Of a stretch of DNA of 60,876 nt, positions 1-60,876 are shown in pieces. Below the pieces are notes generated by a model, which worked only from the letters and a program-made list of their open reading frames with translations, did not search any database and was not told the DNA's origin. The translations under genes were made by a program, and so were the position numbers. This DNA comes from Gammaproteobacteria bacterium. GTDB taxonomy: Bacteria > Pseudomonadota > Gammaproteobacteria > Nevskiales > Nevskiaceae. Numbering within the stretch: position 1 is the first letter of the stretch; each line of letters starts with the position of its first letter. The stretch is from contig JAPLSB010000013.1 of the NCBI GenBank assembly GCA_026398875.1, forward strand, positions 1 to 60,876, in the 5' to 3' direction.

Positions 1-1
1 C

Positions 2-1183
2 GGCGAAACCCGCTTCAGCAAGGAAAAGGCCGAGCGCATCCGGACCTGGGACCGCCTCACGAAGGCGTTCGAGGGCAAGGAAACCGTCATCGGCATCATC
101 ACCGGCAAGGTCAAGGGCGGTTTCACCGTCGATATCGGCAACGTCCGCGCGTTCCTGCCGGGCTCGCTGGTCGATGTCCGTCCGGTCCGCGACACCGCGT
201 ACCTCGAAGGCAAGCCGCTCGAATTCAAGGTGATCAAGCTCGATCGCCTGCGCAACAACGTCGTCGTCTCCCGTCGTGAAGTGCTCGAAGCCGAATACTC
301 GGCCGAGCGCGACATGCTGCTCGAGAAGCTGCAGGAAGGCGCGATCCTGCGCGGCGTGGTCAAGAACCTCGTCGAGTACGGCGCGTTCGTCGAAATCGAG
401 CCGGGCGTCGAAGGCCTGGTCCACGTTTCCGAAATGGACTGGACCAACAAGAACGTCAACCCGGGCAAGCTGGTGCATCTCGGCGACGAAGTCGAAGTCA
501 TGATTCTGGACATCGACGAAGAGCGCCGCCGCATCAGCCTCGGCATGAAGCAGTGCGTGCCGAACCCATGGGAAGAGTTCTCGCAGAACTTCCAGAAGGG
601 TGACAAGGTCAAGGGCCAGATCAAGTCGATCACCGACTTCGGTATCTTCATCGGTCTGGATGGTGGCATCGACGGCCTCGTCCACCTGTCCGATCTGGAC
701 TGGAACGAGCCGGGTGAAACCGCCGTTCGTCGCTACTCGAAGGGTCAGGAACTGGAAGCCACCGTGCTTGCCATCGACGGCAGCCGCGAGCGCATCAGCC
801 TGGGCATCAAGCAGATGGGCCAGGATCCGCTGACGATGTTCCTCGCCGACAACCAGAAGGGCCAGATGGTCAAGGGCACCGTCAAGGAAGTCGACGCCAA
901 GGGCGCCGTCATCACGCTTGCAGGCGGCGTCGAGGGCTACATCAAGGCCGGCGATCTGGCGCGCGACCGCGTGGACGATGCGACCAAGGTGCTGTCGGTC
1001 GGTCAGGAACTGGAGTCGCGCTTCATCGGCGTCGACCGCAAGAACCGCATCGTGACCTTGTCGGTTCGTGCCAAGGAAATCCAGGAAGAGGAAGAAGCCG
1101 TGGCCGAGTACAGCCGCAATGCTTCGACCGGCAAGACCAGCCTGGGCGACCTGCTGAAGGAACAGATCGGCGGCAACGACTGA
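2..1183 (+). CDS. rpsA: 30S ribosomal protein S1, 5' truncated by the window edge
   Basis: S1 binds mRNA on the 30S subunit and supports initiation on structured or weak-SD messages. The reading frame is open from base 2, so the first residues of the protein lie outside the window; 393 residues remain. S1 (OB-fold) repeats can be read at about residues 30-95, 115-185, 200-275 and 285-355, with typical phrases such as [17 protein letters not shown] and [11 protein letters not shown]. Oddity: compared with the six-repeat enterobacterial protein as I remember it, the first half of repeat 3 runs straight into the second half of repeat 4, so one repeat of about 86 residues seems to be missing in frame (around bases 370-420). 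The gene ends at a strong terminator and is followed by ihfB, the usual gammaproteobacterial order. Confidence 0.97.
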
Positions 1184-1202
1184 TCTTCCCGCAGCGTGCT
1201 GC

Positions 1203-1238
1203 AAAAAGGAGCCGCGCAGTCGCGCGGCTCCTTTTTTT
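1203..1238 (+). terminator. Rho-independent terminator after rpsA
   Basis: An 11-bp perfect stem (1207-1217 with 1222-1232) closes a 4-base loop and is followed by a run of seven T to 1238. It lies 20 bases after the rpsA stop codon, so it ends the rpsA transcript and separates it from ihfB. Confidence 0.93.
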
Positions 1239-1335
1239 GTCTTCGGAGCAGTGACATACGTCGTCTGCACGGTTGCGCGACGGGCTTTTTTTAACTATCG
1301 TCGGCCCTTCCAAAGGTTTGATCGCGAAAGCATTT

Positions 1336-1644
1336 ATGACCAAATCCGAGCTGATCGAAGCGCTCTCGCTGAAGCAGACCCACTTGATGCAGAAGGACGT
1401 CGAACTGGCCGTCAAGCTGGTGCTCGACCAGATCAGCAACGCGCTCGCCAAGCAGGAGCGTGTCGAGATTCGTGGTTTCGGCAGCTTCGCGCTGCATAGC
1501 CGCCCGTCACGCGTGGGTCGTAACCCGAAGACCGGCGAAGCGGTGCGCATTCCGTCCAAGCACGTGCCGCATTTCAAGCCGGGCAAGGAAATGCGTGAGC
1601 GCGTCAACGCCAGTATCGAAACGACGCCGCTGAAGAATTCCTGA
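1336..1644 (+). CDS. ihfB: Integration host factor beta subunit
   Basis: IHF-beta pairs with IHF-alpha to bend DNA in recombination, replication and sigma-54 promoter activation. The 102-residue product begins MTKSELIE and carries the family features: the HU/IHF dimer core and the beta-arm phrase GFGSFALH...[10 protein letters not shown], with the DNA-intercalating proline in the arm. The ATG at 1336 is chosen because the family starts exactly at MTKSxLIE; an upstream in-frame ATG at 1273 would add 21 residues foreign to the family. It is the expected neighbour of rpsA. A T-rich stretch at 1286-1298 may belong to its promoter, but no clear -35/-10 pair is seen. Confidence 0.96.
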
Positions 1645-1702
1645 GCCGGCGAAGTCATCATCCGCCGGTCCGTTGCTCCTCGTCCTGCGGACTTCTCCTG
1701 CC

Positions 1703-1996
1703 ATGCTTCGTCTTTTGACTGTCCTGCTGCTGGTGCTGGTATTCGCAATCGGCGCGAGCCTCGGCTACTTCAATGCCGAGCGTGTCACTTTCCATTACCT
1801 TTTCGGCTCCGTCGAAGTCCGGGTTGCCGTGCTTGTGACGGTCAGCTTCGTGATCGCGGCGATCCTGACGCTGGCGCTTTGCGGCGTGCGGATCCTGCGC
1901 CTGCATCGCGATATCCGCCGGCTGCGCAAGCAGTTGCGCGATAGCGAAACCGAGCTCAAGAACCTGCGCAACCTGCCTGTGGTCGGCGGGCGCTGA
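1703..1996 (+). CDS. lapA: LapA-domain (DUF1049) inner-membrane protein
   Basis: LapA is a small inner-membrane partner of LapB in controlling LPS synthesis and assembly. The 97-residue product has two hydrophobic segments (about residues 2-22 and 41-63) followed by a charged cytoplasmic coiled tail rich in Arg, Lys and Glu, the usual DUF1049 layout. The start MLRLLTVLLL at 1703 is preferred to an upstream ATG at 1673, which would put ten non-family residues before the first membrane segment. Its stop is 20 bases before lapB, so the two are probably one transcript. Confidence 0.9.
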   Translation: MLRLLTVLLLVLVFAIGASLGYFNAERVTFHYLFGSVEVRVAVLVTVSFVIAAILTLALCGVRILRLHRDIRRLRKQLRDSETELKNLRNLPVVGGR

Positions 1997-2016
1997 GTGA
2001 GCGTCAAGGTGCGGCG

Positions 2017-3117
2017 ATGCTAGAAACGCTGATCTCCTGGAGCCTGCTGCCGCTCGGGCTGGTGCTCGGGATCGCACTCGCGAAGCGCGGGGCGTTCGAT
2101 TCCGGTGACAGTCCGCTGTCGGGGCCGCCTTCGGGGCCGCCGTCCACCGAATTGCCGCCGCGCGGCGATGCGGACACGGTCGAACTGCAGCTGACGTTGG
2201 GCACGCTGTTCCGCAAGCGCGGGGAGCTTGACCGGGCGATCCAGTTGCACGAAGCGGTGATGGCCCGTCCCGGCCTGAGCATCGAGGAAGCGGCTTCGGT
2301 CCGGCTCGAACTGGCTCAGGATTTTCTCAAGGGCGGCGTGATGGACCGCGCCGAGCAACTGCTGAACGACCTGGTCAATCGGGGGCGCCACCTCGAAGAC
2401 GCACTGGAATTGCTGCTCGATCTTCACGAACAGGGCCGCGACTGGCCGCAAGCAATGTCGACGGCCGGCCGTCTGCAGTCGGTGCAGGGACGCAGTCAGG
2501 CGAAGCGGATCGCCCACCATCATTGCGAACTGGCCGAAAACGCGCGCCATGACGGTGATCTCGCCGAAGCGCGCGAACGCGTCAACAAGGCGCTGGCCTC
2601 CGATCGCGACTGTGTGCGTGGCAACTTGATGCTGGCGGCACTGGCCGAAGCCGAGCAGGATTGGCCGTTGGCGATTCGCTGCGGAATCCGTGCGATTGCG
2701 CAGGATCGCCGCTACCTTCCGGAGGTCCTGCCGTTGTTGCGGCGCTGTTTCGACCAGTCCGACGATGCCGCCGGCTACGCTCAGTTTCTTGACGATGCCG
2801 AGGCCGATCACCCGGATTCGATGGCCGTGGCTCTGGCTCGGGCGGAGTTGCTGGCGACGCGCGAAGGCGATGCCCAGGCCTATCTGGCGGGTCGTCTGCT
2901 GAAGGCCCCTAACTGGCGCGGCCTGCTGTTCTGGGTTGACGCCGCGATGCCGGGCTATGCCACGGCGAGCGCGCTGACCGAGGCGTTCCGCAAGCGCCTC
3001 GATGCCCAGCCGCGCTACAGCTGCTCCAGCTGCGGGCTCAAGCCTGGCGTGCTGTTCTGGCAGTGCCCGAGCTGCAAGCAGTGGGCGACGATCGCGCCCG
3101 CGCGCGACGAGATCTGA
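2017..3117 (+). CDS. lapB: Lipopolysaccharide assembly protein B (YciM)
   Basis: LapB is an inner-membrane-anchored TPR protein that presents LpxC to FtsH and so limits LPS synthesis. The 366-residue protein has an N-terminal membrane anchor (about residues 5-22), a long TPR array, and a C-terminal rubredoxin-like metal site with cysteines at about 336, 339, 350 and 353 (CxxC...CxxC). All of these match E. coli LapB, including overall length. The gene follows lapA and is followed after five bases by an SDR gene, where enterics have pyrF. Confidence 0.95.
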   Translation: MLETLISWSLLPLGLVLGIALAKRGAFDSGDSPLSGPPSGPPSTELPPRGDADTVELQLTLGTLFRKRGELDRAIQLHEAVMARPGLSIEEAASVRLELAQDFLKGGVMDRAEQLLNDLVNRGRHLEDALELLLDLHEQGRDWPQAMSTAGRLQSVQGRSQAKRIAHHHCELAENARHDGDLAEARERVNKALASDRDCVRGNLMLAALAEAEQDWPLAIRCGIRAIAQDRRYLPEVLPLLRRCFDQSDDAAGYAQFLDDAEADHPDSMAVALARAELLATREGDAQAYLAGRLLKAPNWRGLLFWVDAAMPGYATASALTEAFRKRLDAQPRYSCSSCGLKPGVLFWQCPSCKQWATIAPARDEI

Positions 3118-3122
3118 GCCGC

Positions 3123-4118
3123 ATGGCCCGCACCGCATTCGTCACCGGTGCCACCGGTTTTGTCGGTTCGAACCTGTGCGAGGAACTGCTGGCCCAGGGC
3201 TGGCGCGTGATCGCCATGCATCGTGCCGATCTGGAACCGGGGCTGCTCAGCACGCTGCCGGTCGAGCGGGTGGTCGGCGACGTGACAGATTACCGGTCGT
3301 TACGCGCGGCGATGCCAACGCAGGTCGATGCGGTATTCCATGTCGCCGGCAACACCTCGCTATGGGCGCGGCAGCGCATCGAGCAATTGCGAGTCAACGT
3401 CAAGGGCACCCGCAATGTCGTCCGTGCGGCACTGGACAGCCGCGCGCGGCGTCTGATCCACACCTCCAGCCTCGTCGCCTACGGACTCAACGGCGGCACG
3501 GTCACCGAAGAAACGCCACCACGCGGGCTGGGATCGACGATCGCCTACGTGCGCACCAAAGCACTCGCCGAGCGCGAGATCCGGCAAGGCATCAGCAAGG
3601 GGCTCGACGCCGTGATCCTCAACCCGGGGCATGTGATCGGGCGCTACGACCTGCGCAACTGGTCACGGGTGTTCCGGATGGTCGATGCCGGTCAGCTGCC
3701 GACTGTGCCCGGCGGTGGTGGCAGCTTCTGTCACGTGCATTCGGTGGTGCGGGCCCACGTCGCGGCCGTCGAACGCGGCCGTGCCGGCAGCAACTATGTG
3801 CTCGGCGGTGCGGATTCGAGCTACATCGGCCTGGTCAGGATGGTGGCCAGGCTGCGCGGTCAGCGGCCTCGTTTGCTGCCGCTGCCGCTCGCGGCACTGA
3901 AGGCGCTGGCGCGTGTCGACGAACTGGTATCGCCGCTGATCGGGCGGGAGCCAGACCTGACTGGCGACGCGATTGCGCTGCTGTCGACCAACCTCTATTG
4001 CCGCAACACCCGCGCCGTGTCGGAGCTGGGCTACGAGCCGCGGCCGTTGATCGAGATCCTCGACGACTGCCATCGCTGGCTCATCGACAGCGGGCGCCTG
4101 AAGCCGCCGCCGCGCTGA
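3123..4118 (+). CDS. NAD(P)-dependent epimerase/dehydratase (extended SDR)
   Basis: This is an extended short-chain dehydrogenase/reductase of 331 residues. The N-terminal dinucleotide-binding motif TGATGFVG lies at residues 8-15, an SS pair at 115-116 is in the catalytic Ser region, and the YxxxK motif (Y142, K146) is intact. The product resembles 3-beta-HSD/hopanoid-associated or dihydroflavonol-4-reductase-like SDRs; the substrate cannot be told. It starts five bases after lapB and is therefore likely cotranscribed, hinting at an envelope lipid or sugar substrate, though that is inference. The start MARTAFVTG puts the Rossmann motif at the usual place; an upstream in-frame start inside lapB is unlikely. 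Confidence 0.9.
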   Translation: MARTAFVTGATGFVGSNLCEELLAQGWRVIAMHRADLEPGLLSTLPVERVVGDVTDYRSLRAAMPTQVDAVFHVAGNTSLWARQRIEQLRVNVKGTRNVVRAALDSRARRLIHTSSLVAYGLNGGTVTEETPPRGLGSTIAYVRTKALAEREIRQGISKGLDAVILNPGHVIGRYDLRNWSRVFRMVDAGQLPTVPGGGGSFCHVHSVVRAHVAAVERGRAGSNYVLGGADSSYIGLVRMVARLRGQRPRLLPLPLAALKALARVDELVSPLIGREPDLTGDAIALLSTNLYCRNTRAVSELGYEPRPLIEILDDCHRWLIDSGRLKPPPR

Positions 4119-4137
4119 AGCAAGCGCGGCTGCAAAC

Positions 4138-5595
4138 CTATTCGCGCTGCAGGCGGCGCAGCTGGTCCTTCGGGATCTGCTCGAGGATTTCCTGCCGCTT
4201 GGCGCTGAGGCGGGCACGGTCGGCGGCGCTGACGCCGGCCACCCTCAGGCCGGCATTCAACTGCTGCAAGGCCGAACGGACATCACCGCGCGCGTAGTGA
4301 TAGACGCCCTGCTGGTACTGCGCCTCGGCCACGTTGCCTTGCGCCTTGGCGGCGGCCGACAGCAAGCGGTAGGTCTCGATGCGGGTGCCGAGCGCCTGTT
4401 CGTGCGACAGCAGTACGCGTCGAGCTTCAGCCGGTTCGCCAGCGTTGATCAGCGCTTCGGCGTAGGCCAGGATCGCCGGCGGGAAGCGGGGCAGGCCGTC
4501 GAGTGTCTTCTTCAGCAACGCCAGACCTTCGCCGGTGCGCTCCTGGCCAATCAGGATTCGCGCCTTGAGGATCGGCACGCTGGCCGACTTGATGTTCTGC
4601 TCAAGCAGTGGCGCGAGCGCCTTGTCGGCCTCGTCGTAAAGGCTCTGCGCAGCCAGCGCCATCGCGAGGCCGTAGTGGTTTTCCGGCGTCAGCTTTCCGC
4701 CGTTCAGTTCGCCGAGAAAGAACGCGCCGACTTCGCTTGGCGATTCCGACATCAGCACGCGAATTCGGGCGCGCATCAGCTCGAAATCGACCGAATTCTT
4801 GAACTCGCGCTTCTGGTACTGCGTTGCGCGGGCCGTTGCTTCGGCGATACGCGTGGTGTTGACCGGGTGGGTCAGCAGGATTTCCGGCAGACGGTTGCCG
4901 TACAGCCGGGTCTGCTGCTCGAGCTTGGCGAAAAAGCTGGCCATGCCGTTCGGATCGAAGCCGGCTGCGGCCAGCGTGCGGATGCCGACGCGGTCGGCCT
5001 CGTATTCGTTGGCGCGCGTGTAGCTGACTTGCCGGTTGTAGTTGATGCCCTGGCCGATCGACAGCGCGCCGATCACGACATTCGGATTCGCCGAGCCGGC
5101 GATGATCGCGGCCAGTACCGCAAGCCAGGTAGCGATGGTTTCGACCTCGCCCTGATCCTGACCGCGTGCCGCATGGCGTTGGGTGACGTGCGCCTGCTCG
5201 TGCGCCATCACGCTGGCGACTTCGCTTTCATTGCTGGCGGCGAGGATCAGACCGGCGTTCATGCCGATGTAGCCGCCCGGGAGCGCAAAGGCATTGATGC
5301 GCGGGTCGGCGATCATGAAGAAGCGGAATTCCGGCGGCTTCTCGGTGCCGAACGCCGCAAGACGCCAGCCGAGTGCGTTCAGGTACTCGCCGATCTCGAC
5401 GTCTTCCAGCACGTAGTTGAAGTAGTACAGCTCGGCAGCGACCTGCTGGCTGATCTCCTCTTCCTGCGCCGGCGAGATCGCAAGATCGGCAGGGTTGCCG
5501 AGATCGGGAAGGTCAAGCGGCGCTTGCTGCGCGTGACTGGCGGCAGTGACGAATGCCAGCGTGGCGACGCCCAGCGAGAGGAGAGTCTTGCGCAT
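4138..5595 (-). CDS. bepA: Periplasmic M48 metalloprotease/chaperone, BepA-like
   Basis: BepA (YfgC) assists or degrades outer-membrane proteins such as LptD and BamA in the periplasm. The 485-residue product begins with a signal peptide (residues 1-22, cleavage after SHA). The zinc motif HEQAH is at residues 132-136, followed further on by NEYEADRVG, which supplies the third zinc-ligand glutamate. The C-terminal half is a TPR array, as in BepA. The start at 5595 (MRKTLLSLG) is preferred over a start at 5640 because it begins the signal peptide. It converges on the SDR gene with 19 bases between. Confidence 0.93.
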   Translation of the reverse strand: MRKTLLSLGVATLAFVTAASHAQQAPLDLPDLGNPADLAISPAQEEEISQQVAAELYYFNYVLEDVEIGEYLNALGWRLAAFGTEKPPEFRFFMIADPRINAFALPGGYIGMNAGLILAASNESEVASVMAHEQAHVTQRHAARGQDQGEVETIATWLAVLAAIIAGSANPNVVIGALSIGQGINYNRQVSYTRANEYEADRVGIRTLAAAGFDPNGMASFFAKLEQQTRLYGNRLPEILLTHPVNTTRIAEATARATQYQKREFKNSVDFELMRARIRVLMSESPSEVGAFFLGELNGGKLTPENHYGLAMALAAQSLYDEADKALAPLLEQNIKSASVPILKARILIGQERTGEGLALLKKTLDGLPRFPPAILAYAEALINAGEPAEARRVLLSHEQALGTRIETYRLLSAAAKAQGNVAEAQYQQGVYHYARGDVRSALQQLNAGLRVAGVSAADRARLSAKRQEILEQIPKDQLRRLQRE

Positions 5596-5739
5596 GAATG
5601 AACCGGGTGGGAGCGACGCGAAGTTTACGCTTGGACGCATCGGCGCTCGTTAAGTTTCGGGATCGGTCACGAAAAGCCGACGCCTGAAACGAAGCTGCAA
5701 TGCTAGACTCCGCGCCGTCGAAAGCCCCGCTGGGACAGC

Positions 5740-6276
5740 ATGAACTGGGTGGATTACGCCTTCATCGGTACCGTCGTGTTTTCCATGCTGCTGGGTATCT
5801 GGCGCGGTCTCGTCCGCGAAGCGATCAGCCTCGCGACGCTGATCGCCGCCTTCCTGATCACCGGTCTCCATGCGCCCGATCTCGCGCGCTGGCTCGATTT
5901 CGCGATCGACTCGCCGCTGGCCCGCAGCGTCGCTGCCCACATCCTTCTGTTTGTCGCCGTGCTGCTCGCCGGTGCGTTGGTCAACTGGTTGGCCTCGCGT
6001 GTCGTGAATGCCGCCGGCTTGTCCGGGTTCAACCGCATGCTGGGCGGCGCTTTCGGTATCGCTCGCGGCCTGCTGATCGTGACCGCCGTGGTGCTTCTGG
6101 CCAAGATCAGCGTGCTCGGCCGGGAGCCGGCGATCCACGCTTCGCAATTGCGGCCATCGCTGCTGCCGCTGGCGGACACGCTGCAGGCGGTCATTCCGCC
6201 GACGTGGCTGCCATGGCTGGCGGATGATGAGCATCGGCAACACGAATCACACCCGGGCGCGCGCCCGGAAACCTGA
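5740..6276 (+). CDS. cvpA: CvpA family inner-membrane protein
   Basis: CvpA-family proteins are small inner-membrane proteins first linked to colicin V export and later to envelope homeostasis. The 178-residue product has about four hydrophobic segments and the family opening MNWVDYAFI. The gene lies 14 bases before purF, the conserved gammaproteobacterial cvpA-purF arrangement, so the two are probably cotranscribed and PurR-like control would be expected in relatives that have it. The last 30 residues are polar and poorly conserved. Confidence 0.92.
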
Positions 6277-6290
6277 CCTGGAGTTCTCAC

Positions 6291-7808
6291 ATGTGCGGCA
6301 TCGTCGGAATCGTTGCGAAAAGTCAGGTCAACCAGGAAATCTATGACGCCCTGACGATGCTGCAGCATCGTGGTCAGGACGCGGCGGGCATCATCACCAG
6401 CCAGGGTGATCGCCTGTATCTGCACAAGGAAAACGGTCTCGTCCGCGACGTCTTCAACAAGGACGAGTACATGATCCGTCTGCGCGGGCCGATGGGTATC
6501 GGTCATGTGCGCTACCCGACAGCGGGTACGTCGACGTCTGCCGAGGCGCAGCCGTTCTACACGAACACTCCGTTCGGCGTGTCGCTGGCCCATAACGGCA
6601 ACCTGACCAACGCCGATCAGCTGAAGCAGGAGCTGTTCGCCGAAGATCGTCGCCACCTGAACACCGATTCCGATTCGGAAGTGCTGCTCAACGTGTTCGC
6701 GCACGAGCTGATGATGATCGGCTCGCCGAAGGTCACCGCCGAGGATGTGTTCGACGCCGTGTCCCGCGTGCATGTCCGCGCCAAGGGCGCCTATGCGGTG
6801 GTCGCGATGATCAGCGGCTACGGCATCGTCGGCTTCCGCGATCCGTACGGGATTCGTCCTGCGGTCTACGGTCGCCGCGAAGGCCCGCACGGCTACGACT
6901 ACATGATCGCCTCGGAATCGGTGGCGCTCGATGCCGCTGGCTTCGAGATGATTGCCGACATCGCGCCCGGCGAAGCGGTCTGGATCACGCTCGACGGCGA
7001 GATCCACGTCCGCCAGTGCGCGGTCAATCCGGTCTACACGCCGTGCATCTTCGAGCACGTCTATCTGGCCCGTCCCGATTCGGTGATGGACAAGATCTAC
7101 GTCTACAAGGCGCGTCTGCGGATGGGCATCAAGCTCGCCGAAAAGATCCTGCGCGAATGGCCGGATCACGACATCGATGTGGTGATCCCGATTCCGGACA
7201 CCTCTCGCGTCGCCGGTGCTGAGCTGGCGGCGCGGCTGAACGTCAACTATCGCGAAGGCTTCATCAAGAACCGCTACATCGGCCGCACGTTCATCATGCC
7301 GGGGCAGGCGCAGCGCAAGAAGAGCGTTCGCCAGAAGCTGAATCCGATCAACGTCGAGTTCCGCGGCAAGAACGTGCTGCTGGTCGATGATTCGATCGTC
7401 CGTGGCACGACTAGCCAGGAAATCATCCAGATGGCGCGTGATGCCGGTGCCCGCAAGGTGTACTTCGCGTCGGCGTCGCCGCCGGTGCGTTTCCCGAACG
7501 TCTACGGCATCGACATGCCCAGCGTTTCGGAACTGGTTGCGCACGGCCGCACGCATGGCGAACTGGAAACCCTGCTCGGTGCCGATCGCCTGATCTTCCA
7601 GGATCTCGCCGACCTGATCGAAGCGGTGCGCCACAAGCACTCGAAGATCGACAGTTTCGACTGCTCGGTATTCACCGGCCAGTACGTGACGCAGGACATC
7701 GACGACAACTACCTGAACCAGCTGGAGCTGTTCCGCTCCGATTCGGCCAAGGAAGCGCGTCGCGTGCGAGCCGGCAACGTCGTGATCGAACTGCACAACG
7801 CCCGCTGA
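6291..7808 (+). CDS. purF: Amidophosphoribosyltransferase
   Basis: PurF makes 5-phosphoribosylamine from PRPP and glutamine, the first committed step of purine synthesis. The 505-residue product starts MCGIVGI, so the nucleophile is Cys2 after Met removal and there is no propeptide, as in the E. coli type. The N-terminal half is the Ntn-type glutaminase; the C-terminal half has the PRPP-binding motif [12 protein letters not shown] at about residue 365. Length equals that of E. coli PurF. A good ribosome site (ctggag) sits nine bases before the ATG. Confidence 0.98.
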
Positions 7809-7829
7809 CGCGAAGCCTGCCGCGGCGTC

Positions 7830-8864
7830 TCAATCGTCGCGGCGCGGTTCGCGGTCCGGCCGCTTGCGGTACTCGCCGGGCGATTGATCGAACCAGCGGC
7901 GGAAGGCGCGCGTGAAGCTCGCGGTATCGCCGTAACCGAGCTGCAGCGCCAGCTCGTCGATCTTCATTTCGGTGCCGTCCAGCAGGCGGCTAGCCAGCTG
8001 GCGGCGTTCCGATTCGACCAGCTGCCGAAAGCTGGTGCCTTCCGCTTCCAGTCGTCGACGCAAGCTGCGCGGCGCCATCGCCATCTGGCGCGCGAGATCC
8101 TCGATCGATGCAGTCAGTCCGGCCGGGCCGAGCAGCAGCTGCCGGACCTGGCCGGTAAGGCCGGCCACCTGCCGACGCTCCAGCTGGGCGCGGCACTGGT
8201 CTTCGAGCAGGCGGACCAGATGCGCGTCGTACAGCGGCAGCGGTGTTTCAGCGTCCTGACGGCGCAGCACCAGCGCGTTGCGTGTGCTGCCGTACTGCGG
8301 CGCGATGCCGCACAGGCTTTCGATGCGCGCCGCATGTGCCGGGCGATGACCCTGAAACTCCAGACGGTGCATGCGGACGCCGGACAGGCCCAGCTCGGAA
8401 AGCAGGTTGATCGCCGTGGCGGTGTCGCGTTCGAGCAGGAACTGGCGCAGATGCGGCGGGATGCTGTCCGGATCGGCAGACACGCCGAATTCATCCTGAT
8501 CGGAGAACTCGGACAGCTGGCAATAGGCCGTGCTCAGCGGCAGGTAGCGCAGCGCACTGCGGATCGCTTCGCGGAGGTTGCGGCTGATCCGCATCACGAA
8601 GCCCCAGGCGCCGAAAGTCGCGACGTTGTACTGCAGGCCCAGTTCGAAACCGAGCGCCGGAACGTCGGGCAGCGCCAGCATCAGGTTTTCGATCAGCCGC
8701 ATCTCCTGCTCGCGGCTGATCAGCAGCTCAGGATCGCGAAGCTGCATCTCGCTGATCTCGGTGCCGATCAGGCAGGTGCCGGCGTCGACGCCGTGGCGCG
8801 CCGCAAAGTTGACCATCACCTGCGCGATGGCCACCGGATGGTGAACCTGAATGGCGACCGTCAT
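7830..8864 (-). CDS. AraC family transcriptional regulator
   Basis: This 344-residue regulator has an N-terminal ligand-sensing domain of the PF12625 (Arabinose_bd) type over about residues 20-200 and a C-terminal AraC double helix-turn-helix over about 235-335, with the signature region LALQLGYGDTASFTRAFRRW and SPGEYR. Regulators of this build often respond to lipophilic or amino-acid-derived ligands. It is divergent from a membrane desaturase gene with 145 bases between, so the desaturase is its most likely target; this is inference from position. It converges on purF. Confidence 0.93.
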   Translation of the reverse strand: MTVAIQVHHPVAIAQVMVNFAARHGVDAGTCLIGTEISEMQLRDPELLISREQEMRLIENLMLALPDVPALGFELGLQYNVATFGAWGFVMRISRNLREAIRSALRYLPLSTAYCQLSEFSDQDEFGVSADPDSIPPHLRQFLLERDTATAINLLSELGLSGVRMHRLEFQGHRPAHAARIESLCGIAPQYGSTRNALVLRRQDAETPLPLYDAHLVRLLEDQCRAQLERRQVAGLTGQVRQLLLGPAGLTASIEDLARQMAMAPRSLRRRLEAEGTSFRQLVESERRQLASRLLDGTEMKIDELALQLGYGDTASFTRAFRRWFDQSPGEYRKRPDREPRRDD

Positions 8865-9009
8865 CGGTCCACGGAGTCGTGCAACGTCGGAGTCATGCAG
8901 CGCGGTTTCCCGACGGCCGGAAATGCACTGTGGCAGGCCAGCAATGCGCTGCCGGGCAGTGGCCGTCGTCGCTAGTATTCCTCATCATGTTCCTGACTGG
9001 AGTCAACCG

Positions 9010-9906
9010 ATGCAGTACGACCTTGCCGATCTGAACAAGCAGGCGATCGCCACCGCCCGCGAGTTCACGGGCGCCTTCGCATGGCCGACGGTGCTGCTGG
9101 TGCTGTTCGTGGTCAGCGCCTTCATCGCCAATCTCGCGATGTTCGCGGCCGGTCATCTGCCGTTGTGGGCAGCGACGCTGAGCTATGCCGTGCTGACCTA
9201 TCTGTCGTACACCCCGCTGCACGAGGCGGCGCACGGCAACATCCACGGCGGCAACGAACGGCTGAAGTGGGTCAACGACCTGTGCGGCTACCTCGTCGCC
9301 CCGCTGATCTCGGTGCCGTACTCGACGCATACGGTCGAGCATTTCACGCACCACCGCTACACCAACCAGCCGGACAAGGATCCGGACTACGTGGTCAGCG
9401 ACATGCGCCACGGCCTGATCGCCTTCATCGTCAGCGGCTTCCGCTTCCTGTGGGTGCAGAACTCGTTCCTGTTCCGTGATTACTGGGCCACCGCCGCGCG
9501 GCGCGAGAAGCTCGTCTTCATTGCCGAAGCGATGCTGTCGATCGGCTGGCGAGTCGCCTTCCTGATGCTGATGCCGACGGCGGAAGCGGCCGCGATGTTG
9601 CTGCTCGGCTATTTCGGCGGCGCCTTTTTCACCGCGTACTGGTTCGCTTATCGGCCGCACCTGCCGTACGAGGAGCCGGCCCGCTACCGCAACACCAGCA
9701 GCCTGATCATGCCGCTCTGGCTGAAGCCGCTGGAGTGGTTCTGGATGGGGCAGAACCTGCATTCGGTCCACCACCTGTTCCCGCGCGTGCCGTTCTACCG
9801 CTACCACGCACTGCACCGGCGGATCGAACCGGCGATGCGGGCCCACGGCACGCCAATCATCGGCCTGGTCAGCCGCGCACCCGTGCCGGCGGCTGGCCAG
9901 CAGTAA
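9010..9906 (+). CDS. Membrane fatty acid desaturase / carotene hydroxylase-like di-iron protein
   Basis: This is a membrane di-iron oxygenase of 298 residues. Histidine boxes are HEAAH (71-75), HTVEHFTHH (107-115) and HSVHH (251-255), separated by hydrophobic segments at about 30-65 and 170-210. The closing part, QNLHSVHHLFPRVPFYRYH, is close to that of CrtR-type beta-carotene hydroxylases as well as acyl-lipid desaturases, so the substrate stays open. The start at 9010 (MQYDLADL) is the first that leaves out a non-hydrophobic leader extending back to the divergent gene. It is divergent from the AraC gene. Confidence 0.85.
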   Translation: MQYDLADLNKQAIATAREFTGAFAWPTVLLVLFVVSAFIANLAMFAAGHLPLWAATLSYAVLTYLSYTPLHEAAHGNIHGGNERLKWVNDLCGYLVAPLISVPYSTHTVEHFTHHRYTNQPDKDPDYVVSDMRHGLIAFIVSGFRFLWVQNSFLFRDYWATAARREKLVFIAEAMLSIGWRVAFLMLMPTAEAAAMLLLGYFGGAFFTAYWFAYRPHLPYEEPARYRNTSSLIMPLWLKPLEWFWMGQNLHSVHHLFPRVPFYRYHALHRRIEPAMRAHGTPIIGLVSRAPVPAAGQQ

Positions 9907-9918
9907 TCGAAGGCCGAC

Positions 9919-10578
9919 TCAGCCGGGGCGGACCAGATCGACCAGCTGCTCGGCCGCGCCGTCGCAGGCGGCCGACTGGGTCCGGGCAATCAGCGGAATC
10001 GGCACGATGAACGCCGGCACGTACGACGTGCCGGTGGCGCGTGACGACACCTTGCCGACGCTGGAACGCTGGTTCAGATCCCAGACCTCGGCACGGTAGG
10101 CCGACTCCTTGTCCCACATGCCGAAGCCGAAGCAGCCGGCAAAGCCCGGGCCCACGGCGCACGACAAGCCGCCGGCCGAGCCGGTGGTTTCGCTCTGGCC
10201 ATCGATCCAGATCATGTAGCGCACGCCGGCGGCGCGAATACGGGTCTCGACGCCGGGTTGGTCGAGCAGCTTCGGCAGCGCATCGGCGTTCAGCGGCGCA
10301 GTGCGCGGTTCCAGCCACGGATACAGCGCGTCGACCAGTGCCTGCTCTTCCATCACCGGCAGGCCTTCGCGCTGCAGCACGTTGGCGAGGCAACGGTTGA
10401 AATCGGTCTCGGTCTCGCGGTCACCGTGCTGGCCACGCGACAGGATCACCACCGATTCACCCTTGGCGATGCTGGCAACCCGCGTCGGCGCCTGCCGGTA
10501 CTGCTCGACCTTGGCGCTGACGCAGCCGCCCAGCACGGCGCTGCAGCCGAGATACAGCATCAGCAGTTCACGACGCAT
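9919..10578 (-). CDS. Lipoprotein, last gene of the MotA/VWA operon
   Basis: The 219-residue product has a lipoprotein signal peptide with lipobox LGGC (Cys at about residue 18). I recognise no named family. The body includes a segment with alternating strands that resembles lipoproteins of the LpoB/CsgG-N type (VVILSRG..., a Cys-containing GLSCAVGPGFAGCFGFG region), but this is a loose impression. It overlaps the preceding lipoprotein gene by 11 bases and is the promoter-distal gene of the twelve-gene block. The start at 10578 (MRRELLML) is chosen over 10617 because it opens the signal peptide. Confidence 0.8.
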   Translation of the reverse strand: MRRELLMLYLGCSAVLGGCVSAKVEQYRQAPTRVASIAKGESVVILSRGQHGDRETETDFNRCLANVLQREGLPVMEEQALVDALYPWLEPRTAPLNADALPKLLDQPGVETRIRAAGVRYMIWIDGQSETTGSAGGLSCAVGPGFAGCFGFGMWDKESAYRAEVWDLNQRSSVGKVSSRATGTSYVPAFIVPIPLIARTQSAACDGAAEQLVDLVRPG

Positions 10579-11221
10579 GACGATCTCCTGCTGCGGGTTG
10601 GGGTTCGACGGACGCACTCGGTGACCGTGCGGACGCGGCGTTCAGCAGCGACTTCAACCGCTGCGGGTCGCGCAGCTCCAGCGCCAGCCCGGCGGCGCCA
10701 TCGCGCATCGCCTTGTTCAGCGCTTCGCCCATGCCGTCCTCGGACGAGGCCAGGCTCTTGTCGCGGCGCTTGCCGTAGGCAGCAATCGGCCACTCGGCCA
10801 GCGGCTTGCCGTTGCGGTCGAGCACGGCGACCTTGTACTTGATCCAGGCTTCGAAGAATTCGGTGCGCGACTGCGCTGGTGTCGAGAACTGCACGCTGTC
10901 GATCACCGGCCGAAATACCAGATCCGCGCCGGCCGTGGCATTGCCCTTGAAGTCGGTGAACGCTGCGGCTAGCAGGTTCTTCATCCAGTCGACCGACGCC
11001 GGCCCGATCGACAGCTTCCAGGCCTTGCCGGGCGGCGGCAGCTTTTCCTCGTGCACATAGCTGCTGAACGCGGCATCGACCTGCAGCGCAGCACTCAGCG
11101 CGATCGGCTGCATCACCGGCTTCGGAAACCGCGATGGCGTCTCGACCCGGTTGGGGCCGCAGCCGGTCAGCAGCACCAGCACGGCGAGCGTCGAAACAAT
11201 GCGCTTCAGGGTCCGGTTCAT
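10568..11221 (-). CDS. Lipoprotein of the MotA/VWA operon
   Basis: The 217-residue product begins MNRTLKRIV and has a signal peptide ending in lipobox LTGC (Cys at about 21). The rest is soluble with mixed alpha/beta character and no motif I can name. It overlaps the upstream VWA gene by four bases (ATGA) and the downstream lipoprotein gene by 11, so it is translated as part of the operon. It lies next to a second lipoprotein of similar length, so the pair may act together at the outer membrane. Confidence 0.82.
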   Translation of the reverse strand: MNRTLKRIVSTLAVLVLLTGCGPNRVETPSRFPKPVMQPIALSAALQVDAAFSSYVHEEKLPPPGKAWKLSIGPASVDWMKNLLAAAFTDFKGNATAGADLVFRPVIDSVQFSTPAQSRTEFFEAWIKYKVAVLDRNGKPLAEWPIAAYGKRRDKSLASSEDGMGEALNKAMRDGAAGLALELRDPQRLKSLLNAASARSPSASVEPQPAAGDRHAS

Positions 11222-12213
11222 TGCGAAGTCTGCAGGCCAACAAAAGTGCCGCCGTTCTCTTCGGCGAGGATACGCATCAGGGTCGCAAAGCGGACGCCGC
11301 CCGGCGTCGCGCCGCTGCTGCCGTACTGCGTCGGAAAGCCGATGCCGTGGATGCGCACCTGCGGTCGGCCGCGCGCATCGCGCGGGTTGATCCGGCGCAC
11401 GGTGCGCACAACGTCGTCGATCGACGTGCCGGTGAAGTCGTCGCCGAACACGTAGATGCTGACCTTCTTGTCGGGCGCGGCAAACGTGCGGATCGCCGCT
11501 TCAATGCCTTCGACCGGGCTCGAGTTCGAAAACGGCTGCCAGCCGCGCAGCCGTTCGAGCACCGTCTTCCGCAGGCCGGGCGTGTCGGGAATCCACTGGC
11601 GGGCATAGGTCGAATACATGTACTCGCCTTCGTCGCTCATCACCTGCATGCCCTTGACCTTCGGGTAGGCATTCAGCGCCTCGTTCATCTTCTGAACCAC
11701 GCTCCGCCAGGCGAACTGCTGCATCGAGCCGGAGGTGTCGATGACGAAGATCACGTACTCGCTGTCGACGGGAATGCCGGCCACGGCATCGCTGGCGACG
11801 CGACGCGGCTGTGTGGCCTGCAGTCGGCGCATTTCCTCGGTCAGCGTCTGCCGAGCCGTGGCAAGGCGCTCCTCGATCGTCGTCGCCACCGCCTTTTCCT
11901 CGCGGGCCTCGGTGGTCTTGTCGAGCATCGTGTCGGCCGTCAGCTTCAGGCTGGCCAGTTCGCGCCCGGCGGCGGCCTTGCCTTCGCGAGCTGCAGCGAG
12001 CTGCGCTTCCAGCGCCTCGCGTTCGGCAGCGGTTTCCTCGGCAATCTGCTGCAGCTGCGCTTCGCGGGCGGCGAGGGTGATCGGTGTCTGCTCGGCAATC
12101 ACCGGCTCGGCCGATTTGGTCAGCACCAGCAGGATGATGACTGCGCCAAAGCCGCAGCAGATGCAGTCGAGGAACGACATCCCCGATACCTCGACCTCGC
12201 GGCGGCGGCTCAC
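11218..12213 (-). CDS. Membrane-anchored von Willebrand factor A protein (second of two)
   Basis: The 331-residue protein has a basic N-terminus (MSRRRE), one membrane segment at about residues 13-32 opening with SFLDCICCGFG, a long Ala/Glu/Arg-rich coiled coil (about 45-135) and a C-terminal VWA domain from about 152. The MIDAS motif DTSGS is at 159-163. The predicted topology is N-in with the VWA domain in the periplasm. Asp16 sits at the start of the membrane segment as in ExbD/TolR/MotB. The membrane segment is nearly identical to that of the neighbouring VWA protein. It overlaps both neighbours by four bases. Inference: an ExbD-like partner of the MotA-type subunit encoded upstream in the operon. 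Confidence 0.88.
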   Translation of the reverse strand: MSRRREVEVSGMSFLDCICCGFGAVIILLVLTKSAEPVIAEQTPITLAAREAQLQQIAEETAAEREALEAQLAAAREGKAAAGRELASLKLTADTMLDKTTEAREEKAVATTIEERLATARQTLTEEMRRLQATQPRRVASDAVAGIPVDSEYVIFVIDTSGSMQQFAWRSVVQKMNEALNAYPKVKGMQVMSDEGEYMYSTYARQWIPDTPGLRKTVLERLRGWQPFSNSSPVEGIEAAIRTFAAPDKKVSIYVFGDDFTGTSIDDVVRTVRRINPRDARGRPQVRIHGIGFPTQYGSSGATPGGVRFATLMRILAEENGGTFVGLQTSQ

Positions 12214-13298
12214 GGCCAGTCCTTCGACGGTGCCAGATAGGCGCCGTCGGTCGCCCGCGCCAGCTGCCAGTAGGCACCGGCCGCCTGTGGATCGCCCTCC
12301 ATCGGCAGCAGGATGACGTTGACCGCCGGCCCCCTCGGCACGCGGCGCACCGCCTCGTTGAAGTGCTCCAGCCGCTTGCGGGCGCTGACCGCGCCGGGCT
12401 TGGACGTTGCGCCCTGCGTCGGCAGGCCATCGGTCAGCAGGAAGATCTGGTCGGGCGGGGCGCCGAGCGCTGCCACGGCGCCGAACGCGGCATGCAGGCT
12501 GGTGCCGCCGGACGGCACGATCGCGCGCAGGGCGCGCGCCGCTTCATCGAGCTTCGGCTTGCCGACCGGTTGCCAGCCGGTTCCGGTCACCGGCTTCGCG
12601 GTTTCGCTGAAGGCGATCAGCTGAAACTGGCTGCCGCTCGGCAGCTGCGAGGTCAGCCAGTCGACGGCGGCCAGTGTCCGTTTCCACTTCGGCGCATTGC
12701 GCTGCGTGGCCTCGTCGAGATTGCGGGTGCGGATCGCGTCGAGAATCGTGTACCCGAGCATGCTCGCCGAGGTGTCGACGACGATCGCGATCCGGCTGCC
12801 CTGCACCGACAGTCCGCTGAGGTACTGGCGCGTGCCGTCGCCTGCGATCTCGCGCGAGGCATTGCCCAGCGACGGCGGTGGCGTTTCGGCGGCTTGCGCG
12901 CGCAAAGCCTGCACCTTGGCATCGAGCGCGATCAATTCGGCTTGCAGCTGTTCGAGCCGCGTGCGGCTGGCGTTTTGATTGCCTTCGAGATCCGGCAGCG
13001 CAGCAGTGGCGGCCTGGATCTGCTCGCGCAGTCGCTGCGCTTCGCGGCTGGCGGTCCCGGTCGCATTGATCACCGATTCCAGCGCCGCCTTCAGTTTCAG
13101 CAGCTCCTGCTTGCCATCGAGCACTTCCGCTTCGCTGGCATCGACCTTGGCGATCAGTTCCTCGTTGCCACGTTGCGAGGTCTGCCGGCTCGCGTGGTTG
13201 ACGATCATGAACATCAGGATCACCGCACCGAAACCGCAGCAGATGCAGTCGAGGAACGACAGGCCCTGCTCGGCCGGCATGCGCCGCTTGCGACTCAC
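12210..13298 (-). CDS. Membrane-anchored von Willebrand factor A protein (first of two)
   Basis: The 362-residue protein has the same plan as its neighbour: basic N-terminus (MSRKRR), a membrane segment at about 14-33 with the shared SFLDCICCGFGAVI opening (Asp17), a coiled coil at about 43-138, and a VWA domain from about 168. The MIDAS residues are D175, S177 and S179 (DTSAS), with GGTS and LTDG further on supplying the Thr and Asp positions. The protein is longer than its paralogue in the coiled coil and in the VWA C-terminus. Four-base overlaps link it to the Hsp70-like gene before it and the second VWA gene after it. Confidence 0.88.
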   Translation of the reverse strand: MSRKRRMPAEQGLSFLDCICCGFGAVILMFMIVNHASRQTSQRGNEELIAKVDASEAEVLDGKQELLKLKAALESVINATGTASREAQRLREQIQAATAALPDLEGNQNASRTRLEQLQAELIALDAKVQALRAQAAETPPPSLGNASREIAGDGTRQYLSGLSVQGSRIAIVVDTSASMLGYTILDAIRTRNLDEATQRNAPKWKRTLAAVDWLTSQLPSGSQFQLIAFSETAKPVTGTGWQPVGKPKLDEAARALRAIVPSGGTSLHAAFGAVAALGAPPDQIFLLTDGLPTQGATSKPGAVSARKRLEHFNEAVRRVPRGPAVNVILLPMEGDPQAAGAYWQLARATDGAYLAPSKDWP

Positions 13299-14554
13299 GC
13301 ACGCGACCCCTGCACGTGGATCACGCGGACCGTGCCCTGTGGCGTGTCGAGCAGCTGTCCAACCACCAGCAGCGCATCGCCCGAGCGCAGCCGATAGCCG
13401 TCATTGTCGATCAGCAAGACCAGCCCGAGCACGGTGTGCGGTCCGTTACCGGAGCGCGCAGGCAATGGATGCGCAACGTCACCGACCAGCAGATGGGTCG
13501 GTTGCAGCGTCACCGCAGATGGCAGCGGCGCAGCGGTCGCTGCATCGGCGATGCTGCGGGCCGGCAGCCGGGTCACGAACGGCAGCGCCTCGCCATCGGC
13601 GCGGATGCGGGCGGCGTGCAGCAGTGCGCCCCGAGCCACCGCCAGCGCATCGAGCGCCTGCGGCTGCACGCCGGTGGCTGCCGCAATCGCGTCCGACAGC
13701 CCAGGCACTGCCGCCGCACGGGCACCGAGCAGCACGGTGGTCCGGGCCGGGTCGGTCATCGCGGCGGCAACGCCCGCTGCAAGCCGGCTCGACAGCGCCG
13801 CGAGCGCGCCATTCAGTGCATCCGCCGGCAGGCTGGCGCGGTGGCTGCGCAGCCCGGCCGGCAATTCCAGCGTCACCGCCACGCCGCGGCCAAACTGCGT
13901 CAGCCAGCCCGGCAGCCGGTCGTACAGCGTCTGCTCGGTGGCGGCGCTGTGCAGCGGATCGAAGCGCGTCTGGCGCACGAAGGCTTCGGCGATCACGCCG
14001 GCGCAGGCATCCCAGACCGCAAGCAAACCCGGCTTGGCCAGATCCTCGCCACCGCTGCGGGCAATCTCTGAGCCGGCGCGCATCCGGGTCAGCCACCAGC
14101 GATGCAACTGGACATCGAGGTGCAGCACGGTCGGCTGTACATCGACAGTACTGGCGGCCGCGACAGCGGCATCGACCAGCCCCACCGCGTCGAGCCTGGC
14201 GGCCCGTGCAAGCGCCAGCAGCAGGCTCAGCTGCCCCGAATCGAAGCTCGACGGCACGGCCAGCAGCAGCGCGCCATCGGCACCAGCAGCCTGCAGGCCC
14301 GACAGCTGCGCCCACGCCAGATCGGCATGGCTGCGGGCCTCGCCGAACGGCGCATCGAGCGGTGCCTGATCGAGCTGATACCAGTACCGGAACTGCGCCT
14401 TGCGCGGCAGGGCGCGGAACTGCTGGCGCGCAGGCTCGCCGAACAGCAGCCGGCGACCATCGAGCAGCGCGAAGCCGGGGCTGCCGATCTGCACGCGTTC
14501 GGCATCGGCGACCGTCAGCGCGGCATCGTTGAATTCGAGCACCTGCATGGTCAT
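13295..14554 (-). CDS. Degenerate actin/Hsp70-fold ATPase-like protein
   Basis: The 419-residue product shows the layout of the Hsp70/actin superfamily without its usual phosphate motifs. In order: a short strand near the N-terminus (VLEFNDAALTV), a segment AVPSSFD...QLSLLLALARAA...GLVDAAVAAA that matches the Hsp70 region around VPAxF...A AGL...EPxAAA, a second strand VLHLDVQLH where DxGGGT would be, and a C-terminal VLLGARAAAVPGLSDAI matching the adenosine-site GGSSxxPxxxxxI. A basic or glycine-rich nucleotide loop is not evident, so it may not hydrolyse ATP. No signal peptide is seen, so it should be cytoplasmic. The start at 14554 overlaps the MotA-like stop as ATGA. Function unknown; likely a cytoplasmic regulator of the channel complex. 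Confidence 0.78.
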   Translation of the reverse strand: MTMQVLEFNDAALTVADAERVQIGSPGFALLDGRRLLFGEPARQQFRALPRKAQFRYWYQLDQAPLDAPFGEARSHADLAWAQLSGLQAAGADGALLLAVPSSFDSGQLSLLLALARAARLDAVGLVDAAVAAASTVDVQPTVLHLDVQLHRWWLTRMRAGSEIARSGGEDLAKPGLLAVWDACAGVIAEAFVRQTRFDPLHSAATEQTLYDRLPGWLTQFGRGVAVTLELPAGLRSHRASLPADALNGALAALSSRLAAGVAAAMTDPARTTVLLGARAAAVPGLSDAIAAATGVQPQALDALAVARGALLHAARIRADGEALPFVTRLPARSIADAATAAPLPSAVTLQPTHLLVGDVAHPLPARSGNGPHTVLGLVLLIDNDGYRLRSGDALLVVGQLLDTPQGTVRVIHVQGSRA

Positions 14555-15348
14555 GGCACCTGCAGATGCTGGATCAGCTTGCGCTCGCAATAAGCGCGGG
14601 TGTCGAGTGTCAGCCGCTCCTGGATCAGCTGCAACTGGTAGAGCATGAACATCAGCACGATCGACAGCAGCAGCGCGATCAGGGTCGAGTTGAAGGCCAC
14701 ACCGAGCGCTTCGGTGACACCTGCGATGTCGCCTTCGACCGCCTTGTGCGCCTGCGATAGCGCATCGCCGATGCCACGCACGGTGCCGATGAAGCCGATC
14801 GACGGAATCGCCCAGGCGATGTAGCGGACCATCGACAGTTCGGAGTCGAGGCGGTCGCCTCGGGCATCGCAGACGCTGTCGACCGCCGACGACACGTCCT
14901 GGATGCTGCGCGTCGAACGGAAGCGGCCGAGTGCGGTCAGCAGCGCCTGCGGCAGCAAGCGCTCGCGGTCCTCGGCCGGCAACGCTTCCAGTGCCCGGGC
15001 GTATTGGCGGGCGTCTTCGGGAAGGATGCTCTGGCCTTCCGCGAGTTCCAGCAGATCGGTCTCGAACATCCGCTGCTCGGCCACCGCCAGCTTCGCCTTC
15101 CAGCCCATGATCGCGATGCCCCAGAGCGTCAGGATCACCTCGGCTTCCTGTTCCCAGTCCTTGAGGATCACCCACAGCGACGTTTCGATCACGGCGGCCG
15201 GGTCGGCCTTGATCGCTGCCGCCTGTGCCAGCAGGATCGCGGTCGCGTTCGGCCGCACGACGCCGGCATAGAACGCATGGATCACCACGACGATCAGCAG
15301 CAGCGACAGGACCTGATAGACGAACTCGGCGGGAAAGCTGCGTTTCAT
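14551..15348 (-). CDS. MotA/TolQ/ExbB-type proton channel subunit
   Basis: The 265-residue protein has four predicted membrane segments (about 10-30, 71-88, 176-198, 219-240) with a large cytoplasmic loop between the second and third. The family core is clear: AIPSIGFIGTVRGIG (179-194), containing Thr189 of the GTV motif, and GVAFNSTLIALLLS (216-229) with Ser221/Thr222 at the second channel-lining position. Such proteins form pentamers that energise an ExbD/TolR/MotB-type partner with the proton gradient. No ordinary exbD/tolR gene follows; the two VWA genes with an Asp-bearing membrane segment occupy that role in the operon. Confidence 0.92.
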   Translation of the reverse strand: MKRSFPAEFVYQVLSLLLIVVVIHAFYAGVVRPNATAILLAQAAAIKADPAAVIETSLWVILKDWEQEAEVILTLWGIAIMGWKAKLAVAEQRMFETDLLELAEGQSILPEDARQYARALEALPAEDRERLLPQALLTALGRFRSTRSIQDVSSAVDSVCDARGDRLDSELSMVRYIAWAIPSIGFIGTVRGIGDALSQAHKAVEGDIAGVTEALGVAFNSTLIALLLSIVLMFMLYQLQLIQERLTLDTRAYCERKLIQHLQVP

Positions 15349-15368
15349 GGAGGACTCGGGGTTCGGGA

Positions 15369-15644
15369 TCAGATGTCGCCGGGGAAATCGACAGCCGCAT
15401 CGGCCGACACGTCGACGCTCGGCTTGCTGCCGACCGGTGACGGTGCCGAAGCGGGTGCGGATTCTGTGGCCGGGGCCGGCTGCGCGGCATCGGCCGGAGG
15501 CGGCACGACCGCAGGTGCTGCGTCCTGCGCGGTCACCGCGCGGGCGGCGCCGACCATCACGGCGGCGGTGATGCCGATCAGCACCAGCCGCGCCAGATCG
15601 GCACGCTGCTGACGGCGGAAATTGCGTTTCGGCTTATTCGACAT
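15369..15644 (-). CDS. Small membrane or secreted Pro/Ala-rich protein
   Basis: The 91-residue product has a basic N-terminus (MSNKPKRNFRRQQR), one hydrophobic segment at about 18-36, and a tail rich in Pro, Ala, Ser and Asp. It could be a bitopic membrane protein or be cleaved near the AxA at about 37. No family is recognised. The start at 15644 overlaps the end of the PEGA-FGE gene by 11 bases, and the gene ends 20 bases before the MotA-like gene, so it sits firmly inside the operon. Confidence 0.72.
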   Translation of the reverse strand: MSNKPKRNFRRQQRADLARLVLIGITAAVMVGAARAVTAQDAAPAVVPPPADAAQPAPATESAPASAPSPVGSKPSVDVSADAAVDFPGDI

Positions 15645-17682
15645 AGCGGGCCACCCTGAAGCCAAGATCATCACGCGGCTCGCCGGCGTGGTCGCGCCAG
15701 GCGAGGCGCAATTCGGTGATGCGGCCGTGCCGCCAGCTTGCGCCGCGCACCACATGTTCGGCGCCGCTGGCCGGTCCGAACGGATCGTTCGCAGCGTTCA
15801 GCGACGGCACCAGCGCGCCGTCGTAGCGGTCGTGAACCCATTCGGAAACATTGCCGCCGAGATCGTACAGGCCCGGCGCGATCGCCAGACCCTTGCCGAC
15901 CGGGGCCGTCGCGGCATAGCCATCGTCGTAGCCGTCCAGCACCTGGTTGACCAGGGTGGCGGCCTTCGCATCGGCGAAGTTGCCGCTGTCCGGTGGCGGC
16001 GGCATCGCGTTGCCCCAGGGGTAGCGGCGCGGGGCGCCGTCGCCGTGGAAGCGCGCGGCCCATTCCCATTCGGCTTCGGTTGGCAGTCGGTAGCCGGTGG
16101 TCAGCGGCTGCACGAGGCTGCCATCCGCGTTGTACGCCGCTGGCAGGCCGTCCTTGCCGCTGAGCCAGTTGCAGAACGCCACCGCGTCGTTCCAGCTGAC
16201 CCGAACCGCCGGATGGCCTTCGTTGTCGAGCGAGACCCGCAACACGATGCCGGAGCTGTGGCCGCTGCGGAACTGCCGGTACTGGGCGTTGGTGATTTCG
16301 GTGGTGGCCAGATAGAACGGCCGGGTCAGCCGCACGGCGCGCTGCACCTCGTTGGCCTGTCGGCCCTGATCGCTGCGCGCCGTGCCCATCGTGAAGCTGC
16401 CGGGCGCGATCTTGCGCAGCCTGAGCCCCAGCGTTGCGCTGCTGATCAGCGCTGGATTCGCTGCTGCCTTCAGCTCGGCCTCGCTGCCGAGCACGACATC
16501 AAGCTTCTGGTCGACGCCACGGCGAACCGTGATATCGCTGCCGTATGGCCGGTAGCCGGGCTTGCTGACTTCGATGCGGTGCGTCGTCGCCGATAGTTCC
16601 AGGCGGCCATCGCCGAGCGGCCGGACCTCGCCATCGATGCTCAGGCGTGCATCGGCCGGCGTCAGGCTCAGGCGCAGCACGCCGAGAATCGGCTTCAGGC
16701 TGAGCGCCAGCGTTTTCCGCTCGTCGGCCGCCAGGCTCAGGCTGGCCTCCGCGTTCTCGTGACCGTCACGGCTCAGCAGCAGTTTGTGGGTCGCACCCGG
16801 GCTCAGGTTCAGGCTCAGCGGCGTGCGGCCACGGAATGCGCCGTCGACCGTCACCGAAGCACCCGCTGGCGTGCTCGACAGCTGCACCGTCGCATCGGCC
16901 GATTCGAGCAGCACCTCGGGCAGCGTCTGCGGCTGATTGGCGACCACCAGCACCGGCAGCCGGCGTGGCTTGTAGCCGGGCAGGCGGAATTCCAGCTCGA
17001 CGGCGCCGGCACCGAGTTCCAGCCGGGCCGGTGTGGTGCCCTGCGGCTGGCCGGCAATGCTCACTTCGGCACCGGCGGGCCGCGACGACACGGTGATCGG
17101 CGCCCAGCCCGGCTTCAGCTCGACGCTCAGTTCCTGAAGCTTGCCGAGGCCTTCGATATCGATGTCGATCTGCTGCGGCTGATGACGCGCGGCGCTCAGG
17201 CTCAGCTGATGACGGCCAGCGGGCAATTCCAGTGCCTCCTGCGGCGTGTTGCCGTATGGCTTGCCGTCCACGCTGATCGCGGCGACCGGCGTCGATACCA
17301 GCTTCAGCCGTCCCGGCAGCTTGTCCAGCGTGAACGTGGCTTCGCGGCTGTCGTCGGTCACGACCAGCGCAGCGTCCAGCGGCCGGTAGCCTTCCTTGCG
17401 GGCGTCGATCCGATATTCGCCGCTGCGCAGCAGATGGCGGTTGCCGAGCTTGATCGCGATGCCGCCGGATACATCGAGCGAATCCGGTTCCGGCGTCACG
17501 GTGATCGCGACGGCACGCGCCGTCAGCAGGAACCAGGCGATCGGCAGCAGCACCAGCAGCACCGCCGCGATCACCAGCAGCGCCGGCGATGGCCGCAACG
17601 ATCGACCGGGCTGGCCATTGCTGCCGAAGCTCGGCGGCCGGTATTCGGCCGGCTGGATCACGTCTTCACGGTCGCCACTCAC
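15634..17682 (-). CDS. Membrane-anchored PEGA-repeat protein with C-terminal FGE-sulfatase-like domain
   Basis: The 682-residue protein has a cytoplasmic N-terminus of about 33 residues, one membrane segment (about 34-55), then about five PEGA-type beta repeats to about 410 (recognisable by VxSxPxGAxVxxxGxxxGxTP and LxxGxHxLxLSxxGY). Residues from about 425 to the end form a formylglycine-generating-enzyme (SUMF1) fold: PGSFTMGT, TEITNAQYR, RLPTEAEWEWAAR, YPWG, LGGNVSEWV and HVVRGASW. The catalytic cysteines of true FGE are absent (RGASW rather than a Cys-bearing motif), so this is a binding or structural version. PEGA repeats are usually extracytoplasmic. Overlaps of four and eleven bases join it to its neighbours. 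Confidence 0.88.
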   Translation of the reverse strand: MSGDREDVIQPAEYRPPSFGSNGQPGRSLRPSPALLVIAAVLLVLLPIAWFLLTARAVAITVTPEPDSLDVSGGIAIKLGNRHLLRSGEYRIDARKEGYRPLDAALVVTDDSREATFTLDKLPGRLKLVSTPVAAISVDGKPYGNTPQEALELPAGRHQLSLSAARHQPQQIDIDIEGLGKLQELSVELKPGWAPITVSSRPAGAEVSIAGQPQGTTPARLELGAGAVELEFRLPGYKPRRLPVLVVANQPQTLPEVLLESADATVQLSSTPAGASVTVDGAFRGRTPLSLNLSPGATHKLLLSRDGHENAEASLSLAADERKTLALSLKPILGVLRLSLTPADARLSIDGEVRPLGDGRLELSATTHRIEVSKPGYRPYGSDITVRRGVDQKLDVVLGSEAELKAAANPALISSATLGLRLRKIAPGSFTMGTARSDQGRQANEVQRAVRLTRPFYLATTEITNAQYRQFRSGHSSGIVLRVSLDNEGHPAVRVSWNDAVAFCNWLSGKDGLPAAYNADGSLVQPLTTGYRLPTEAEWEWAARFHGDGAPRRYPWGNAMPPPPDSGNFADAKAATLVNQVLDGYDDGYAATAPVGKGLAIAPGLYDLGGNVSEWVHDRYDGALVPSLNAANDPFGPASGAEHVVRGASWRHGRITELRLAWRDHAGEPRDDLGFRVARYVE

Positions 17683-19262
17683 AGCTTGTCCTCGCAGCGA
17701 ATCTGCACCGGCGCGGTTGCCGCGTCGGCACGGACCTCGAATTCGACGCGCACATCGACATAGCCCGGCCGAGCGCCGACGGCGGTGTAGCGGCCGGGCT
17801 TCAGCTGCAGCCGCTTGTCCTTGAAACGACCTTGCGGGCCAACCTTGTAGAGCGTCACTTCAGTCTTTTCGTCCGATTGCAGGCTCACGTCCTGCGCTGT
17901 TGCTGCTGCGCGCAGCAGACGATCGAGCGCGCCGATCTGCTGCTGCAGCACCGGGCCGGGTGCTGCAATCGCGCGGGCCTGTGCGAGTCCCTGACTGGCA
18001 TCGGCGTGCACCGATTCGCTGGCCAGCCGGGCCGGCTGTGCGATCCAGGCCGCCAGCCGGGCGGCGAGGGTAGCTCGTGGCCGCGCTATCGCCAGTCCGG
18101 ACTGAGCGGCCGCGAGGCTGGGATCAAGCGCCAGCACTGCTTCGTAGTGCTCGATTGCCGCTGACCAGTTCTCGGCAGCGACCGCTGCCGCCGCCTGCGC
18201 TTCGCGCGCCGAGAGCTGCTGCTCGCGGCGGGCGCGGTCAAGGCGGCTGCGGGCATCGGCGATGCCGGCATCGCCGGGCCGCTGGCTGGCGGCCGCTTTC
18301 AGCTCCCGCTCGGCGTCGTCGAGCCGGCCAGCGTCGAGTGCCGACAGCGCGGCGGCCATGGTCTTCTCGAAACGCGCTGAGGCGGCGCGGCCTTCGAGCC
18401 GGCCCAGCGCGGTGCGCGCTGCTTCGGTGTCCGGGTCGAGCTTCAGCGCTTGCCGCCAGGCACTGCTGGCAGCCGCAAGGTCGCCGCGCGCCTCGGCGCT
18501 GGCTGCCAACTGCAGCTGTGCCTGCACCGCAGGGAAACTGGCGACACGCGCCTGGCCGCGACGGGCCAATGCGTCGTTCGGCGCAATCGCCAGCGCCAGG
18601 TCAAAAGCTGCAGCGGCGGCATCGAGGCTGCCGGCGGCCAGTGCTGCAAAGCCGGCGGCTCGGGCGGTATCGAGCTGCCGGGCACTGTCGGCGTCGAGTG
18701 CGGCCAGCGCTGTCGCGGCAGCGCGATAGCCGTCGACGGCAGCGCGGAAATCCTTTGCATCGAAGGCCGCCTTCGCAGTGGCGATTTGCGCTTCGGCGTC
18801 GGCAAACGCGGCGGCGGCCCAGCGCTGCACGGCCTTGGCGCGCAGGCCGTCGAGCTGCTGGCTGAGCTGCGTGGCCAGGGTCTGCGCTTCCTCGCGGGCA
18901 CGCAGCAGGGCCTCGTCGTCCCAGATCGGCGCACTGCTGGCTGCTGCAGCTGGCGCGGCTGCAGGTTCACTGGCTGCCGCGGAAGCCGTTGCTTGCTGGG
19001 CCACGTTCGGAACGGGGTCAGCACCGTTGGCTTGTGCTGTCGTGGCCGGCCCGTTGGTGTCGATCACGGCCGGCAGGCCGACCAGCAGCGTCAGCGCCAG
19101 CAGCACGATCAGGCCGAGGCCGATCAGCAGCGTCCGGGTCGATACCGTGCCGCCGTCGACGCGCCGTGATGGCGTTGCCGGTGCCGTGTTCAGCGTGACC
19201 GGCGCAATGCGTTCGAAACCGTCGCCGGCAGCACCAGCGGGGTCGGAATCAGGTTCGCGCAT
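17679..19262 (-). CDS. Membrane-anchored TPR protein with C-terminal PEGA-like domain
   Basis: The 527-residue product has a cytoplasmic N-terminal stretch of about 43 residues, one membrane segment (about 44-66), an Ala/Pro-rich linker, then an alanine-rich helical region with TPR-like repeats (for example WRQALKLDPDTEAA, YEAVLALDPSLAAA) to about 430. The last 70 residues (VTLYKVGPQGRF...LKPGRYTAVGARPGYVDV) look like one PEGA domain. It overlaps the PEGA-FGE gene by four bases. The shared single anchor and PEGA module suggest both proteins stand side by side in the periplasm. Confidence 0.83.
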   Translation of the reverse strand: MREPDSDPAGAAGDGFERIAPVTLNTAPATPSRRVDGGTVSTRTLLIGLGLIVLLALTLLVGLPAVIDTNGPATTAQANGADPVPNVAQQATASAAASEPAAAPAAAASSAPIWDDEALLRAREEAQTLATQLSQQLDGLRAKAVQRWAAAAFADAEAQIATAKAAFDAKDFRAAVDGYRAAATALAALDADSARQLDTARAAGFAALAAGSLDAAAAAFDLALAIAPNDALARRGQARVASFPAVQAQLQLAASAEARGDLAAASSAWRQALKLDPDTEAARTALGRLEGRAASARFEKTMAAALSALDAGRLDDAERELKAAASQRPGDAGIADARSRLDRARREQQLSAREAQAAAAVAAENWSAAIEHYEAVLALDPSLAAAQSGLAIARPRATLAARLAAWIAQPARLASESVHADASQGLAQARAIAAPGPVLQQQIGALDRLLRAAATAQDVSLQSDEKTEVTLYKVGPQGRFKDKRLQLKPGRYTAVGARPGYVDVRVEFEVRADAATAPVQIRCEDKL

Positions 19263-19270
19263 CGTGCCGA

Positions 19271-20521
19271 TCAGGAGCCCTTGGTCTTCGCGGCCGGCTT
19301 CGGCTTCGGCGGCGGCGCCGGAAGGCCGGTCTCGATCGTGTACAGCTCGCGCAGCTGTTCACGCCACTGGCCGTACTGCTCTTCGGCCGAACCACTGAGC
19401 TTGACCGTCTTGCCGTCCAGATCGAGGTTCTGCGCCTGTACCTCGGTGCCGAGCGAGGTCGTCACTTCCTTGAGCGCCTCGGCGTGGATCTTCTTTTCCG
19501 AGCCCTTGTCCATGCCGCTCTTGAAGCCGTAGATGCCGCCGATGACGCCGAGCTGGCCGAGCGTCGACGTGCCGGCATTGTTCGCCGTCGTCGCTGCGTA
19601 GATGCCGCCGACGACGGCCGCGGCACCGAGAATCTTCCGGGTGATTTCCTGGTTGCGCAGTTCGCGATAGGCCTGCGCTTCCTTGTAGCTGGACTTGCGC
19701 CACTCCTGATAGCTCTTGCCGATGTTCTGGCGGAACGCGCCGTAGTGCTGGTCGAGCGTGTCGATCAGCAGTTCGTCGCGAGCGCGGATCTGGTCGATGC
19801 GCGCCAGGAACGGGTCACCCGCCGGCGGCAGGCGTGTCACCGAATAGCGACCGCTGCCGTCGGTCTTCAGGTATTCGCCGAAACGCGCCGGTGCCAGGTC
19901 GGCCGCGAAGCGCAGTTCGGAGACGCGGCGGATGTCCTTGAGCTTCGCTGCATCCAGCGACTTCCGTTCCTGCAGCAGATCGTTGGCGATGCGGCTGTAC
20001 AGGTCCTGGAACGGATCGCTGCCGGCGGGCAGCTTTTCGGTGTAGGCGTACTCGGCGGCGGTTTCCTCGTAGGTCTTGTCGAGCCACTTGCGACCGGTGG
20101 CGTCGGTGGCCTCGACGGCGATCTTCAGAATCTCGCCATCGCTCGCCAGGATCTTGCCGTTGATGGTCAGGTCAGCACCGGGGCTGGCGGCCGGCACGAC
20201 GCGCGCAGCACCCCAGTAGCCGCTGTCCTGCAGCGTCTGGCGCAGCACGTGGGCGATGTACTTCGATTCCGCCTCGCGCACTGCTGGCGAAATGTTTTCC
20301 TTTTCCTGCTCCTTCAGCGTGTCCGGCACGCCGGGGTCGAACGGCAGGATCGCGACTTCCAGCAACTGCTCCTGCGGCAGTTCCACCGACGCCGTCTGGA
20401 CCTTGACGCTGTTGACCTTCTTGACGGTCTGGCTGACGCAGCCGCCAAGCAGCAGGGCGGCCGCCAGCAAGCCGTGAATGGCGAGGCGCTTCGGCATTGG
20501 CAGTGCCTTGATGGTGATCAT
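19271..20521 (-). CDS. CsgG/GNA1162-like outer-membrane lipoprotein
   Basis: The 416-residue product has a lipoprotein signal with lipobox LGGC (Cys at about 28). The N-terminal half (LEVAILPFDPGVPDT, VLRQTLQDSGYWGAARVVP, ADLTINGKILASDG) has the sequence feel of CsgG-N/GNA1162-type domains, which work in outer-membrane secretion or assembly. A central Gly/Ala-rich hydrophobic stretch (about 300-340, GxxxG-like, ILGAAAVVGGIYAAT) could insert in a membrane. The C-terminus ends in a Pro/Lys tail. The start ATG at 20521 overlaps the previous stop (ATGA); an internal ATG at 20497 also precedes the signal peptide. Assignment to CsgG-like is tentative. Confidence 0.8.
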   Translation of the reverse strand: MITIKALPMPKRLAIHGLLAAALLLGGCVSQTVKKVNSVKVQTASVELPQEQLLEVAILPFDPGVPDTLKEQEKENISPAVREAESKYIAHVLRQTLQDSGYWGAARVVPAASPGADLTINGKILASDGEILKIAVEATDATGRKWLDKTYEETAAEYAYTEKLPAGSDPFQDLYSRIANDLLQERKSLDAAKLKDIRRVSELRFAADLAPARFGEYLKTDGSGRYSVTRLPPAGDPFLARIDQIRARDELLIDTLDQHYGAFRQNIGKSYQEWRKSSYKEAQAYRELRNQEITRKILGAAAVVGGIYAATTANNAGTSTLGQLGVIGGIYGFKSGMDKGSEKKIHAEALKEVTTSLGTEVQAQNLDLDGKTVKLSGSAEEQYGQWREQLRELYTIETGLPAPPPKPKPAAKTKGS

Positions 20522-21357
20522 TGCTTCTTCTTGTAGTCGCGATATTCCTTCCACAGCCGTTCGCGCAGCGCCGGGTCGGTTTCCCGTTCCGCGGCTTCGC
20601 GCAGCTGCCGGGCGACGACATCGTCATCGCGGCCATCCGGAATGTCCTTCGGGGTCGGCAGATCCGGGCGATTGCCGCGCGAACTGCGTCCGCTGTTGTC
20701 GCCGCCCGGTGGTGGTGGCGCCTGTTCGCCCCCGTCACCACCGATGCCGCCGGCCGGCGGTACGCCGCCAGGGCCACCACCCGCGCCGCCGGCTGCGCCG
20801 CCACCGCCATCACCACCGCTGCCGCCGCCCGTGTTGCGAGCCGCTGCTGCCGCTTCGCGAGCGGTTTCAAGCGCGACCTGCTCGCGCGCCAGACGCGCGT
20901 CGAAGGCTTCGAGCGATTTGTCGATCTGCTGATTGACGGCTGCGCGGCGCTCGGCGTCGGTCCGTGCGCCGTCGTCGCCTGCGGTTGCTGGCGCTCCGGC
21001 CGCGCTGCTGGCGGTCGCTGGTGATGAGGCTTTCGGTGCCGGCGTGGCACCGGTCGTGGTCTCGGCTTTCGGCTGCTGCTTCTCGCTGGCTTGATCGCTA
21101 CGTGCTTGCTTTGCGCTGGCCGGCGGTGGCGGCTTCGCGGCCGACTCGGCCTGCGATTCGGATTGCGGTGTGGCCGGCGGCTTCGACGCGGCTGAAGGCG
21201 TCGATGGCGGTGTCTGGGGCGGCGTTGATGGCGGTGTAGGCGGCGGCATCGGTTGCCGCGTCTGCGGCGTCGGCATCGATGGCGAGCTGGGCTGCGGCGG
21301 TGTGACGCAGGCCGTGATCAACGCGGACAACAACAACACTGCAAGCCGGCGGGTCAT
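20518..21357 (-). CDS. Pro/Gly-rich lipoprotein with conserved C-terminal charged motif
   Basis: The 279-residue product begins MTRRLAVLLLSALITAC, a lipoprotein signal (Cys about 17). A long Pro/Ser/Ala/Lys-rich linker leads to a short helical region (about 130-170), a Gly-rich stretch and a C-terminal segment DIPDGRDDDVVARQLREAA followed by ETDPALRERLWKEYRDYKK. That last block reads as a conserved unit and is probably the functional part, with the linker spanning the periplasm. The start at 21357 is preferred over 21384 because it opens the signal peptide. It overlaps the CsgG-like gene by four bases. Confidence 0.82.
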   Translation of the reverse strand: MTRRLAVLLLSALITACVTPPQPSSPSMPTPQTRQPMPPPTPPSTPPQTPPSTPSAASKPPATPQSESQAESAAKPPPPASAKQARSDQASEKQQPKAETTTGATPAPKASSPATASSAAGAPATAGDDGARTDAERRAAVNQQIDKSLEAFDARLAREQVALETAREAAAAARNTGGGSGGDGGGGAAGGAGGGPGGVPPAGGIGGDGGEQAPPPPGGDNSGRSSRGNRPDLPTPKDIPDGRDDDVVARQLREAAERETDPALRERLWKEYRDYKKKQ

Positions 21358-21438
21358 CGGAAGTCGGGAAGGCGGGGTCGGCATGGCGGGCAGTTCCTCT
21401 GTCGCCGGTTGGACGGCGGCAGCAGGCGCGAGTTCAGT

Positions 21439-22860
21439 TTACGACGACGGCTGGAACAGATGGCGGTAGCGAACATCCGTACGCTTCTCGGCCTGCTCGC
21501 TGCCGATTGCCGGGCGGAAACTGACTTTTGGCAGCGCCTTGCGCAGTTCAGTGAACAGGGTCTGGCCATCGGCATTGCCGGCGGGCAGCAGTTCGACCTG
21601 TTCGATGTTGCCGACTCGACCCCGCTCGTTGACCGTGAAGCGCAGTTCGAGACGGCCGCTGGCATCAATGCCAGCCTGTGCCGGCCAGTCGGTCGGCCAT
21701 TCCAGCGGCTCCGGCTGCGCCAGACGTTGTGCTGCAGCGGCATCGGCAGTGCGCGCGCGCTGCCAGACCGCCAGCGCTCGCTTGCGGTCGCCCTGCAGCC
21801 AGTGGACATCGCCGATCTGGATCAGCATCCGCGCCTGCTCGGCTGCGCTCAGCTTCACGTCGTGCTTCTTCAGCAGCCGCAAGGCCTGATTCAGCGGCTG
21901 CTCCGAGCTGTGAATGATGGTGCCGTCGCGGGTCTGGATCGCGATCGGGCGTTCGCGGAACGTGTCGATCACCTGTGCATAGACGCGCGCCTCGTCGAGC
22001 AGCGCCGGCACCAGCCGCGGGTCGTCGCGGCCATAGGCGCGACTCAGGATGTCGAGCCGGTAGGCCTGCACCTGCAGCGCCTCGCGATGGCGGTTGGTAG
22101 TGCTGTACCAGTCGGCCAACACCTTGGCGGCTTCGGCCCGCTCGACCGAATCGCCGTCGTACAGCCGCTCGGCCAGCTCGATGCGGCGCAGCTGGAAGCC
22201 ATCGGCCAGCTCCAGACGGCTGCGGCGGCTGGCAGTCAGCGTCATCGCATCGAGGTAGCCGACCTGTGCTGGCGTATGCAGGCCATCGCTGATGCGCTTC
22301 TGTTGCAGCGCGGCGGCGAAGGCGCGCTCGGCGTCTGCAGGATTACCGGCCGCCAGCAGGCTCATGCCCAGGCCGTACCAGGCCGGTTCCAGCTGCGGCG
22401 CGCGCAGGCCGCCGACAGCCGATGCCTCGTCGATCAAGGCGGTGAACAGCTCGCCGGCCAGCCGCGTCTCGCCACTTTCAAGGCTGACCACGGCGCGGTT
22501 CAGCCGGGCATCGAGCGTATGCGGATCACGCTCGCCGTGGCGCTTGGCGGCGGCGTCGACGGCAGCCTGTGCCTGTGATCGGGCGACATCCAGCCGGCCG
22601 CTGGAAAACGCCTGCTGCAATGCCGGGAACGTTGCGGCCGCCGCCGAATCGGCTTGCGGCGCATGCAGCGTCAGCGCCGGCAGACGGGTTTTCGGCTGCG
22701 GCGGATCGATGTAGATCGGTGTGCTTGCCGGTGCCGCCGGTGCAGCGCCGATGCCGGTCAGCGGCAGCAGCATCAGGCTACCCAGCAGCACGCCGCGCAG
22801 CTGCCTGACCAGGTGCTTTCGGCCGTCGGCACGCGGCCGGTGGAGGTGGAGATCGATCAT
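21439..22860 (-). CDS. Secreted TPR protein with TonB-C-like end; first gene of the MotA/VWA operon
   Basis: The 473-residue product has a basic N-terminus and a signal sequence (about 20-40), then a helical TPR-type region (LVEALGERD-like spacing; phrases such as HGERDPHTLDARLNRAVV) and a C-terminal 90 residues (QAGIDASGRLELRFTVNERGRVGNIEQVELL) that read like a TonB C-terminal domain. The start at 22860 (MIDLHLHR) is chosen because the sequence upstream has no family character. It is separated from the next gene by 81 bases, the largest gap in the block, so it is either the first operon gene or separately expressed. Confidence 0.8.
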   Translation of the reverse strand: MIDLHLHRPRADGRKHLVRQLRGVLLGSLMLLPLTGIGAAPAAPASTPIYIDPPQPKTRLPALTLHAPQADSAAAATFPALQQAFSSGRLDVARSQAQAAVDAAAKRHGERDPHTLDARLNRAVVSLESGETRLAGELFTALIDEASAVGGLRAPQLEPAWYGLGMSLLAAGNPADAERAFAAALQQKRISDGLHTPAQVGYLDAMTLTASRRSRLELADGFQLRRIELAERLYDGDSVERAEAAKVLADWYSTTNRHREALQVQAYRLDILSRAYGRDDPRLVPALLDEARVYAQVIDTFRERPIAIQTRDGTIIHSSEQPLNQALRLLKKHDVKLSAAEQARMLIQIGDVHWLQGDRKRALAVWQRARTADAAAAQRLAQPEPLEWPTDWPAQAGIDASGRLELRFTVNERGRVGNIEQVELLPAGNADGQTLFTELRKALPKVSFRPAIGSEQAEKRTDVRYRHLFQPSS

Positions 22861-22932
22861 GGTGGCGATGGTAACGGCCGGACATCGGTGGCGTGCTGTG
22901 CACGTGTGCTTACGTCGGACAGCGCGCCGTGG

Positions 22933-22961
22933 ATGAATGCTCGACGCGGGCCGAGGGTCAA
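22933..22961 (-). promoter_or_regulatory. Weak candidate sigma-70 promoter for the twelve-gene operon
   Basis: Reading the minus strand, TTGACC (22956-22961) matches the -35 consensus in five of six bases and is followed after 17 bases by ATTCAT (22933-22938), a poor -10 box. It lies about 73 bases upstream of the first gene of the block. Chance matches of this quality are common. Confidence 0.22.
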
Positions 22962-23000
22962 CGCGGCTACCATCCGGCTTCCGCTCACTCTTCCTCACAC

Positions 23001-23534
23001 ATGGCGCTCAAGGCCACCATCTTCAAGGCGCAGTTGCAGATCGCCGACATGGATCGCAACTACTACGCCGAGCACGCGTTGACGCTGGCACGCCACCCAT
23101 CGGAAACCGATGAACGCATGATGGTGCGGCTGCTGGTGTTCGCGTTGCACGCGCACGAGCAGCTGGCGCTTGGCAAGGGGCTCAGCGATCCGGACGAGCC
23201 CGATCTGTGGCGCAAGGACCTGACCGGCCAGATCGAGGAATGGATCGACCTCGGCCAGCCGGACGAAAAGAACGTGATCCGCGCCTGTGGCCGTTCGGCG
23301 CAGGTATTCGTCTACGGCTTCAATCGCGCTGCTGAACCGTGGTGGCAGCTGGCCGAGCCGAAACTGGCGCGCGCCAAGAACCTGAGCGTGCGGCGGATCA
23401 GCGTCAGCGGCGATGTCAGCCTGGCAGCGCTGGCGCAGCGGACCATGCAACTGCATTGCACGATCCAGGACGGCCAGGTCTGGCTGGGCGACGGTGAACG
23501 CACGGCCGCCATCGAACTGCTGACGCTGCGCTGA
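23001..23534 (+). CDS. yaeQ: YaeQ family protein
   Basis: The 177-residue product matches the YaeQ family over its full length (MALKATIFKAQLQIADMDR, then HPSETDERMMVRLLVFALHA, GLSDPDEPDLW). The fold is related to PD-(D/E)XK nucleases; the Enterobacteria homologue is implicated in suppressing RfaH loss, but the biochemical role is not settled. The ATG at 23001 matches the family start exactly. It is divergent from the twelve-gene operon and five bases upstream of a DMT transporter gene. Confidence 0.95.
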   Translation: MALKATIFKAQLQIADMDRNYYAEHALTLARHPSETDERMMVRLLVFALHAHEQLALGKGLSDPDEPDLWRKDLTGQIEEWIDLGQPDEKNVIRACGRSAQVFVYGFNRAAEPWWQLAEPKLARAKNLSVRRISVSGDVSLAALAQRTMQLHCTIQDGQVWLGDGERTAAIELLTLR

Positions 23535-23539
23535 GCGCG

Positions 23540-24472
23540 ATGCCGTCACCGGCCGGGTCGCTGCGAATCGGCGTGCTGCAGGCGATCGCGGCCTGCTTCG
23601 CCTGGGCGTTCGCGTTCATCGGGCCGCTGATCCTGTCGGACTGGCCGGGGCTGGCGGTCGCCGCCGGACGCTACATCGCCTACGGCGCGGCTTCGTTGCT
23701 GACGCTGTGGCTGCTGCACCGGCGCGGCCAGGTGCAGCTGCGCGATGCCGGCCTGTGGCGCGAATCACTGCTGCTGACGCTGTTCGGCAACCTGCTGTAC
23801 TACGCGCTGCTCAGCGTGGCGGTGCAGAAGGCCGGCTATGTGATGCCGACGCTGATCATCGGCCTGCTGCCGGTGACCGTGTCGCTGGCCGCACGTTGGC
23901 GGCAACGGCGGCCGATCACGCTGCGTTACGGCTGGGCGCTGCTGCTGATCCTGATCGGTCTGTGGCTGGCGCAGGTGCCGGCGCTGGACGCGCTCGGCAG
24001 CCTGCACACCACCAGCCGCGACGAGCGGATCGGCTGGCTGTGTGCCGCCGGTTCGACGCTGCTGTGGACGGTGTACGGCGTGATGAATGCCGAACGGCTG
24101 AAGGCGCGGCCTGGCGTCAGCGGTCTGCAGTGGACGTCGCTGCAGGGCACGGCGGCGCTGCCGTTCGCGTTGCTGCTGTTCGCAGCCAACCAACCTGATG
24201 CCGGTCACGACGGCGCCGACTGGGCGCTGTTCATCGCGGTCAGCCTGTTCCTCGGGCTGGTGACGTCGTGGCTGGCCAACACACTGTGGAACCTGTCGAG
24301 CACCCGGCTGCCGCCGTCGCTGCTCGGCCAGATGATCGTTTTCGAAACCGTTGGCGGCATCGCTTACGGCGCGATCTGGACCGGCGCCTGGCCGGCCGCG
24401 ACGGTGCTGGTCGGCACGGCCGTACTGATCGGCGGCGTGATCGTTGCGTTGAGCGAACGGCAGCCGGCCTGA
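23540..24472 (+). CDS. DMT superfamily (EamA) transporter
   Basis: The 310-residue protein has ten predicted membrane segments arranged as two EamA repeats, beginning with GVLQAIAACFAWAFAFIGP. Proteins of this family export amino acids, metabolites or drugs; no specificity can be read. It starts five bases after yaeQ, so the two are probably cotranscribed. The downstream gene, an FAD oxidoreductase, is 36 bases away on the same strand. Confidence 0.9.
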   Translation: MPSPAGSLRIGVLQAIAACFAWAFAFIGPLILSDWPGLAVAAGRYIAYGAASLLTLWLLHRRGQVQLRDAGLWRESLLLTLFGNLLYYALLSVAVQKAGYVMPTLIIGLLPVTVSLAARWRQRRPITLRYGWALLLILIGLWLAQVPALDALGSLHTTSRDERIGWLCAAGSTLLWTVYGVMNAERLKARPGVSGLQWTSLQGTAALPFALLLFAANQPDAGHDGADWALFIAVSLFLGLVTSWLANTLWNLSSTRLPPSLLGQMIVFETVGGIAYGAIWTGAWPAATVLVGTAVLIGGVIVALSERQPA

Positions 24473-24508
24473 GCCAACATTCCCGACTTTCCAGCGGAGC
24501 CTGCCCCG

Positions 24509-26146
24509 ATGTCGTCGTCGCCGAAGCCTGTTCTCGATGCCATCGTGATCGGTGGCGGCCACAACGGCCTGGTTTGTGCCGCCACGCTGGCGGCTGCGGG
24601 CAAGCGCGTACAGGTGCTGGAGCGCCATCACACGGTTGGCGGTGCGGCGGTCACCGAGGAGATCATTCCGGGCTATCGCGCATCGACCGCGTCATACCTG
24701 GTCAGCCTGCTGCTGCCGGAAGTGGTGCAGGAATTGGAACTGGCGAAGCACGGCTACAAGGTGCTGAATCGCAATCCATCAAGCTTCACGCCGCTGCCCG
24801 ATGGCCGTTCGCTGCTGATGGGGCCGGACGAAGCGCTGAATCATCGCGAGATCGCCAAGTTCTCGGCACGCGATGCCAAAGCCTATCCGCAGTACGAGGC
24901 CTGGCTGACCCGGGTCGCCGAATGCATCGAACCGCTGCTGACCGAGCCACCGGCCGATCTGCTGCCGCTGCCGGCCCATTGGCGCAGCCGCAGCTGGCTG
25001 AGCCGCCTTCGCGAGCTGCGCCGAGGCGGGCGGCTGTATCGTGCGATCCGCTCGCTGGGCGATGAACTGCCGCAGACCATCGAGCTGCTGACCGGTGCAG
25101 CACGGCCGATCCTTGATCGCTGGTTCGAGTCCGATGTGCTGAAAGCCACGCTGGCCACCGATGCCGTGATCGGCGCCCAGCAGCCAATCTCCGCACCCGG
25201 CACCGGCTATGTGCTGCTGCATCACGTGATGGGGACGGCCGGCGGCGCTAGAGGCGTCTGGGGTTATGTCGAAGGCGGCATGGGCGCGATCACGCAGGCG
25301 ATGGCGGCCTGCTGCCGCGAACGCGGCGTTTCGATCCGCTGCGCTGCGGAAGTGGCCGAGATCGTCGTCGAACGTGGGCGTGCGGTGGGCGTGCGGCTGG
25401 CCAACGGCGAGGTGATCCGGGCGCGGGCGGTGATCTCGAACGCAACACCGGAGGTCACCTTCCGCACGCTGCTGCCGGACGCAGCGACCCTGCCGGCCTC
25501 GTTCAGCGCCGCGGTCGCGCGGATCGACTACAGCAGTGCTTCGATGAAGATCAATCTGGCGGTGTCCGAGCTGCCGGATTTCACCGCGCTGCCGGGCCGG
25601 GCGAAAGTCGGTCCGCAGCATCGCGGCACCATCCACATCAGCCCGACGCTGGAATACCTCGAAGCGGCCTACGACGACGCTCGACGCGGGTTGCCATCGG
25701 CCGAGCCGATTCTCGAACTGACGATCCCGAGCTCGGTCGACCGCACGCTGGCGCCGGCCGGTCATCACATCGTGCAGATTTTCATCCAGTACGCGCCGTA
25801 CCGGCTCGCCGAAGGGCTGGACTGGGACCAGCTGCGCGCGCCGTTCGCCGACCGCTGCATCGCCGCCGTCAACGCCTACGCGCCGAACTTCGCCGCCTCG
25901 ATCCTCGGCCGCCAGGTGCTGACGCCGCTGGATCTGGAACGCCGCTTCGCATTGACCGGCGGCAACATTTTCCACGGCGCGATGGCGCTGCATCAGCTGT
26001 TCTCGATGCGCCCGATCACCGGCTGGGCCGATTACCGAACGCCACTGGCCGGGCTTTATCTGTGCGGCTCCGGCAGTCATCCGGGTGGCGGCGTCACCGG
26101 AGCGCCGGGGCGCAATGCGGCGCGGGAGGTGTTGCGGGGCGGGTGA
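24509..26146 (+). CDS. FAD-dependent oxidoreductase, phytoene desaturase/PYROXD2-like
   Basis: The 545-residue product starts with the FAD Rossmann motif VIGGGHNGLVCAATLAAAG and an acidic end of strand 2 (VLERHHTVGGAA), as in the CrtI/PYROXD2 group. The C-terminus carries the family FAD-closing motif (GLYLCGSGSHPGGGVTGAPG). True carotenoid desaturases usually occur with crtB and related genes, none of which is present here, so the PYROXD2-like reading (unknown substrate) is safer. A ribosome site (agcgga) precedes the ATG at 24509. No signal peptide is seen. Confidence 0.88.
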   Translation: MSSSPKPVLDAIVIGGGHNGLVCAATLAAAGKRVQVLERHHTVGGAAVTEEIIPGYRASTASYLVSLLLPEVVQELELAKHGYKVLNRNPSSFTPLPDGRSLLMGPDEALNHREIAKFSARDAKAYPQYEAWLTRVAECIEPLLTEPPADLLPLPAHWRSRSWLSRLRELRRGGRLYRAIRSLGDELPQTIELLTGAARPILDRWFESDVLKATLATDAVIGAQQPISAPGTGYVLLHHVMGTAGGARGVWGYVEGGMGAITQAMAACCRERGVSIRCAAEVAEIVVERGRAVGVRLANGEVIRARAVISNATPEVTFRTLLPDAATLPASFSAAVARIDYSSASMKINLAVSELPDFTALPGRAKVGPQHRGTIHISPTLEYLEAAYDDARRGLPSAEPILELTIPSSVDRTLAPAGHHIVQIFIQYAPYRLAEGLDWDQLRAPFADRCIAAVNAYAPNFAASILGRQVLTPLDLERRFALTGGNIFHGAMALHQLFSMRPITGWADYRTPLAGLYLCGSGSHPGGGVTGAPGRNAAREVLRGG

Positions 26147-26228
26147 TGGTCGAGGATTCCGCTGCTCGCTTGTTCACCGTGGGGCCAGCGCGCAATATAT
26201 GACCATGCTTCGTGACCATGAGAACGAA

Positions 26229-26477
26229 ATGGAAATCACCGCCGCCGAATTCAAGGCACGCTGCCTGAAGCTGATGGACGAGGTGCAGGCCACGCAGACC
26301 CCGATCACCGTGACCAAGCGCGGCCGCCCGGTGGCGCGTCTGGTGCCGGTCGAGCCTGTCGAAGCGATACCGCTGTTCGGATGTCTCAGCGGCTGCGTGA
26401 CAGCGAAGGACGACCTGATCGCGCCGCTCGATCTCGATTGGGATGCCTCTGCCGATCCTTCCGGCGCCTACACCTGA
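26229..26477 (+). CDS. Phd/YefM-type antitoxin
   Basis: The 82-residue product has the Phd/YefM beginning MEITAAEFKARCLKLMDEVQ and the ITVTKRGRPVARLVPV segment that forms the DNA-binding N-domain; the acidic C-terminus would bind the toxin. The start at 26229 agrees with the family; in-frame ATGs at 26199 and 26205 would add up to ten residues. The gene overlaps the PIN toxin gene by one base (TGATG), the classic toxin-antitoxin layout. It should repress its own promoter. Confidence 0.9.
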   Translation: MEITAAEFKARCLKLMDEVQATQTPITVTKRGRPVARLVPVEPVEAIPLFGCLSGCVTAKDDLIAPLDLDWDASADPSGAYT

Positions 26478-26911
26478 TGGCGGTTGTCCTCGACACGCAC
26501 GCGCTGATCTGGCTGGTCGATGGCCGCGAAGGGCTGTTTTCGCCGGCCACGCTGCACCGCATTGACGATGCAGCGCGACGAAACGAGGTTCTGGTGCCGG
26601 CAATCGTTTTCTGGGAAATCGCGATGCTTGAAGTCCGTGGCCGGATCCAGCTTTCGAAGTCCTGCAGCGCATGGTGCGAGCAGGTCCAGGCAACACCCGG
26701 CATTCGTGTCGTGCCGTTGACGTCGTCGATCAGCATCGACAGCACCCGCCTGCCGGGCGACTTTCACGGCGACCCGGCCGACCGGATGATCGTCGCCACT
26801 GCGCGGGCGGAGAACGCGACCTTGCTGACCAACGATCGCAAGATTCTCGACTATGCGGTCACCGGAGGCGTCAAAGCGATCGCCCTCGGGTTCGCGCGTT
26901 CTGCGATCTGA
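26477..26911 (+). CDS. PIN-domain toxin, VapC-like
   Basis: The 144-residue protein is a PIN ribonuclease toxin. The four acidic positions are visible: Asp in VVLDTHALIWL (near residue 6), Glu in FWEIAML, Asp in DPADRMIVATA and Asp in LLTNDRKI. The opening DTHALIWL is typical of VapC partners of Phd-type antitoxins. It is translationally coupled to the antitoxin gene by a one-base overlap. A 28-base perfect palindrome follows 19 bases after the stop. Confidence 0.93.
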   Translation: MAVVLDTHALIWLVDGREGLFSPATLHRIDDAARRNEVLVPAIVFWEIAMLEVRGRIQLSKSCSAWCEQVQATPGIRVVPLTSSISIDSTRLPGDFHGDPADRMIVATARAENATLLTNDRKILDYAVTGGVKAIALGFARSAI

Positions 26912-26930
26912 TACTTACGGTGTTCGGGGC

Positions 26931-26958
26931 CACAAGGCGGGTCGCGACCCGCCTTGTG
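26931..26958. repeat. 28-base perfect palindrome between the toxin gene and yedA-like gene
   Basis: Two 14-base arms, CACAAGGCGGGTCG and its exact complement, meet with no loop. On transcription the central bases would form a tight hairpin. There is no T-run, so it is either a weak terminator for the toxin-antitoxin operon in either direction or a binding site; it lies 49 bases before the chosen start of the downstream gene. Confidence 0.8.
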
Positions 26959-27007
26959 TTGATGGCCCGGCCTTAAGATGCGCGCCTCTCTCGCGCGAGC
27001 CGCTCCC

Positions 27008-27913
27008 GTGAACACCCCTCAAGCCGCCTCCAGCCGGCTGCCGTTGCTGGTCGTGCTGTCGCTGTTCTGCGTCTACGTGATCTGGGGCTCGACCTACCTC
27101 GCGATCCGCTTTGCGCTGGAGGCGTATCCGCCGCTGTTCTTTCCGGGCCTGCGTTTCGTTGTCGCCGGCAGTGTGCTGATGCTGGTGCTGCGGCTGCGTG
27201 GCGCAGCGCTGCCGAGCCTGCGGCAATTCGGCTATTCGGCCGCCGTCGGTTTCCTGCTGCTGAATGTCGGCAACGGTGCCGTGGTCTTTGCCCAGCAGTC
27301 GGTCGGTTCGGCGCTGGCGGCAACGGTGGTCGCGACGATGCCGCTGTGGGCCAGCCTGTTCGGCGGCATCTGGGGGCAGTGGCCGCAGAAGATGCAGTGG
27401 ATCGGCCTGGTGGTCGGCTTCTCCGGGATCCTGCTGCTGAACATCGGCGGCGACTTCGCGGCGAATCCGCTATCGGCGGCGCTGCTGGTGACGGCGTCGG
27501 TGTCGTGGGCGTTCGGGTCGGTGTGGAGCCGGCGCATCGATCTGCCGAAGGGCGCGATGAGCACCGCCTGCCAGATGCTGTCGGCCGGCGTGCTGTTCCT
27601 GATCGCCTCGTCGCTGCGCAGCGAGTCTTGGCAACTGGTGACCACACCGAAGGCGATGGCCGCGCTGGCATACCTCGCGGTGTTCGGCAGCGTGATCGCG
27701 TTCAGCGCTTACATCTATCTGGTGCAGACGGTCACGCCGCAGCTGGCGACCAGCTATGCCTACGTGAACCCGGTGATCGCGCTGCTGTTCGGCGTTGGCC
27801 TGGGCGGTGAGCTGTTCGTTGCCAGTGAACTGGCGGCGATGGCACTGGTGCTGGTCGGCGTGCTTCTGATCGTCCGCTACAACCGGCCGCCGCCAGTGCG
27901 GCGGCCGGCTTAG
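27008..27913 (+). CDS. yedA: YedA-like drug/metabolite exporter (EamA)
   Basis: The product has ten predicted membrane segments and close similarity to E. coli YedA as I remember it: YVIWGSTYLAIRFALE, GNGAVVFAQQSVGS, VSWAFGSVWSRRI and ATSYAYVNPVIALLFG. The GTG at 27008 gives 301 residues and a family-like N-terminus; an ATG at 26978 would add ten residues and cannot be excluded, as neither has a strong ribosome site. It is not a close duplicate of the DMT gene at 23540. Export of amino acids or small drugs is expected; the substrate is unknown. Confidence 0.88.
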   Translation: MNTPQAASSRLPLLVVLSLFCVYVIWGSTYLAIRFALEAYPPLFFPGLRFVVAGSVLMLVLRLRGAALPSLRQFGYSAAVGFLLLNVGNGAVVFAQQSVGSALAATVVATMPLWASLFGGIWGQWPQKMQWIGLVVGFSGILLLNIGGDFAANPLSAALLVTASVSWAFGSVWSRRIDLPKGAMSTACQMLSAGVLFLIASSLRSESWQLVTTPKAMAALAYLAVFGSVIAFSAYIYLVQTVTPQLATSYAYVNPVIALLFGVGLGGELFVASELAAMALVLVGVLLIVRYNRPPPVRRPA

Positions 27914-27919
27914 CGGGCT

Positions 27920-28849
27920 TCAGGCCGGCTTCACCTTGAAGCCGGCGCGCGGAAAGTGGACCACGACTTCGCCGGCACGGTCATCAACGCGCTTGATGAC
28001 GATCTCGAACACCGAGGCGTGGATCAGCCGGCCGGCAACCGGGTCGACGCCATAGTCGGTTGCCGCGACGGTGACATCGCTGCCCACGCGCACGCCTTCA
28101 AGCTCCAGCAGCGGGCCGTCCGGCGCCTGCAGCGCGGGTGTGGCGCGGGCCAGCGCGATGGCGTCGTCGGCGCTGATCTCCGTCGGCTGGCCGTTGCCGA
28201 ACGCCGTCATCCGCGCATACCAGGCGAGCAGGCCCTTGAACGGATCAAGCAGCGGCGCGACGCCGGCGTTGTTGCGGATGAACCAGACCGGATGGAAGGC
28301 GCTGAAATCTGCAGCCGTCGGCCCATCGCCAAGCAGGAACGGCGAGGCCTGCAGCTGCTGATCCAGCGCGTTCATCAGCGGCAGGAAGTGGGTCTTGCCG
28401 AACTCCGGTCCCGGGCGTGATGCACTGCCGCCGGTGAACAGCTGGGCGCGATCGGCCGAAAAGCGCGCCATCTGATCCGGTCCCAGGCGCTCCATCAGTA
28501 CCTTCAGGCCCGCCGGCTGGAACACCGTTGGCACGGCGGCGAAGAACAGCGTCTGCTCGATCGCGGCGAATGCGGCGCAGCTCGCCTTGTGCGCGCTCGG
28601 CAGCAGCGGCGGGGTCGGGTACAGGCGGTCGATCACGCGCACCATCAACGCGGTGTCGCAGTAGATGTCGCGGCCGATCTGCAGCACCGGTGCCTTGCGA
28701 TAGCCACCGGTCAGTGCCAGTAGATCCGGCTTCGGCATCTGCACCGGCGTGATCACCGATTTCCACGCCAGACCCTTCAGGCCGAAGATCGCTCGGATCT
28801 TTTCGCTGTACGGCGACAGCGGGTAGTGATGCAGCACCAGTTCGCTCAT
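27920..28849 (-). CDS. Glutathione S-transferase family protein with extra C-terminal domain
   Basis: The first 80 residues form a thioredoxin-like GST N-domain (LHHYPLSPYSEKIRAIFGLKGL), with Ser in the catalytic-residue region, followed by a helical GST C-domain (to about 215). A C-terminal strand-rich extension of about 80 residues (VRVGSDVTVAATDYGVDPV, EIVIKRVDDRAGEVVVHFP) is not part of ordinary GSTs, and total length 309 exceeds the usual 200-230. The start at 28849 (MSELVLHHY) is chosen because the GST fold begins there. It converges on the yedA-like gene with six bases between. Confidence 0.88.
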   Translation of the reverse strand: MSELVLHHYPLSPYSEKIRAIFGLKGLAWKSVITPVQMPKPDLLALTGGYRKAPVLQIGRDIYCDTALMVRVIDRLYPTPPLLPSAHKASCAAFAAIEQTLFFAAVPTVFQPAGLKVLMERLGPDQMARFSADRAQLFTGGSASRPGPEFGKTHFLPLMNALDQQLQASPFLLGDGPTAADFSAFHPVWFIRNNAGVAPLLDPFKGLLAWYARMTAFGNGQPTEISADDAIALARATPALQAPDGPLLELEGVRVGSDVTVAATDYGVDPVAGRLIHASVFEIVIKRVDDRAGEVVVHFPRAGFKVKPA

Positions 28850-28945
28850 GCTCGCTCCAGATTCGCGACAGATCATTGATTTCGTTGATGGATTGGCGGC
28901 ACCGCCGCGCGTCCGGGGCGGCAGTATAACGAGGCCGGCGGTGCG

Positions 28946-29815
28946 TCAGAGGCGCACGCCGAGCAGGCCGAGCAGCGCCCGCGCCGGCCCGGAGCGGGTC
29001 CGCCCGCGATGCCAGACGGCCCCCAGTTCGCGGCTCAACGACAGCTCCGGGCGATCGATCGCGACGATCGAATCGTCGAGCATCGAGCATGGCAGCACGC
29101 TCCAGCCGAGGCCGATCGCCACCAGCATCTTCAGCGTCTCCAGATAATTGGTCGACAGCCGGATGCGCGGCGCCACGCCATGCGCCTGCAGCGCGGTCAT
29201 GACGATGCGATGCGTGTAGGTGCGCTCGTCCGGCAGCACCGCCGGGTGCGCGGCCAGCGCATCGAGGGTCGGCGAACCGCCCTGTGCCAGCGGATGGTTC
29301 GGCGCCACGACCACCGACAGCGGGTCGGTCCAGATCATCTGCATCAGCAGCGCGTCCGGTGCGGCGTCGGGCAGCGTGACGATGCCCAACTCCAGCCGGC
29401 CCTGCGCCACTTCCTCGCAGGCGTCCTCGGAGTCCATGAACTGGATGTCGAGGTCGACATCAGGGTAGGCCTGCGTGAACGCGCGCAGCACCGGTGGCAG
29501 CCGGTGCAGGCCGATGTGATGGCTGGTGCCGATCGACAGCCGGCCGCTGACCGTGCCGGACAGCCGCGACAAGGCGCGTCGGGCGTCCTCCATTTCCGCC
29601 AGCACCCGGCGGGCATGCGGCAGCAAGGTCCGGCCGGCGTCGGTCAGGTCGATCCGGCGGCCAACGCGGTCGAACAGCGGCTGGCCGAGGCTGTCTTCCA
29701 GTGCCGCGATGCGCTTGGAGATCGCCGGCTGCGACAGATGCAGGCGCTCGCCGGCCTTGGAGAACGACCCGCTGTCGGCGACCTCGATGAATGCAGTCAG
29801 GGCGTGGGTGTCCAT
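28946..29815 (-). CDS. LysR family transcriptional regulator
   Basis: The 289-residue protein has the LysR helix-turn-helix at residues 1-60 (MDTHALTAFIEVADSGSFSKAGERLHLSQPAISKRIAALE) and a periplasmic-binding-like effector domain from about 90. The start at 29815 fits the family N-terminus. It is divergent from the export operon and could regulate either the GST gene downstream or a divergent gene; the palindromes at 29872-29915 are not a typical LysR T-N11-A box. Confidence 0.93.
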   Translation of the reverse strand: MDTHALTAFIEVADSGSFSKAGERLHLSQPAISKRIAALEDSLGQPLFDRVGRRIDLTDAGRTLLPHARRVLAEMEDARRALSRLSGTVSGRLSIGTSHHIGLHRLPPVLRAFTQAYPDVDLDIQFMDSEDACEEVAQGRLELGIVTLPDAAPDALLMQMIWTDPLSVVVAPNHPLAQGGSPTLDALAAHPAVLPDERTYTHRIVMTALQAHGVAPRIRLSTNYLETLKMLVAIGLGWSVLPCSMLDDSIVAIDRPELSLSRELGAVWHRGRTRSGPARALLGLLGVRL

Positions 29816-29871
29816 GGCCGCGAGGATGCCGCAAAACCCGTCGGCAGCGCCGCGGCCGTTCGCTCCGGTCC

Positions 29872-29915
29872 GTCCGCGTTGCCGCGGACAGTGTCCGGAC
29901 GCTGTCCGCGGACAG
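29872..29915. promoter_or_regulatory. Cluster of overlapping TGTCC/GGACA palindromes
   Basis: Several palindromes overlap here: GTCCGC...GCGGAC (29872-29889), GGACAgTGTCC (29886-29896), GTCCGGAC (29893-29900) and the perfect 14-mer CTGTCCGCGGACAG (29902-29915). Repeated half-sites of one sequence on one face suggest an operator bound by several dimers. It lies between the LysR gene (-) and the export operon (+), 111 bases before the first plus-strand ATG. A TGGCGC at 29922-29927 resembles a sigma-54 -24 element, but the expected -12 GC is missing. Confidence 0.55.
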
Positions 29916-30025
29916 CTTCGCTGGCGCGGTTGATTATCGTGAAAGTCAATGAAAACAAGCGGCTGCATCCGATCAAGCGGCTGGTACGGCGATTGCGCGT
30001 TGAATGCCACCAGCAGACGGGGAGC

Positions 30026-30328
30026 ATGGACATGCGCAAGCGGATCGGAGTGGTGCTGACAGGCCTGGCCTTGAGCCTGCCGCTGCTGACGGCAGTTGGC
30101 TCGCGGCTGGTGCTGCGCGGCGATACCGACGCGGTGGCGATCCCGGCGACCGTTGTGCGGCCATTGCCGAAGGCGGGCTCGGTCGAACCCAGCATCGGCA
30201 CGCCGTGCCGGCGCAGCGCTGCCGGGCGCGATGACGAGCCGGTGGCGAAGCCGTCGCCGGGCGCGAACAGCGGCTGCAACCTGCGGCTGATCAAGCGCCT
30301 GCCGGTCGACCCGACCGTCTGGCTGTGA
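30026..30328 (+). CDS. Small exported hypothetical protein
   Basis: The 100-residue product starts MDMRKRIGVVLTGLALSLPLL, a basic start and hydrophobic core that make a signal peptide or anchor. The remainder has two cysteines and Pro/Arg-rich stretches and matches nothing I know. A ribosome site (ggggag) lies just before the ATG; a second ATG six bases on fits the spacing even better. It precedes the export adaptor gene by 88 bases on the same strand. Coding status is likely but not certain. Confidence 0.55.
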   Translation: MDMRKRIGVVLTGLALSLPLLTAVGSRLVLRGDTDAVAIPATVVRPLPKAGSVEPSIGTPCRRSAAGRDDEPVAKPSPGANSGCNLRLIKRLPVDPTVWL

Positions 30329-30416
30329 TGCCGATGCGCTACACGGCCTGAGGCCGGTCGGCCGCTTTTCCAACAGGACACTGCAATCGCCGCCAATGCG
30401 CGGCGAGGGAGCCCCC

Positions 30417-31685
30417 ATGTTCCGAGACACCGCAGCACAGGACCGGATGATCGCTGCAGCACCGGGCTGGCGACGCTGGCTGCCGTGGATCGTGGCCGCG
30501 CTGCTGACGGCGCTGTTGCTGGCCGTGGCGGCGCCAATTGCGCGCCGCACGCTGTCGGCCGAGGCCACGGCATCGCTGGCGCGGCTGAATCTCGCGACCA
30601 TCGAACGCGGTGATTTCGTGCGCGATATCGCCGCCGAAGGGCGGGTCGTGGCGGCGGTCAGCCCGACCCTGTACGCCTCGGCATCCGGCACGGTGATGCT
30701 GAAAGTGCAGGCCGGCGACCGGGTTGCGCGTGACGCGGTGATCGCGGTGATCGACAGCCCGGAACTGAGCAACCGGCTCGCCCAGGAACGTGCTGCGCTG
30801 GCGGCGCTGGACATCGACTGGCAGCGCGCCCGACTGGCGGCCCGCCGACAGCAGATGACGGTGCAGGCAGCAGTGGACCGCGCCGTCGTTGATCGCAAGA
30901 CCGCCGAGCGTGAAGTCGAACGCAGCCGCAAGGCTTACGAGCAAGGTGCGTATTCGGAACTGCAGGTGCTGCGCAACGAGGACGCGCTGGAAAAGGCCGA
31001 GTTCGCGCTGAGCCGCGCCCGCGAGGATCTGGCACTGGAGCCGGAGCAGATCCGCTTCGATATCGAATCGAAGCGGCTGGCGCGTGATCGCCAGCAACTG
31101 CTGGTGACCGATCTGGCGCGCCAGGTCGATGCACTGGCGCTTCGGGCGCCGGTATCCGGGCAGATCGGCCAGTTGCTGATTGCCGAGCGGGCCAGCGTGG
31201 CGCGCGACGCGCCGCTGCTGACCGTCGTCGATCTGAGCCGGCTGGAACTGGAAATCAAGGTGCCGGAAAGCTTCGCGCGTGATCTGGCGCCGGGCATGCC
31301 GGCCGAGATCAGCAACGCCGGTCGGCCGTGGCCAGGCGAGATCAGCGCCGTGTCACCGGAAGTGGTGGCCGGGCAGGTCGCGGCGCGGGTGCGCTTCGCG
31401 GGCGGCGTGCCGGAAGGCCTGCGCCAGAACCAGCGGCTGTCGGCGCGTGTGCTGCTCGATGAACGAAAGAATGTGCTGACCGTGCGGCGCGGCCCGTTCC
31501 TCGATGCTGGTGGTGGTCGCGTGGCTTACGTGATCCGCGGCGATGTCGCCGAGCGGGTCAGCATCGAAACCGGCGCCACCAGCCTCAACAAGGTCGAGAT
31601 CCTGAGCGGCCTCGACGCTGGCGACCGCATCGTGATTTCCGGCACCGACGAGTTCAACGGTGCCACGCGCGTGGTGCTGCATTGA
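30417..31685 (+). CDS. MacA-like periplasmic adaptor (HlyD/RND-MFP family)
   Basis: The 422-residue product has an N-terminal membrane anchor (about 22-42), a strand region GRVVAAVSPTLYASASGTVMLKVQAGDRV (barrel-sandwich half), a long coiled coil (about 115-230), the second half APVSGQIGQLLIAERASVARD, and C-terminal beta-barrel and membrane-proximal domains. These proteins link an inner-membrane ABC transporter to an outer-membrane channel. The start at 30417 has a ribosome site (gaggga) eight bases before. The ABC ATPase and two permeases follow, after a 217-base gap that holds a hairpin repeat. Confidence 0.9.
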   Translation: MFRDTAAQDRMIAAAPGWRRWLPWIVAALLTALLLAVAAPIARRTLSAEATASLARLNLATIERGDFVRDIAAEGRVVAAVSPTLYASASGTVMLKVQAGDRVARDAVIAVIDSPELSNRLAQERAALAALDIDWQRARLAARRQQMTVQAAVDRAVVDRKTAEREVERSRKAYEQGAYSELQVLRNEDALEKAEFALSRAREDLALEPEQIRFDIESKRLARDRQQLLVTDLARQVDALALRAPVSGQIGQLLIAERASVARDAPLLTVVDLSRLELEIKVPESFARDLAPGMPAEISNAGRPWPGEISAVSPEVVAGQVAARVRFAGGVPEGLRQNQRLSARVLLDERKNVLTVRRGPFLDAGGGRVAYVIRGDVAERVSIETGATSLNKVEILSGLDAGDRIVISGTDEFNGATRVVLH

Positions 31686-31729
31686 ATGCTGCGCGGGTAT
31701 TGCGACGCGATCCGGAATGGAAAGCGCCG

Positions 31730-31830
31730 GGGCACGAAGGCACAAACAACGGCCAAGGCACGGACACAAAGGAAAGCCCGCAGTTTTTCTTTGTGTCCTT
31801 GCTGTACCCCTTCGTGCCTTTGTGCTCCAG
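31730..31830. repeat. Imperfect inverted-repeat hairpin element
   Basis: Two arms of about 45 bases (about 31730-31775 and 31785-31830) are nearly complementary; shared units are GGCACGAAGG and GGACACAAAG with their complements, around a short loop (gcccgcag). The A/T- and purine-run style differs from the surrounding GC-rich coding DNA. Short repeats of this kind are common as dispersed extragenic elements in several bacteria. It is inside the adaptor-ATPase intergenic region, with no gene. Confidence 0.65.
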
Positions 31831-31902
31831 ATCTTTTGACGTGATTCGGCGGCCAGTCTTGTGCGTTTTCCAATGTGATGCCCGTCTTTCGAGGAGCCCG
31901 AC

Positions 31903-32625
31903 ATGCTGAAGATGAACCATCTGTCCAAGGTCTACCGCACGCACCTGATCGAAACCCATGCGCTGCGCGATTTCTCGATACACGTGCGCGAAGGCGAGTT
32001 CGTCGCCGTGACCGGGCCGAGCGGCTCGGGCAAGACCACCTTTCTCAACATCGCCGGCCTGCTTGAAGCGTTCACCGGCGGTGAGTACTTCCTTGACGGT
32101 GTCGACGTCCGCGGCATGAACGACGCCGCCCGTTCGCGGCTGCGCAACGAGAAGATCGGCTTCATCTTCCAGGGCTTCAATCTGATTCCGGATCTGAACC
32201 TGTTCGACAACGTCGACGTGCCGTTGCGCTATCGCGGCTTCAATGCCGCCGAACGCCGCCGGCGCATCGAGCAGGCGCTGGCGCGGGTCGGGCTGTCGGC
32301 GCGGATGAAGCACTACCCATCAGAGCTGTCCGGCGGCCAGCAGCAGCGCGTCGCCATTGCCCGGGCGCTGGCCGGCTCGCCGAAGATCCTGCTGGCCGAC
32401 GAGCCGACCGGCAACCTCGACACCCAGATGGCGCGTGGCGTGATGCAGCTGCTCGAGGAACTGCATGGCGAGGGCGCGACCATCATCATGGTCACCCACG
32501 ATCCGGAGCTGGCGGCGCGCGCGCAGCGCAATGTCCACGTCATCGATGGTCAGGTCGTCGACATCGAGGCCGAGCCGCGGATGCGCGGGCCCGACATCGC
32601 GGTTCCGCAAGCCGTGCAGGCCTGA
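31903..32625 (+). CDS. ABC transporter ATP-binding protein, MacB/LolD type
   Basis: The 240-residue ATPase has Walker A GPSGSGKT (about residue 39), the signature LSGGQQQR and Walker B ILLADEPTGNLD, with VTHD as the H-loop. The type is that of the MacB/LolD mechanotransmission group. A ribosome site (gaggag) precedes the ATG at 31903. It would power the two FtsX-type permeases encoded immediately downstream. Confidence 0.95.
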   Translation: MLKMNHLSKVYRTHLIETHALRDFSIHVREGEFVAVTGPSGSGKTTFLNIAGLLEAFTGGEYFLDGVDVRGMNDAARSRLRNEKIGFIFQGFNLIPDLNLFDNVDVPLRYRGFNAAERRRRIEQALARVGLSARMKHYPSELSGGQQQRVAIARALAGSPKILLADEPTGNLDTQMARGVMQLLEELHGEGATIIMVTHDPELAARAQRNVHVIDGQVVDIEAEPRMRGPDIAVPQAVQA

Positions 32626-32644
32626 GCAGCCGGAGATCACGACC

Positions 32645-33967
32645 ATGTTCGGCTACTACCTGAGCCTTGGCCTGCGCAGCCTGCGCCGGAACCCGGTGCT
32701 GACGGCGCTGATGGTGTTCGGCATCGCGCTCGGCATCGCCGCCAGCATGACCAGCCTGACGGTGTTCCGCCTGATGGGCAGCGATCCGATTCCGTGGAAG
32801 TCCGACCGGCTCCACGTCGTGCAGCTCGACAACTGGGACGTCAACCAGGCCTATGACGAGGAGAACGGCCGGCTGCCGGATCAGCTGAGCTATCTCGATG
32901 CCACGGCACTGATCGCCGCTGGCCGCGCTGATCGCCAGGTGGCGATGTACAAGGTCGTGTTGCCGGTGCAGCCGGCCAACGATGCCGGCGGGCCTGAGGT
33001 CAAGCCCTATCTGATGCTGGGTCGGGCGACCTACAGCGACTTCTTCCCGATGTTCGAGCCGCCGTTCCGCTACGGCGGCCCGTGGAGCCGCGAGCAGGAC
33101 GACGCCAAGGCGCGCGTCACCGTGCTGACCCAGACCACCAACGAAAAGCTGTTCGGTGGCGCCGATTCCACCGGCAAGACGGTGCGCTTCGATGGCGTCG
33201 ATTACACGGTGGTCGGCGTGCTCGATCGCTGGCAGCCGCGCATCAAGTATTTCGATCTGACCGTCGGTGCGCTGACCGAGCCCGAGGAAGCCTTCATTCC
33301 GTTCACCACGGCCATCGATCTGCGCGCGCAGTCATCCGGCAACAACAGCTGCTTCAAGACGCCGGCCCCGGGCTGGGACGGCTTTCTGGCGTCCGACTGC
33401 ATCTGGATCCAGTTCTGGGTGCAGCTCGACACGCCGGCGCGCGAAGCCGAGTACAAGAATTTCCTCGATGCCTACGTGATGGAGCAGAAGAAGCTCGGCC
33501 GCTTCGAGCGGCCGCTGGCGACCTTGCTGCCGGACGTCAACGAATGGATCGCGCTTCAGGAAGTGGTATCGCGTGATGTCGAGATCCAGGTCGGGCTGGC
33601 GTTCGCGTTTCTCGCGGTCTGCCTGGTCAACACGGTGGGCCTGCTGCTGGCCAAGTTCATGCGCAAGCGGGGCGAGATCGGCCTGCGCCGCGCGCTTGGC
33701 GCCAGCCGCGGCCAGCTGTTCACGCAGCACCTGATCGAAGCCGGTGTGGTCGGCATCAGCGGCGGCATCGTCGGCCTGGCGCTGACCGGGCTCGGGCTGA
33801 TGGGCGTGCGCGCGCTGTACAGCGAGTTCCAGGCGATCACCGAGCTGGACTGGACGATGGTCGCGGTGACGCTGCTGCTGTCGGTGCTGTCGGCCACGCT
33901 GGCCGGCCTGTTCCCGACCTGGCATGCCTGCCGCGTGCAGCCGGCTTCGCAGCTCAAGACCCAATAG
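32645..33967 (+). CDS. FtsX/MacB-type ABC permease (first)
   Basis: The 440-residue protein has one membrane segment near the N-terminus (about 20-45), a large periplasmic MacB-like domain (about 50-320; with GGADSTGKTVRFDGVDYTVVGVL), and three C-terminal membrane segments with the MacB phrase RKRGEIGLRRALGASRGQLF. The start at 32645 follows the ATPase stop by 19 bases. Because ATPase and permeases are separate polypeptides, this is a split version of MacB, and this permease and the next probably form a heterodimer. Confidence 0.9.
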   Translation: MFGYYLSLGLRSLRRNPVLTALMVFGIALGIAASMTSLTVFRLMGSDPIPWKSDRLHVVQLDNWDVNQAYDEENGRLPDQLSYLDATALIAAGRADRQVAMYKVVLPVQPANDAGGPEVKPYLMLGRATYSDFFPMFEPPFRYGGPWSREQDDAKARVTVLTQTTNEKLFGGADSTGKTVRFDGVDYTVVGVLDRWQPRIKYFDLTVGALTEPEEAFIPFTTAIDLRAQSSGNNSCFKTPAPGWDGFLASDCIWIQFWVQLDTPAREAEYKNFLDAYVMEQKKLGRFERPLATLLPDVNEWIALQEVVSRDVEIQVGLAFAFLAVCLVNTVGLLLAKFMRKRGEIGLRRALGASRGQLFTQHLIEAGVVGISGGIVGLALTGLGLMGVRALYSEFQAITELDWTMVAVTLLLSVLSATLAGLFPTWHACRVQPASQLKTQ

Positions 33968-33978
33968 GAGAGACGCGC

Positions 33979-35193
33979 ATGGAACTTCGTCCGATCCTGT
34001 CGGCGCTGATGCGCTCCCGCGTCGCGCTGGTGCTGCTCGGCCTGCAGATCGCGCTGACCTTGGCGATCGTCTGCAACAGCCTGTTCATCATCAGCGAGCG
34101 CGCGGCACTGATGGCGCGGCCGAGCGGCATGAACGAGGCCGATACCGTCATCCTCGCCTCGATCGGCTTCGGTGCCGACTTCGACATGAAGCGCGCGATG
34201 GCCGACGATCTGGCGATGTTGCGTGCGTTGCCGGGTGTGGTCGAGGCCGCGCCGATCAACTCGGTGCCGATGTCCAACGGCGGCTGGAGTTCCGGGCTGT
34301 CATTGACCCGCGAGCAGAAGACCTCGTCGGCCTATTCGGCGATGTATTTCAGCGACGACCACGGCCTTGATGCGCTCGGTGCCCGGCTGATTGCGGGCCG
34401 GCTATTCCGCCCCGATGAACTTGGCGAGCGCAGCCGCAAGACCGAGGGCTGGCCGCCGGTGATCATCATCACCCGGGCGCTGGGCGACAAGCTCTGGCCG
34501 GGCCAGGACGCGATCGGCAAGACCGTGTGGCTGGACACCGATTCGGCGCCGTCGACGGTGATCGGCATCGTCGATCGATTGCAGGCGCCGTGGGTGCACA
34601 ACGACGAGGTCGTCGAGTTCGCCACGCTGCTGCCCGAAGTGATCAACGAAGGGGCGTTCACCCGCTACGTCGTGCGCAGCGCGCCGGGCCAGCGTGATGC
34701 GGTGCTGAAGGCGGCCGAAGCCAAGCTGGCGGCGCTGAACTCCAGCCGCATCGTCCGTGAAGGCAAGACTGTCGAAAAGATCCGCGCCGATGCCTATTCC
34801 GGTGACCGCGCGATGATGATCATCCTCGGCGTGGTGATCGTCTCGCTGCTGATCATCACTGCGCTCGGCATCGTCGGCATGGCCAGCTTCTGGGTCACCC
34901 AGCGCACGCGGCAGATCGGCACGCGGCGGGCTTTGGGCGCGACGCGCGGCGCGATCCTGCGTTACTTCCTGGTCGAGAACTTCGTCATCACCAGCATCGG
35001 CCTGCTGCTCGGCGCCGGGCTGGCCTACGGTTTCAATGTCTGGTTGATCCAGAACTACCAGACCGCGGCGATGCCGTGGTACTACGTGCCGACGGGCTGC
35101 CTGTCCCTGTGGCTGCTGGGTCAGCTGGCGGTGCTCGGTCCGGCGCGGCGAGCATCACGGGTGCCACCGGCGATGGCGACACGGTCGATCTGA
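33979..35193 (+). CDS. FtsX/MacB-type ABC permease (second)
   Basis: The 404-residue protein has the same layout as the preceding permease: an N-terminal membrane segment (about 15-35), a periplasmic domain, and three C-terminal segments with RTRQIGTRRALGATRGAILRYF. It starts eleven bases after the first permease, with a ribosome site (ggagag). Sequence similarity between the two is limited to the membrane and coupling regions, so they diverged long ago. No outer-membrane TolC-type gene is in the window. Confidence 0.9.
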   Translation: MELRPILSALMRSRVALVLLGLQIALTLAIVCNSLFIISERAALMARPSGMNEADTVILASIGFGADFDMKRAMADDLAMLRALPGVVEAAPINSVPMSNGGWSSGLSLTREQKTSSAYSAMYFSDDHGLDALGARLIAGRLFRPDELGERSRKTEGWPPVIIITRALGDKLWPGQDAIGKTVWLDTDSAPSTVIGIVDRLQAPWVHNDEVVEFATLLPEVINEGAFTRYVVRSAPGQRDAVLKAAEAKLAALNSSRIVREGKTVEKIRADAYSGDRAMMIILGVVIVSLLIITALGIVGMASFWVTQRTRQIGTRRALGATRGAILRYFLVENFVITSIGLLLGAGLAYGFNVWLIQNYQTAAMPWYYVPTGCLSLWLLGQLAVLGPARRASRVPPAMATRSI

Positions 35194-35245
35194 GCCGCCG
35201 CCAGCCCGCCATTCCGTTCTACCCGAAGCCCTGCCGAGTCCGCTG

Positions 35246-37012
35246 ATGATGCGCATCCGAACCCTGATCCTGCTGTTCGGCCTCGCCGTGGTCGGTGTCG
35301 CCGCCGCTGCCGATCCGGCGCCGCTGGAAGTGCGTCGTCAGGCGCTCGACGCCTTGCTGGCCGAGCACTGGCAAGAGAGCCTGAAGGAAGATCCCGAGCT
35401 GGCGACGATCCTTGGCGACGAGCGTTACAACGATCGCTGGAGCGACCACTCACTCGCCGGCATGGCGATCCGCGAAAAGACGCTGGCTGCATGGATGGCC
35501 CGCTTCGAGGCGATCGACAGCCGCGATTTCCCGGATGTCGAACGCCTCAATCGAAGCCTGATGATCGAGCAGCTGCGCGACCAGCAGGAAGGTCTGCGGC
35601 TGAAGCTGGACCTGATGCCGCTTGACCAGACCAATGGCGCGCACCTGCAGTACCCGGAGTTTGCCGGGGTGGTGCCCACCGACACCGTGCGCCATTACGA
35701 GGACTGGCTGGCTCGGCTGGAGGCGATGCCGGCGCAGATCGACCAACTGATCGAGCTGTCGCGTGCCGGCCTGAAGGCGGGGCTGGTCCCGCCGAAGTAC
35801 CTGCTCGAAAAGGTCGCGACCCAGTGTGACGCCATTGCTGCTGCGGCGGGCGTCGACAGCGCTTTCGCCACACCGCTGGCGCGGATGCCGGCCGACATCG
35901 CCAGTACGGATCAGGCGCGGCTGAAGGCGGCCATCGTGGCGGCGATCGATTCACGGGTGCGCCCAGCCTACCGGCGGCTGGCGGCGTTCGTCCGCCGCGA
36001 TTACGCGCCAAGGGGTCGGCTGCAGCCCGGCATCTGGAGTCTGCCGAACGGTGACGTGCTGTACCGCTATCTGGCGCGCACCCAGACCACCACCGATCTG
36101 CCGCCGCAGGCGATCCATGACCTCGGCTTGGCGGAAGTGGCGCGCATCGAAGCCGAGCAGGCGGCGATTGCGCAGCGCTTCGGCTACGACGATCTGGCCA
36201 GCTTCCGGGACGCGCTGAAACAGGATCGCGACACCTTCGCCACGTCGCGCGAACAGATCCTGGAGCTGTACCGCAAGTACAACGCGCAGATGGAGCCGAT
36301 GCTGCCGAAGCTGTTCGGCCTGCTGCCGAAGACGGCGGTGCAGGTCAGCGCCGTTGACGAGTATCGCGAAGCGGAAGCGCCCGGGGCCTCGTATCTGCAG
36401 GGTTCACCGGACGGCAAGCGGCCAGGGCAGATCTACGTCAACACCGGCGATTTCGCACAGCGCTCGCTGCTGACGATCGAGTCGACCGCGTACCACGAGG
36501 GCTCGCCCGGCCACCACATGCAGATCTCGATTGCGCAGTCGCTGCCGGGGTTGCCACCGTTTCGCCAGCAGGGGGACTACAACGCCTATGCCGAGGGCTG
36601 GGCGCTGTATTCGGAACGGCTGGGCAAGGAGGTCGGCTTCTACACCGAGCCGCTCAGCGACTACGGGCGACTATCCGACGAACTGCTGCGCGCCAACAGG
36701 CTGGTGCTCGACACCGGCGTCCACTACAAGCGCTGGACGCGGCAGCAGATGGTCGACTGGTTCCACGCGCATTCGTCTGACGACGAGCCGGATGTGCAGT
36801 CGGAAACCGATCGCTACATCGCCTGGCCGGGTCAGGCCCTGGGCTACAAGCTGGGCCAGCTCCGCATCCTTGCGTTACGGGACGAGGCGAAGGCCGCGCT
36901 CGGTGATCGCTTCGATATCCGCCAGTTTCACGATGTCGTGCTGGGCGGCGGTGCCCTGCCACTCGATGCCTTGAGCGACCGGGTGCACGACTGGCTGAAA
37001 ACGTCGCGCTGA
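35246..37012 (+). CDS. DUF885 family secreted protein, peptidase-like
   Basis: The 588-residue product has a signal peptide (about residues 1-21) and the DUF885 core, with the zinc-peptidase-like motif AYHEGSPGHHMQ (about 417-427) and a downstream conserved segment GWALYSERLGKE carrying the second metal glutamate. DUF885 proteins resemble M32/M3-type metallopeptidases; the role is not established. It follows the second permease by 52 bases, on the same strand, and may be part of the same transcript. Confidence 0.9.
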   Translation: MMRIRTLILLFGLAVVGVAAAADPAPLEVRRQALDALLAEHWQESLKEDPELATILGDERYNDRWSDHSLAGMAIREKTLAAWMARFEAIDSRDFPDVERLNRSLMIEQLRDQQEGLRLKLDLMPLDQTNGAHLQYPEFAGVVPTDTVRHYEDWLARLEAMPAQIDQLIELSRAGLKAGLVPPKYLLEKVATQCDAIAAAAGVDSAFATPLARMPADIASTDQARLKAAIVAAIDSRVRPAYRRLAAFVRRDYAPRGRLQPGIWSLPNGDVLYRYLARTQTTTDLPPQAIHDLGLAEVARIEAEQAAIAQRFGYDDLASFRDALKQDRDTFATSREQILELYRKYNAQMEPMLPKLFGLLPKTAVQVSAVDEYREAEAPGASYLQGSPDGKRPGQIYVNTGDFAQRSLLTIESTAYHEGSPGHHMQISIAQSLPGLPPFRQQGDYNAYAEGWALYSERLGKEVGFYTEPLSDYGRLSDELLRANRLVLDTGVHYKRWTRQQMVDWFHAHSSDDEPDVQSETDRYIAWPGQALGYKLGQLRILALRDEAKAALGDRFDIRQFHDVVLGGGALPLDALSDRVHDWLKTSR

Positions 37013-37060
37013 TTCGGCGCCGACCGGCGCTGCTGGGCAACCGGGCGCCAGCCCTCGCGA

Positions 37061-38350
37061 TCAGCGCTTCAGCTTGGCCATGATCTTGGCGGCCAGCAGC
37101 GGCGCCGATGGGTTGCCGGCATCGGCGCCGATATCGGTGCCGGCCTGCTCCTGGTCATGGAACATGCGGCCGCCGACCACGACCACCAGTTGCGGATTAC
37201 GCGACGCATCGCGGACGTGCTGGATGGTCTGCGCCATGCGCGGCAGCCATTGTTCGCGGCGCAACGACGAACTAAGCGACAGGTCGAGGGCATCGAACCA
37301 GGTGTCGGCGACCAGCTGCTCAAGCGCTTCGTCGGTCGGCGGCGCTTCGTACTGCGTGTTCCAGCCGGCCTGCCAAAGCACTTCAGCATCGAGACTCGCG
37401 CCGAGCCGGTGCTGCTCGCCAGGCTGCGGCGTGACCAGAACCGCCGGCAGATTCGCGGTTGCCGGGCGCGGTGTGCCGGCGGTGACCTGGCGCATCGCCG
37501 ACTGCACGCGACACAGCGCGACGGTCATCTCCAGCTCGGTGCAGTCGTCATCAAGCCAGAGATCGCCAAGACTGCGCGCCAGCGGCTCGTACAGATCGCT
37601 GCACAGCGTGCCGATCGAGCGCGACAGCGCCTGCATCTCCGCCATCCGCGACAGGCTGCTTTGCGGGTCGGTGGCGATCAGCAGTCGCGCCAGCTCGGCA
37701 ATTCGCGGATCGACCGACGGCAGACGGGCGTCGCCCGCGTGCAATGCCGCCAGTTGCGGCACCAGCACCGATTCAACGACGTTCTTCAGCACATCCTGCT
37801 TCGGGCGGCCGGATATGCGCCGCGCGGCATCGGCTGCCGACAGCGGTTCGCGGGCGATCACGACCGGCGAGCGGATGGCCATCGAGGCGAGCAGCTCGGC
37901 CGCGGCGTGCGGGCGGCGGTTCAACGTCTCGATCAGGCCCGGCGGCAGCTCGATGAAGCCGGAATGGCTCTTCGTCGCAGCGAGGCTGCGCGTCGACAGA
38001 CGCATGTCCCAATCGCCGAAGCAGCGGACCGGTGCCGGGCTGCGTCCGAGCACGTCGATGGCACCGTGGCGCGGATCGCGCTGAATCGACGACCAGACCT
38101 TTTCGAGGCTGGCCTCGGGGCCTTCAAGCCACTGAAAGAAGCGGCCCTCGTCATAGATCATCAGGCCGGTCAGGCCTTCGGCGCGGTTGCGCGCCGCCGC
38201 TTCCCGCTGCAGATGATCGAGGTCGGTTTCCGACATCGGTTTGCTGGCACGGCTGTGGTAGACGAGCGACCACATGGCGGGCCCAGCATCGTTGCGACCC
38301 GCTTCACGGGTACGCGCGGCTTCAGGCTTGTATGAACGGGAAGTCTGCAC
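37061..38350 (-). CDS. BLUF photoreceptor with C-terminal B12/SCHIC-type domain (AppA-like)
   Basis: The 429-residue protein has a BLUF flavin domain at about 26-125 with the expected residues: Tyr31 (LVYHS), Asn55 (ARNRAEGLTG), Gln73 (RFFQWLEG), Trp114 and Met116 (FGDWDM). Residues about 190-290 form a helical cap (SDLYEPLARSLGDLW, Trp265) and about 300-429 a B12-binding Rossmann-type domain with E312-x-H314-x-x-G317 in place of DxHxxG. This is the plan of AppA and, for the C-terminus, PpaA/AerR. AppA binds haem, AerR binds cobalamin. The GTG start at 38350 has GAGGAG six bases before it; an ATG at 38275 would also begin the BLUF domain. A cobalamin riboswitch lies upstream. Confidence 0.88.
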   Translation of the reverse strand: MQTSRSYKPEAARTREAGRNDAGPAMWSLVYHSRASKPMSETDLDHLQREAAARNRAEGLTGLMIYDEGRFFQWLEGPEASLEKVWSSIQRDPRHGAIDVLGRSPAPVRCFGDWDMRLSTRSLAATKSHSGFIELPPGLIETLNRRPHAAAELLASMAIRSPVVIAREPLSAADAARRISGRPKQDVLKNVVESVLVPQLAALHAGDARLPSVDPRIAELARLLIATDPQSSLSRMAEMQALSRSIGTLCSDLYEPLARSLGDLWLDDDCTELEMTVALCRVQSAMRQVTAGTPRPATANLPAVLVTPQPGEQHRLGASLDAEVLWQAGWNTQYEAPPTDEALEQLVADTWFDALDLSLSSSLRREQWLPRMAQTIQHVRDASRNPQLVVVVGGRMFHDQEQAGTDIGADAGNPSAPLLAAKIMAKLKR

Positions 38351-38473
38351 GGTCGGCTCCTCGGTACGGCTGTCCCGAGCGGCCCGGCGAACGCTTCGAG
38401 GCCCTGACGATGCGCTGTCAGGTCGAGGAAAGCGTCCGGTCGGTGCACCCCGCCCGAGGACAATTATTAGTGC

Positions 38474-38705
38474 GTCGGCAGGTCTCCTGGCTTGCGGGTC
38501 GTTGTTGCGTTCCAGCCTTCCCGGCGCGTGAGCACCAGTGGCATCCCTTGAACGCGAACTCGCCGCTTACAGTTGCGGGGGCAGCCCCGGAATGGCTCGA
38601 CATGAGCGCACCGGATTCCCTCTTGGCATCCAGAAATGACGGTCCCTGGATGACCGAAGCGGAGGCAGGGTGGACCCACGTCCGGAACCTTGTCAAGGCA
38701 AATTG
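38474..38705 (-). ncRNA. Cobalamin riboswitch upstream of the BLUF-B12 gene
   Basis: Reading the minus strand, the B12 box AAGCCAGGAGACCTGCC is at 38477-38493, preceded by CCCCGCAACTGT (38569-38580) with the GGGGCTG half of its stem just before, and by GGGAATCCGGTGCG (38607-38620). These conserved blocks stand in the order and spacing of the adenosylcobalamin riboswitch class. The 5' boundary is approximate. The element ends about 120 bases before the BLUF-B12 start codon; a small hairpin (38403-38422) lies between. It would most likely repress that gene when cobalamin is plentiful. Confidence 0.9.
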
Positions 38706-38918
38706 ACTGCCGTTTGTCCGAACCGCATCCGAGCATCCAAACGCCGGCGGCATGACGGTTCCGGTGGCAGGCTGCACGGGTGTCGCGGGCCGGTCCGGAC
38801 CTGCCTGCGAGCCCACGAAAACCTCCGGTCCCGCCGGTCGATTCGGGGCTGTCCCGTTGGCCGAGTTGCGGCATGGCCGACAATCAAACCCGCTGTCCCG
38901 CTGCCTCATCGAAACGCC
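38706..38918. other. Divergent intergenic region between riboswitch and response-regulator gene
   Basis: This 213-base stretch should hold the promoter of the riboswitch transcript (minus strand) and that of the sigma-54 response-regulator gene (plus strand). I see no strong -35/-10 pair and no convincing -24/-12 element; TGGCAGGCTGCACG at about 38766 has only part of the sigma-54 pattern. Confidence 0.4.
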
Positions 38919-40274
38919 ATGCGAACGATCCTGATCATCGACGACAACCCGGGCGTCTGCGAAGCGCTGAGCCTGCTGTTTTCGCTGCACGACATCCACG
39001 CGCTCACTGCGTCGTCGCCGGAAGCCGGGCTCGAGCTGCTCGGTTGCGAGCCGGTCAGCCTGGTGGTTGCCGACATGAACTTCACAGCCGACACCACCGC
39101 CGGTGCCGAAGGCGCTGCGCTGTTCCATGCGATCCGCGCCCGCAACCCGGATTTGCCGGTGATCCTGCTGACTGCCTGGACTGACCTTGCCACTGCGGTG
39201 GAACTGGTCAAGGCCGGGGCTGCCGACTATCTGGCCAAGCCCTGGGACGATGCCAAGCTGCTGGCCACGGTCGAAAACCTGCTGGAGCTGGCCGAGGCAG
39301 CACGGGAAGCAACGACGCGTCGCACCGAGCGCAACCGCCGCCGCGAGCAACTGGCCGCCCGTTTCGACCTCTGCGGCTTCATCTACGCCGCCGATGTGAC
39401 CGAGCGGGTGGTGACGATGGCGTGCCAGATCGCCCGCGCCAATGCGCCGGTACTGATCACCGGCCCAAACGGTGCAGGCAAGGAACGGATCGCTCAGATC
39501 GTCCACGCGAACTCCGCGGTCAAGGCGGCACCGTTCGTTGCGGTGAACTGTGGCGCATTGCCGAATGATCTGGTCGAAGCCGAGCTGTTCGGTGCGGAGG
39601 CGGGCGCCTACACCGGTTCCACGCGGGCACGCGAGGGTCGCTTCGAACAGGCTGATGGCGGCACGCTGTTTCTCGATGAGATCGGCAACCTGCCGCTGGC
39701 CGGGCAGATCAAGCTGTTGCGCGTGCTGGAAACGGGGGATTACCAGCGTCTTGGCTCGAATCGGGTGCGCAAGGCCAAGGTGCGGGTCTTGAGTGCGACC
39801 AATGCCGACCTGACGCAGATGATCCGCGACGGCCGCTTCCGGGAAGATCTGTATTACCGGCTCAATGTCGTCGAGCTGAACCTGCCGCCGCTGGCCGAGC
39901 GCATGGACGACGTCGATCCGCTGGCGGAAGCCTTCCTGCGCGACAGCGGCGTGCTGCTGTCGCCCGCTGCGCGCGACCTGCTGCATCAGCACAGCTGGCC
40001 CGGCAATGTCCGCGAACTGAAGAACGTGCTGGAGCGGGCGCGGCTGCTGTGCCAGCACGCCGTGATCCAGCCTGCCGACCTTGGCCTGAATGTCGTGGCG
40101 AGGCCGGTGGCCCGGTCGCTGGATGATCCATCGCGCGAAGCCGTGCTGGCAGCGCTGGCAAGGGCCGGTGGCATGGTCAGCCGTGCCGCGCAGTCGCTGG
40201 GTTTGTCGCGTCAGGCGCTGTACCGGCGGATGGAGCGTTTCGGGATTGCCGGAGACAAGCTCGACAGCCGGTAG
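38919..40274 (+). CDS. Sigma-54-dependent response regulator (NtrC family)
   Basis: The 451-residue protein has a receiver domain (1-120; acid pocket at DD8-9, phospho-Asp52, Thr in LLTAWTD, Lys in LAKPWDD), an AAA+ domain with Walker A GPNGAGKE (about 177-184), and a Fis-type HTH (about 405-445). The sigma-54 loop reads GAYTGS instead of GAFTGA; Tyr at position three is tolerated in the family, while Ser at the end is less common. No histidine kinase gene is next to it. It is divergent from the riboswitch and BLUF-B12 gene. The start MRTILIIDD at 38919 fits the receiver fold. Confidence 0.93.
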
Positions 40275-40322
40275 AATGCGTCGGCGTTCACCGCGAACGT
40301 CCCAGGGTTGCCACGCCGGTCC

Positions 40323-41735
40323 ATGGATTCCGATTCCTCGAACAAGCCACCGCACAAGCCCAGCCTGTCGTCGCTGAAGACCAGCCCGTTCGAACGCAAC
40401 ATCGCACTGACCAAGCTCGGCTTCGGTGCGGGTACCAAGATCGTTGCCCACTCGCTGATGAACATCTTCCGAGGCGAGGTCGAGAAGAACGACGCCAACC
40501 GGGAGTTCTATCGCAAGCAGGCGCAGGTGCTGGCCGACGAACTCGGTAAGCTGAAGGGCAGTGTCATGAAGGCCGGCCAGATGATGTCGCTGTTCGGCCA
40601 GTACTTCCTGCCCGAGGAAGCGGTCGAAGTGCTGGCCAGCCTGCAGGACGACACGCCGCCGGTCGACTGGAAGGTGGTTGGTCCGGCGCTGGAGCGCAGT
40701 CTGGGTCGCAAGCGGCTGGCGGAACTGGATGTCGACCCCGATCCGATCGCTGCCGCCAGCCTTGGTCAGGCGCACCGCGCGCGGCGCAAGTCCGACGGTC
40801 TGGAACTGGTGGTCAAGATCCAGTATCCGGGTGTCGCCGATTCGATCGACAGCGATATCCGCACCTTGTCGCGGCTGCTGGCGATGACCCGGCTGGCACC
40901 GAAGGAAATCGATCTGGAGCCGACCTTCGCCGAAGTGCGCGACATGCTCAGGCGCGAAGTCGACTATCACGCCGAAGCCGATTTCACCGAGGCCTTCGGG
41001 CGCCGGCTTGCCGACGACCGGCGCTTCGTGGTGCCGAAGGTGCTGCGCGAGTTCTCGTCCGCCGCAGTGCTGACCACGACCTACGAGCGTGGCGTTGCCG
41101 TGCGCGATCCGGCGCTGCTGGCCTTGTCGCAGGCGCGTCGCAACCAGTTCGGCGCAGCCTTCCTCGATCTGTTCCTCGAAGAGTTCTTCGACTGGGGGCT
41201 GGTGCAGAGCGATCCGAACTTCGGCAACTACCGCTTCCGCATCGGCGAGCGGCCGGAGGACGACCAGATCGTGCTGCTTGATTTCGGCGCCACCCGGGAA
41301 TTCGAGCGCGGCTTCATCAGCGCCTACGGCGAACTGGTGGCGGGTGCGTCGCTGCAAGACCGGCCGCGCGCGCTGCGGGGTGCGATCGACATCGGCCTGA
41401 TGCAGCGGCAGTTCCCGGATCAGGTGAAGAACGACTTCCTCGACATGTGCGAGCTGATCACCGAGCCGTTCAACGCCGCCGATGATCCGCGCACGCCGAA
41501 GGAACTGCGCAATGCCCGCAACGAGTACCGCTGGGGCGCCAGCCGGCTGCCGATGCGGGCGGCCAACGTGGCTGCGCGCAATGCGCTGTCGCGTTATTTC
41601 CGCGTGCCGCCGCGCGAAATCGTGTTCCTGCATCGCCGCCTCGGCGGCGTGTTCATCATGCTGGCTACGCTGGATGTCCAGCTCAATGCCCGCGGCGCGC
41701 TGTTCCGCACGCTGGGCCTCAAGGACGCCGTCTGA
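40323..41735 (+). CDS. ABC1/UbiB-family atypical kinase
   Basis: The 470-residue product is an ABC1 (UbiB/AarF/COQ8) atypical kinase. The KxGQ motif (KAGQ) lies at about residue 85, the Ala-rich nucleotide loop AAASLGQAHRA follows, the ATP lysine is in VVKIQYPG, and the catalytic region reads SDPNFGNYRF then LLDFGAT. There is no C-terminal membrane pair as in UbiB itself, so this is a relative rather than ubiB. The ATG at 40323 is preferred over 40308. DUF2505 and DUF2970 genes follow on the same strand. Confidence 0.9.
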   Translation: MDSDSSNKPPHKPSLSSLKTSPFERNIALTKLGFGAGTKIVAHSLMNIFRGEVEKNDANREFYRKQAQVLADELGKLKGSVMKAGQMMSLFGQYFLPEEAVEVLASLQDDTPPVDWKVVGPALERSLGRKRLAELDVDPDPIAAASLGQAHRARRKSDGLELVVKIQYPGVADSIDSDIRTLSRLLAMTRLAPKEIDLEPTFAEVRDMLRREVDYHAEADFTEAFGRRLADDRRFVVPKVLREFSSAAVLTTTYERGVAVRDPALLALSQARRNQFGAAFLDLFLEEFFDWGLVQSDPNFGNYRFRIGERPEDDQIVLLDFGATREFERGFISAYGELVAGASLQDRPRALRGAIDIGLMQRQFPDQVKNDFLDMCELITEPFNAADDPRTPKELRNARNEYRWGASRLPMRAANVAARNALSRYFRVPPREIVFLHRRLGGVFIMLATLDVQLNARGALFRTLGLKDAV

Positions 41736-41774
41736 GCGTTCCACTCCATTCGCAACACCTTCGAGACAGGACCC

Positions 41775-42263
41775 ATGAAGTTCGACGAAACCCACACCCT
41801 GAACAAGCCGGCTGCGTCGGTGCTGAAGATGTATTCCGATCGTGCCTACTTCCAGCGCAAGTACGTGACGCTCGATGGCGTCAAGGACTTCGAGATTCTG
41901 GAGTGCGAGTCCAAGGGCGACACGTTCCGCATCAAGCACCGCTCCCAGCAGCGCTCGGACATTCCGATGCCGGACTTCGCGAAGAAGATCCTCGGCGAGT
42001 ACAACGCGGTGATCCAGCAGGACACCTGGAACCTGAAGACCGGCGTCGGCCGGCTGGAAGTCGAGCTGAAGGGCGTGCCACTGAAGATCAGTGCCGACAT
42101 GAAGGTGTCGGGCAGCGGGAACGCGACGGTCACCTTCAACTGGCTGGTCAGCTGCAGCATCCCGCTGCTGGGCGGCAAGCTGGAAAAGCTGATCGCCGAC
42201 GACATTCGCGCCAAGTCCGCTGCCGACATGGTGCTCAGCAACCAGCTGCTGGCGGATTACTGA
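41775..42263 (+). CDS. DUF2505 (SRPBCC-like) protein
   Basis: The 162-residue product has the START/SRPBCC-like DUF2505 sequence (MKFDETHTLNKPAASVLKMYSD, then FKIKHRSQQ-type strands and a long C-terminal helix). Proteins of this fold bind hydrophobic ligands; the ligand here is unknown. A ribosome site (gagacagg) precedes the ATG. It lies 39 bases after the ABC1 kinase gene, so a shared role in lipid or quinone handling is possible, as inference only. Confidence 0.85.
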   Translation: MKFDETHTLNKPAASVLKMYSDRAYFQRKYVTLDGVKDFEILECESKGDTFRIKHRSQQRSDIPMPDFAKKILGEYNAVIQQDTWNLKTGVGRLEVELKGVPLKISADMKVSGSGNATVTFNWLVSCSIPLLGGKLEKLIADDIRAKSAADMVLSNQLLADY

Positions 42264-42265
42264 GC

Positions 42266-42493
42266 GTGGCTGAATCGCCGAAGCTGCCGCCGGTGAAACC
42301 GCCGTCGCTGATCGACACCATCATCAGCGTGCTCGCGTCGTTCTTCGGCGTGCAGTCTCACAAGAATCGCGTTCGGGACTTCTCCGCGGGCAAGCCGATG
42401 GTATTCATCGTCGTCGCCATCGTGCTGACCGTGGTCTTCGTGCTGACCTTGGTGATGATCGTCAAGCTGATGCTGCGCAACGCCGGCATGTAG
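42266..42493 (+). CDS. DUF2970 small membrane protein
   Basis: The 75-residue product starts at a GTG two bases after the previous stop. A Pro-rich N-terminus and the segment TIISVLASFFGVQSHKNR are followed by one membrane segment near the C-terminus (about 48-70), the DUF2970 pattern. Function unknown. It is tail-to-tail with mutS with five bases between. Confidence 0.82.
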   Translation: MAESPKLPPVKPPSLIDTIISVLASFFGVQSHKNRVRDFSAGKPMVFIVVAIVLTVVFVLTLVMIVKLMLRNAGM

Positions 42494-42498
42494 CCGCT

Positions 42499-45090
42499 TC
42501 AGCGCGCTTTCTTGAGCTTGTAGAGCGTCTCCAGCGCTTCGCGAGGGCTCAAGGCATCGGGGTCGATACCGTCGAGCAACGCCAGCGCCGGAGATTCCGG
42601 CGTGGCAAACAGCGCGAGCTGCGGAGCTGCCGGCTTCTTCGCTGCCGATGGCGGCGACTTGGCAGCCGGTTGGGCAACGGCGCCGGCTTCCAGCGCTTCG
42701 AGCACGGTTCGTGCGCGGCTGATCACCGCCGCCGGCACGCCGGCCAGCGCCGCCACCTGCAGGCCGTACGAGCGGTTGGCCGGCCCGGGCTGCACCTTGT
42801 GCAGGAACACCAGCTGCTCCCCGGCTGCCGAGCTGTACTCGGCAGCGTCGAGATGCACGTTGACCACTCCCGGCAACTCGCTGGCCAGTTCGGTCAGCTC
42901 GAAGTAGTGCGTGGCAAACAAGGTCCAGGCCTTCGATGTGGTGGCCAGGTGTTCGGCCGAAGCACGAGCCAGCGCCAGGCCGTCGTAGGTCGAGGTGCCG
43001 CGGCCGACCTCGTCCATCAGCACCAGGCTCTTGGCGGTCGCGTTATGCAGGATGTTCGCGGTTTCCGACATCTCGACCATGAACGTCGACTGCGCTCGCG
43101 CCAGATCATCGGCAGCGCCGATGCGGGTGAAGATCCGGTCGACCGGGCCGATCACCGCGCTTTCAGCCGGCACGAAGCTGCCGGCGTGGGCCAGCAGCAC
43201 GATCAGCGCGGTCTGGCGCATGTAGGTGCTTTTGCCGCCCATGTTCGGACCGGTGATCACCAGCAGCCGGCGGCTGTCGTCGAGCTGCGTGTCGTTCGGA
43301 ACGAACGGCGTGTCGAGGGTGGTTTCGACCACCGGATGCCGGCCGCCGTCGATGCGGATGCCGGGCGTTTCGATCAGCGCCGGCCGCGTCCAGCGCAAGG
43401 ATTCGGCGCGGTCGGCGAAGGTCGCCAGCACATCGAGTTCGGCAATCGCCGCAGCGGTCGCCTGCAGCGGTACCAGATCGGCCGCCACGCGGTCGAGCAG
43501 TGCGTCGTACAGCTGTTTTTCGCGGGCCAGCGACTTGTCGCGGGCACCGAGCACCTGATCCTCGTAGCGTTTCAGCTCTTCGGTGATGTAGCGCTCGGCA
43601 TTGGTCAGCGTCTGGCGGCGGATGTAGTCGGCCGGCACCCGCGCCGAATGCTGCTTGCTGACCTCGATGAAGTAACCCTGGATGCGGTTGTAGCCGACCT
43701 TCAGCGAATCGATGCCGGAGCGCTCGCGCTCGCGCGTTTCCATTGCCGTGAGGTAGCCGTCGGCGTTCGACGACAGCGCCCGCAGCTCGTCGAGCTGGGC
43801 GTCGAAACCGGTCCGGAACACGCCGCCGTCGCGAGCCAGCAGTGGCGGCTCGTCGACGATCGCCTGCGCCAGTTCTGCCGCCAGCCGCGCGTGATCGCCT
43901 AGCCGGGCGGCGAGGGTGGCCAGCAGTGGCGATTCGATGTCGGCGAAGGTGATAGCGACCTCGGGCAATGCCGCCAGCGAGGCACCGAGCCCGGCCAGAT
44001 CGCGCGGCCGCGCCGAGCGCAACGAAACGCGGGCAAGGATGCGTTCGATGTCGGCAATCGGCTTCAGCGCATCGCGCAGGCCCGAGTACGCAAGGCCATC
44101 GATCAGCAGCGCCACCGCATCGTGGCGGGCACCAACGGTGTCGCGATCGCGCAGCGGCCGCGACAGCCAGCGCCGCAGCTGCCGGCTGCCCATTGCGGTG
44201 ACGCAATGGTCCAGCACCGCGACCAGCGTGTGCGGGGCCGAGCCGGACAGCGAATGTTCGATTTCCAGATTGCGCCGCGTCGACGGGTCAAGGATCAGCG
44301 CCTCGTCGATCGTTTCGACACGCAGCCCGGACAGATGCGCGACCTTGGCCTTCTGCGTCTCCTGCACGTATTGCAGCAGCGCTCCGGCCGCGCCGAGTGC
44401 CGCCGTCATCTCGTCAGCGCCAAAGCCGCGCAGGTCGCGGGTACCGAACTGCTCGGTCAGCAGGCGGCGCGCGGAAGACGTGTCGAAATGCCAGACCGGG
44501 CGCGCGCGGCCGCTCAGGCCGCCGAGTTCGTAGGCCGAATCTTCCGGCACCAGCAGTTCGGAGGCGCGCAGTCGATGCAGCTCGGCACGCCAGTCGCCAG
44601 CGGTGCCGGTTTCCAGCACCGAGAAGCGCCCGGACGACAGTTCCAGCCAGGCCAGCCCGAAACGGCCGCCACCGACGCAGGCAGCAGCGAGCAAGGTCTG
44701 GGCGCGGGAATCGAGCAGCGAGTCATCGGTGGCGGTACCCGGCGTGACCACCCGAACCACTTCGCGACGCACCGGCCCTTTTTCGGCACCGACTTCGCCG
44801 ACCTGCTCGACGATCGCTGCCGATTCGCCCTGCCGGATCAGCCGGCCGAGGTAGTTTTCGAGCTGGTGATACGGCACGCCGGCCATTGCGATCGGCGCAC
44901 CATTCGATTCGCCGCGCTTGGTCAGCGTGATGTTCAGCAGCTTCGCGGCCTTGCGCGCGTCCTCATAGAACAGCTCGTAGAAATCGCCCATCCGATACAG
45001 CACCAGCGTGTCCGGATACTGCGACTTGATCGCGAGGTACTGCTGCATCATCGGCGTGTGTTCGCCGGGCTTTTTGTCGGCTTGGGTCAC
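42499..45090 (-). CDS. mutS: DNA mismatch repair protein MutS
   Basis: MutS recognises mismatches and starts repair with MutL. The 863-residue product has the mismatch-binding motif ([10 protein letters not shown], with the Phe-x-Glu) near residue 35, the connector, lever and clamp regions, and the C-terminal ATPase with Walker [10 protein letters not shown] and Walker [13 protein letters not shown]. The start at 45090 (MTQADKKPG...HTPMMQQYL) matches the family, and its first four bases overlap the stop of the PIN toxin gene (ATGA), so translation is coupled to that upstream gene. Confidence 0.97.
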
Positions 45091-45512
45091 GGAGTTGGCG
45101 TCTTGAAGCCGAGTGTGGCGGCGATGGTGCGGAGTTTCCGGTCCAGAGTCAGAAAGCTGTCGATCTTGTGAACCGATGCTGTTGCCAGATGCAGCGCGTC
45201 AGCGGCTCGCAGGCCCAGCGACGCCTGTGCCAGCCAGCTCGCCGCAAGCGAAAAGCAGTCCGGCGTGATCGGGAGCAGCTCGACCTGTCGGGATATCTCG
45301 TTGGCGTACAGCTGACGGACACGTTCCGCAGCGCCGACGCCGAGCCGACCATCGCGGACCCTTCGCGAGATCGCGCTGAAAATTTCGACCTGCGTCCAGC
45401 GGCTGCTGCAAAGGCCGTCTTGCTGCAACGCTTCGAGCAACGCTTCTACAACTGCGCGTTCGGGATCGTTCAGCAGGACTTCGGCGAAGGCGCTGGTATC
45501 GACGTAATGCAT
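45087..45512 (-). CDS. PIN-domain toxin, VapC-like, upstream of mutS
   Basis: The 141-residue protein has the PIN acidic residues: Asp5 in [12 protein letters not shown], Glu in QVEIFSAI, Asp in [11 protein letters not shown] and Asp in LTLDRKL. It follows a Phd-type antitoxin gene by 68 bases and overlaps mutS by four. Base composition here is a little less GC-rich than in mutS, which would fit later acquisition, but this was judged by eye. Confidence 0.92.
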
Positions 45513-45580
45513 GGATGACTACCTTGATAGCGATACCGCCGGGGTGTGGCGACGGATTCTTCGGCCGCGTATCAAGCGCC

Positions 45581-45901
<321 letters not shown>

Positions 45902-45929
45902 TTAACCCTCGAGCCGGCAGTACCGAACG

Positions 45930-47267
45930 ATGACCTGGACCCCCGAATCCTGGCAGGCCCTGCCTGCCGTGCAGCAGCCGAATTATCCCGATGCCGCCGC
46001 ACTGGAATCCGCGCTCGGTGAACTGCGTCGATTGCCGCCGCTGGTCACGTCCTGGGAAGTCGATGCGCTGAAGTCACGGCTCGCGGAAGCGCAAGCCGGC
46101 AAGCGCTTCGTGCTGCAGGGCGGCGATTGCGCCGTAAGCTTTGCCGACTGCGAATCGGGCCTGATCGCCAACCGTCTGAAGGTGCTGCTGCAGATGAGTC
46201 TGGTGATGGTCCACGGCCTGAAGATGCCGGTGGTCCGCGTCGGTCGCATCGCCGGCCAGTACGCGAAGCCGCGCTCCGCCGATGTCGAGACAAAGGACGG
46301 CGTCACTTTGCCGTGCTACCGCGGCGATGTCGTCAACCGGCCGGAGTTCACCGCCGACGCCCGCATCCCCAATCCGCGCCTGCTGCTGGAAGGCCACAAG
46401 CGCTCGGCGATGACCATCAACTTCGTTCGCGGCCTGATCGATGGCGGCTTCGCCGACCTGCATCACCCGGAATACTGGGACCTGGACTGGGTCCATCACG
46501 CCCCACTCGCCGAGCAGTACTCGAAGCGCGTCGAAGCGATCACCGGCTCGGTCAAGTTCATGGAAACGCTGGCCGGCCAGACCATCCACGAATTCAATCG
46601 CGTCGAGTTCTACACCTCGCACGAAGCGCTGCTGCTGGCCGCCGAAAGCGCGCAGACGCGCACCGTGCCGCGCAAGCCGGGCTGGTACAACCTGTCGACG
46701 CATCTGCCGTGGATCGGGCTGCGCACCGCGGCCGTCGATGGCGCCCATGTCGAGTACATGCGCGGCATCCGCAATCCGATCGCGGTCAAGCTCGGCGTGT
46801 CGATGAGCGCGGAATGGGTGCAGGAACTCTGCCGCCTGCTGAACCCGGACAAGGAGCCGGGCCGCCTGACCTTCATCCACCGGCTGGGCGCCGGCAAGGT
46901 CGAATCCGGCCTACCGAAGATGATCGACGCCGTGCGCGCCGCCGGCCATGAAGTGCTGTGGCTTTGCGACCCGATGCACGGCAACACGCAGACCGCGAGC
47001 AATGGCCTGAAGACCCGGCGCTTCGACGACATCCTGAGCGAAGTCGAGCAGTCTTTCGCCGTCCATGCCGCTTGCGGCTCGCGGCTCGGCGGCGTGCATC
47101 TGGAGCTGACCGGCGAAGACGTCACCGAATGTCTCGGCGGCGCTCGTGACCTCACCGAAACCGACCTCGAACGCGCCTATCGCTCGGCAGTCGATCCGCG
47201 GCTGAACTACGAGCAGGCGCTGGAACTGGCGCTGAAGATCGCGGCGCACGGCGGGCATCCCGCCTAG
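45930..47267 (+). CDS. Class II 3-deoxy-D-arabino-heptulosonate 7-phosphate synthase
   Basis: DAHP synthase joins PEP and erythrose 4-phosphate, the first step of the shikimate pathway. The 445-residue product is the plant/Mycobacterium-like class II type (MTWTPESWQALPAVQQPNYPD, VLQGGDCAVSF, RVGRIAGQYAKPRS, LCDPMHGNT). The Cys of GGDC, the His of the H-pair region and the Glu/Asp metal ligands are present. Class II enzymes are shorter of regulatory domains than class I and are feedback-controlled in their own way. No other shikimate gene is in the window. Confidence 0.95.
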   Translation: MTWTPESWQALPAVQQPNYPDAAALESALGELRRLPPLVTSWEVDALKSRLAEAQAGKRFVLQGGDCAVSFADCESGLIANRLKVLLQMSLVMVHGLKMPVVRVGRIAGQYAKPRSADVETKDGVTLPCYRGDVVNRPEFTADARIPNPRLLLEGHKRSAMTINFVRGLIDGGFADLHHPEYWDLDWVHHAPLAEQYSKRVEAITGSVKFMETLAGQTIHEFNRVEFYTSHEALLLAAESAQTRTVPRKPGWYNLSTHLPWIGLRTAAVDGAHVEYMRGIRNPIAVKLGVSMSAEWVQELCRLLNPDKEPGRLTFIHRLGAGKVESGLPKMIDAVRAAGHEVLWLCDPMHGNTQTASNGLKTRRFDDILSEVEQSFAVHAACGSRLGGVHLELTGEDVTECLGGARDLTETDLERAYRSAVDPRLNYEQALELALKIAAHGGHPA

Positions 47268-47268
47268 G

Positions 47269-47297
47269 GCGGCCGGATCGCACCACGCTCCGGCCGC
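47269..47297. terminator. Hairpin between convergent genes, without T-run
   Basis: GCGGCCGGA (47269-47277) pairs perfectly with TCCGGCCGC (47289-47297) around an 11-base loop. It directly follows the DAHP synthase stop and could serve as a weak terminator for either converging gene, but there is no T-run on either strand. Confidence 0.4.
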
Positions 47298-47319
47298 GTC
47301 GGCGCGGCTGCCGGGGTGC

Positions 47320-48585
47320 TCAGGGAAGCTGCCGGCCCAGCACCCGGAAGTTTTGCAATGCTCCCGATGGCGCGACATCGGCTTCGACCCAGCTTGCCAC
47401 GCGGTTGCGCGCGCTCAGGACGGCAACGGGCGTGCTGGCACGGCCCGGCAATTGCGCGGAGTCGATCCGCAGCACGGCCGAGGCTGGTGCACCGCTGGCG
47501 GTGTACCGCCGGCCGTATATCCGCGTTTCGAACGCTTCGGGGTTCTCGTCGTCGCCGCGCGTGATCACCAGGCTTGACCAGACCACGGCGAAGCCGCCGG
47601 CCGGATCCGCTGCCAGGTCCGCTTCGAACGAGTTGGCGGTATTGCCCATGCCCGGAATCGCGATCGTGTCGTTGACGACGAACTCGCCGACGACCGCGCC
47701 GCTGCTGTCGAACCGGTTGACCACGACATCGGATTGCAGGAAGTCGCCAAGATCGCTGACGGTATAGCTGGTGACATGGCTGCCGTCGGCAAGACAGGCC
47801 ACGCGAACCGGATCGCTGTTGCCGTCGGACCGGAAGCCGAACGCGCTGGTGCCGAGCAGCAGACCGTTCGACGCGTAGCGCTTGAACGTGATGTCGCCGG
47901 TAGTGCCGGCCCGTGAATACGCGATCGCAAAGCCGCCATCGGCATCCGCACAGATCCCGGGAGCTGGGCGGCGAAAGAACGGATTGACGCTGTCCACGAC
48001 GATTTCGGCGCCGAGTGCCGTGCCGTCAAAGCGGAAGCGCCGAAGTCTGACCGTGGTCGGTGTGCTGACCGGCGCCGCAGCGCCCTCGGCAATACCCACG
48101 AACGTCGCCGTGCCGTCGGCCGCCAGCGCCAGATCGTGGTTGCTGAAGCTGACCGGCAACGCACGGGGCGCGCGGTCGATCGGAATACCGGTCTCCGAAT
48201 AACGCCGAATTTGCAGGCTCGGCTGGCTGCCCGGCACCGTCGACACAAAGCTGATGACGAACCGGCCGGCGCCATCGATCGCCACATGCGGTCCCGCCTG
48301 CTGGCCAGTCCTCGAGGTATTGACCGCGAACGCGTCGCCGATCGGGCTGCCGTCGGCGGCGAAGCGTCGGCCGAAGATACCGTCGCCATCTCCGTCGGGA
48401 CCCTGCCAGACGATCAGGTAATTGCCGACGCTGTCGACCGCGAGGTCCGGCGCGCGCTGATCACCGGTCATCGTCGGGCTGACGGCGAACGCCGGAGCAG
48501 CCTCCGCGCCGGGCGGTAGCAGCAGGGCCAGCGCGACCGCGGCGCTGGTGGCGAGAGCTGCGCAGATCGATGCCGCTCTTGTCAT
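47320..48585 (-). CDS. Secreted repeat protein, propeller-like
   Basis: The 421-residue product has a signal peptide (about 1-29, ending GAEAA). The body repeats a pattern of about 45-60 residues containing D-x-x-G-x-[FY]-x-[IV] and I-x-G-[RK]-R-[FY]-x-x-x-G, as in LIVWQGPDGDGDGIFGRRF and ETRIYGRRYTASG. Such repeats usually form a beta-propeller. No catalytic motif is seen. The function is unknown, probably binding at the cell surface or outside. It is convergent with the DAHP synthase gene. Confidence 0.72.
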   Translation of the reverse strand: MTRAASICAALATSAAVALALLLPPGAEAAPAFAVSPTMTGDQRAPDLAVDSVGNYLIVWQGPDGDGDGIFGRRFAADGSPIGDAFAVNTSRTGQQAGPHVAIDGAGRFVISFVSTVPGSQPSLQIRRYSETGIPIDRAPRALPVSFSNHDLALAADGTATFVGIAEGAAAPVSTPTTVRLRRFRFDGTALGAEIVVDSVNPFFRRPAPGICADADGGFAIAYSRAGTTGDITFKRYASNGLLLGTSAFGFRSDGNSDPVRVACLADGSHVTSYTVSDLGDFLQSDVVVNRFDSSGAVVGEFVVNDTIAIPGMGNTANSFEADLAADPAGGFAVVWSSLVITRGDDENPEAFETRIYGRRYTASGAPASAVLRIDSAQLPGRASTPVAVLSARNRVASWVEADVAPSGALQNFRVLGRQLP

Positions 48586-48813
48586 GTCGGATTCTCCTCA
48601 CGATGCCGGACGGCGGGGGTGCTTGCACCCAATGCTAGGCGTGGCGACGTCAATGCCGCGTGCACGCGTTAGAGGCATCGCGCGTGCCGGTAGATCTGGA
48701 CCACAGCTGCACATCCTCCGAGATATCGACTGCAGCGGCGGGCCGACGTCCGGCAGTGGAGTCGGTCCTGCGATCCGTAAACTGTCAGCAGACTGTTCTC
48801 GACGGAATGCCTG

Positions 48814-49308
48814 ATGCGTCGCTCCTTGCTGCTGGTGGCCGCTTTGCTGTCGCTGTCCGCGCTTGTCTACTGGCTAGTCTGGGGACGCGGGGTCGAACAG
48901 ACGGATGACTACGACTACGCCGCCGCGTTCGAGTCGCTGGACCCGGGCAGCACCGCGCCGCTGTTCCGCATTGCTGATGTCGCCGGCAAGGCCGAAGCCG
49001 ACGTGGCCGCCGTGCTCGGCCCGCCGACGGGTTGCGAAAGCTCGCTGCATTCGCGGCGCTGTCGCTATACGCCCGGCGCGACCGAGATCGTCTACATCGA
49101 CGGCAAGGCCGACTGGCTGACGGTCACCGCACTCGGCGAAGCGCCCCTCGACGATGCGCTGCTGCAGCGCATCGGCCTGAAGGCGGCGAAGGCCGCCAGC
49201 GCCAGTGACGAGGAACGGGTCTGGAGCGCTCTGTCCGGCTTGCGCGAAGTGCGCGCCTACGGCACGCCGGAGCGCGCGCAGTTCCTGCGCATCAAGGTGA
49301 AGTCATGA
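48814..49308 (+). CDS. Membrane-anchored hypothetical protein coupled to the alpha-2-macroglobulin gene
   Basis: The 164-residue product starts with a membrane anchor or signal (MRRSLLLVAALLSLSALVYWLVW, no lipobox) and has a small periplasmic domain with a Cys pair (residues about 74 and 83; CESSLHSRRC). Its stop overlaps the ATG of the alpha-2-macroglobulin gene (ATGA), so the two proteins are translated together and may act together. No named family is recognised. Confidence 0.8.
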   Translation: MRRSLLLVAALLSLSALVYWLVWGRGVEQTDDYDYAAAFESLDPGSTAPLFRIADVAGKAEADVAAVLGPPTGCESSLHSRRCRYTPGATEIVYIDGKADWLTVTALGEAPLDDALLQRIGLKAAKAASASDEERVWSALSGLREVRAYGTPERAQFLRIKVKS

Positions 49309-52300
49309 GCGTTCGCGGGCTGTTTGCCGCGCTTGCGCTGCTGGTGGCCGCGACGGCCGCAGTCAGTGCTGATGAACTGAAGCTGCTGCGGATCACGCCG
49401 GACGGCACCGATGTCGAGCCGTCAGCGCAGCAGATCGTGCTGAGCTTCGATCGCCGGGTGGTGCCGTTGGGCCGGATGGAGCGCACGGCCGAGGAAGTGC
49501 CGGTGACGATCACGCCAGCGCTGCCTTGCGAATGGCGCTGGCTTGATCCGCAGAATCTGGCCTGCAATCTGCCGGCCGATGCGGCGCTGACGCCGGCCAC
49601 GGCGTACAGCGTCGAACTGCGGCCTGGCCTTGTGGCCGAAGACGGTACGGCGCTGCAGAAAGGCGGCACGCATCGCTTCATCACCATGCGACCCGGCCTG
49701 CGCTATGCCGCCGTCGACGGCTGGCGCGGACCAACCACACCGATCATTCGGGCGATCTTCGATCAGCCGGTGACGGCCGCTTCTCTGGCCGCCGCGGCAC
49801 GGATTGCCGGCAAGCCGGTGATCGTCGAGCCGTTCCCGGACGATGAGGAAACCCCGTACTACGTCCCGGCCTTGCACGGCCTGCCGGCTGGCGAAGCGCG
49901 CACGCGCTGGCGCGTGCTGCCGGCCGAGCCGCTGCCGGCCGATCGCGACGGTGATCTTACCGTTGGCGATGGTCTGCTGTCCGCGCTCGGGCTTGAACGC
50001 GGCGTTGGCAACGGCGTGCACAGCGCCAGCTTCCGCACCTTCGGCGCGTTCCGGCTGCTCGGCATCCGTTGCGGCGGCGGCAGCAACGGGCTGGTTGCCC
50101 AGCAGCCGAACGCCGAGCAATGCGATCCGCTGTACGGCCCGGCACTAGTGTTCACCGCACCGGTGATCGCCGCCGACAACGGCCGCAAGCTCGCCGTGGC
50201 GCCGGACCCGAAAGGTGGCCGCAAGGATTACGACCCCTGGGCCAATGCCAACGGCAGCTGGTACGCCAGCACCGACAATCGCCGCGACAACGGCTACGCG
50301 TTGTCGATGCCGTTCACGCTGAAAGCGGCTGAGGCCTACACCGTGGCCGGCGGCCGCGATATTCGCGATGTTTTCGGCCGCAGCCTGCCGGGCGCGTTCG
50401 AGCTGCGCTTCCGGACCGCACACCGCAGCGCCAATCTGGTGTTCTCGCATCCGCAGGCGGTGCTCGAAGCCGGCATCGATTCCGAACTGCCGGCTGTGGT
50501 CACCAATCTCGATCGCCTTGATCTGGCGGTGACCCGGACGACTGCCGATGGCGTTGCCGAACTGCCGCTGGCGACGCGGCCGGTCGCCAATGCCCGCGAC
50601 ATCGCGTTCGCGATGCCGCTGGATATTCGCGCGTTGCTCGACGGCAAGAGCGGCGTCGTCGACGGCTGGCTGCGCACGGCACCGCAAATCCGGCCGTATC
50701 CGAAGGACCGGCCCGGCGATCCGCTGTTTGCCGAAGTCACGCCGTGGCAGGTGCACGCCAAGTTCGGCCATTACGACACGCTGGTCTGGGTCACCGAGTT
50801 CGCGACCGGCAAGCCGGTGGCCGATGCGAGGGTCGAGCTGTTTGTCGCCAGGCCGCCGGCCTGGGCGCCGCAGACCGCCGGCGCGGTCAGCGTGACCACC
50901 GACGCCGCCGGCATGGCGGTGCTGCCGGGTGCAGCGGAAATCGATCCGAAGCTCGAATACAGCGGCTGGGATCCCAAGGAGCCGCTCGCCGTTCGAGTCG
51001 TGAAGGGCAGCGACATTGCCGTGCTGCCGCTGAGCGATGCGTTCTCGGTCGACACCTATCGCGCCTCCGGCTATCAGGTGTACGCCGGTCGCCAGCAGCG
51101 CCACGGCCATCTGAAAAGCTGGGGCACGACGGCGCAGGGCGTCTATCGGGTCGGCGACACTGTCCAGTACAAGCTGTACGTCCGCAACGACGCCAGCCGC
51201 AGCCTGACACTGCCGGTGCGCGGGCCGTACAAGCTCAAGGTGCTCGATCCGGCCGATCAGCTGGTGCAGGAACGTGACGGCCTGATGCTGTCCGAGTTCG
51301 GCGCCATCGATGGCAGCTTCACCGTGCCGAAGCAGGGCAAGGTCGGCTGGTATCGCTTCGAGCTGGAAGCGACGTTCTCCGCTGCCGAACGCAAGGACAA
51401 GGACAACCCGGAGCCGCGCCCGGAAACGCTGTACCCGATGCAGGTGCTGGTCTCGGACTTCACGCCGGCGCCGTTCAAGCTGGCCACTGAAATTCGTGCG
51501 AAGCAGGTCGTGCCGGGCCAGCCGTTCACCGCCAGCCTGCACGCCAGCCTGCATGCCGGAGGTGGCTTTGGCGGCGCGCCGGCCACGATTGCAGCACGGG
51601 TCGAGTCGCAGAGCTTCGCCAGCGATGCGCCGGTGCCGGCCGGCTTCTCGTTCGACGCCGATGCCGGCAGCGACGCCCGCGGTTCGCGCGGCATCGCCGA
51701 AAAGCGCGCGGTAACCAGCCTTGATGGCGAGTTCACTGCCGAACTGCTGCCTCCGGACAGCGACATCGCCTATGGGCGGGTGATCGTCGAAGCCAGCGTC
51801 CGCGATGATCGCGGCCGCGCGATCGCCGCGACCGCCAGCGTTCCGTACGCCGGTCGCGACCGCTACATCGGCCTGAAGTCCGGCGACTGGCTGTTGCAGC
51901 AGGACAAGCCGGCGTCGATTGCGACACTCGTGGTGGATGCCGACGGCAAGCCGGTCGCCGGTACCCCGCGCTACGTGAAGATCGAACGTCGCGAGGTCAA
52001 GGTCGCCAAGGTCAAGGATGTTGGCAACGCCTATGTCTCGCGCTACAGCGAGAAATGGGTGCCAGTCACGGTCTGCAAGGGCCGTTCGCTGGCGGGCCCG
52101 AGCGACTGCGCGTTCACGCCGGACGCCGGCGGCCAGTACCGGATCACGGCACTGGTGCGCGACACCAAGAATCGGCTGCACCAGAGTTCAACGTGGAAAT
52201 GGGCGGCCGGCAGCAACCGTTTCCTGTGGGAAGACGCCGACGATTTCGGCCTGACTCTGGAAGCCGATCGCAAGGCCTACAAGGTCGGCGATACCGCGCG

Positions 52301-55031
52301 CGTGCTGGTCAAGAATCCGTATCCGGGTGCCACGGCGCTGATCACCAGCGAGCGTTTCGGCGTGATCGACCGCCGTACGCAAGTGCTGGAAGGCTCGACC
52401 CCGGTGATCGACATCAAGATCACGCCGGATCATCTGCCAGGCTTCTACCTGTCGGTGGTCGTGCAGTCGCCGCGCGTGGCCGGCCCGCCGCCGGACGGTG
52501 ATGTCGATCTCGGCAAGCCGGCGTTCCGCATGGGCTACGCGGCGATCGCGGTCGACGATCCGTACAAGCGCATCGATGTCGCCGTCACGGCCGACAAGCA
52601 GCGCTACCGCCCGCGCGATACGGCGAAGCTGTCGCTGGTCGCGAAACCGGCCGCTGCCACGACGCAGCCCATCGAGCTGGCGGTGGCGGTCGTCGATGAA
52701 GCGGTCTACGACCTGATTCGTGATGGCGCGGCGTACTTCGATCCGTACCAGGGCTTCAATCATCTCGATCCGCTGGACCTTGCGAACTACAGCCTGCTGA
52801 CCCGGCTGGTCGGCCGCCAGAAGTTCGAGAAGAAGGGCGCAACACCGGGTGGCGATGGCGGCGCCGATCTGTCGTTGCGCAGCGTCGACAAGTTCGTCGC
52901 CTACTGGAACCCGTCGCTGAAGGTCGATGCCAACGGCCGCGCCGCGTTCGACTTCGTGCTGCCGGACAACCTGACCGCCTGGAAGGTACTGGTGCTGGCG
53001 GCGACACCGGATGATCGCTTCGGCCTCGGCAGCGGCAAGCTGATCGCCACCAAGGACACCGAGCTGCGGCCGGTGATGCCGAACCAGATCACCAGCGGCG
53101 ATGCCTTCCGCGCCGGTTTCTCGGTGCTGAACCGGACTGACCAGCCGCGCACGCTGGCCGTGACGATCGAAGCCAAAGGTGCTGCGACCGCGAAGCAGAC
53201 GCAGTCGATCACGCTTGCCGCGTTCGAGCGCAAGACGGTGTTCGTTGATGTCTCCGGAGAAGTTGCTGGAAATGGCGCTGGCGAGATCGCGTTCACCGCA
53301 ACCGCCGGCGATGCCAAGGACCGCGACGCACTGGCCTTCACGCTGCCGGTACGCGCTCGCAAGCCGACCGTGACCGCCGCCGATTTCGGCTTTCTCGACA
53401 ACGGCGACTACCGCCAGCCGATCGAAGTGCCCGCCGGCAGCCTGCCCGGTGGCGCGATCGCGGTGCGCTTCACGCCGACCGTGCTCGGCAATCTCGATGG
53501 TGCGTTCCAGTACCTGCGCGACTACCCGTACCAGTGCTGGGAACAGCGGCTGACCAAGGGCGTGATGGCTGCGCAATACGGCCGGCTCAAGCCCTGGCTC
53601 GATCCGGCGTTCGCCTGGCCGGAAAGTGCAGCCATAGCCGATCAGCTGTTCAGCGATGCCGCTAGCTTCCAGGCCCCGAATGGCGGCATGGGCTTCTGGC
53701 TGGCCGAGGATCGCTACGTCAGTCCGTATCTGTCGGCCTACACCGCGCTGGCCTTCGAATGGCTGCGCGATGCCGGACTGACGCCGCCCGTCGCAGTACA
53801 GGGCAAGCTCGATGGTTACCTCGATCGCCTGCTGAAGAAGGATGCCGCCGGGCTCAACGCCGAAGGCAATGCCTCGTTGCGCAGCGTGGCGCTGGCGACG
53901 CTGGCGCGGCGCGGCAAGCTGACGGTGGCCGACCTCGATCGTTACGCGCCATCGCTGGCGCGCATGGGTCTGTTCGGCCAGGCGATGTATCTGGACGCGG
54001 CGCGGCGCGTCGACGGCGCGGACCGGCAAACGCGGCTGGCGCTCGATCTGCTGCTCGCACGCGGCCAGCAGAGCGCCGGCACGCTGGTGCTGCGCGAAAC
54101 CGGGGACCGCAGCTGGGAGCCGCTGCTCGGTTCCGAATTGCGCGCGAACTGCGTGGCGCTGTCGGCGCTGGTGTCGGCCAGCGATGGCCTGATCGATGAC
54201 GACGCATCGGCACGCGAGCTGCCGGCCAAGCTGGTTCGCGCCATCACCCAGGCGCGTGGTGGCCGTAATCACTGGGAGAACACCCAGGAAAACGTGTTCT
54301 GCGCAAGCGCACTGGAAGCCTATGCGCGGCGTTACGAATCGGCCGCACCGGCGTTCACGCTGGAGGCGCTGCTGGATGGCCAACGGCTCGGCAAGGCGCA
54401 GTTCAGCAGCGTGCGCGATGCCCCGGTCACGGCCACCCGGCCGATCGCCGCTGCCGACATCGGCCGCAAGCAGTCGCTGGACATTCGCCACAGCGGCCAG
54501 GGCCGCGGCTACTTCGCGGCCAGCGTCCGCTACGTGCAGGCCGACGATCAGGCCAGCGCGGCCAACGCCGGCTTCGGCATCAAGCGCCGTTACGCGTTGT
54601 TCCGCGACAAGGTCTGGCAGCCGCTGGAATCGCCGATGACGATCCGCCGTGGCGAACTGGTGCGGGTGGAACTGACCGTCAGCACGCCGGCCGCGCGCAG
54701 CTTCGTGGTTGTCGACGACCCGCTGCCCGGTGGGCTGGAGCCGGTCAATCCGGATCTGGCGACCGCCAGCGGTCTGGCCGCCGAAGATGCCGAGCCGCCC
54801 GGTTCGGCCAGCCCGTATCCGTTCTATCACCGCGAACTGCGTTTCGACGCCGCGCGCTGGTTTGCCGATGCGCTGGCCGCCGGCACCTACCAGCTGTACT
54901 GGGTCGGGCAGGCCGTAGCGACCGGCAACTTCGCGGTGCCGGTGCCGCATGTCGAAGCGATGTACGACCCGGACATCTTCGGCAATGCCCTGCCGGCGCG
55001 GCTGATCGTCGAGGAAGCGCAGACGCCTTGA
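49305..55031 (+). CDS. Bacterial alpha-2-macroglobulin with CxEQ thioester
   Basis: Bacterial alpha-2-macroglobulins trap proteases that enter the periplasm. The 1908-residue product has a signal peptide ending near VSA (about residue 22) with no lipobox Cys, so unlike E. coli YfhM it should be soluble rather than lipid-anchored. Macroglobulin-like beta domains fill the N-terminal 1100 residues; the region AYWNPSLKVDANGRAAFDF begins the A2M/thioester part. The thioester motif is Cys1411-x-Glu-Gln1414 (CWEQ) within DYPYQCWEQR, so the bait-trap chemistry is likely intact. The gene is in the same neighbourhood as pbpC, as in enterics, but here a TonB receptor gene lies between. Confidence 0.93.
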   Translation: MSVRGLFAALALLVAATAAVSADELKLLRITPDGTDVEPSAQQIVLSFDRRVVPLGRMERTAEEVPVTITPALPCEWRWLDPQNLACNLPADAALTPATAYSVELRPGLVAEDGTALQKGGTHRFITMRPGLRYAAVDGWRGPTTPIIRAIFDQPVTAASLAAAARIAGKPVIVEPFPDDEETPYYVPALHGLPAGEARTRWRVLPAEPLPADRDGDLTVGDGLLSALGLERGVGNGVHSASFRTFGAFRLLGIRCGGGSNGLVAQQPNAEQCDPLYGPALVFTAPVIAADNGRKLAVAPDPKGGRKDYDPWANANGSWYASTDNRRDNGYALSMPFTLKAAEAYTVAGGRDIRDVFGRSLPGAFELRFRTAHRSANLVFSHPQAVLEAGIDSELPAVVTNLDRLDLAVTRTTADGVAELPLATRPVANARDIAFAMPLDIRALLDGKSGVVDGWLRTAPQIRPYPKDRPGDPLFAEVTPWQVHAKFGHYDTLVWVTEFATGKPVADARVELFVARPPAWAPQTAGAVSVTTDAAGMAVLPGAAEIDPKLEYSGWDPKEPLAVRVVKGSDIAVLPLSDAFSVDTYRASGYQVYAGRQQRHGHLKSWGTTAQGVYRVGDTVQYKLYVRNDASRSLTLPVRGPYKLKVLDPADQLVQERDGLMLSEFGAIDGSFTVPKQGKVGWYRFELEATFSAAERKDKDNPEPRPETLYPMQVLVSDFTPAPFKLATEIRAKQVVPGQPFTASLHASLHAGGGFGGAPATIAARVESQSFASDAPVPAGFSFDADAGSDARGSRGIAEKRAVTSLDGEFTAELLPPDSDIAYGRVIVEASVRDDRGRAIAATASVPYAGRDRYIGLKSGDWLLQQDKPASIATLVVDADGKPVAGTPRYVKIERREVKVAKVKDVGNAYVSRYSEKWVPVTVCKGRSLAGPSDCAFTPDAGGQYRITALVRDTKNRLHQSSTWKWAAGSNRFLWEDADDFGLTLEADRKAYKVGDTARVLVKNPYPGATALITSERFGVIDRRTQVLEGSTPVIDIKITPDHLPGFYLSVVVQSPRVAGPPPDGDVDLGKPAFRMGYAAIAVDDPYKRIDVAVTADKQRYRPRDTAKLSLVAKPAAATTQPIELAVAVVDEAVYDLIRDGAAYFDPYQGFNHLDPLDLANYSLLTRLVGRQKFEKKGATPGGDGGADLSLRSVDKFVAYWNPSLKVDANGRAAFDFVLPDNLTAWKVLVLAATPDDRFGLGSGKLIATKDTELRPVMPNQITSGDAFRAGFSVLNRTDQPRTLAVTIEAKGAATAKQTQSITLAAFERKTVFVDVSGEVAGNGAGEIAFTATAGDAKDRDALAFTLPVRARKPTVTAADFGFLDNGDYRQPIEVPAGSLPGGAIAVRFTPTVLGNLDGAFQYLRDYPYQCWEQRLTKGVMAAQYGRLKPWLDPAFAWPESAAIADQLFSDAASFQAPNGGMGFWLAEDRYVSPYLSAYTALAFEWLRDAGLTPPVAVQGKLDGYLDRLLKKDAAGLNAEGNASLRSVALATLARRGKLTVADLDRYAPSLARMGLFGQAMYLDAARRVDGADRQTRLALDLLLARGQQSAGTLVLRETGDRSWEPLLGSELRANCVALSALVSASDGLIDDDASARELPAKLVRAITQARGGRNHWENTQENVFCASALEAYARRYESAAPAFTLEALLDGQRLGKAQFSSVRDAPVTATRPIAAADIGRKQSLDIRHSGQGRGYFAASVRYVQADDQASAANAGFGIKRRYALFRDKVWQPLESPMTIRRGELVRVELTVSTPAARSFVVVDDPLPGGLEPVNPDLATASGLAAEDAEPPGSASPYPFYHRELRFDAARWFADALAAGTYQLYWVGQAVATGNFAVPVPHVEAMYDPDIFGNALPARLIVEEAQTP

Positions 55032-55110
55032 GCCATCGAGGCAGTGGTCGGGGATGGCGCGCCCATGCGCGGGCGCTCGGTGTCGGCGTGACGCGCGTTG
55101 GCGGCGGTAC

Positions 55111-55134
55111 AAAAAAGGCCCGCCGAAGCGGGCC
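55111..55134 (-). terminator. Rho-independent terminator of the TonB receptor gene
   Basis: On the minus strand GGCCCGC (55128-55134) pairs with GCGGGCC (55117-55123) around a four-base TTCG loop, followed by six T (55111-55116). It starts 34 bases after the receptor stop codon. The converging alpha-2-macroglobulin gene ends 80 bases away. Confidence 0.9.
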
Positions 55135-55167
55135 AGATAGGCAGACTTGCCTGAGGAGTGGTGCAGG

Positions 55168-57429
55168 TCAGAAGCGGATCGTCACGCCGCCGATCACCGT
55201 GCGTGCAGCGCCGGGCCGGATGCCGTTCTCGATGTCGACGATGTAGGTCTTGTCGGTCAGGTTGCGACCGGTCACCCACAGTTCGGTCTTCGGGCCGACC
55301 CAGGGCACGGTGAACCCGATGCGTGCCGACAACAGCGTGTTCGACGGCACCCGTCCGAGCACGACGACCTCGCGAATCTCCACCGAATCACCGGGCTGTA
55401 CCGGTTCGCGATCCTCATTGGCCAGCGTCAGGTCGCGGGTGTTGAGCAGATCGGAGAAATAGCTGCCGAAATGGTTGACGGTCAGCGATGCCGTCCACAG
55501 CTGGCCGCCCTTCAGGCCGACGGTCAGGCTTCCGGCATGCAGCGGCGTTTCCGGCACCCGGTTGCCGTCGATCTCGCCGCCCTCGGTGAACGTCGAACGG
55601 GCGTAGCTGTAACTGAGCGACGAGAACGCGGATACGCCAGTACCCGGCAATGACGGCGACTCGTAGTTCAGCCCGAGATCGAAGCCAACCGAACGCGAAT
55701 CGGCGGAGTTGACGACGATGTTGGCGTCGTCAACGGTGTACGGCAGCTGCACCACGGTGTCGTAGATGACGTTGTAGAACGCTGCGGCGTCGGCGCTCAG
55801 GCCTGGCGCGAGCCGGGTACGGAAGCCGATCTGGCTGTTGATGCCGGTTTCCGGCTTCAACGGGAATTCGTCGGCAGAGCGAGCGAACGCTGGCGTGTAG
55901 CCGCGTGCGACGTTGGCGAACACCTGGGTCTTGTCAAAGCCGGTGTACAGCAACGCCAGGCTCGGCAGCGCCAGCAGGCGGTCATCCTGTTCGCCGTCAA
56001 ACTCGAATTCCGAGCCGGTGAAGCGGCGTTCGCGATGCTGGGTGTAGTGCTCGATGCGGACACCCGGGGTGATCTGGAAGTCGCCGACCTGCACCGCGTT
56101 CTGGATGTAGCCGGCAATCGCTGTCGCCTGATACTTGTCGAGGCGGGCCGCGGCCAGCTCGTTCTCGCCGAAGTTGCTGCCGCGGTTGCCGATCGAGATC
56201 ACTTCGCCGACGTCCCCGAACTCGCGGCCGTCGTCGAAGAGCGAGCGCGTGCCCTGTACGCCGAACGACACTTCATGGCCGATGCTGCCGGTGGTGAAAT
56301 TCACCACCGCCCGCGACTCGGCGCCGTAGTTCTCGTAGAGGCGGGCGCGGCTGACCATCACGCCGCTGACGCCCGGGATGAACTGGTATTCCGGATCCTC
56401 GTACTCGAAGTCGGGCAGCGCATCGACCGAGATTTCCTCCGGGTCGACCGTGAAGCGCGCGCGATCGGTACGCGTCGCATAGACCCGCGATGACACGGTG
56501 ATGCCACTGCCGTTGAATTGGTGCTTGAGGTCGTACTTCGAGAAGTTGACCCCGATCGTGTTGAACTCCTGTCCGAAACGGCCGAGCTTGCGGCGCGGTG
56601 CCAGTGCGTACTCGACCGGCGTCAGGTTCGATTCATCGTAGTTCGAGCGCTCGCGCAGGTGCGTGGCGCTGAACTCCAGCGAATGCCGGTCGTTGATCCG
56701 GTACTCGATCTCGCCATAGAAATCGTCGAAACGCGATTTCTCGACATCGAAGGCACCGTCGGCATTCGCGCCGCTGTAAGCGAGTGCAATGCCGAAGTCG
56801 CCGATCGTTCGGGTGTGCGAGACATGCCGCTGGAAGTTGTCATCGTTGCCATAACCGACCTCGAACTTCGACTGCGGTGTGGCGGTCGGTGACAGCGAAC
56901 GGAAATTGATGATGCCGTGATTGTTCAGCGGCCCGTAGATCACGTGACCGGTGCCCTGCAGCACTTCTACGTTTTCCAGGCGCTGGAACGGCGGCGTGTA
57001 GTGCGCCGACGAATCGAGATACGGCGAGGCGTTGATCGGCACGCCGTCCTCCAGCAGAAGGACCTTGCGGCTGCGCCGCGACGGCGCGCCGCGCAGACCG
57101 ATGCCGGAGCGGCGGCCGGCGATATCGTCATCGATGATCCGCAGGCCCGGCACGGCGCGCAGCGCTTCCTGCAAGGTCACCGGGCGCAGGCGGTCGAGGT
57201 CTTCATCGGTCAGCTGGCGCGCAGTACCGGCGGTGTTCTCGATCGGTCCCACGAAGGTGCCTTCGACCAGCACCGGTGCCAGTTTCACCGCGTCATCGTC
57301 ACCCGCTGCTGATTGCGTCGCGTTGGTGGAGTCGCTCTGTTGTGCCATGACGGGAGCGCTCAACAGGCCGCCGGCGCAAAACAGGGCCGCCGCCAGCGTA
57401 ATCGGCTTGCGGCGAGGTGGGGTCAGCAT
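55168..57429 (-). CDS. TonB-dependent outer-membrane receptor
   Basis: The 753-residue product has a signal peptide (about 1-30, AQQS), a plug domain (LAPVLVEGTFVGPIENTAGTARQLTDEDL, VPGLRIIDDD, GLRGAPSRRSRKVLLLEDGVPIN) and a beta-barrel ending in a C-terminal Phe (VIGGVTIRF). The plug is of the FecA/iron-citrate-type group but without a signalling extension. Ligand unknown; iron-chelate or vitamin uptake is possible. The start at 57429 (MLTPPRRKP) has GAGGAG seven bases upstream; a start at 57594 would add residues with no function. A strong terminator follows. It is divergent from pbpC. Confidence 0.93.
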   Translation of the reverse strand: MLTPPRRKPITLAAALFCAGGLLSAPVMAQQSDSTNATQSAAGDDDAVKLAPVLVEGTFVGPIENTAGTARQLTDEDLDRLRPVTLQEALRAVPGLRIIDDDIAGRRSGIGLRGAPSRRSRKVLLLEDGVPINASPYLDSSAHYTPPFQRLENVEVLQGTGHVIYGPLNNHGIINFRSLSPTATPQSKFEVGYGNDDNFQRHVSHTRTIGDFGIALAYSGANADGAFDVEKSRFDDFYGEIEYRINDRHSLEFSATHLRERSNYDESNLTPVEYALAPRRKLGRFGQEFNTIGVNFSKYDLKHQFNGSGITVSSRVYATRTDRARFTVDPEEISVDALPDFEYEDPEYQFIPGVSGVMVSRARLYENYGAESRAVVNFTTGSIGHEVSFGVQGTRSLFDDGREFGDVGEVISIGNRGSNFGENELAAARLDKYQATAIAGYIQNAVQVGDFQITPGVRIEHYTQHRERRFTGSEFEFDGEQDDRLLALPSLALLYTGFDKTQVFANVARGYTPAFARSADEFPLKPETGINSQIGFRTRLAPGLSADAAAFYNVIYDTVVQLPYTVDDANIVVNSADSRSVGFDLGLNYESPSLPGTGVSAFSSLSYSYARSTFTEGGEIDGNRVPETPLHAGSLTVGLKGGQLWTASLTVNHFGSYFSDLLNTRDLTLANEDREPVQPGDSVEIREVVVLGRVPSNTLLSARIGFTVPWVGPKTELWVTGRNLTDKTYIVDIENGIRPGAARTVIGGVTIRF

Positions 57430-57911
57430 CGTCTTTCTCCTCGAGTTGTTGTTGTGGACGTCTACGGGGCGCGTCGTCCCCTTATGGCCAACAATCATCG
57501 GTAAGCCCATCCGCCCGCTGAATGGGAAATCTTCCTTGGGTAAGGCCGGTTCAGTTAAAGATTCGTCAAAATTTGGAAAAGGGAAAAACACCAATTCCCG
57601 TCGACATTGCAGCGACCGGCCAATGACGAATTAGGTGGGGCATATCGCGCTTCCCGCATGTTCGATGAGCCGGCGTGGGTTCATGGGACGCCGGGCCCGG
57701 ACGACCTGGTGTTGTGCTTCGCTTTCCGAACTTCATCGTCGCTTCGGCGCCGGCAGGGCGCGTAGCCCAATTCGTTCCCGGTTCGGCAATTTTGCGCGCC
57801 AGCTGTGTGCGGACAGTGCTGCGCTGTTCAACGCCGAAGAAGCGCTGCACGGGTCTCCGTCGGGACACGCGAAGCCGGCAGGCCTTGACCGACGGCGCTA
57901 GCATCGTCGGC
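57430..57911. other. 482-base divergent region between TonB receptor and pbpC
   Basis: The half near the receptor (57540-57600) is AT-rich for this window and should hold its promoter; a minus-strand TTGACG lies near 57568, but no clear -10 follows. I see no Fur box, riboswitch or gene. The half near pbpC is open in its frame back to 57675 but looks non-coding. Confidence 0.5.
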
Positions 57912-60080
57912 ATGCTCCGGATCCCCGCCTTTCTGCGATCACTGCGTCCATGGTGGGCGGCCATTCCGGTGTTGCTGCTGATCTGCGCCACGGGGCTCGC
58001 CCAGCAGCCGCTGCCGCATCAACTGCAGCCCGAAGCGCTCGATGCGACGCGGGCAGAGGTGCTCGATGCCAGCGGCGCGCCGTTGACCCGGCATTACCTG
58101 CAGCGCTGGAACACGGCTGATCGGCTGCCGCTGGCGCAGGTGCCGGCCTTGCTCAAGACCGCCATCGTCAGTGCAGAGGATCACCGTTACTGGCGTCACC
58201 GCGGCATCGACTGGCGCGCGCGACTGGCTGCGGTCTGGCAGGCGATACGGGCCGGGCGCGCGGTACGCGGCGCCAGCACCATCAGCGAGCAGGTGGTGCG
58301 GCTGATTCACCCGCGGCCGCGGACGATCTGGGCGCGCTGGGTCGAAGGCTTCGAGGCGATGCGGCTGGAGATGCGCTTCTCGAAGTCCGCGATCCTGGAG
58401 TTCTATTTCGATCAGGTGCCGTACGGCGCCAACCGGCGCGGCGTCCGGCAAGCGGCGCGCTACTACTTCGGACGCGAGCTGACCACGCTCAGCGAGCCGG
58501 AAATGCTGGCGCTGGCGGTGATGCCGCGCGCGCCAAGCCGGCTTGACCCGATGCGTGATGCCGGCCGTCTGCGCGGGCCGATGCAGCGACTGGCGCGGCG
58601 CATGGCCGCTGACGGACTGATCCCGGAATCGCGTGTTGCCAAGTTGGCGACGCCGCCGCTCGCACTGCGCGCCGACGATGACGGGATCCCGGCGGGCCAT
58701 TTCGTCGCCGAAGCCCGGCGTCGCGCGCATGGCGGCGACGGCAGCGCGCTGCACACCACGCTCGACGCCGGCTTGCAGCGGCAGGCCCAGCAGCTGCTCG
58801 ACCAGCGGGTGCGCGATCTGGCCGGGGTTGGCGTTCGTCAGGGCGGGCTGCTGGTCGTCGAGCTCGATGGCAATCGGGTCCGCAGCTGGAACGTGGCCAA
58901 TCTCGATGCTGCCGACGGCGAGATCGGGATCGATACCGTGCTGACGCCGCGCCAGCCGGGCTCGGCGCTGAAGCCGTTTGTCTACGCGCTGGCACTGGAA
59001 CGCGGCTGGACCGCCGCCACCCGGATCGCCGACGAGCCGACCGCCGCGCATGTCGGCAACGGGCTGCATCCTTATCGCAACTATTCGCGGCTCAGCTACG
59101 GCGCGGTCAGCGTGCGCGAAGCACTCGGCAATTCGCTGAACGTGCCAGCGGTCAAGGCTTTGCAGTTCGTTGGCGGCGCGTCATTCCTGGAACTACTGCA
59201 TCGGCTCGGCATGAGTGGCCTGCGCGCGCATCCCGACCATTACGGCGATGGCATTGCGCTGGGCAACGGCGAGGTCACGCTGGCGCAGCTGGTCAATGCC
59301 TACGCGACGCTGGCCCGGCAGGGCCGCCAGCAGCCACTGCAGCTATTCGAGGACGGCCGCGAGCGCCAGTCACCACAGGCGGTGCTGAGCCGAGACAGCG
59401 CCTCGATCATCACCGACATCCTGTCCGACCCGCGGGCGCGCCTGCTCGAGTTCGGCGATGGCGGTCTGCTGCGCTTTCCCGGCCAGACTGCGGTCAAGAC
59501 CGGCACCTCCAGCGATTACCGCGATGCCTGGTGCGTGGCCTACAACCACCGCTACGTCGTCGGGGCCTGGATGGGCACGCTGAACGGTGCTGCGATGGAC
59601 GGCGTGACCGGCTCGATCGGTCCAGCCTTGCTGGTGCGCTCGGTGTTCGGGCTGCTCGATCAGCGGCATCCGCCGCAGCCGCTGCTGCTGAGCCCGGGCT
59701 TGCAGGCACGGCTGGTTCGGGATGTCGACGGTGGCGAGCGGCGCGAATGGTTCGCGCCCGGCACCGCGCCCGAGGCGGACAGTGTCGCTGCCGCCACCTG
59801 GGCTGGCAGTGCGCCCTCGACGCCAAGCCTGGTGCAGCCGTTCGAAGGTTTGCAGCTGGCGCTTGATCCGCGTGTGCCGCCCGAGCAGCAGGCGCTGGAG
59901 TTCGAGCTGGCGGCGGTGGCCGACGATGAAGCGGTGCACTGGTTTGTCGACGATGCGCCGGTCGGCGAGGGTCGGGGGCCGCACTACCCGTGGCCGCTGA
60001 GTCGTGGCGAACACCGCGCCCGAGCGGCTGCAGCCGATGGTCGCTGGCAGACCGCGACGGTGCGCTTCCGCGTCAAGTGA
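57912..60080 (+). CDS. pbpC: Penicillin-binding protein 1C
   Basis: PBP1C is a bifunctional class A peptidoglycan synthase. The 722-residue product has a membrane anchor (about 13-32), a GT51 glycosyltransferase domain (AEDHRYWRHRGID, GASTISEQVVR, LEFYFDQVPYG), a transpeptidase with SxxK at 351-354 (SALK), SxN (SLN) and KTG at 529-531, and a C-terminal about 80-residue BiPBP_C domain. The start at 57912 (MLRIPAF) is the last that keeps the anchor; earlier in-frame starts add non-family residues. Its neighbourhood with the alpha-2-macroglobulin gene fits the enterobacterial pairing. Confidence 0.95.
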   Translation: MLRIPAFLRSLRPWWAAIPVLLLICATGLAQQPLPHQLQPEALDATRAEVLDASGAPLTRHYLQRWNTADRLPLAQVPALLKTAIVSAEDHRYWRHRGIDWRARLAAVWQAIRAGRAVRGASTISEQVVRLIHPRPRTIWARWVEGFEAMRLEMRFSKSAILEFYFDQVPYGANRRGVRQAARYYFGRELTTLSEPEMLALAVMPRAPSRLDPMRDAGRLRGPMQRLARRMAADGLIPESRVAKLATPPLALRADDDGIPAGHFVAEARRRAHGGDGSALHTTLDAGLQRQAQQLLDQRVRDLAGVGVRQGGLLVVELDGNRVRSWNVANLDAADGEIGIDTVLTPRQPGSALKPFVYALALERGWTAATRIADEPTAAHVGNGLHPYRNYSRLSYGAVSVREALGNSLNVPAVKALQFVGGASFLELLHRLGMSGLRAHPDHYGDGIALGNGEVTLAQLVNAYATLARQGRQQPLQLFEDGRERQSPQAVLSRDSASIITDILSDPRARLLEFGDGGLLRFPGQTAVKTGTSSDYRDAWCVAYNHRYVVGAWMGTLNGAAMDGVTGSIGPALLVRSVFGLLDQRHPPQPLLLSPGLQARLVRDVDGGERREWFAPGTAPEADSVAAATWAGSAPSTPSLVQPFEGLQLALDPRVPPEQQALEFELAAVADDEAVHWFVDDAPVGEGRGPHYPWPLSRGEHRARAAAADGRWQTATVRFRVK

Positions 60081-60204
60081 GTGCTGGAAGCGGTCGCCGG
60101 CGCGCGCGGTGCATGGCTGCGGCAGCAGCGCTGCGCCATCTGCGCACGAAGCGGAGAATTTTCGTTGCAGTGCGGCAGGTGCATCCCTACAATGCGCGCC
60201 TGCC

Positions 60205-60279
60205 GGACAGTTAGCTCAGTGGTAGAGCATCGCCTTCACACGGCGGGGGTCACAGGTTCAAGCCCTGTACTGTCCACCA
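60205..60279 (+). tRNA. tRNA-Val (anticodon CAC)
   Basis: A full cloverleaf can be drawn: acceptor GGACAGT with ACTGTCC, D stem GCTC/GAGC, anticodon stem TCGCC/GGCGG with loop TTCACAC (anticodon CAC), and T arm with GTTCAAG in the loop. CCA is encoded. The anticodon reads GUG, a favoured valine codon in GC-rich genomes. Confidence 0.95.
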
Positions 60280-60335
60280 ATTCAAGCGGTTGCGCCGGTT
60301 TGATCGACTTGACAGTCGATGCGCGCAACCTTCAG

Positions 60336-60358
60336 GCCCGCCCAGCGCGGGCTTTTTT
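60336..60358 (+). terminator. Rho-independent terminator after tRNA-Val
   Basis: GCCCGC (60336-60341) pairs with GCGGGC (60347-60352) around a five-base loop, followed by six T to 60358, 57 bases after the tRNA end. Confidence 0.88.
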
Positions 60359-60431
60359 GTGGGCGCAGTTCACCGTCTTGCCGTTCCGGCCTCGAAGGAG
60401 TGAACTAGGCGCTCACACAGGGAGAGCGCAC

Positions 60432-60876
60432 ATGCGGGCAGCAGTGACGGTGGCGGGATGGATCGGGATGGCCCTTCTGGCCGGCTGTGGCAAGTACGGC
60501 CCCAATGGCCCGGACCTGTCGCTGGGCGGCTATTACACGGTCAGCATCACACCGAGCGGGGCCAGCGCCGCGAACAGCGGCTTCGCGCTGATCGCCGAGA
60601 ACGGCAACGGCTGGTTCGTCGACAGCGACGGCGGCGCGGTCTATTTCGTGAACTCGGTGCGTGACGGCAATCTGCTCAACGGCGTCTATCGCGGCTATGC
60701 CGCGACCGTATTCAGCAACGGCGATCCGGTGGTCACCGGCGAACTGAGCGGCACTATCGAAGAGCGCAGCACGGTCACCGGCACCGCGCTGTCGTCGCTC
60801 GGCACCGCGCCGTTCCAGTGGCAGTACCAGGCAGCGGCCTACGAAATCCCGGCGTCGTTCGTGGTGCTGGCCGGCA
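60432..60876 (+). CDS. Lipoprotein, 3' end outside the window
   Basis: The frame is open from an ATG at 60432, with a ribosome site (gggaga) before it, to the last base, giving 148 codons. The N-terminus is a lipoprotein signal with lipobox LAGC (Cys at about 18). The visible part is strand-rich (YYTVSITPSG, GFALIAENGNGWFVDSDGG) and resembles small outer-membrane lipoproteins with a repeated edge-strand pattern; I cannot name a family. Confidence 0.8.
   Translation, partial: MRAAVTVAGWIGMALLAGCGKYGPNGPDLSLGGYYTVSITPSGASAANSGFALIAENGNGWFVDSDGGAVYFVNSVRDGNLLNGVYRGYAATVFSNGDPVVTGELSGTIEERSTVTGTALSSLGTAPFQWQYQAAAYEIPASFVVLAG

Follow-up and report, generated by a model that had tools for sequence, protein, structure and literature searches.

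Ion-driven 5:2 motors power flagella as well as the Ton and Tol-Pal systems. In passages of PMC9389320, GldLM of Bacteroidetes gliding is counted among the motors of this kind. TolQ-like genes together with heterologous vWA pairs carrying a pore-helix aspartate were described in 2025 in the main text of PMC12204202 (Mol Biol Evol), and in the AF3 models of TolQ-like proteins and vWA pairs presented there, the helices with their Asp lie within the pentamer. Within the open-licence literature, a vWA-TolQ pair was found in PMC12204202 only. Here, a window of 60,876 nucleotides from a Gammaproteobacteria bacterium (assembly GCA_026398875.1, contig JAPLSB010000013.1) was analyzed, which carries an operon of twelve genes (g1 to g12). 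As far as the main text of PMC12204202 describes them, the TPH-vWA sets resemble this operon in combining a MotA/TolQ/ExbB subunit with two different vWA proteins, each with one Asp-bearing helix, and in that the vWA pair adjoins the TolQ-like gene with no syntenic ExbD/TolR; an Idiomarina set is among those shown there.

The earlier note on this DNA knew of no described system with this set, a statement that has to be withdrawn for the TolQ/ExbB-like protein and the heterologous vWA pair with a proton-binding Asp, which are covered by the 2025 publication. The motor core g7-g9-g10 is of a type already known, and the candidate FGE-fold scaffold, the lipoprotein with a FlgT/PelC/CsgG/TolB fold and the pseudo-Hsp70 go beyond the main text of PMC12204202. 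That text contains 0 hits for PEGA, Hsp70, formylglycine, kinase and CsgG, and its single hit for 'fha' is FhaC, so that the remaining operon genes do not appear there under these terms. We consider it probable that the operon specifies a single motor that spans the envelope and runs on protons; its ExbB-like ring would turn a VWA pair acting on an assembly of FGE-fold protein and lipoproteins at the outer membrane.

Organization and conservation of the operon

The twelve genes are located on the minus strand at positions 9919-22860 and are packed tightly with overlaps at 8 of the 11 junctions. The arrangement and the parts that the earlier note had listed are confirmed. A scan for promoters and terminators gave 0 and 4 sites, respectively, which is no more than the counts in shuffles. 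Among 80 related loci, the first VWA gene (g9) was flanked on contigs with room by the ExbB-like g7 in 72/72 cases, by the Hsp70-like g8 in 73/73 and by the second VWA gene g10 in 76/76, and the exact gene order was retained in 45 of the 55 long loci. Accessory and lipoprotein genes were found in loci with room as follows: g1 in 53/60, g2 in 58/60, g11 in 67/73 and g12 in 64/70. For these counts, genes were dropped where the contig lacked room by set distance thresholds. Dozens of other bacterial species keep the twelve genes in the same order, and carriers include the culturable, non-pathogenic Chromatocurvus halotolerans DSM 23344 and Panacagrimonas perspica DSM 26377. In 274 Gammaproteobacteria genomes, g9 was present in 20 and g3 in 19, with 18 genomes carrying both (hypergeometric 5e-25). 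The conserved neighbourhood in the 80 loci and the co-occurrence across the 274 genomes rule out a chance cluster. The operon genes are one conserved unit, and the claim that they belong together, against which independent scattering across genomes would have spoken, clearly stood.

The Hsp70-like gene was found in 11 of the 274 genomes, each of them among the 20 with g9. It was absent from the other nine, where g7 directly adjoins g9 in 9/9. Moreover, a seven-gene core g2-g3-g4-g5-g7-g9-g10 recurs without g8, outside Gammaproteobacteria too. An essential role of g8 is thereby ruled out, and the gene lies outside the irreducible core. In one decayed locus (L127 in genome G243) only a broken g3 and g4 remain; g7 and g9 were not found in that genome. 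When 5.8 billion proteins were searched with a relative of g10 taken from a different genome (L115), 7953 of 8000 pre-selected candidates were matched, which indicates that the locus is common; among the best 120 of these 7953 matches, every named one was a 'hypothetical protein'.

The probable motor core

The channel subunit g7 (14551..15348, minus strand) matched the MotA/TolQ/ExbB family PF01618 with 49.6 bits (E 4.2e-13; curated cut-off 22.9). A GT[VI]RGIG-type motif and AFNST were present in 73/73 of its relatives, and its profile matched TolQ structures weakly (E 0.034-0.037). The two VWA proteins g9 (VWA1; 12210..13298, minus; VWA_3 E 1.6e-9) and g10 (VWA2; 11218..12213, minus) are paralogues according to hhalign of their families (E 1.3e-25) and share one layout, namely an N-terminal membrane helix with an Asp, a coiled-coil-like stretch and a VWA domain. 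The Asp in the membrane helix is invariant in 80/80 relatives of g9 and 78/78 of g10, and in the window each of the two proteins has a single hydrophobic segment. Both therefore show what marks an ExbD/TolR/MotB-type rotor helix, one N-terminal membrane helix with an invariant Asp. At E 0.1, neither g9 nor g10 gave a Pfam match to the ExbD/TolR family (PF02472), and ExbD homology of the VWA N-termini was dismissed, the hhalign profile comparison not being significant; for this reason the likeness to ExbD is claimed for layout and Asp only. With the g10 profile, only two matches below 0.01 were found among PDB sequences, both within the coiled-coil stretch.

From these features we infer that five g7 subunits would enclose one helix each of g9 and g10, as in a 5:2-type motor, with protons passing by the two Asp. 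An improbable alternative is a TonB/TolA-like puller, in which the VWA proteins would attach laterally to the g7 ring and g7 would use an ordinary ExbD from elsewhere. For a different vWA family such a side-attached layout is described in the main text of PMC12204202, and the missing profile link between the VWA N-termini and ExbD points the same way; however, that family is described there with a SHLS motif, the PVC group adds syntenic TolR-like genes, and the helices of g9 and g10 carry Asp. A profile search found no ExbD-family match on the contig carrying the operon. Of the 13 ExbD matches genome-wide, 12 have a different ExbB match no more than 1 kb away; the remaining one (C24:102446) has no ExbB nearby, so that g7 could pair with it. 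The earlier expectation that g7 lacks an ordinary ExbD partner is consequently borne out by the contig and by the twelve paired matches but not by this single one.

The ExbB/MotA-type subunit is also a feature of the Zorya defence motor, and in PADLOC g7 matched ZorA weakly (E 0.005). That the operon is an anti-phage device of this kind, with the motor coupled to an effector, is nevertheless very improbable, given that no PADLOC match to ZorB, ZorC or ZorD was obtained among the ten proteins g3 to g12 and no nuclease or helicase was found by Pfam in the twelve proteins. Defence genes usually occur in shuffled context, and the gene order here is kept over many loci. Other PADLOC systems gave weak matches as well and were rejected; those of g9 and g10 were mostly in the coiled-coil stretch, for example to JetC and LmuB.

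The FGE-fold protein and the lipoproteins

The protein g5 (15634..17682, minus) comprises a membrane anchor, four PEGA repeats (PEGA E 1e-40) and an FGE-fold domain (FGE-sulfatase E 4.7e-43). Its best NCBIfam match was GldK/PorK (E 1.7e-34), at 119.9 bits and below the cut-off of 350. The g5 of the window has one Cys and lacks the FGE active-site Cys pair, and 48 of 66 relatives longer than 600 aa (those of <=600 aa were excluded) have 0 or 1 Cys; the other 18 were counted regardless of Cys position. In passages of PMC12421860, PorK is described as an FGE fold without the Cys pair that forms a ring hub adjoining a proton-driven motor. The operon, in which a predicted proton-driven motor adjoins an FGE-fold protein without the Cys pair, resembles the T9SS with PorLM/GldLM and the PorK/GldK ring, but differs from it in that g5 lacks a lipobox, is membrane-anchored and carries PEGA repeats, and in that VWA proteins take the place of GldM. 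GldL, GldM and GldN had no NCBIfam match in the ten operon proteins scanned.

The lipoprotein g3 (19271..20521, minus) consists of a domain at residues of about 46-195, a long helix and a glycine-rich hydrophobic segment. Among the matches listed in the fold search, the domain has a FlgT/PelC/CsgG/TolB-N fold; a CsgG-type Pfam match was absent in 18 g3 family members at E 0.1. LpoB was rejected for g3, its match reaching 13.8 bits (cut-off 110.55) and covering residues 18-53 only. A common family of g3 and g12 was rejected as well; for these two, hhalign aligned 21 columns only, at the signal peptide. FlgT, PelC and CsgG form rings, and by analogy to these fold relatives g3 may form one too. 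None of the twelve genes was identified by Pfam as flagellar, Pel or curli, which sets the operon apart from the FlgT, PelC and CsgG systems. The further lipoproteins are the proline/glycine-rich core protein g2 (20518..21384, minus; lipobox ITAC) and the accessory proteins g11 (10568..11221, minus; lipobox LTGC; no Pfam family over cut-off) and g12 (9919..10578, minus; no Pfam family; Cys19 invariant in 11/11 aligned). Because none of g2, g3, g11 and g12 has Asp at +2, they are predicted to sit in the outer membrane. In many loci an M48-like protease gene follows g12.

The small membrane or secreted protein g6 (15369..15644, minus) has an FPxDI-like end; among 69 relatives, 66 terminate in FPx[DE]I. 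The accessory g1 (21439..22860, minus) is a secreted TPR protein (TPR_12 E 4e-13); TonB_C was matched in 4 of 12 g1 family members scanned (best 1.7e-5) and not in the g1 of the window. With an ExbB/TolQ-type ring predicted to be coupled to outer-membrane partners, a TolB N-domain fold in g3 and TonB_C at the end of some g1 relatives, the operon resembles Tol-Pal and Ton, but it lacks ExbD/TolR, and no TonB/TolA or Pal family match was found in the twelve proteins.

The same components would also suit a machine dedicated to export through the outer membrane, similar to the T9SS or to curli/Pel, with g3 as the exit or its collar and the motor powering release. The fold of g3, the resemblance of the g5 FGE-fold domain to PorK and the M48-like protease gene are consistent with export. 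We nevertheless regard this as unlikely, as Pfam detected no translocon barrel or obvious substrate in the twelve proteins and the segment of g3 that may lie in the membrane is modelled, at low confidence, as helical.

The pseudo-Hsp70 and the kinase-bearing relatives

For the cytoplasmic g8 (13295..14554, minus), the AF2 model and the matches listed in the fold search agree on the fold of the Hsp70 nucleotide-binding domain. Two phosphate-loop patterns occurred in 0/77 relatives and the GG-P adenosine pattern in 1/77, and the g8 of the window has none of the three, in line with its earlier description as an Hsp70-fold protein without evident phosphate motifs. The C-terminus is degenerate and FHA-like: Pfam FHA was matched in 5 of 10 g8 relatives scanned, not in the g8 of the window, and the family profile matched FHA structures with E 0.003. 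The membrane-anchored TPR protein g4 (17679..19262, minus; TPR_11 E 1.8e-9) has no Pfam kinase domain in the window, and an N-terminal Ser/Thr kinase domain (Pkinase) was found in 5 of 9 relatives scanned, from 5 loci (best E 8.9e-40). Across the 61 loci with a g4 longer than 450 aa and a g8 longer than 380 aa, the FHA-like g8 tail accompanied a g4 kinase domain, whole or as a remnant, in 7/7 loci, versus 0/54.

PEGA and TPR domains are common in sensory proteins. The operon might accordingly encode a sensor or signalling complex, in which the state of the envelope would be sensed by the TPR, PEGA, VWA and lipoproteins and relayed to g8 (FHA), and to the kinase where present, by the ExbB-like ring and its Asp helices as a proton-gated reporter. 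The PEGA and TPR content fits this, and kinase and FHA domains co-occur in most loci with either. However, the core recurs without g8, and cytoplasmic output via g8 is therefore not essential; moreover, neither the Asp of g9 and g10 nor the g7 motifs vary across the 80 loci. On balance, a sensor has a low probability. Under the preferred reading of a proton-driven motor, phosphorylation read by the FHA domain of g8 would couple or uncouple the motor on its cytoplasmic face in the kinase lineages. In the lineage of the window, with no kinase domain on g4 and no recognizable FHA domain on g8, g8 would therefore be a constitutive clutch or scaffold.

Proposed machine and significance

In the proposed machine, the periplasmic VWA heads of g9 and g10 would move, and rotation, load and proton drive of the g7-g9-g10 motor are envisaged. 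The PEGA-FGE protein g5 and the TPR protein g4 would constitute a periplasmic scaffold or load, comparable to the FGE-fold PorK in the T9SS, together with outer-membrane lipoproteins of which g3 perhaps forms a ring, and the motor would be gated from the cytoplasm in some lineages. As a first guess, the cellular purpose would be driven export or remodelling at the outer membrane. More tentatively, and with the odds somewhat against it, the locus may represent a separate class of trans-envelope rotary machines in several bacterial classes, in which protons turn a heterodimeric VWA rotor (5:1:1) that acts as the drive for an FGE-fold scaffold and for FlgT/CsgG-fold lipoproteins arranged as a ring at the outer membrane, on a T9SS-like plan with other rotor parts, and in which a pseudo-Hsp70/FHA clutch is set by a partner kinase in some lineages.

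The locus would add a further motor to the ion-driven 5:2 kind, with a whole parts list that is conserved and testable as a unit. If the reading is true, the FGE fold would serve in g5 as a mechanical hub for a second time, and a proton motor would be linked both to Ser/Thr phosphorylation and to an Hsp70-fold protein that lacks ATP motifs.

Operon structure and genomic setting

The twelve genes g1 to g12 form one unit on the minus strand of the window (contig C9), running from position 22860 down to 9919 in a genome of 4.15 Mb that is 95% complete. The overlaps of 4 or 11 bases that the earlier note described for most of the genes were recovered at eight of the eleven junctions (six by 4 and two by 11 bases), the remaining junctions being gaps of 54, 8 and 20 bases. 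Pfam assigns a family to two neighbours of the operon, a fatty acid desaturase gene and a YaeQ gene; both lie on the opposite strand. Two close homologues of the pseudo-Hsp70 protein g8 are named Nevskia sp. (78 and 73% identical), which makes a Nevskia-like gammaproteobacterium the probable host.

Gene set and order among the nearest relatives

A species-representative genome collection was scanned with an alignment of g9, the first VWA protein, which yielded at least 557 relatives. The best 80 loci (L024-L103) were taken; they are the nearest relatives rather than a random sample, the family models derive from the same loci, and only loci whose contig extends far enough were counted for each gene. 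Among these, the MotA/TolQ/ExbB gene g7 (72/72), g8 (73/73) and the second VWA gene g10 (76/76) always accompany g9. Nearly as constant are the PEGA-FGE-fold gene g5 (67/68), the membrane-anchored TPR gene g4 (61/62), g6 for a small membrane or secreted protein (67/70) and the lipoprotein genes g3 and g2 (58/60 each), followed by the lipoprotein genes g11 (67/73) and g12 (64/70) and the secreted TPR gene g1 (53/60); presence calls are least certain for g1 and the short g6. The exact g1-to-g12 order was found in 45 of 55 loci. In the rearranged locus L069 g3 is placed after g10, and outside these 80 loci g7 is so placed in L128.

Halieaceae together with further Gammaproteobacteria account for most of the 80 loci; one MAG each carries the label Myxococcales (L094), Deltaproteobacteria (L101) or Desulfobacterales (L103). 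L094 and L101 are without g1, g11 and g12, and L103 is without g1, its contig stopping before the g11 position. L094 carries its g2-g5 genes on the opposite strand. In L101 (1521-4529) the first part of the g4 relative resembles iron alcohol dehydrogenases (Pfam E 1.6e-31) in place of a clear kinase, at most a putative fusion, as the start was set mechanically; g8 retains its FHA there.

A metalloprotease-like gene of one sequence group is located downstream of g12 in 48 of the 80 loci. A strict pattern search found it in 29 loci, in 28 of which its start lies at most 73 bases ahead of, or 76 bases past, the g12 end; in the window it does not follow g12. From its HExxH and NPxTG-type motifs the gene is presumably of the M48 type, which is compatible with envelope work and proves nothing. 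Of the 69 relatives of g6 (window 15369-15644), 66 have FPx[DE]I as their C-terminus, possibly a docking tail.

Genes of the proposed motor

The family assignments are established, g7 scoring above the Pfam cut-off, and a GT[VI]RGIG-type motif together with AFNST occurs in 73 of 73 g7 relatives. g9 and g10 are paralogous (profile alignment, E 1.3e-25) and share a layout of N-terminal segment, coiled-coil-like stretch and VWA domain. In the window each has one N-terminal hydrophobic segment, and the Asp noted there earlier is present in every relative (g9 80/80, g10 78/78). The metal-site pattern DxSxSM is kept in 78/80 g9 and 76/78 g10 relatives, and further VWA site patterns are less regular: GT[SN][LM] in 52/80 and 74/78, TDG-type in 76/80 and 61/78, respectively. 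A formal comparison failed to link the N-termini of g9 and g10 to ExbD. All 13 ExbD matches of the genome lie on other contigs, and 12 of them have another ExbB match no more than 1 kb away; one ExbD-family gene (G000:C24:102446-102817) has no ExbB match nearby.

Independent co-occurrence and the seven-gene core

In an independent, evenly drawn sample of 274 Gammaproteobacteria genomes (E 1e-10 or better), g9 was found in 20, g3 in 19 and g8 in 11 genomes. g9 and g3 are common to 18 genomes versus 1.4 expected (hypergeometric 5e-25, relatedness ignored), and all 11 genomes with g8 carry g9 (1e-14, relatedness ignored). In the single-contig genome G243 (locus L127), where g3 is stop-interrupted and g4 fragmented and neither g9 nor g7 was found, the locus is a decayed copy. 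In G146, g9 lies on a 4.6 kb contig and g3 was not found in the genome. In G271 (locus L126), a rearranged version, the genes g9, g8, g10, g5, g4 and g2 stay grouped while g7 lies on a separate contig; g3 was not found in this genome at E 1e-10. In the window's genus g9 occurs in 3 of 18 genomes, and the system is therefore patchy.

In a phylum sample of 249 genomes (E 1e-20), g10 was found in 14, of which 12 are from one family outside Gammaproteobacteria. Because g7 directly adjoins g9 in all nine g9 genomes without a g8 match, and all five genomes examined from these 12 hold g2-g3-g4-g5-g7-g9-g10, these seven genes are the core and g8, g6, g1, g11 and g12 are additions. A g10 relative was matched by 7953 of 8000 pre-selected candidates; a few among the best 120 are labelled Methylophaga or Crenotrichaceae.

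Published counterpart and proposed mechanism

PMC12204202 describes heterologous vWA pairs that accompany TolQ-like genes in the absence of ExbD, with AF3 models that put the helices in the pentamer. The window operon shares this arrangement, and its motor core can thus no longer be claimed as new. Neither PEGA, Hsp70, formylglycine, kinase nor CsgG was found in the main text of that paper; deletion phenotypes are stated there as unreported for the first vWA family, and its section 8 gives none for the second.

The conservation of the unit, the Asp residues and the co-occurrence of domains are established, and the folds of g8 and g3 are predictions. The operon probably encodes a proton-driven motor in which a heterodimeric VWA rotor would act on a g5/g4/g3 assembly; the stoichiometry, proton use and movement of such a machine, its outer-membrane ring and its gating are inferred.
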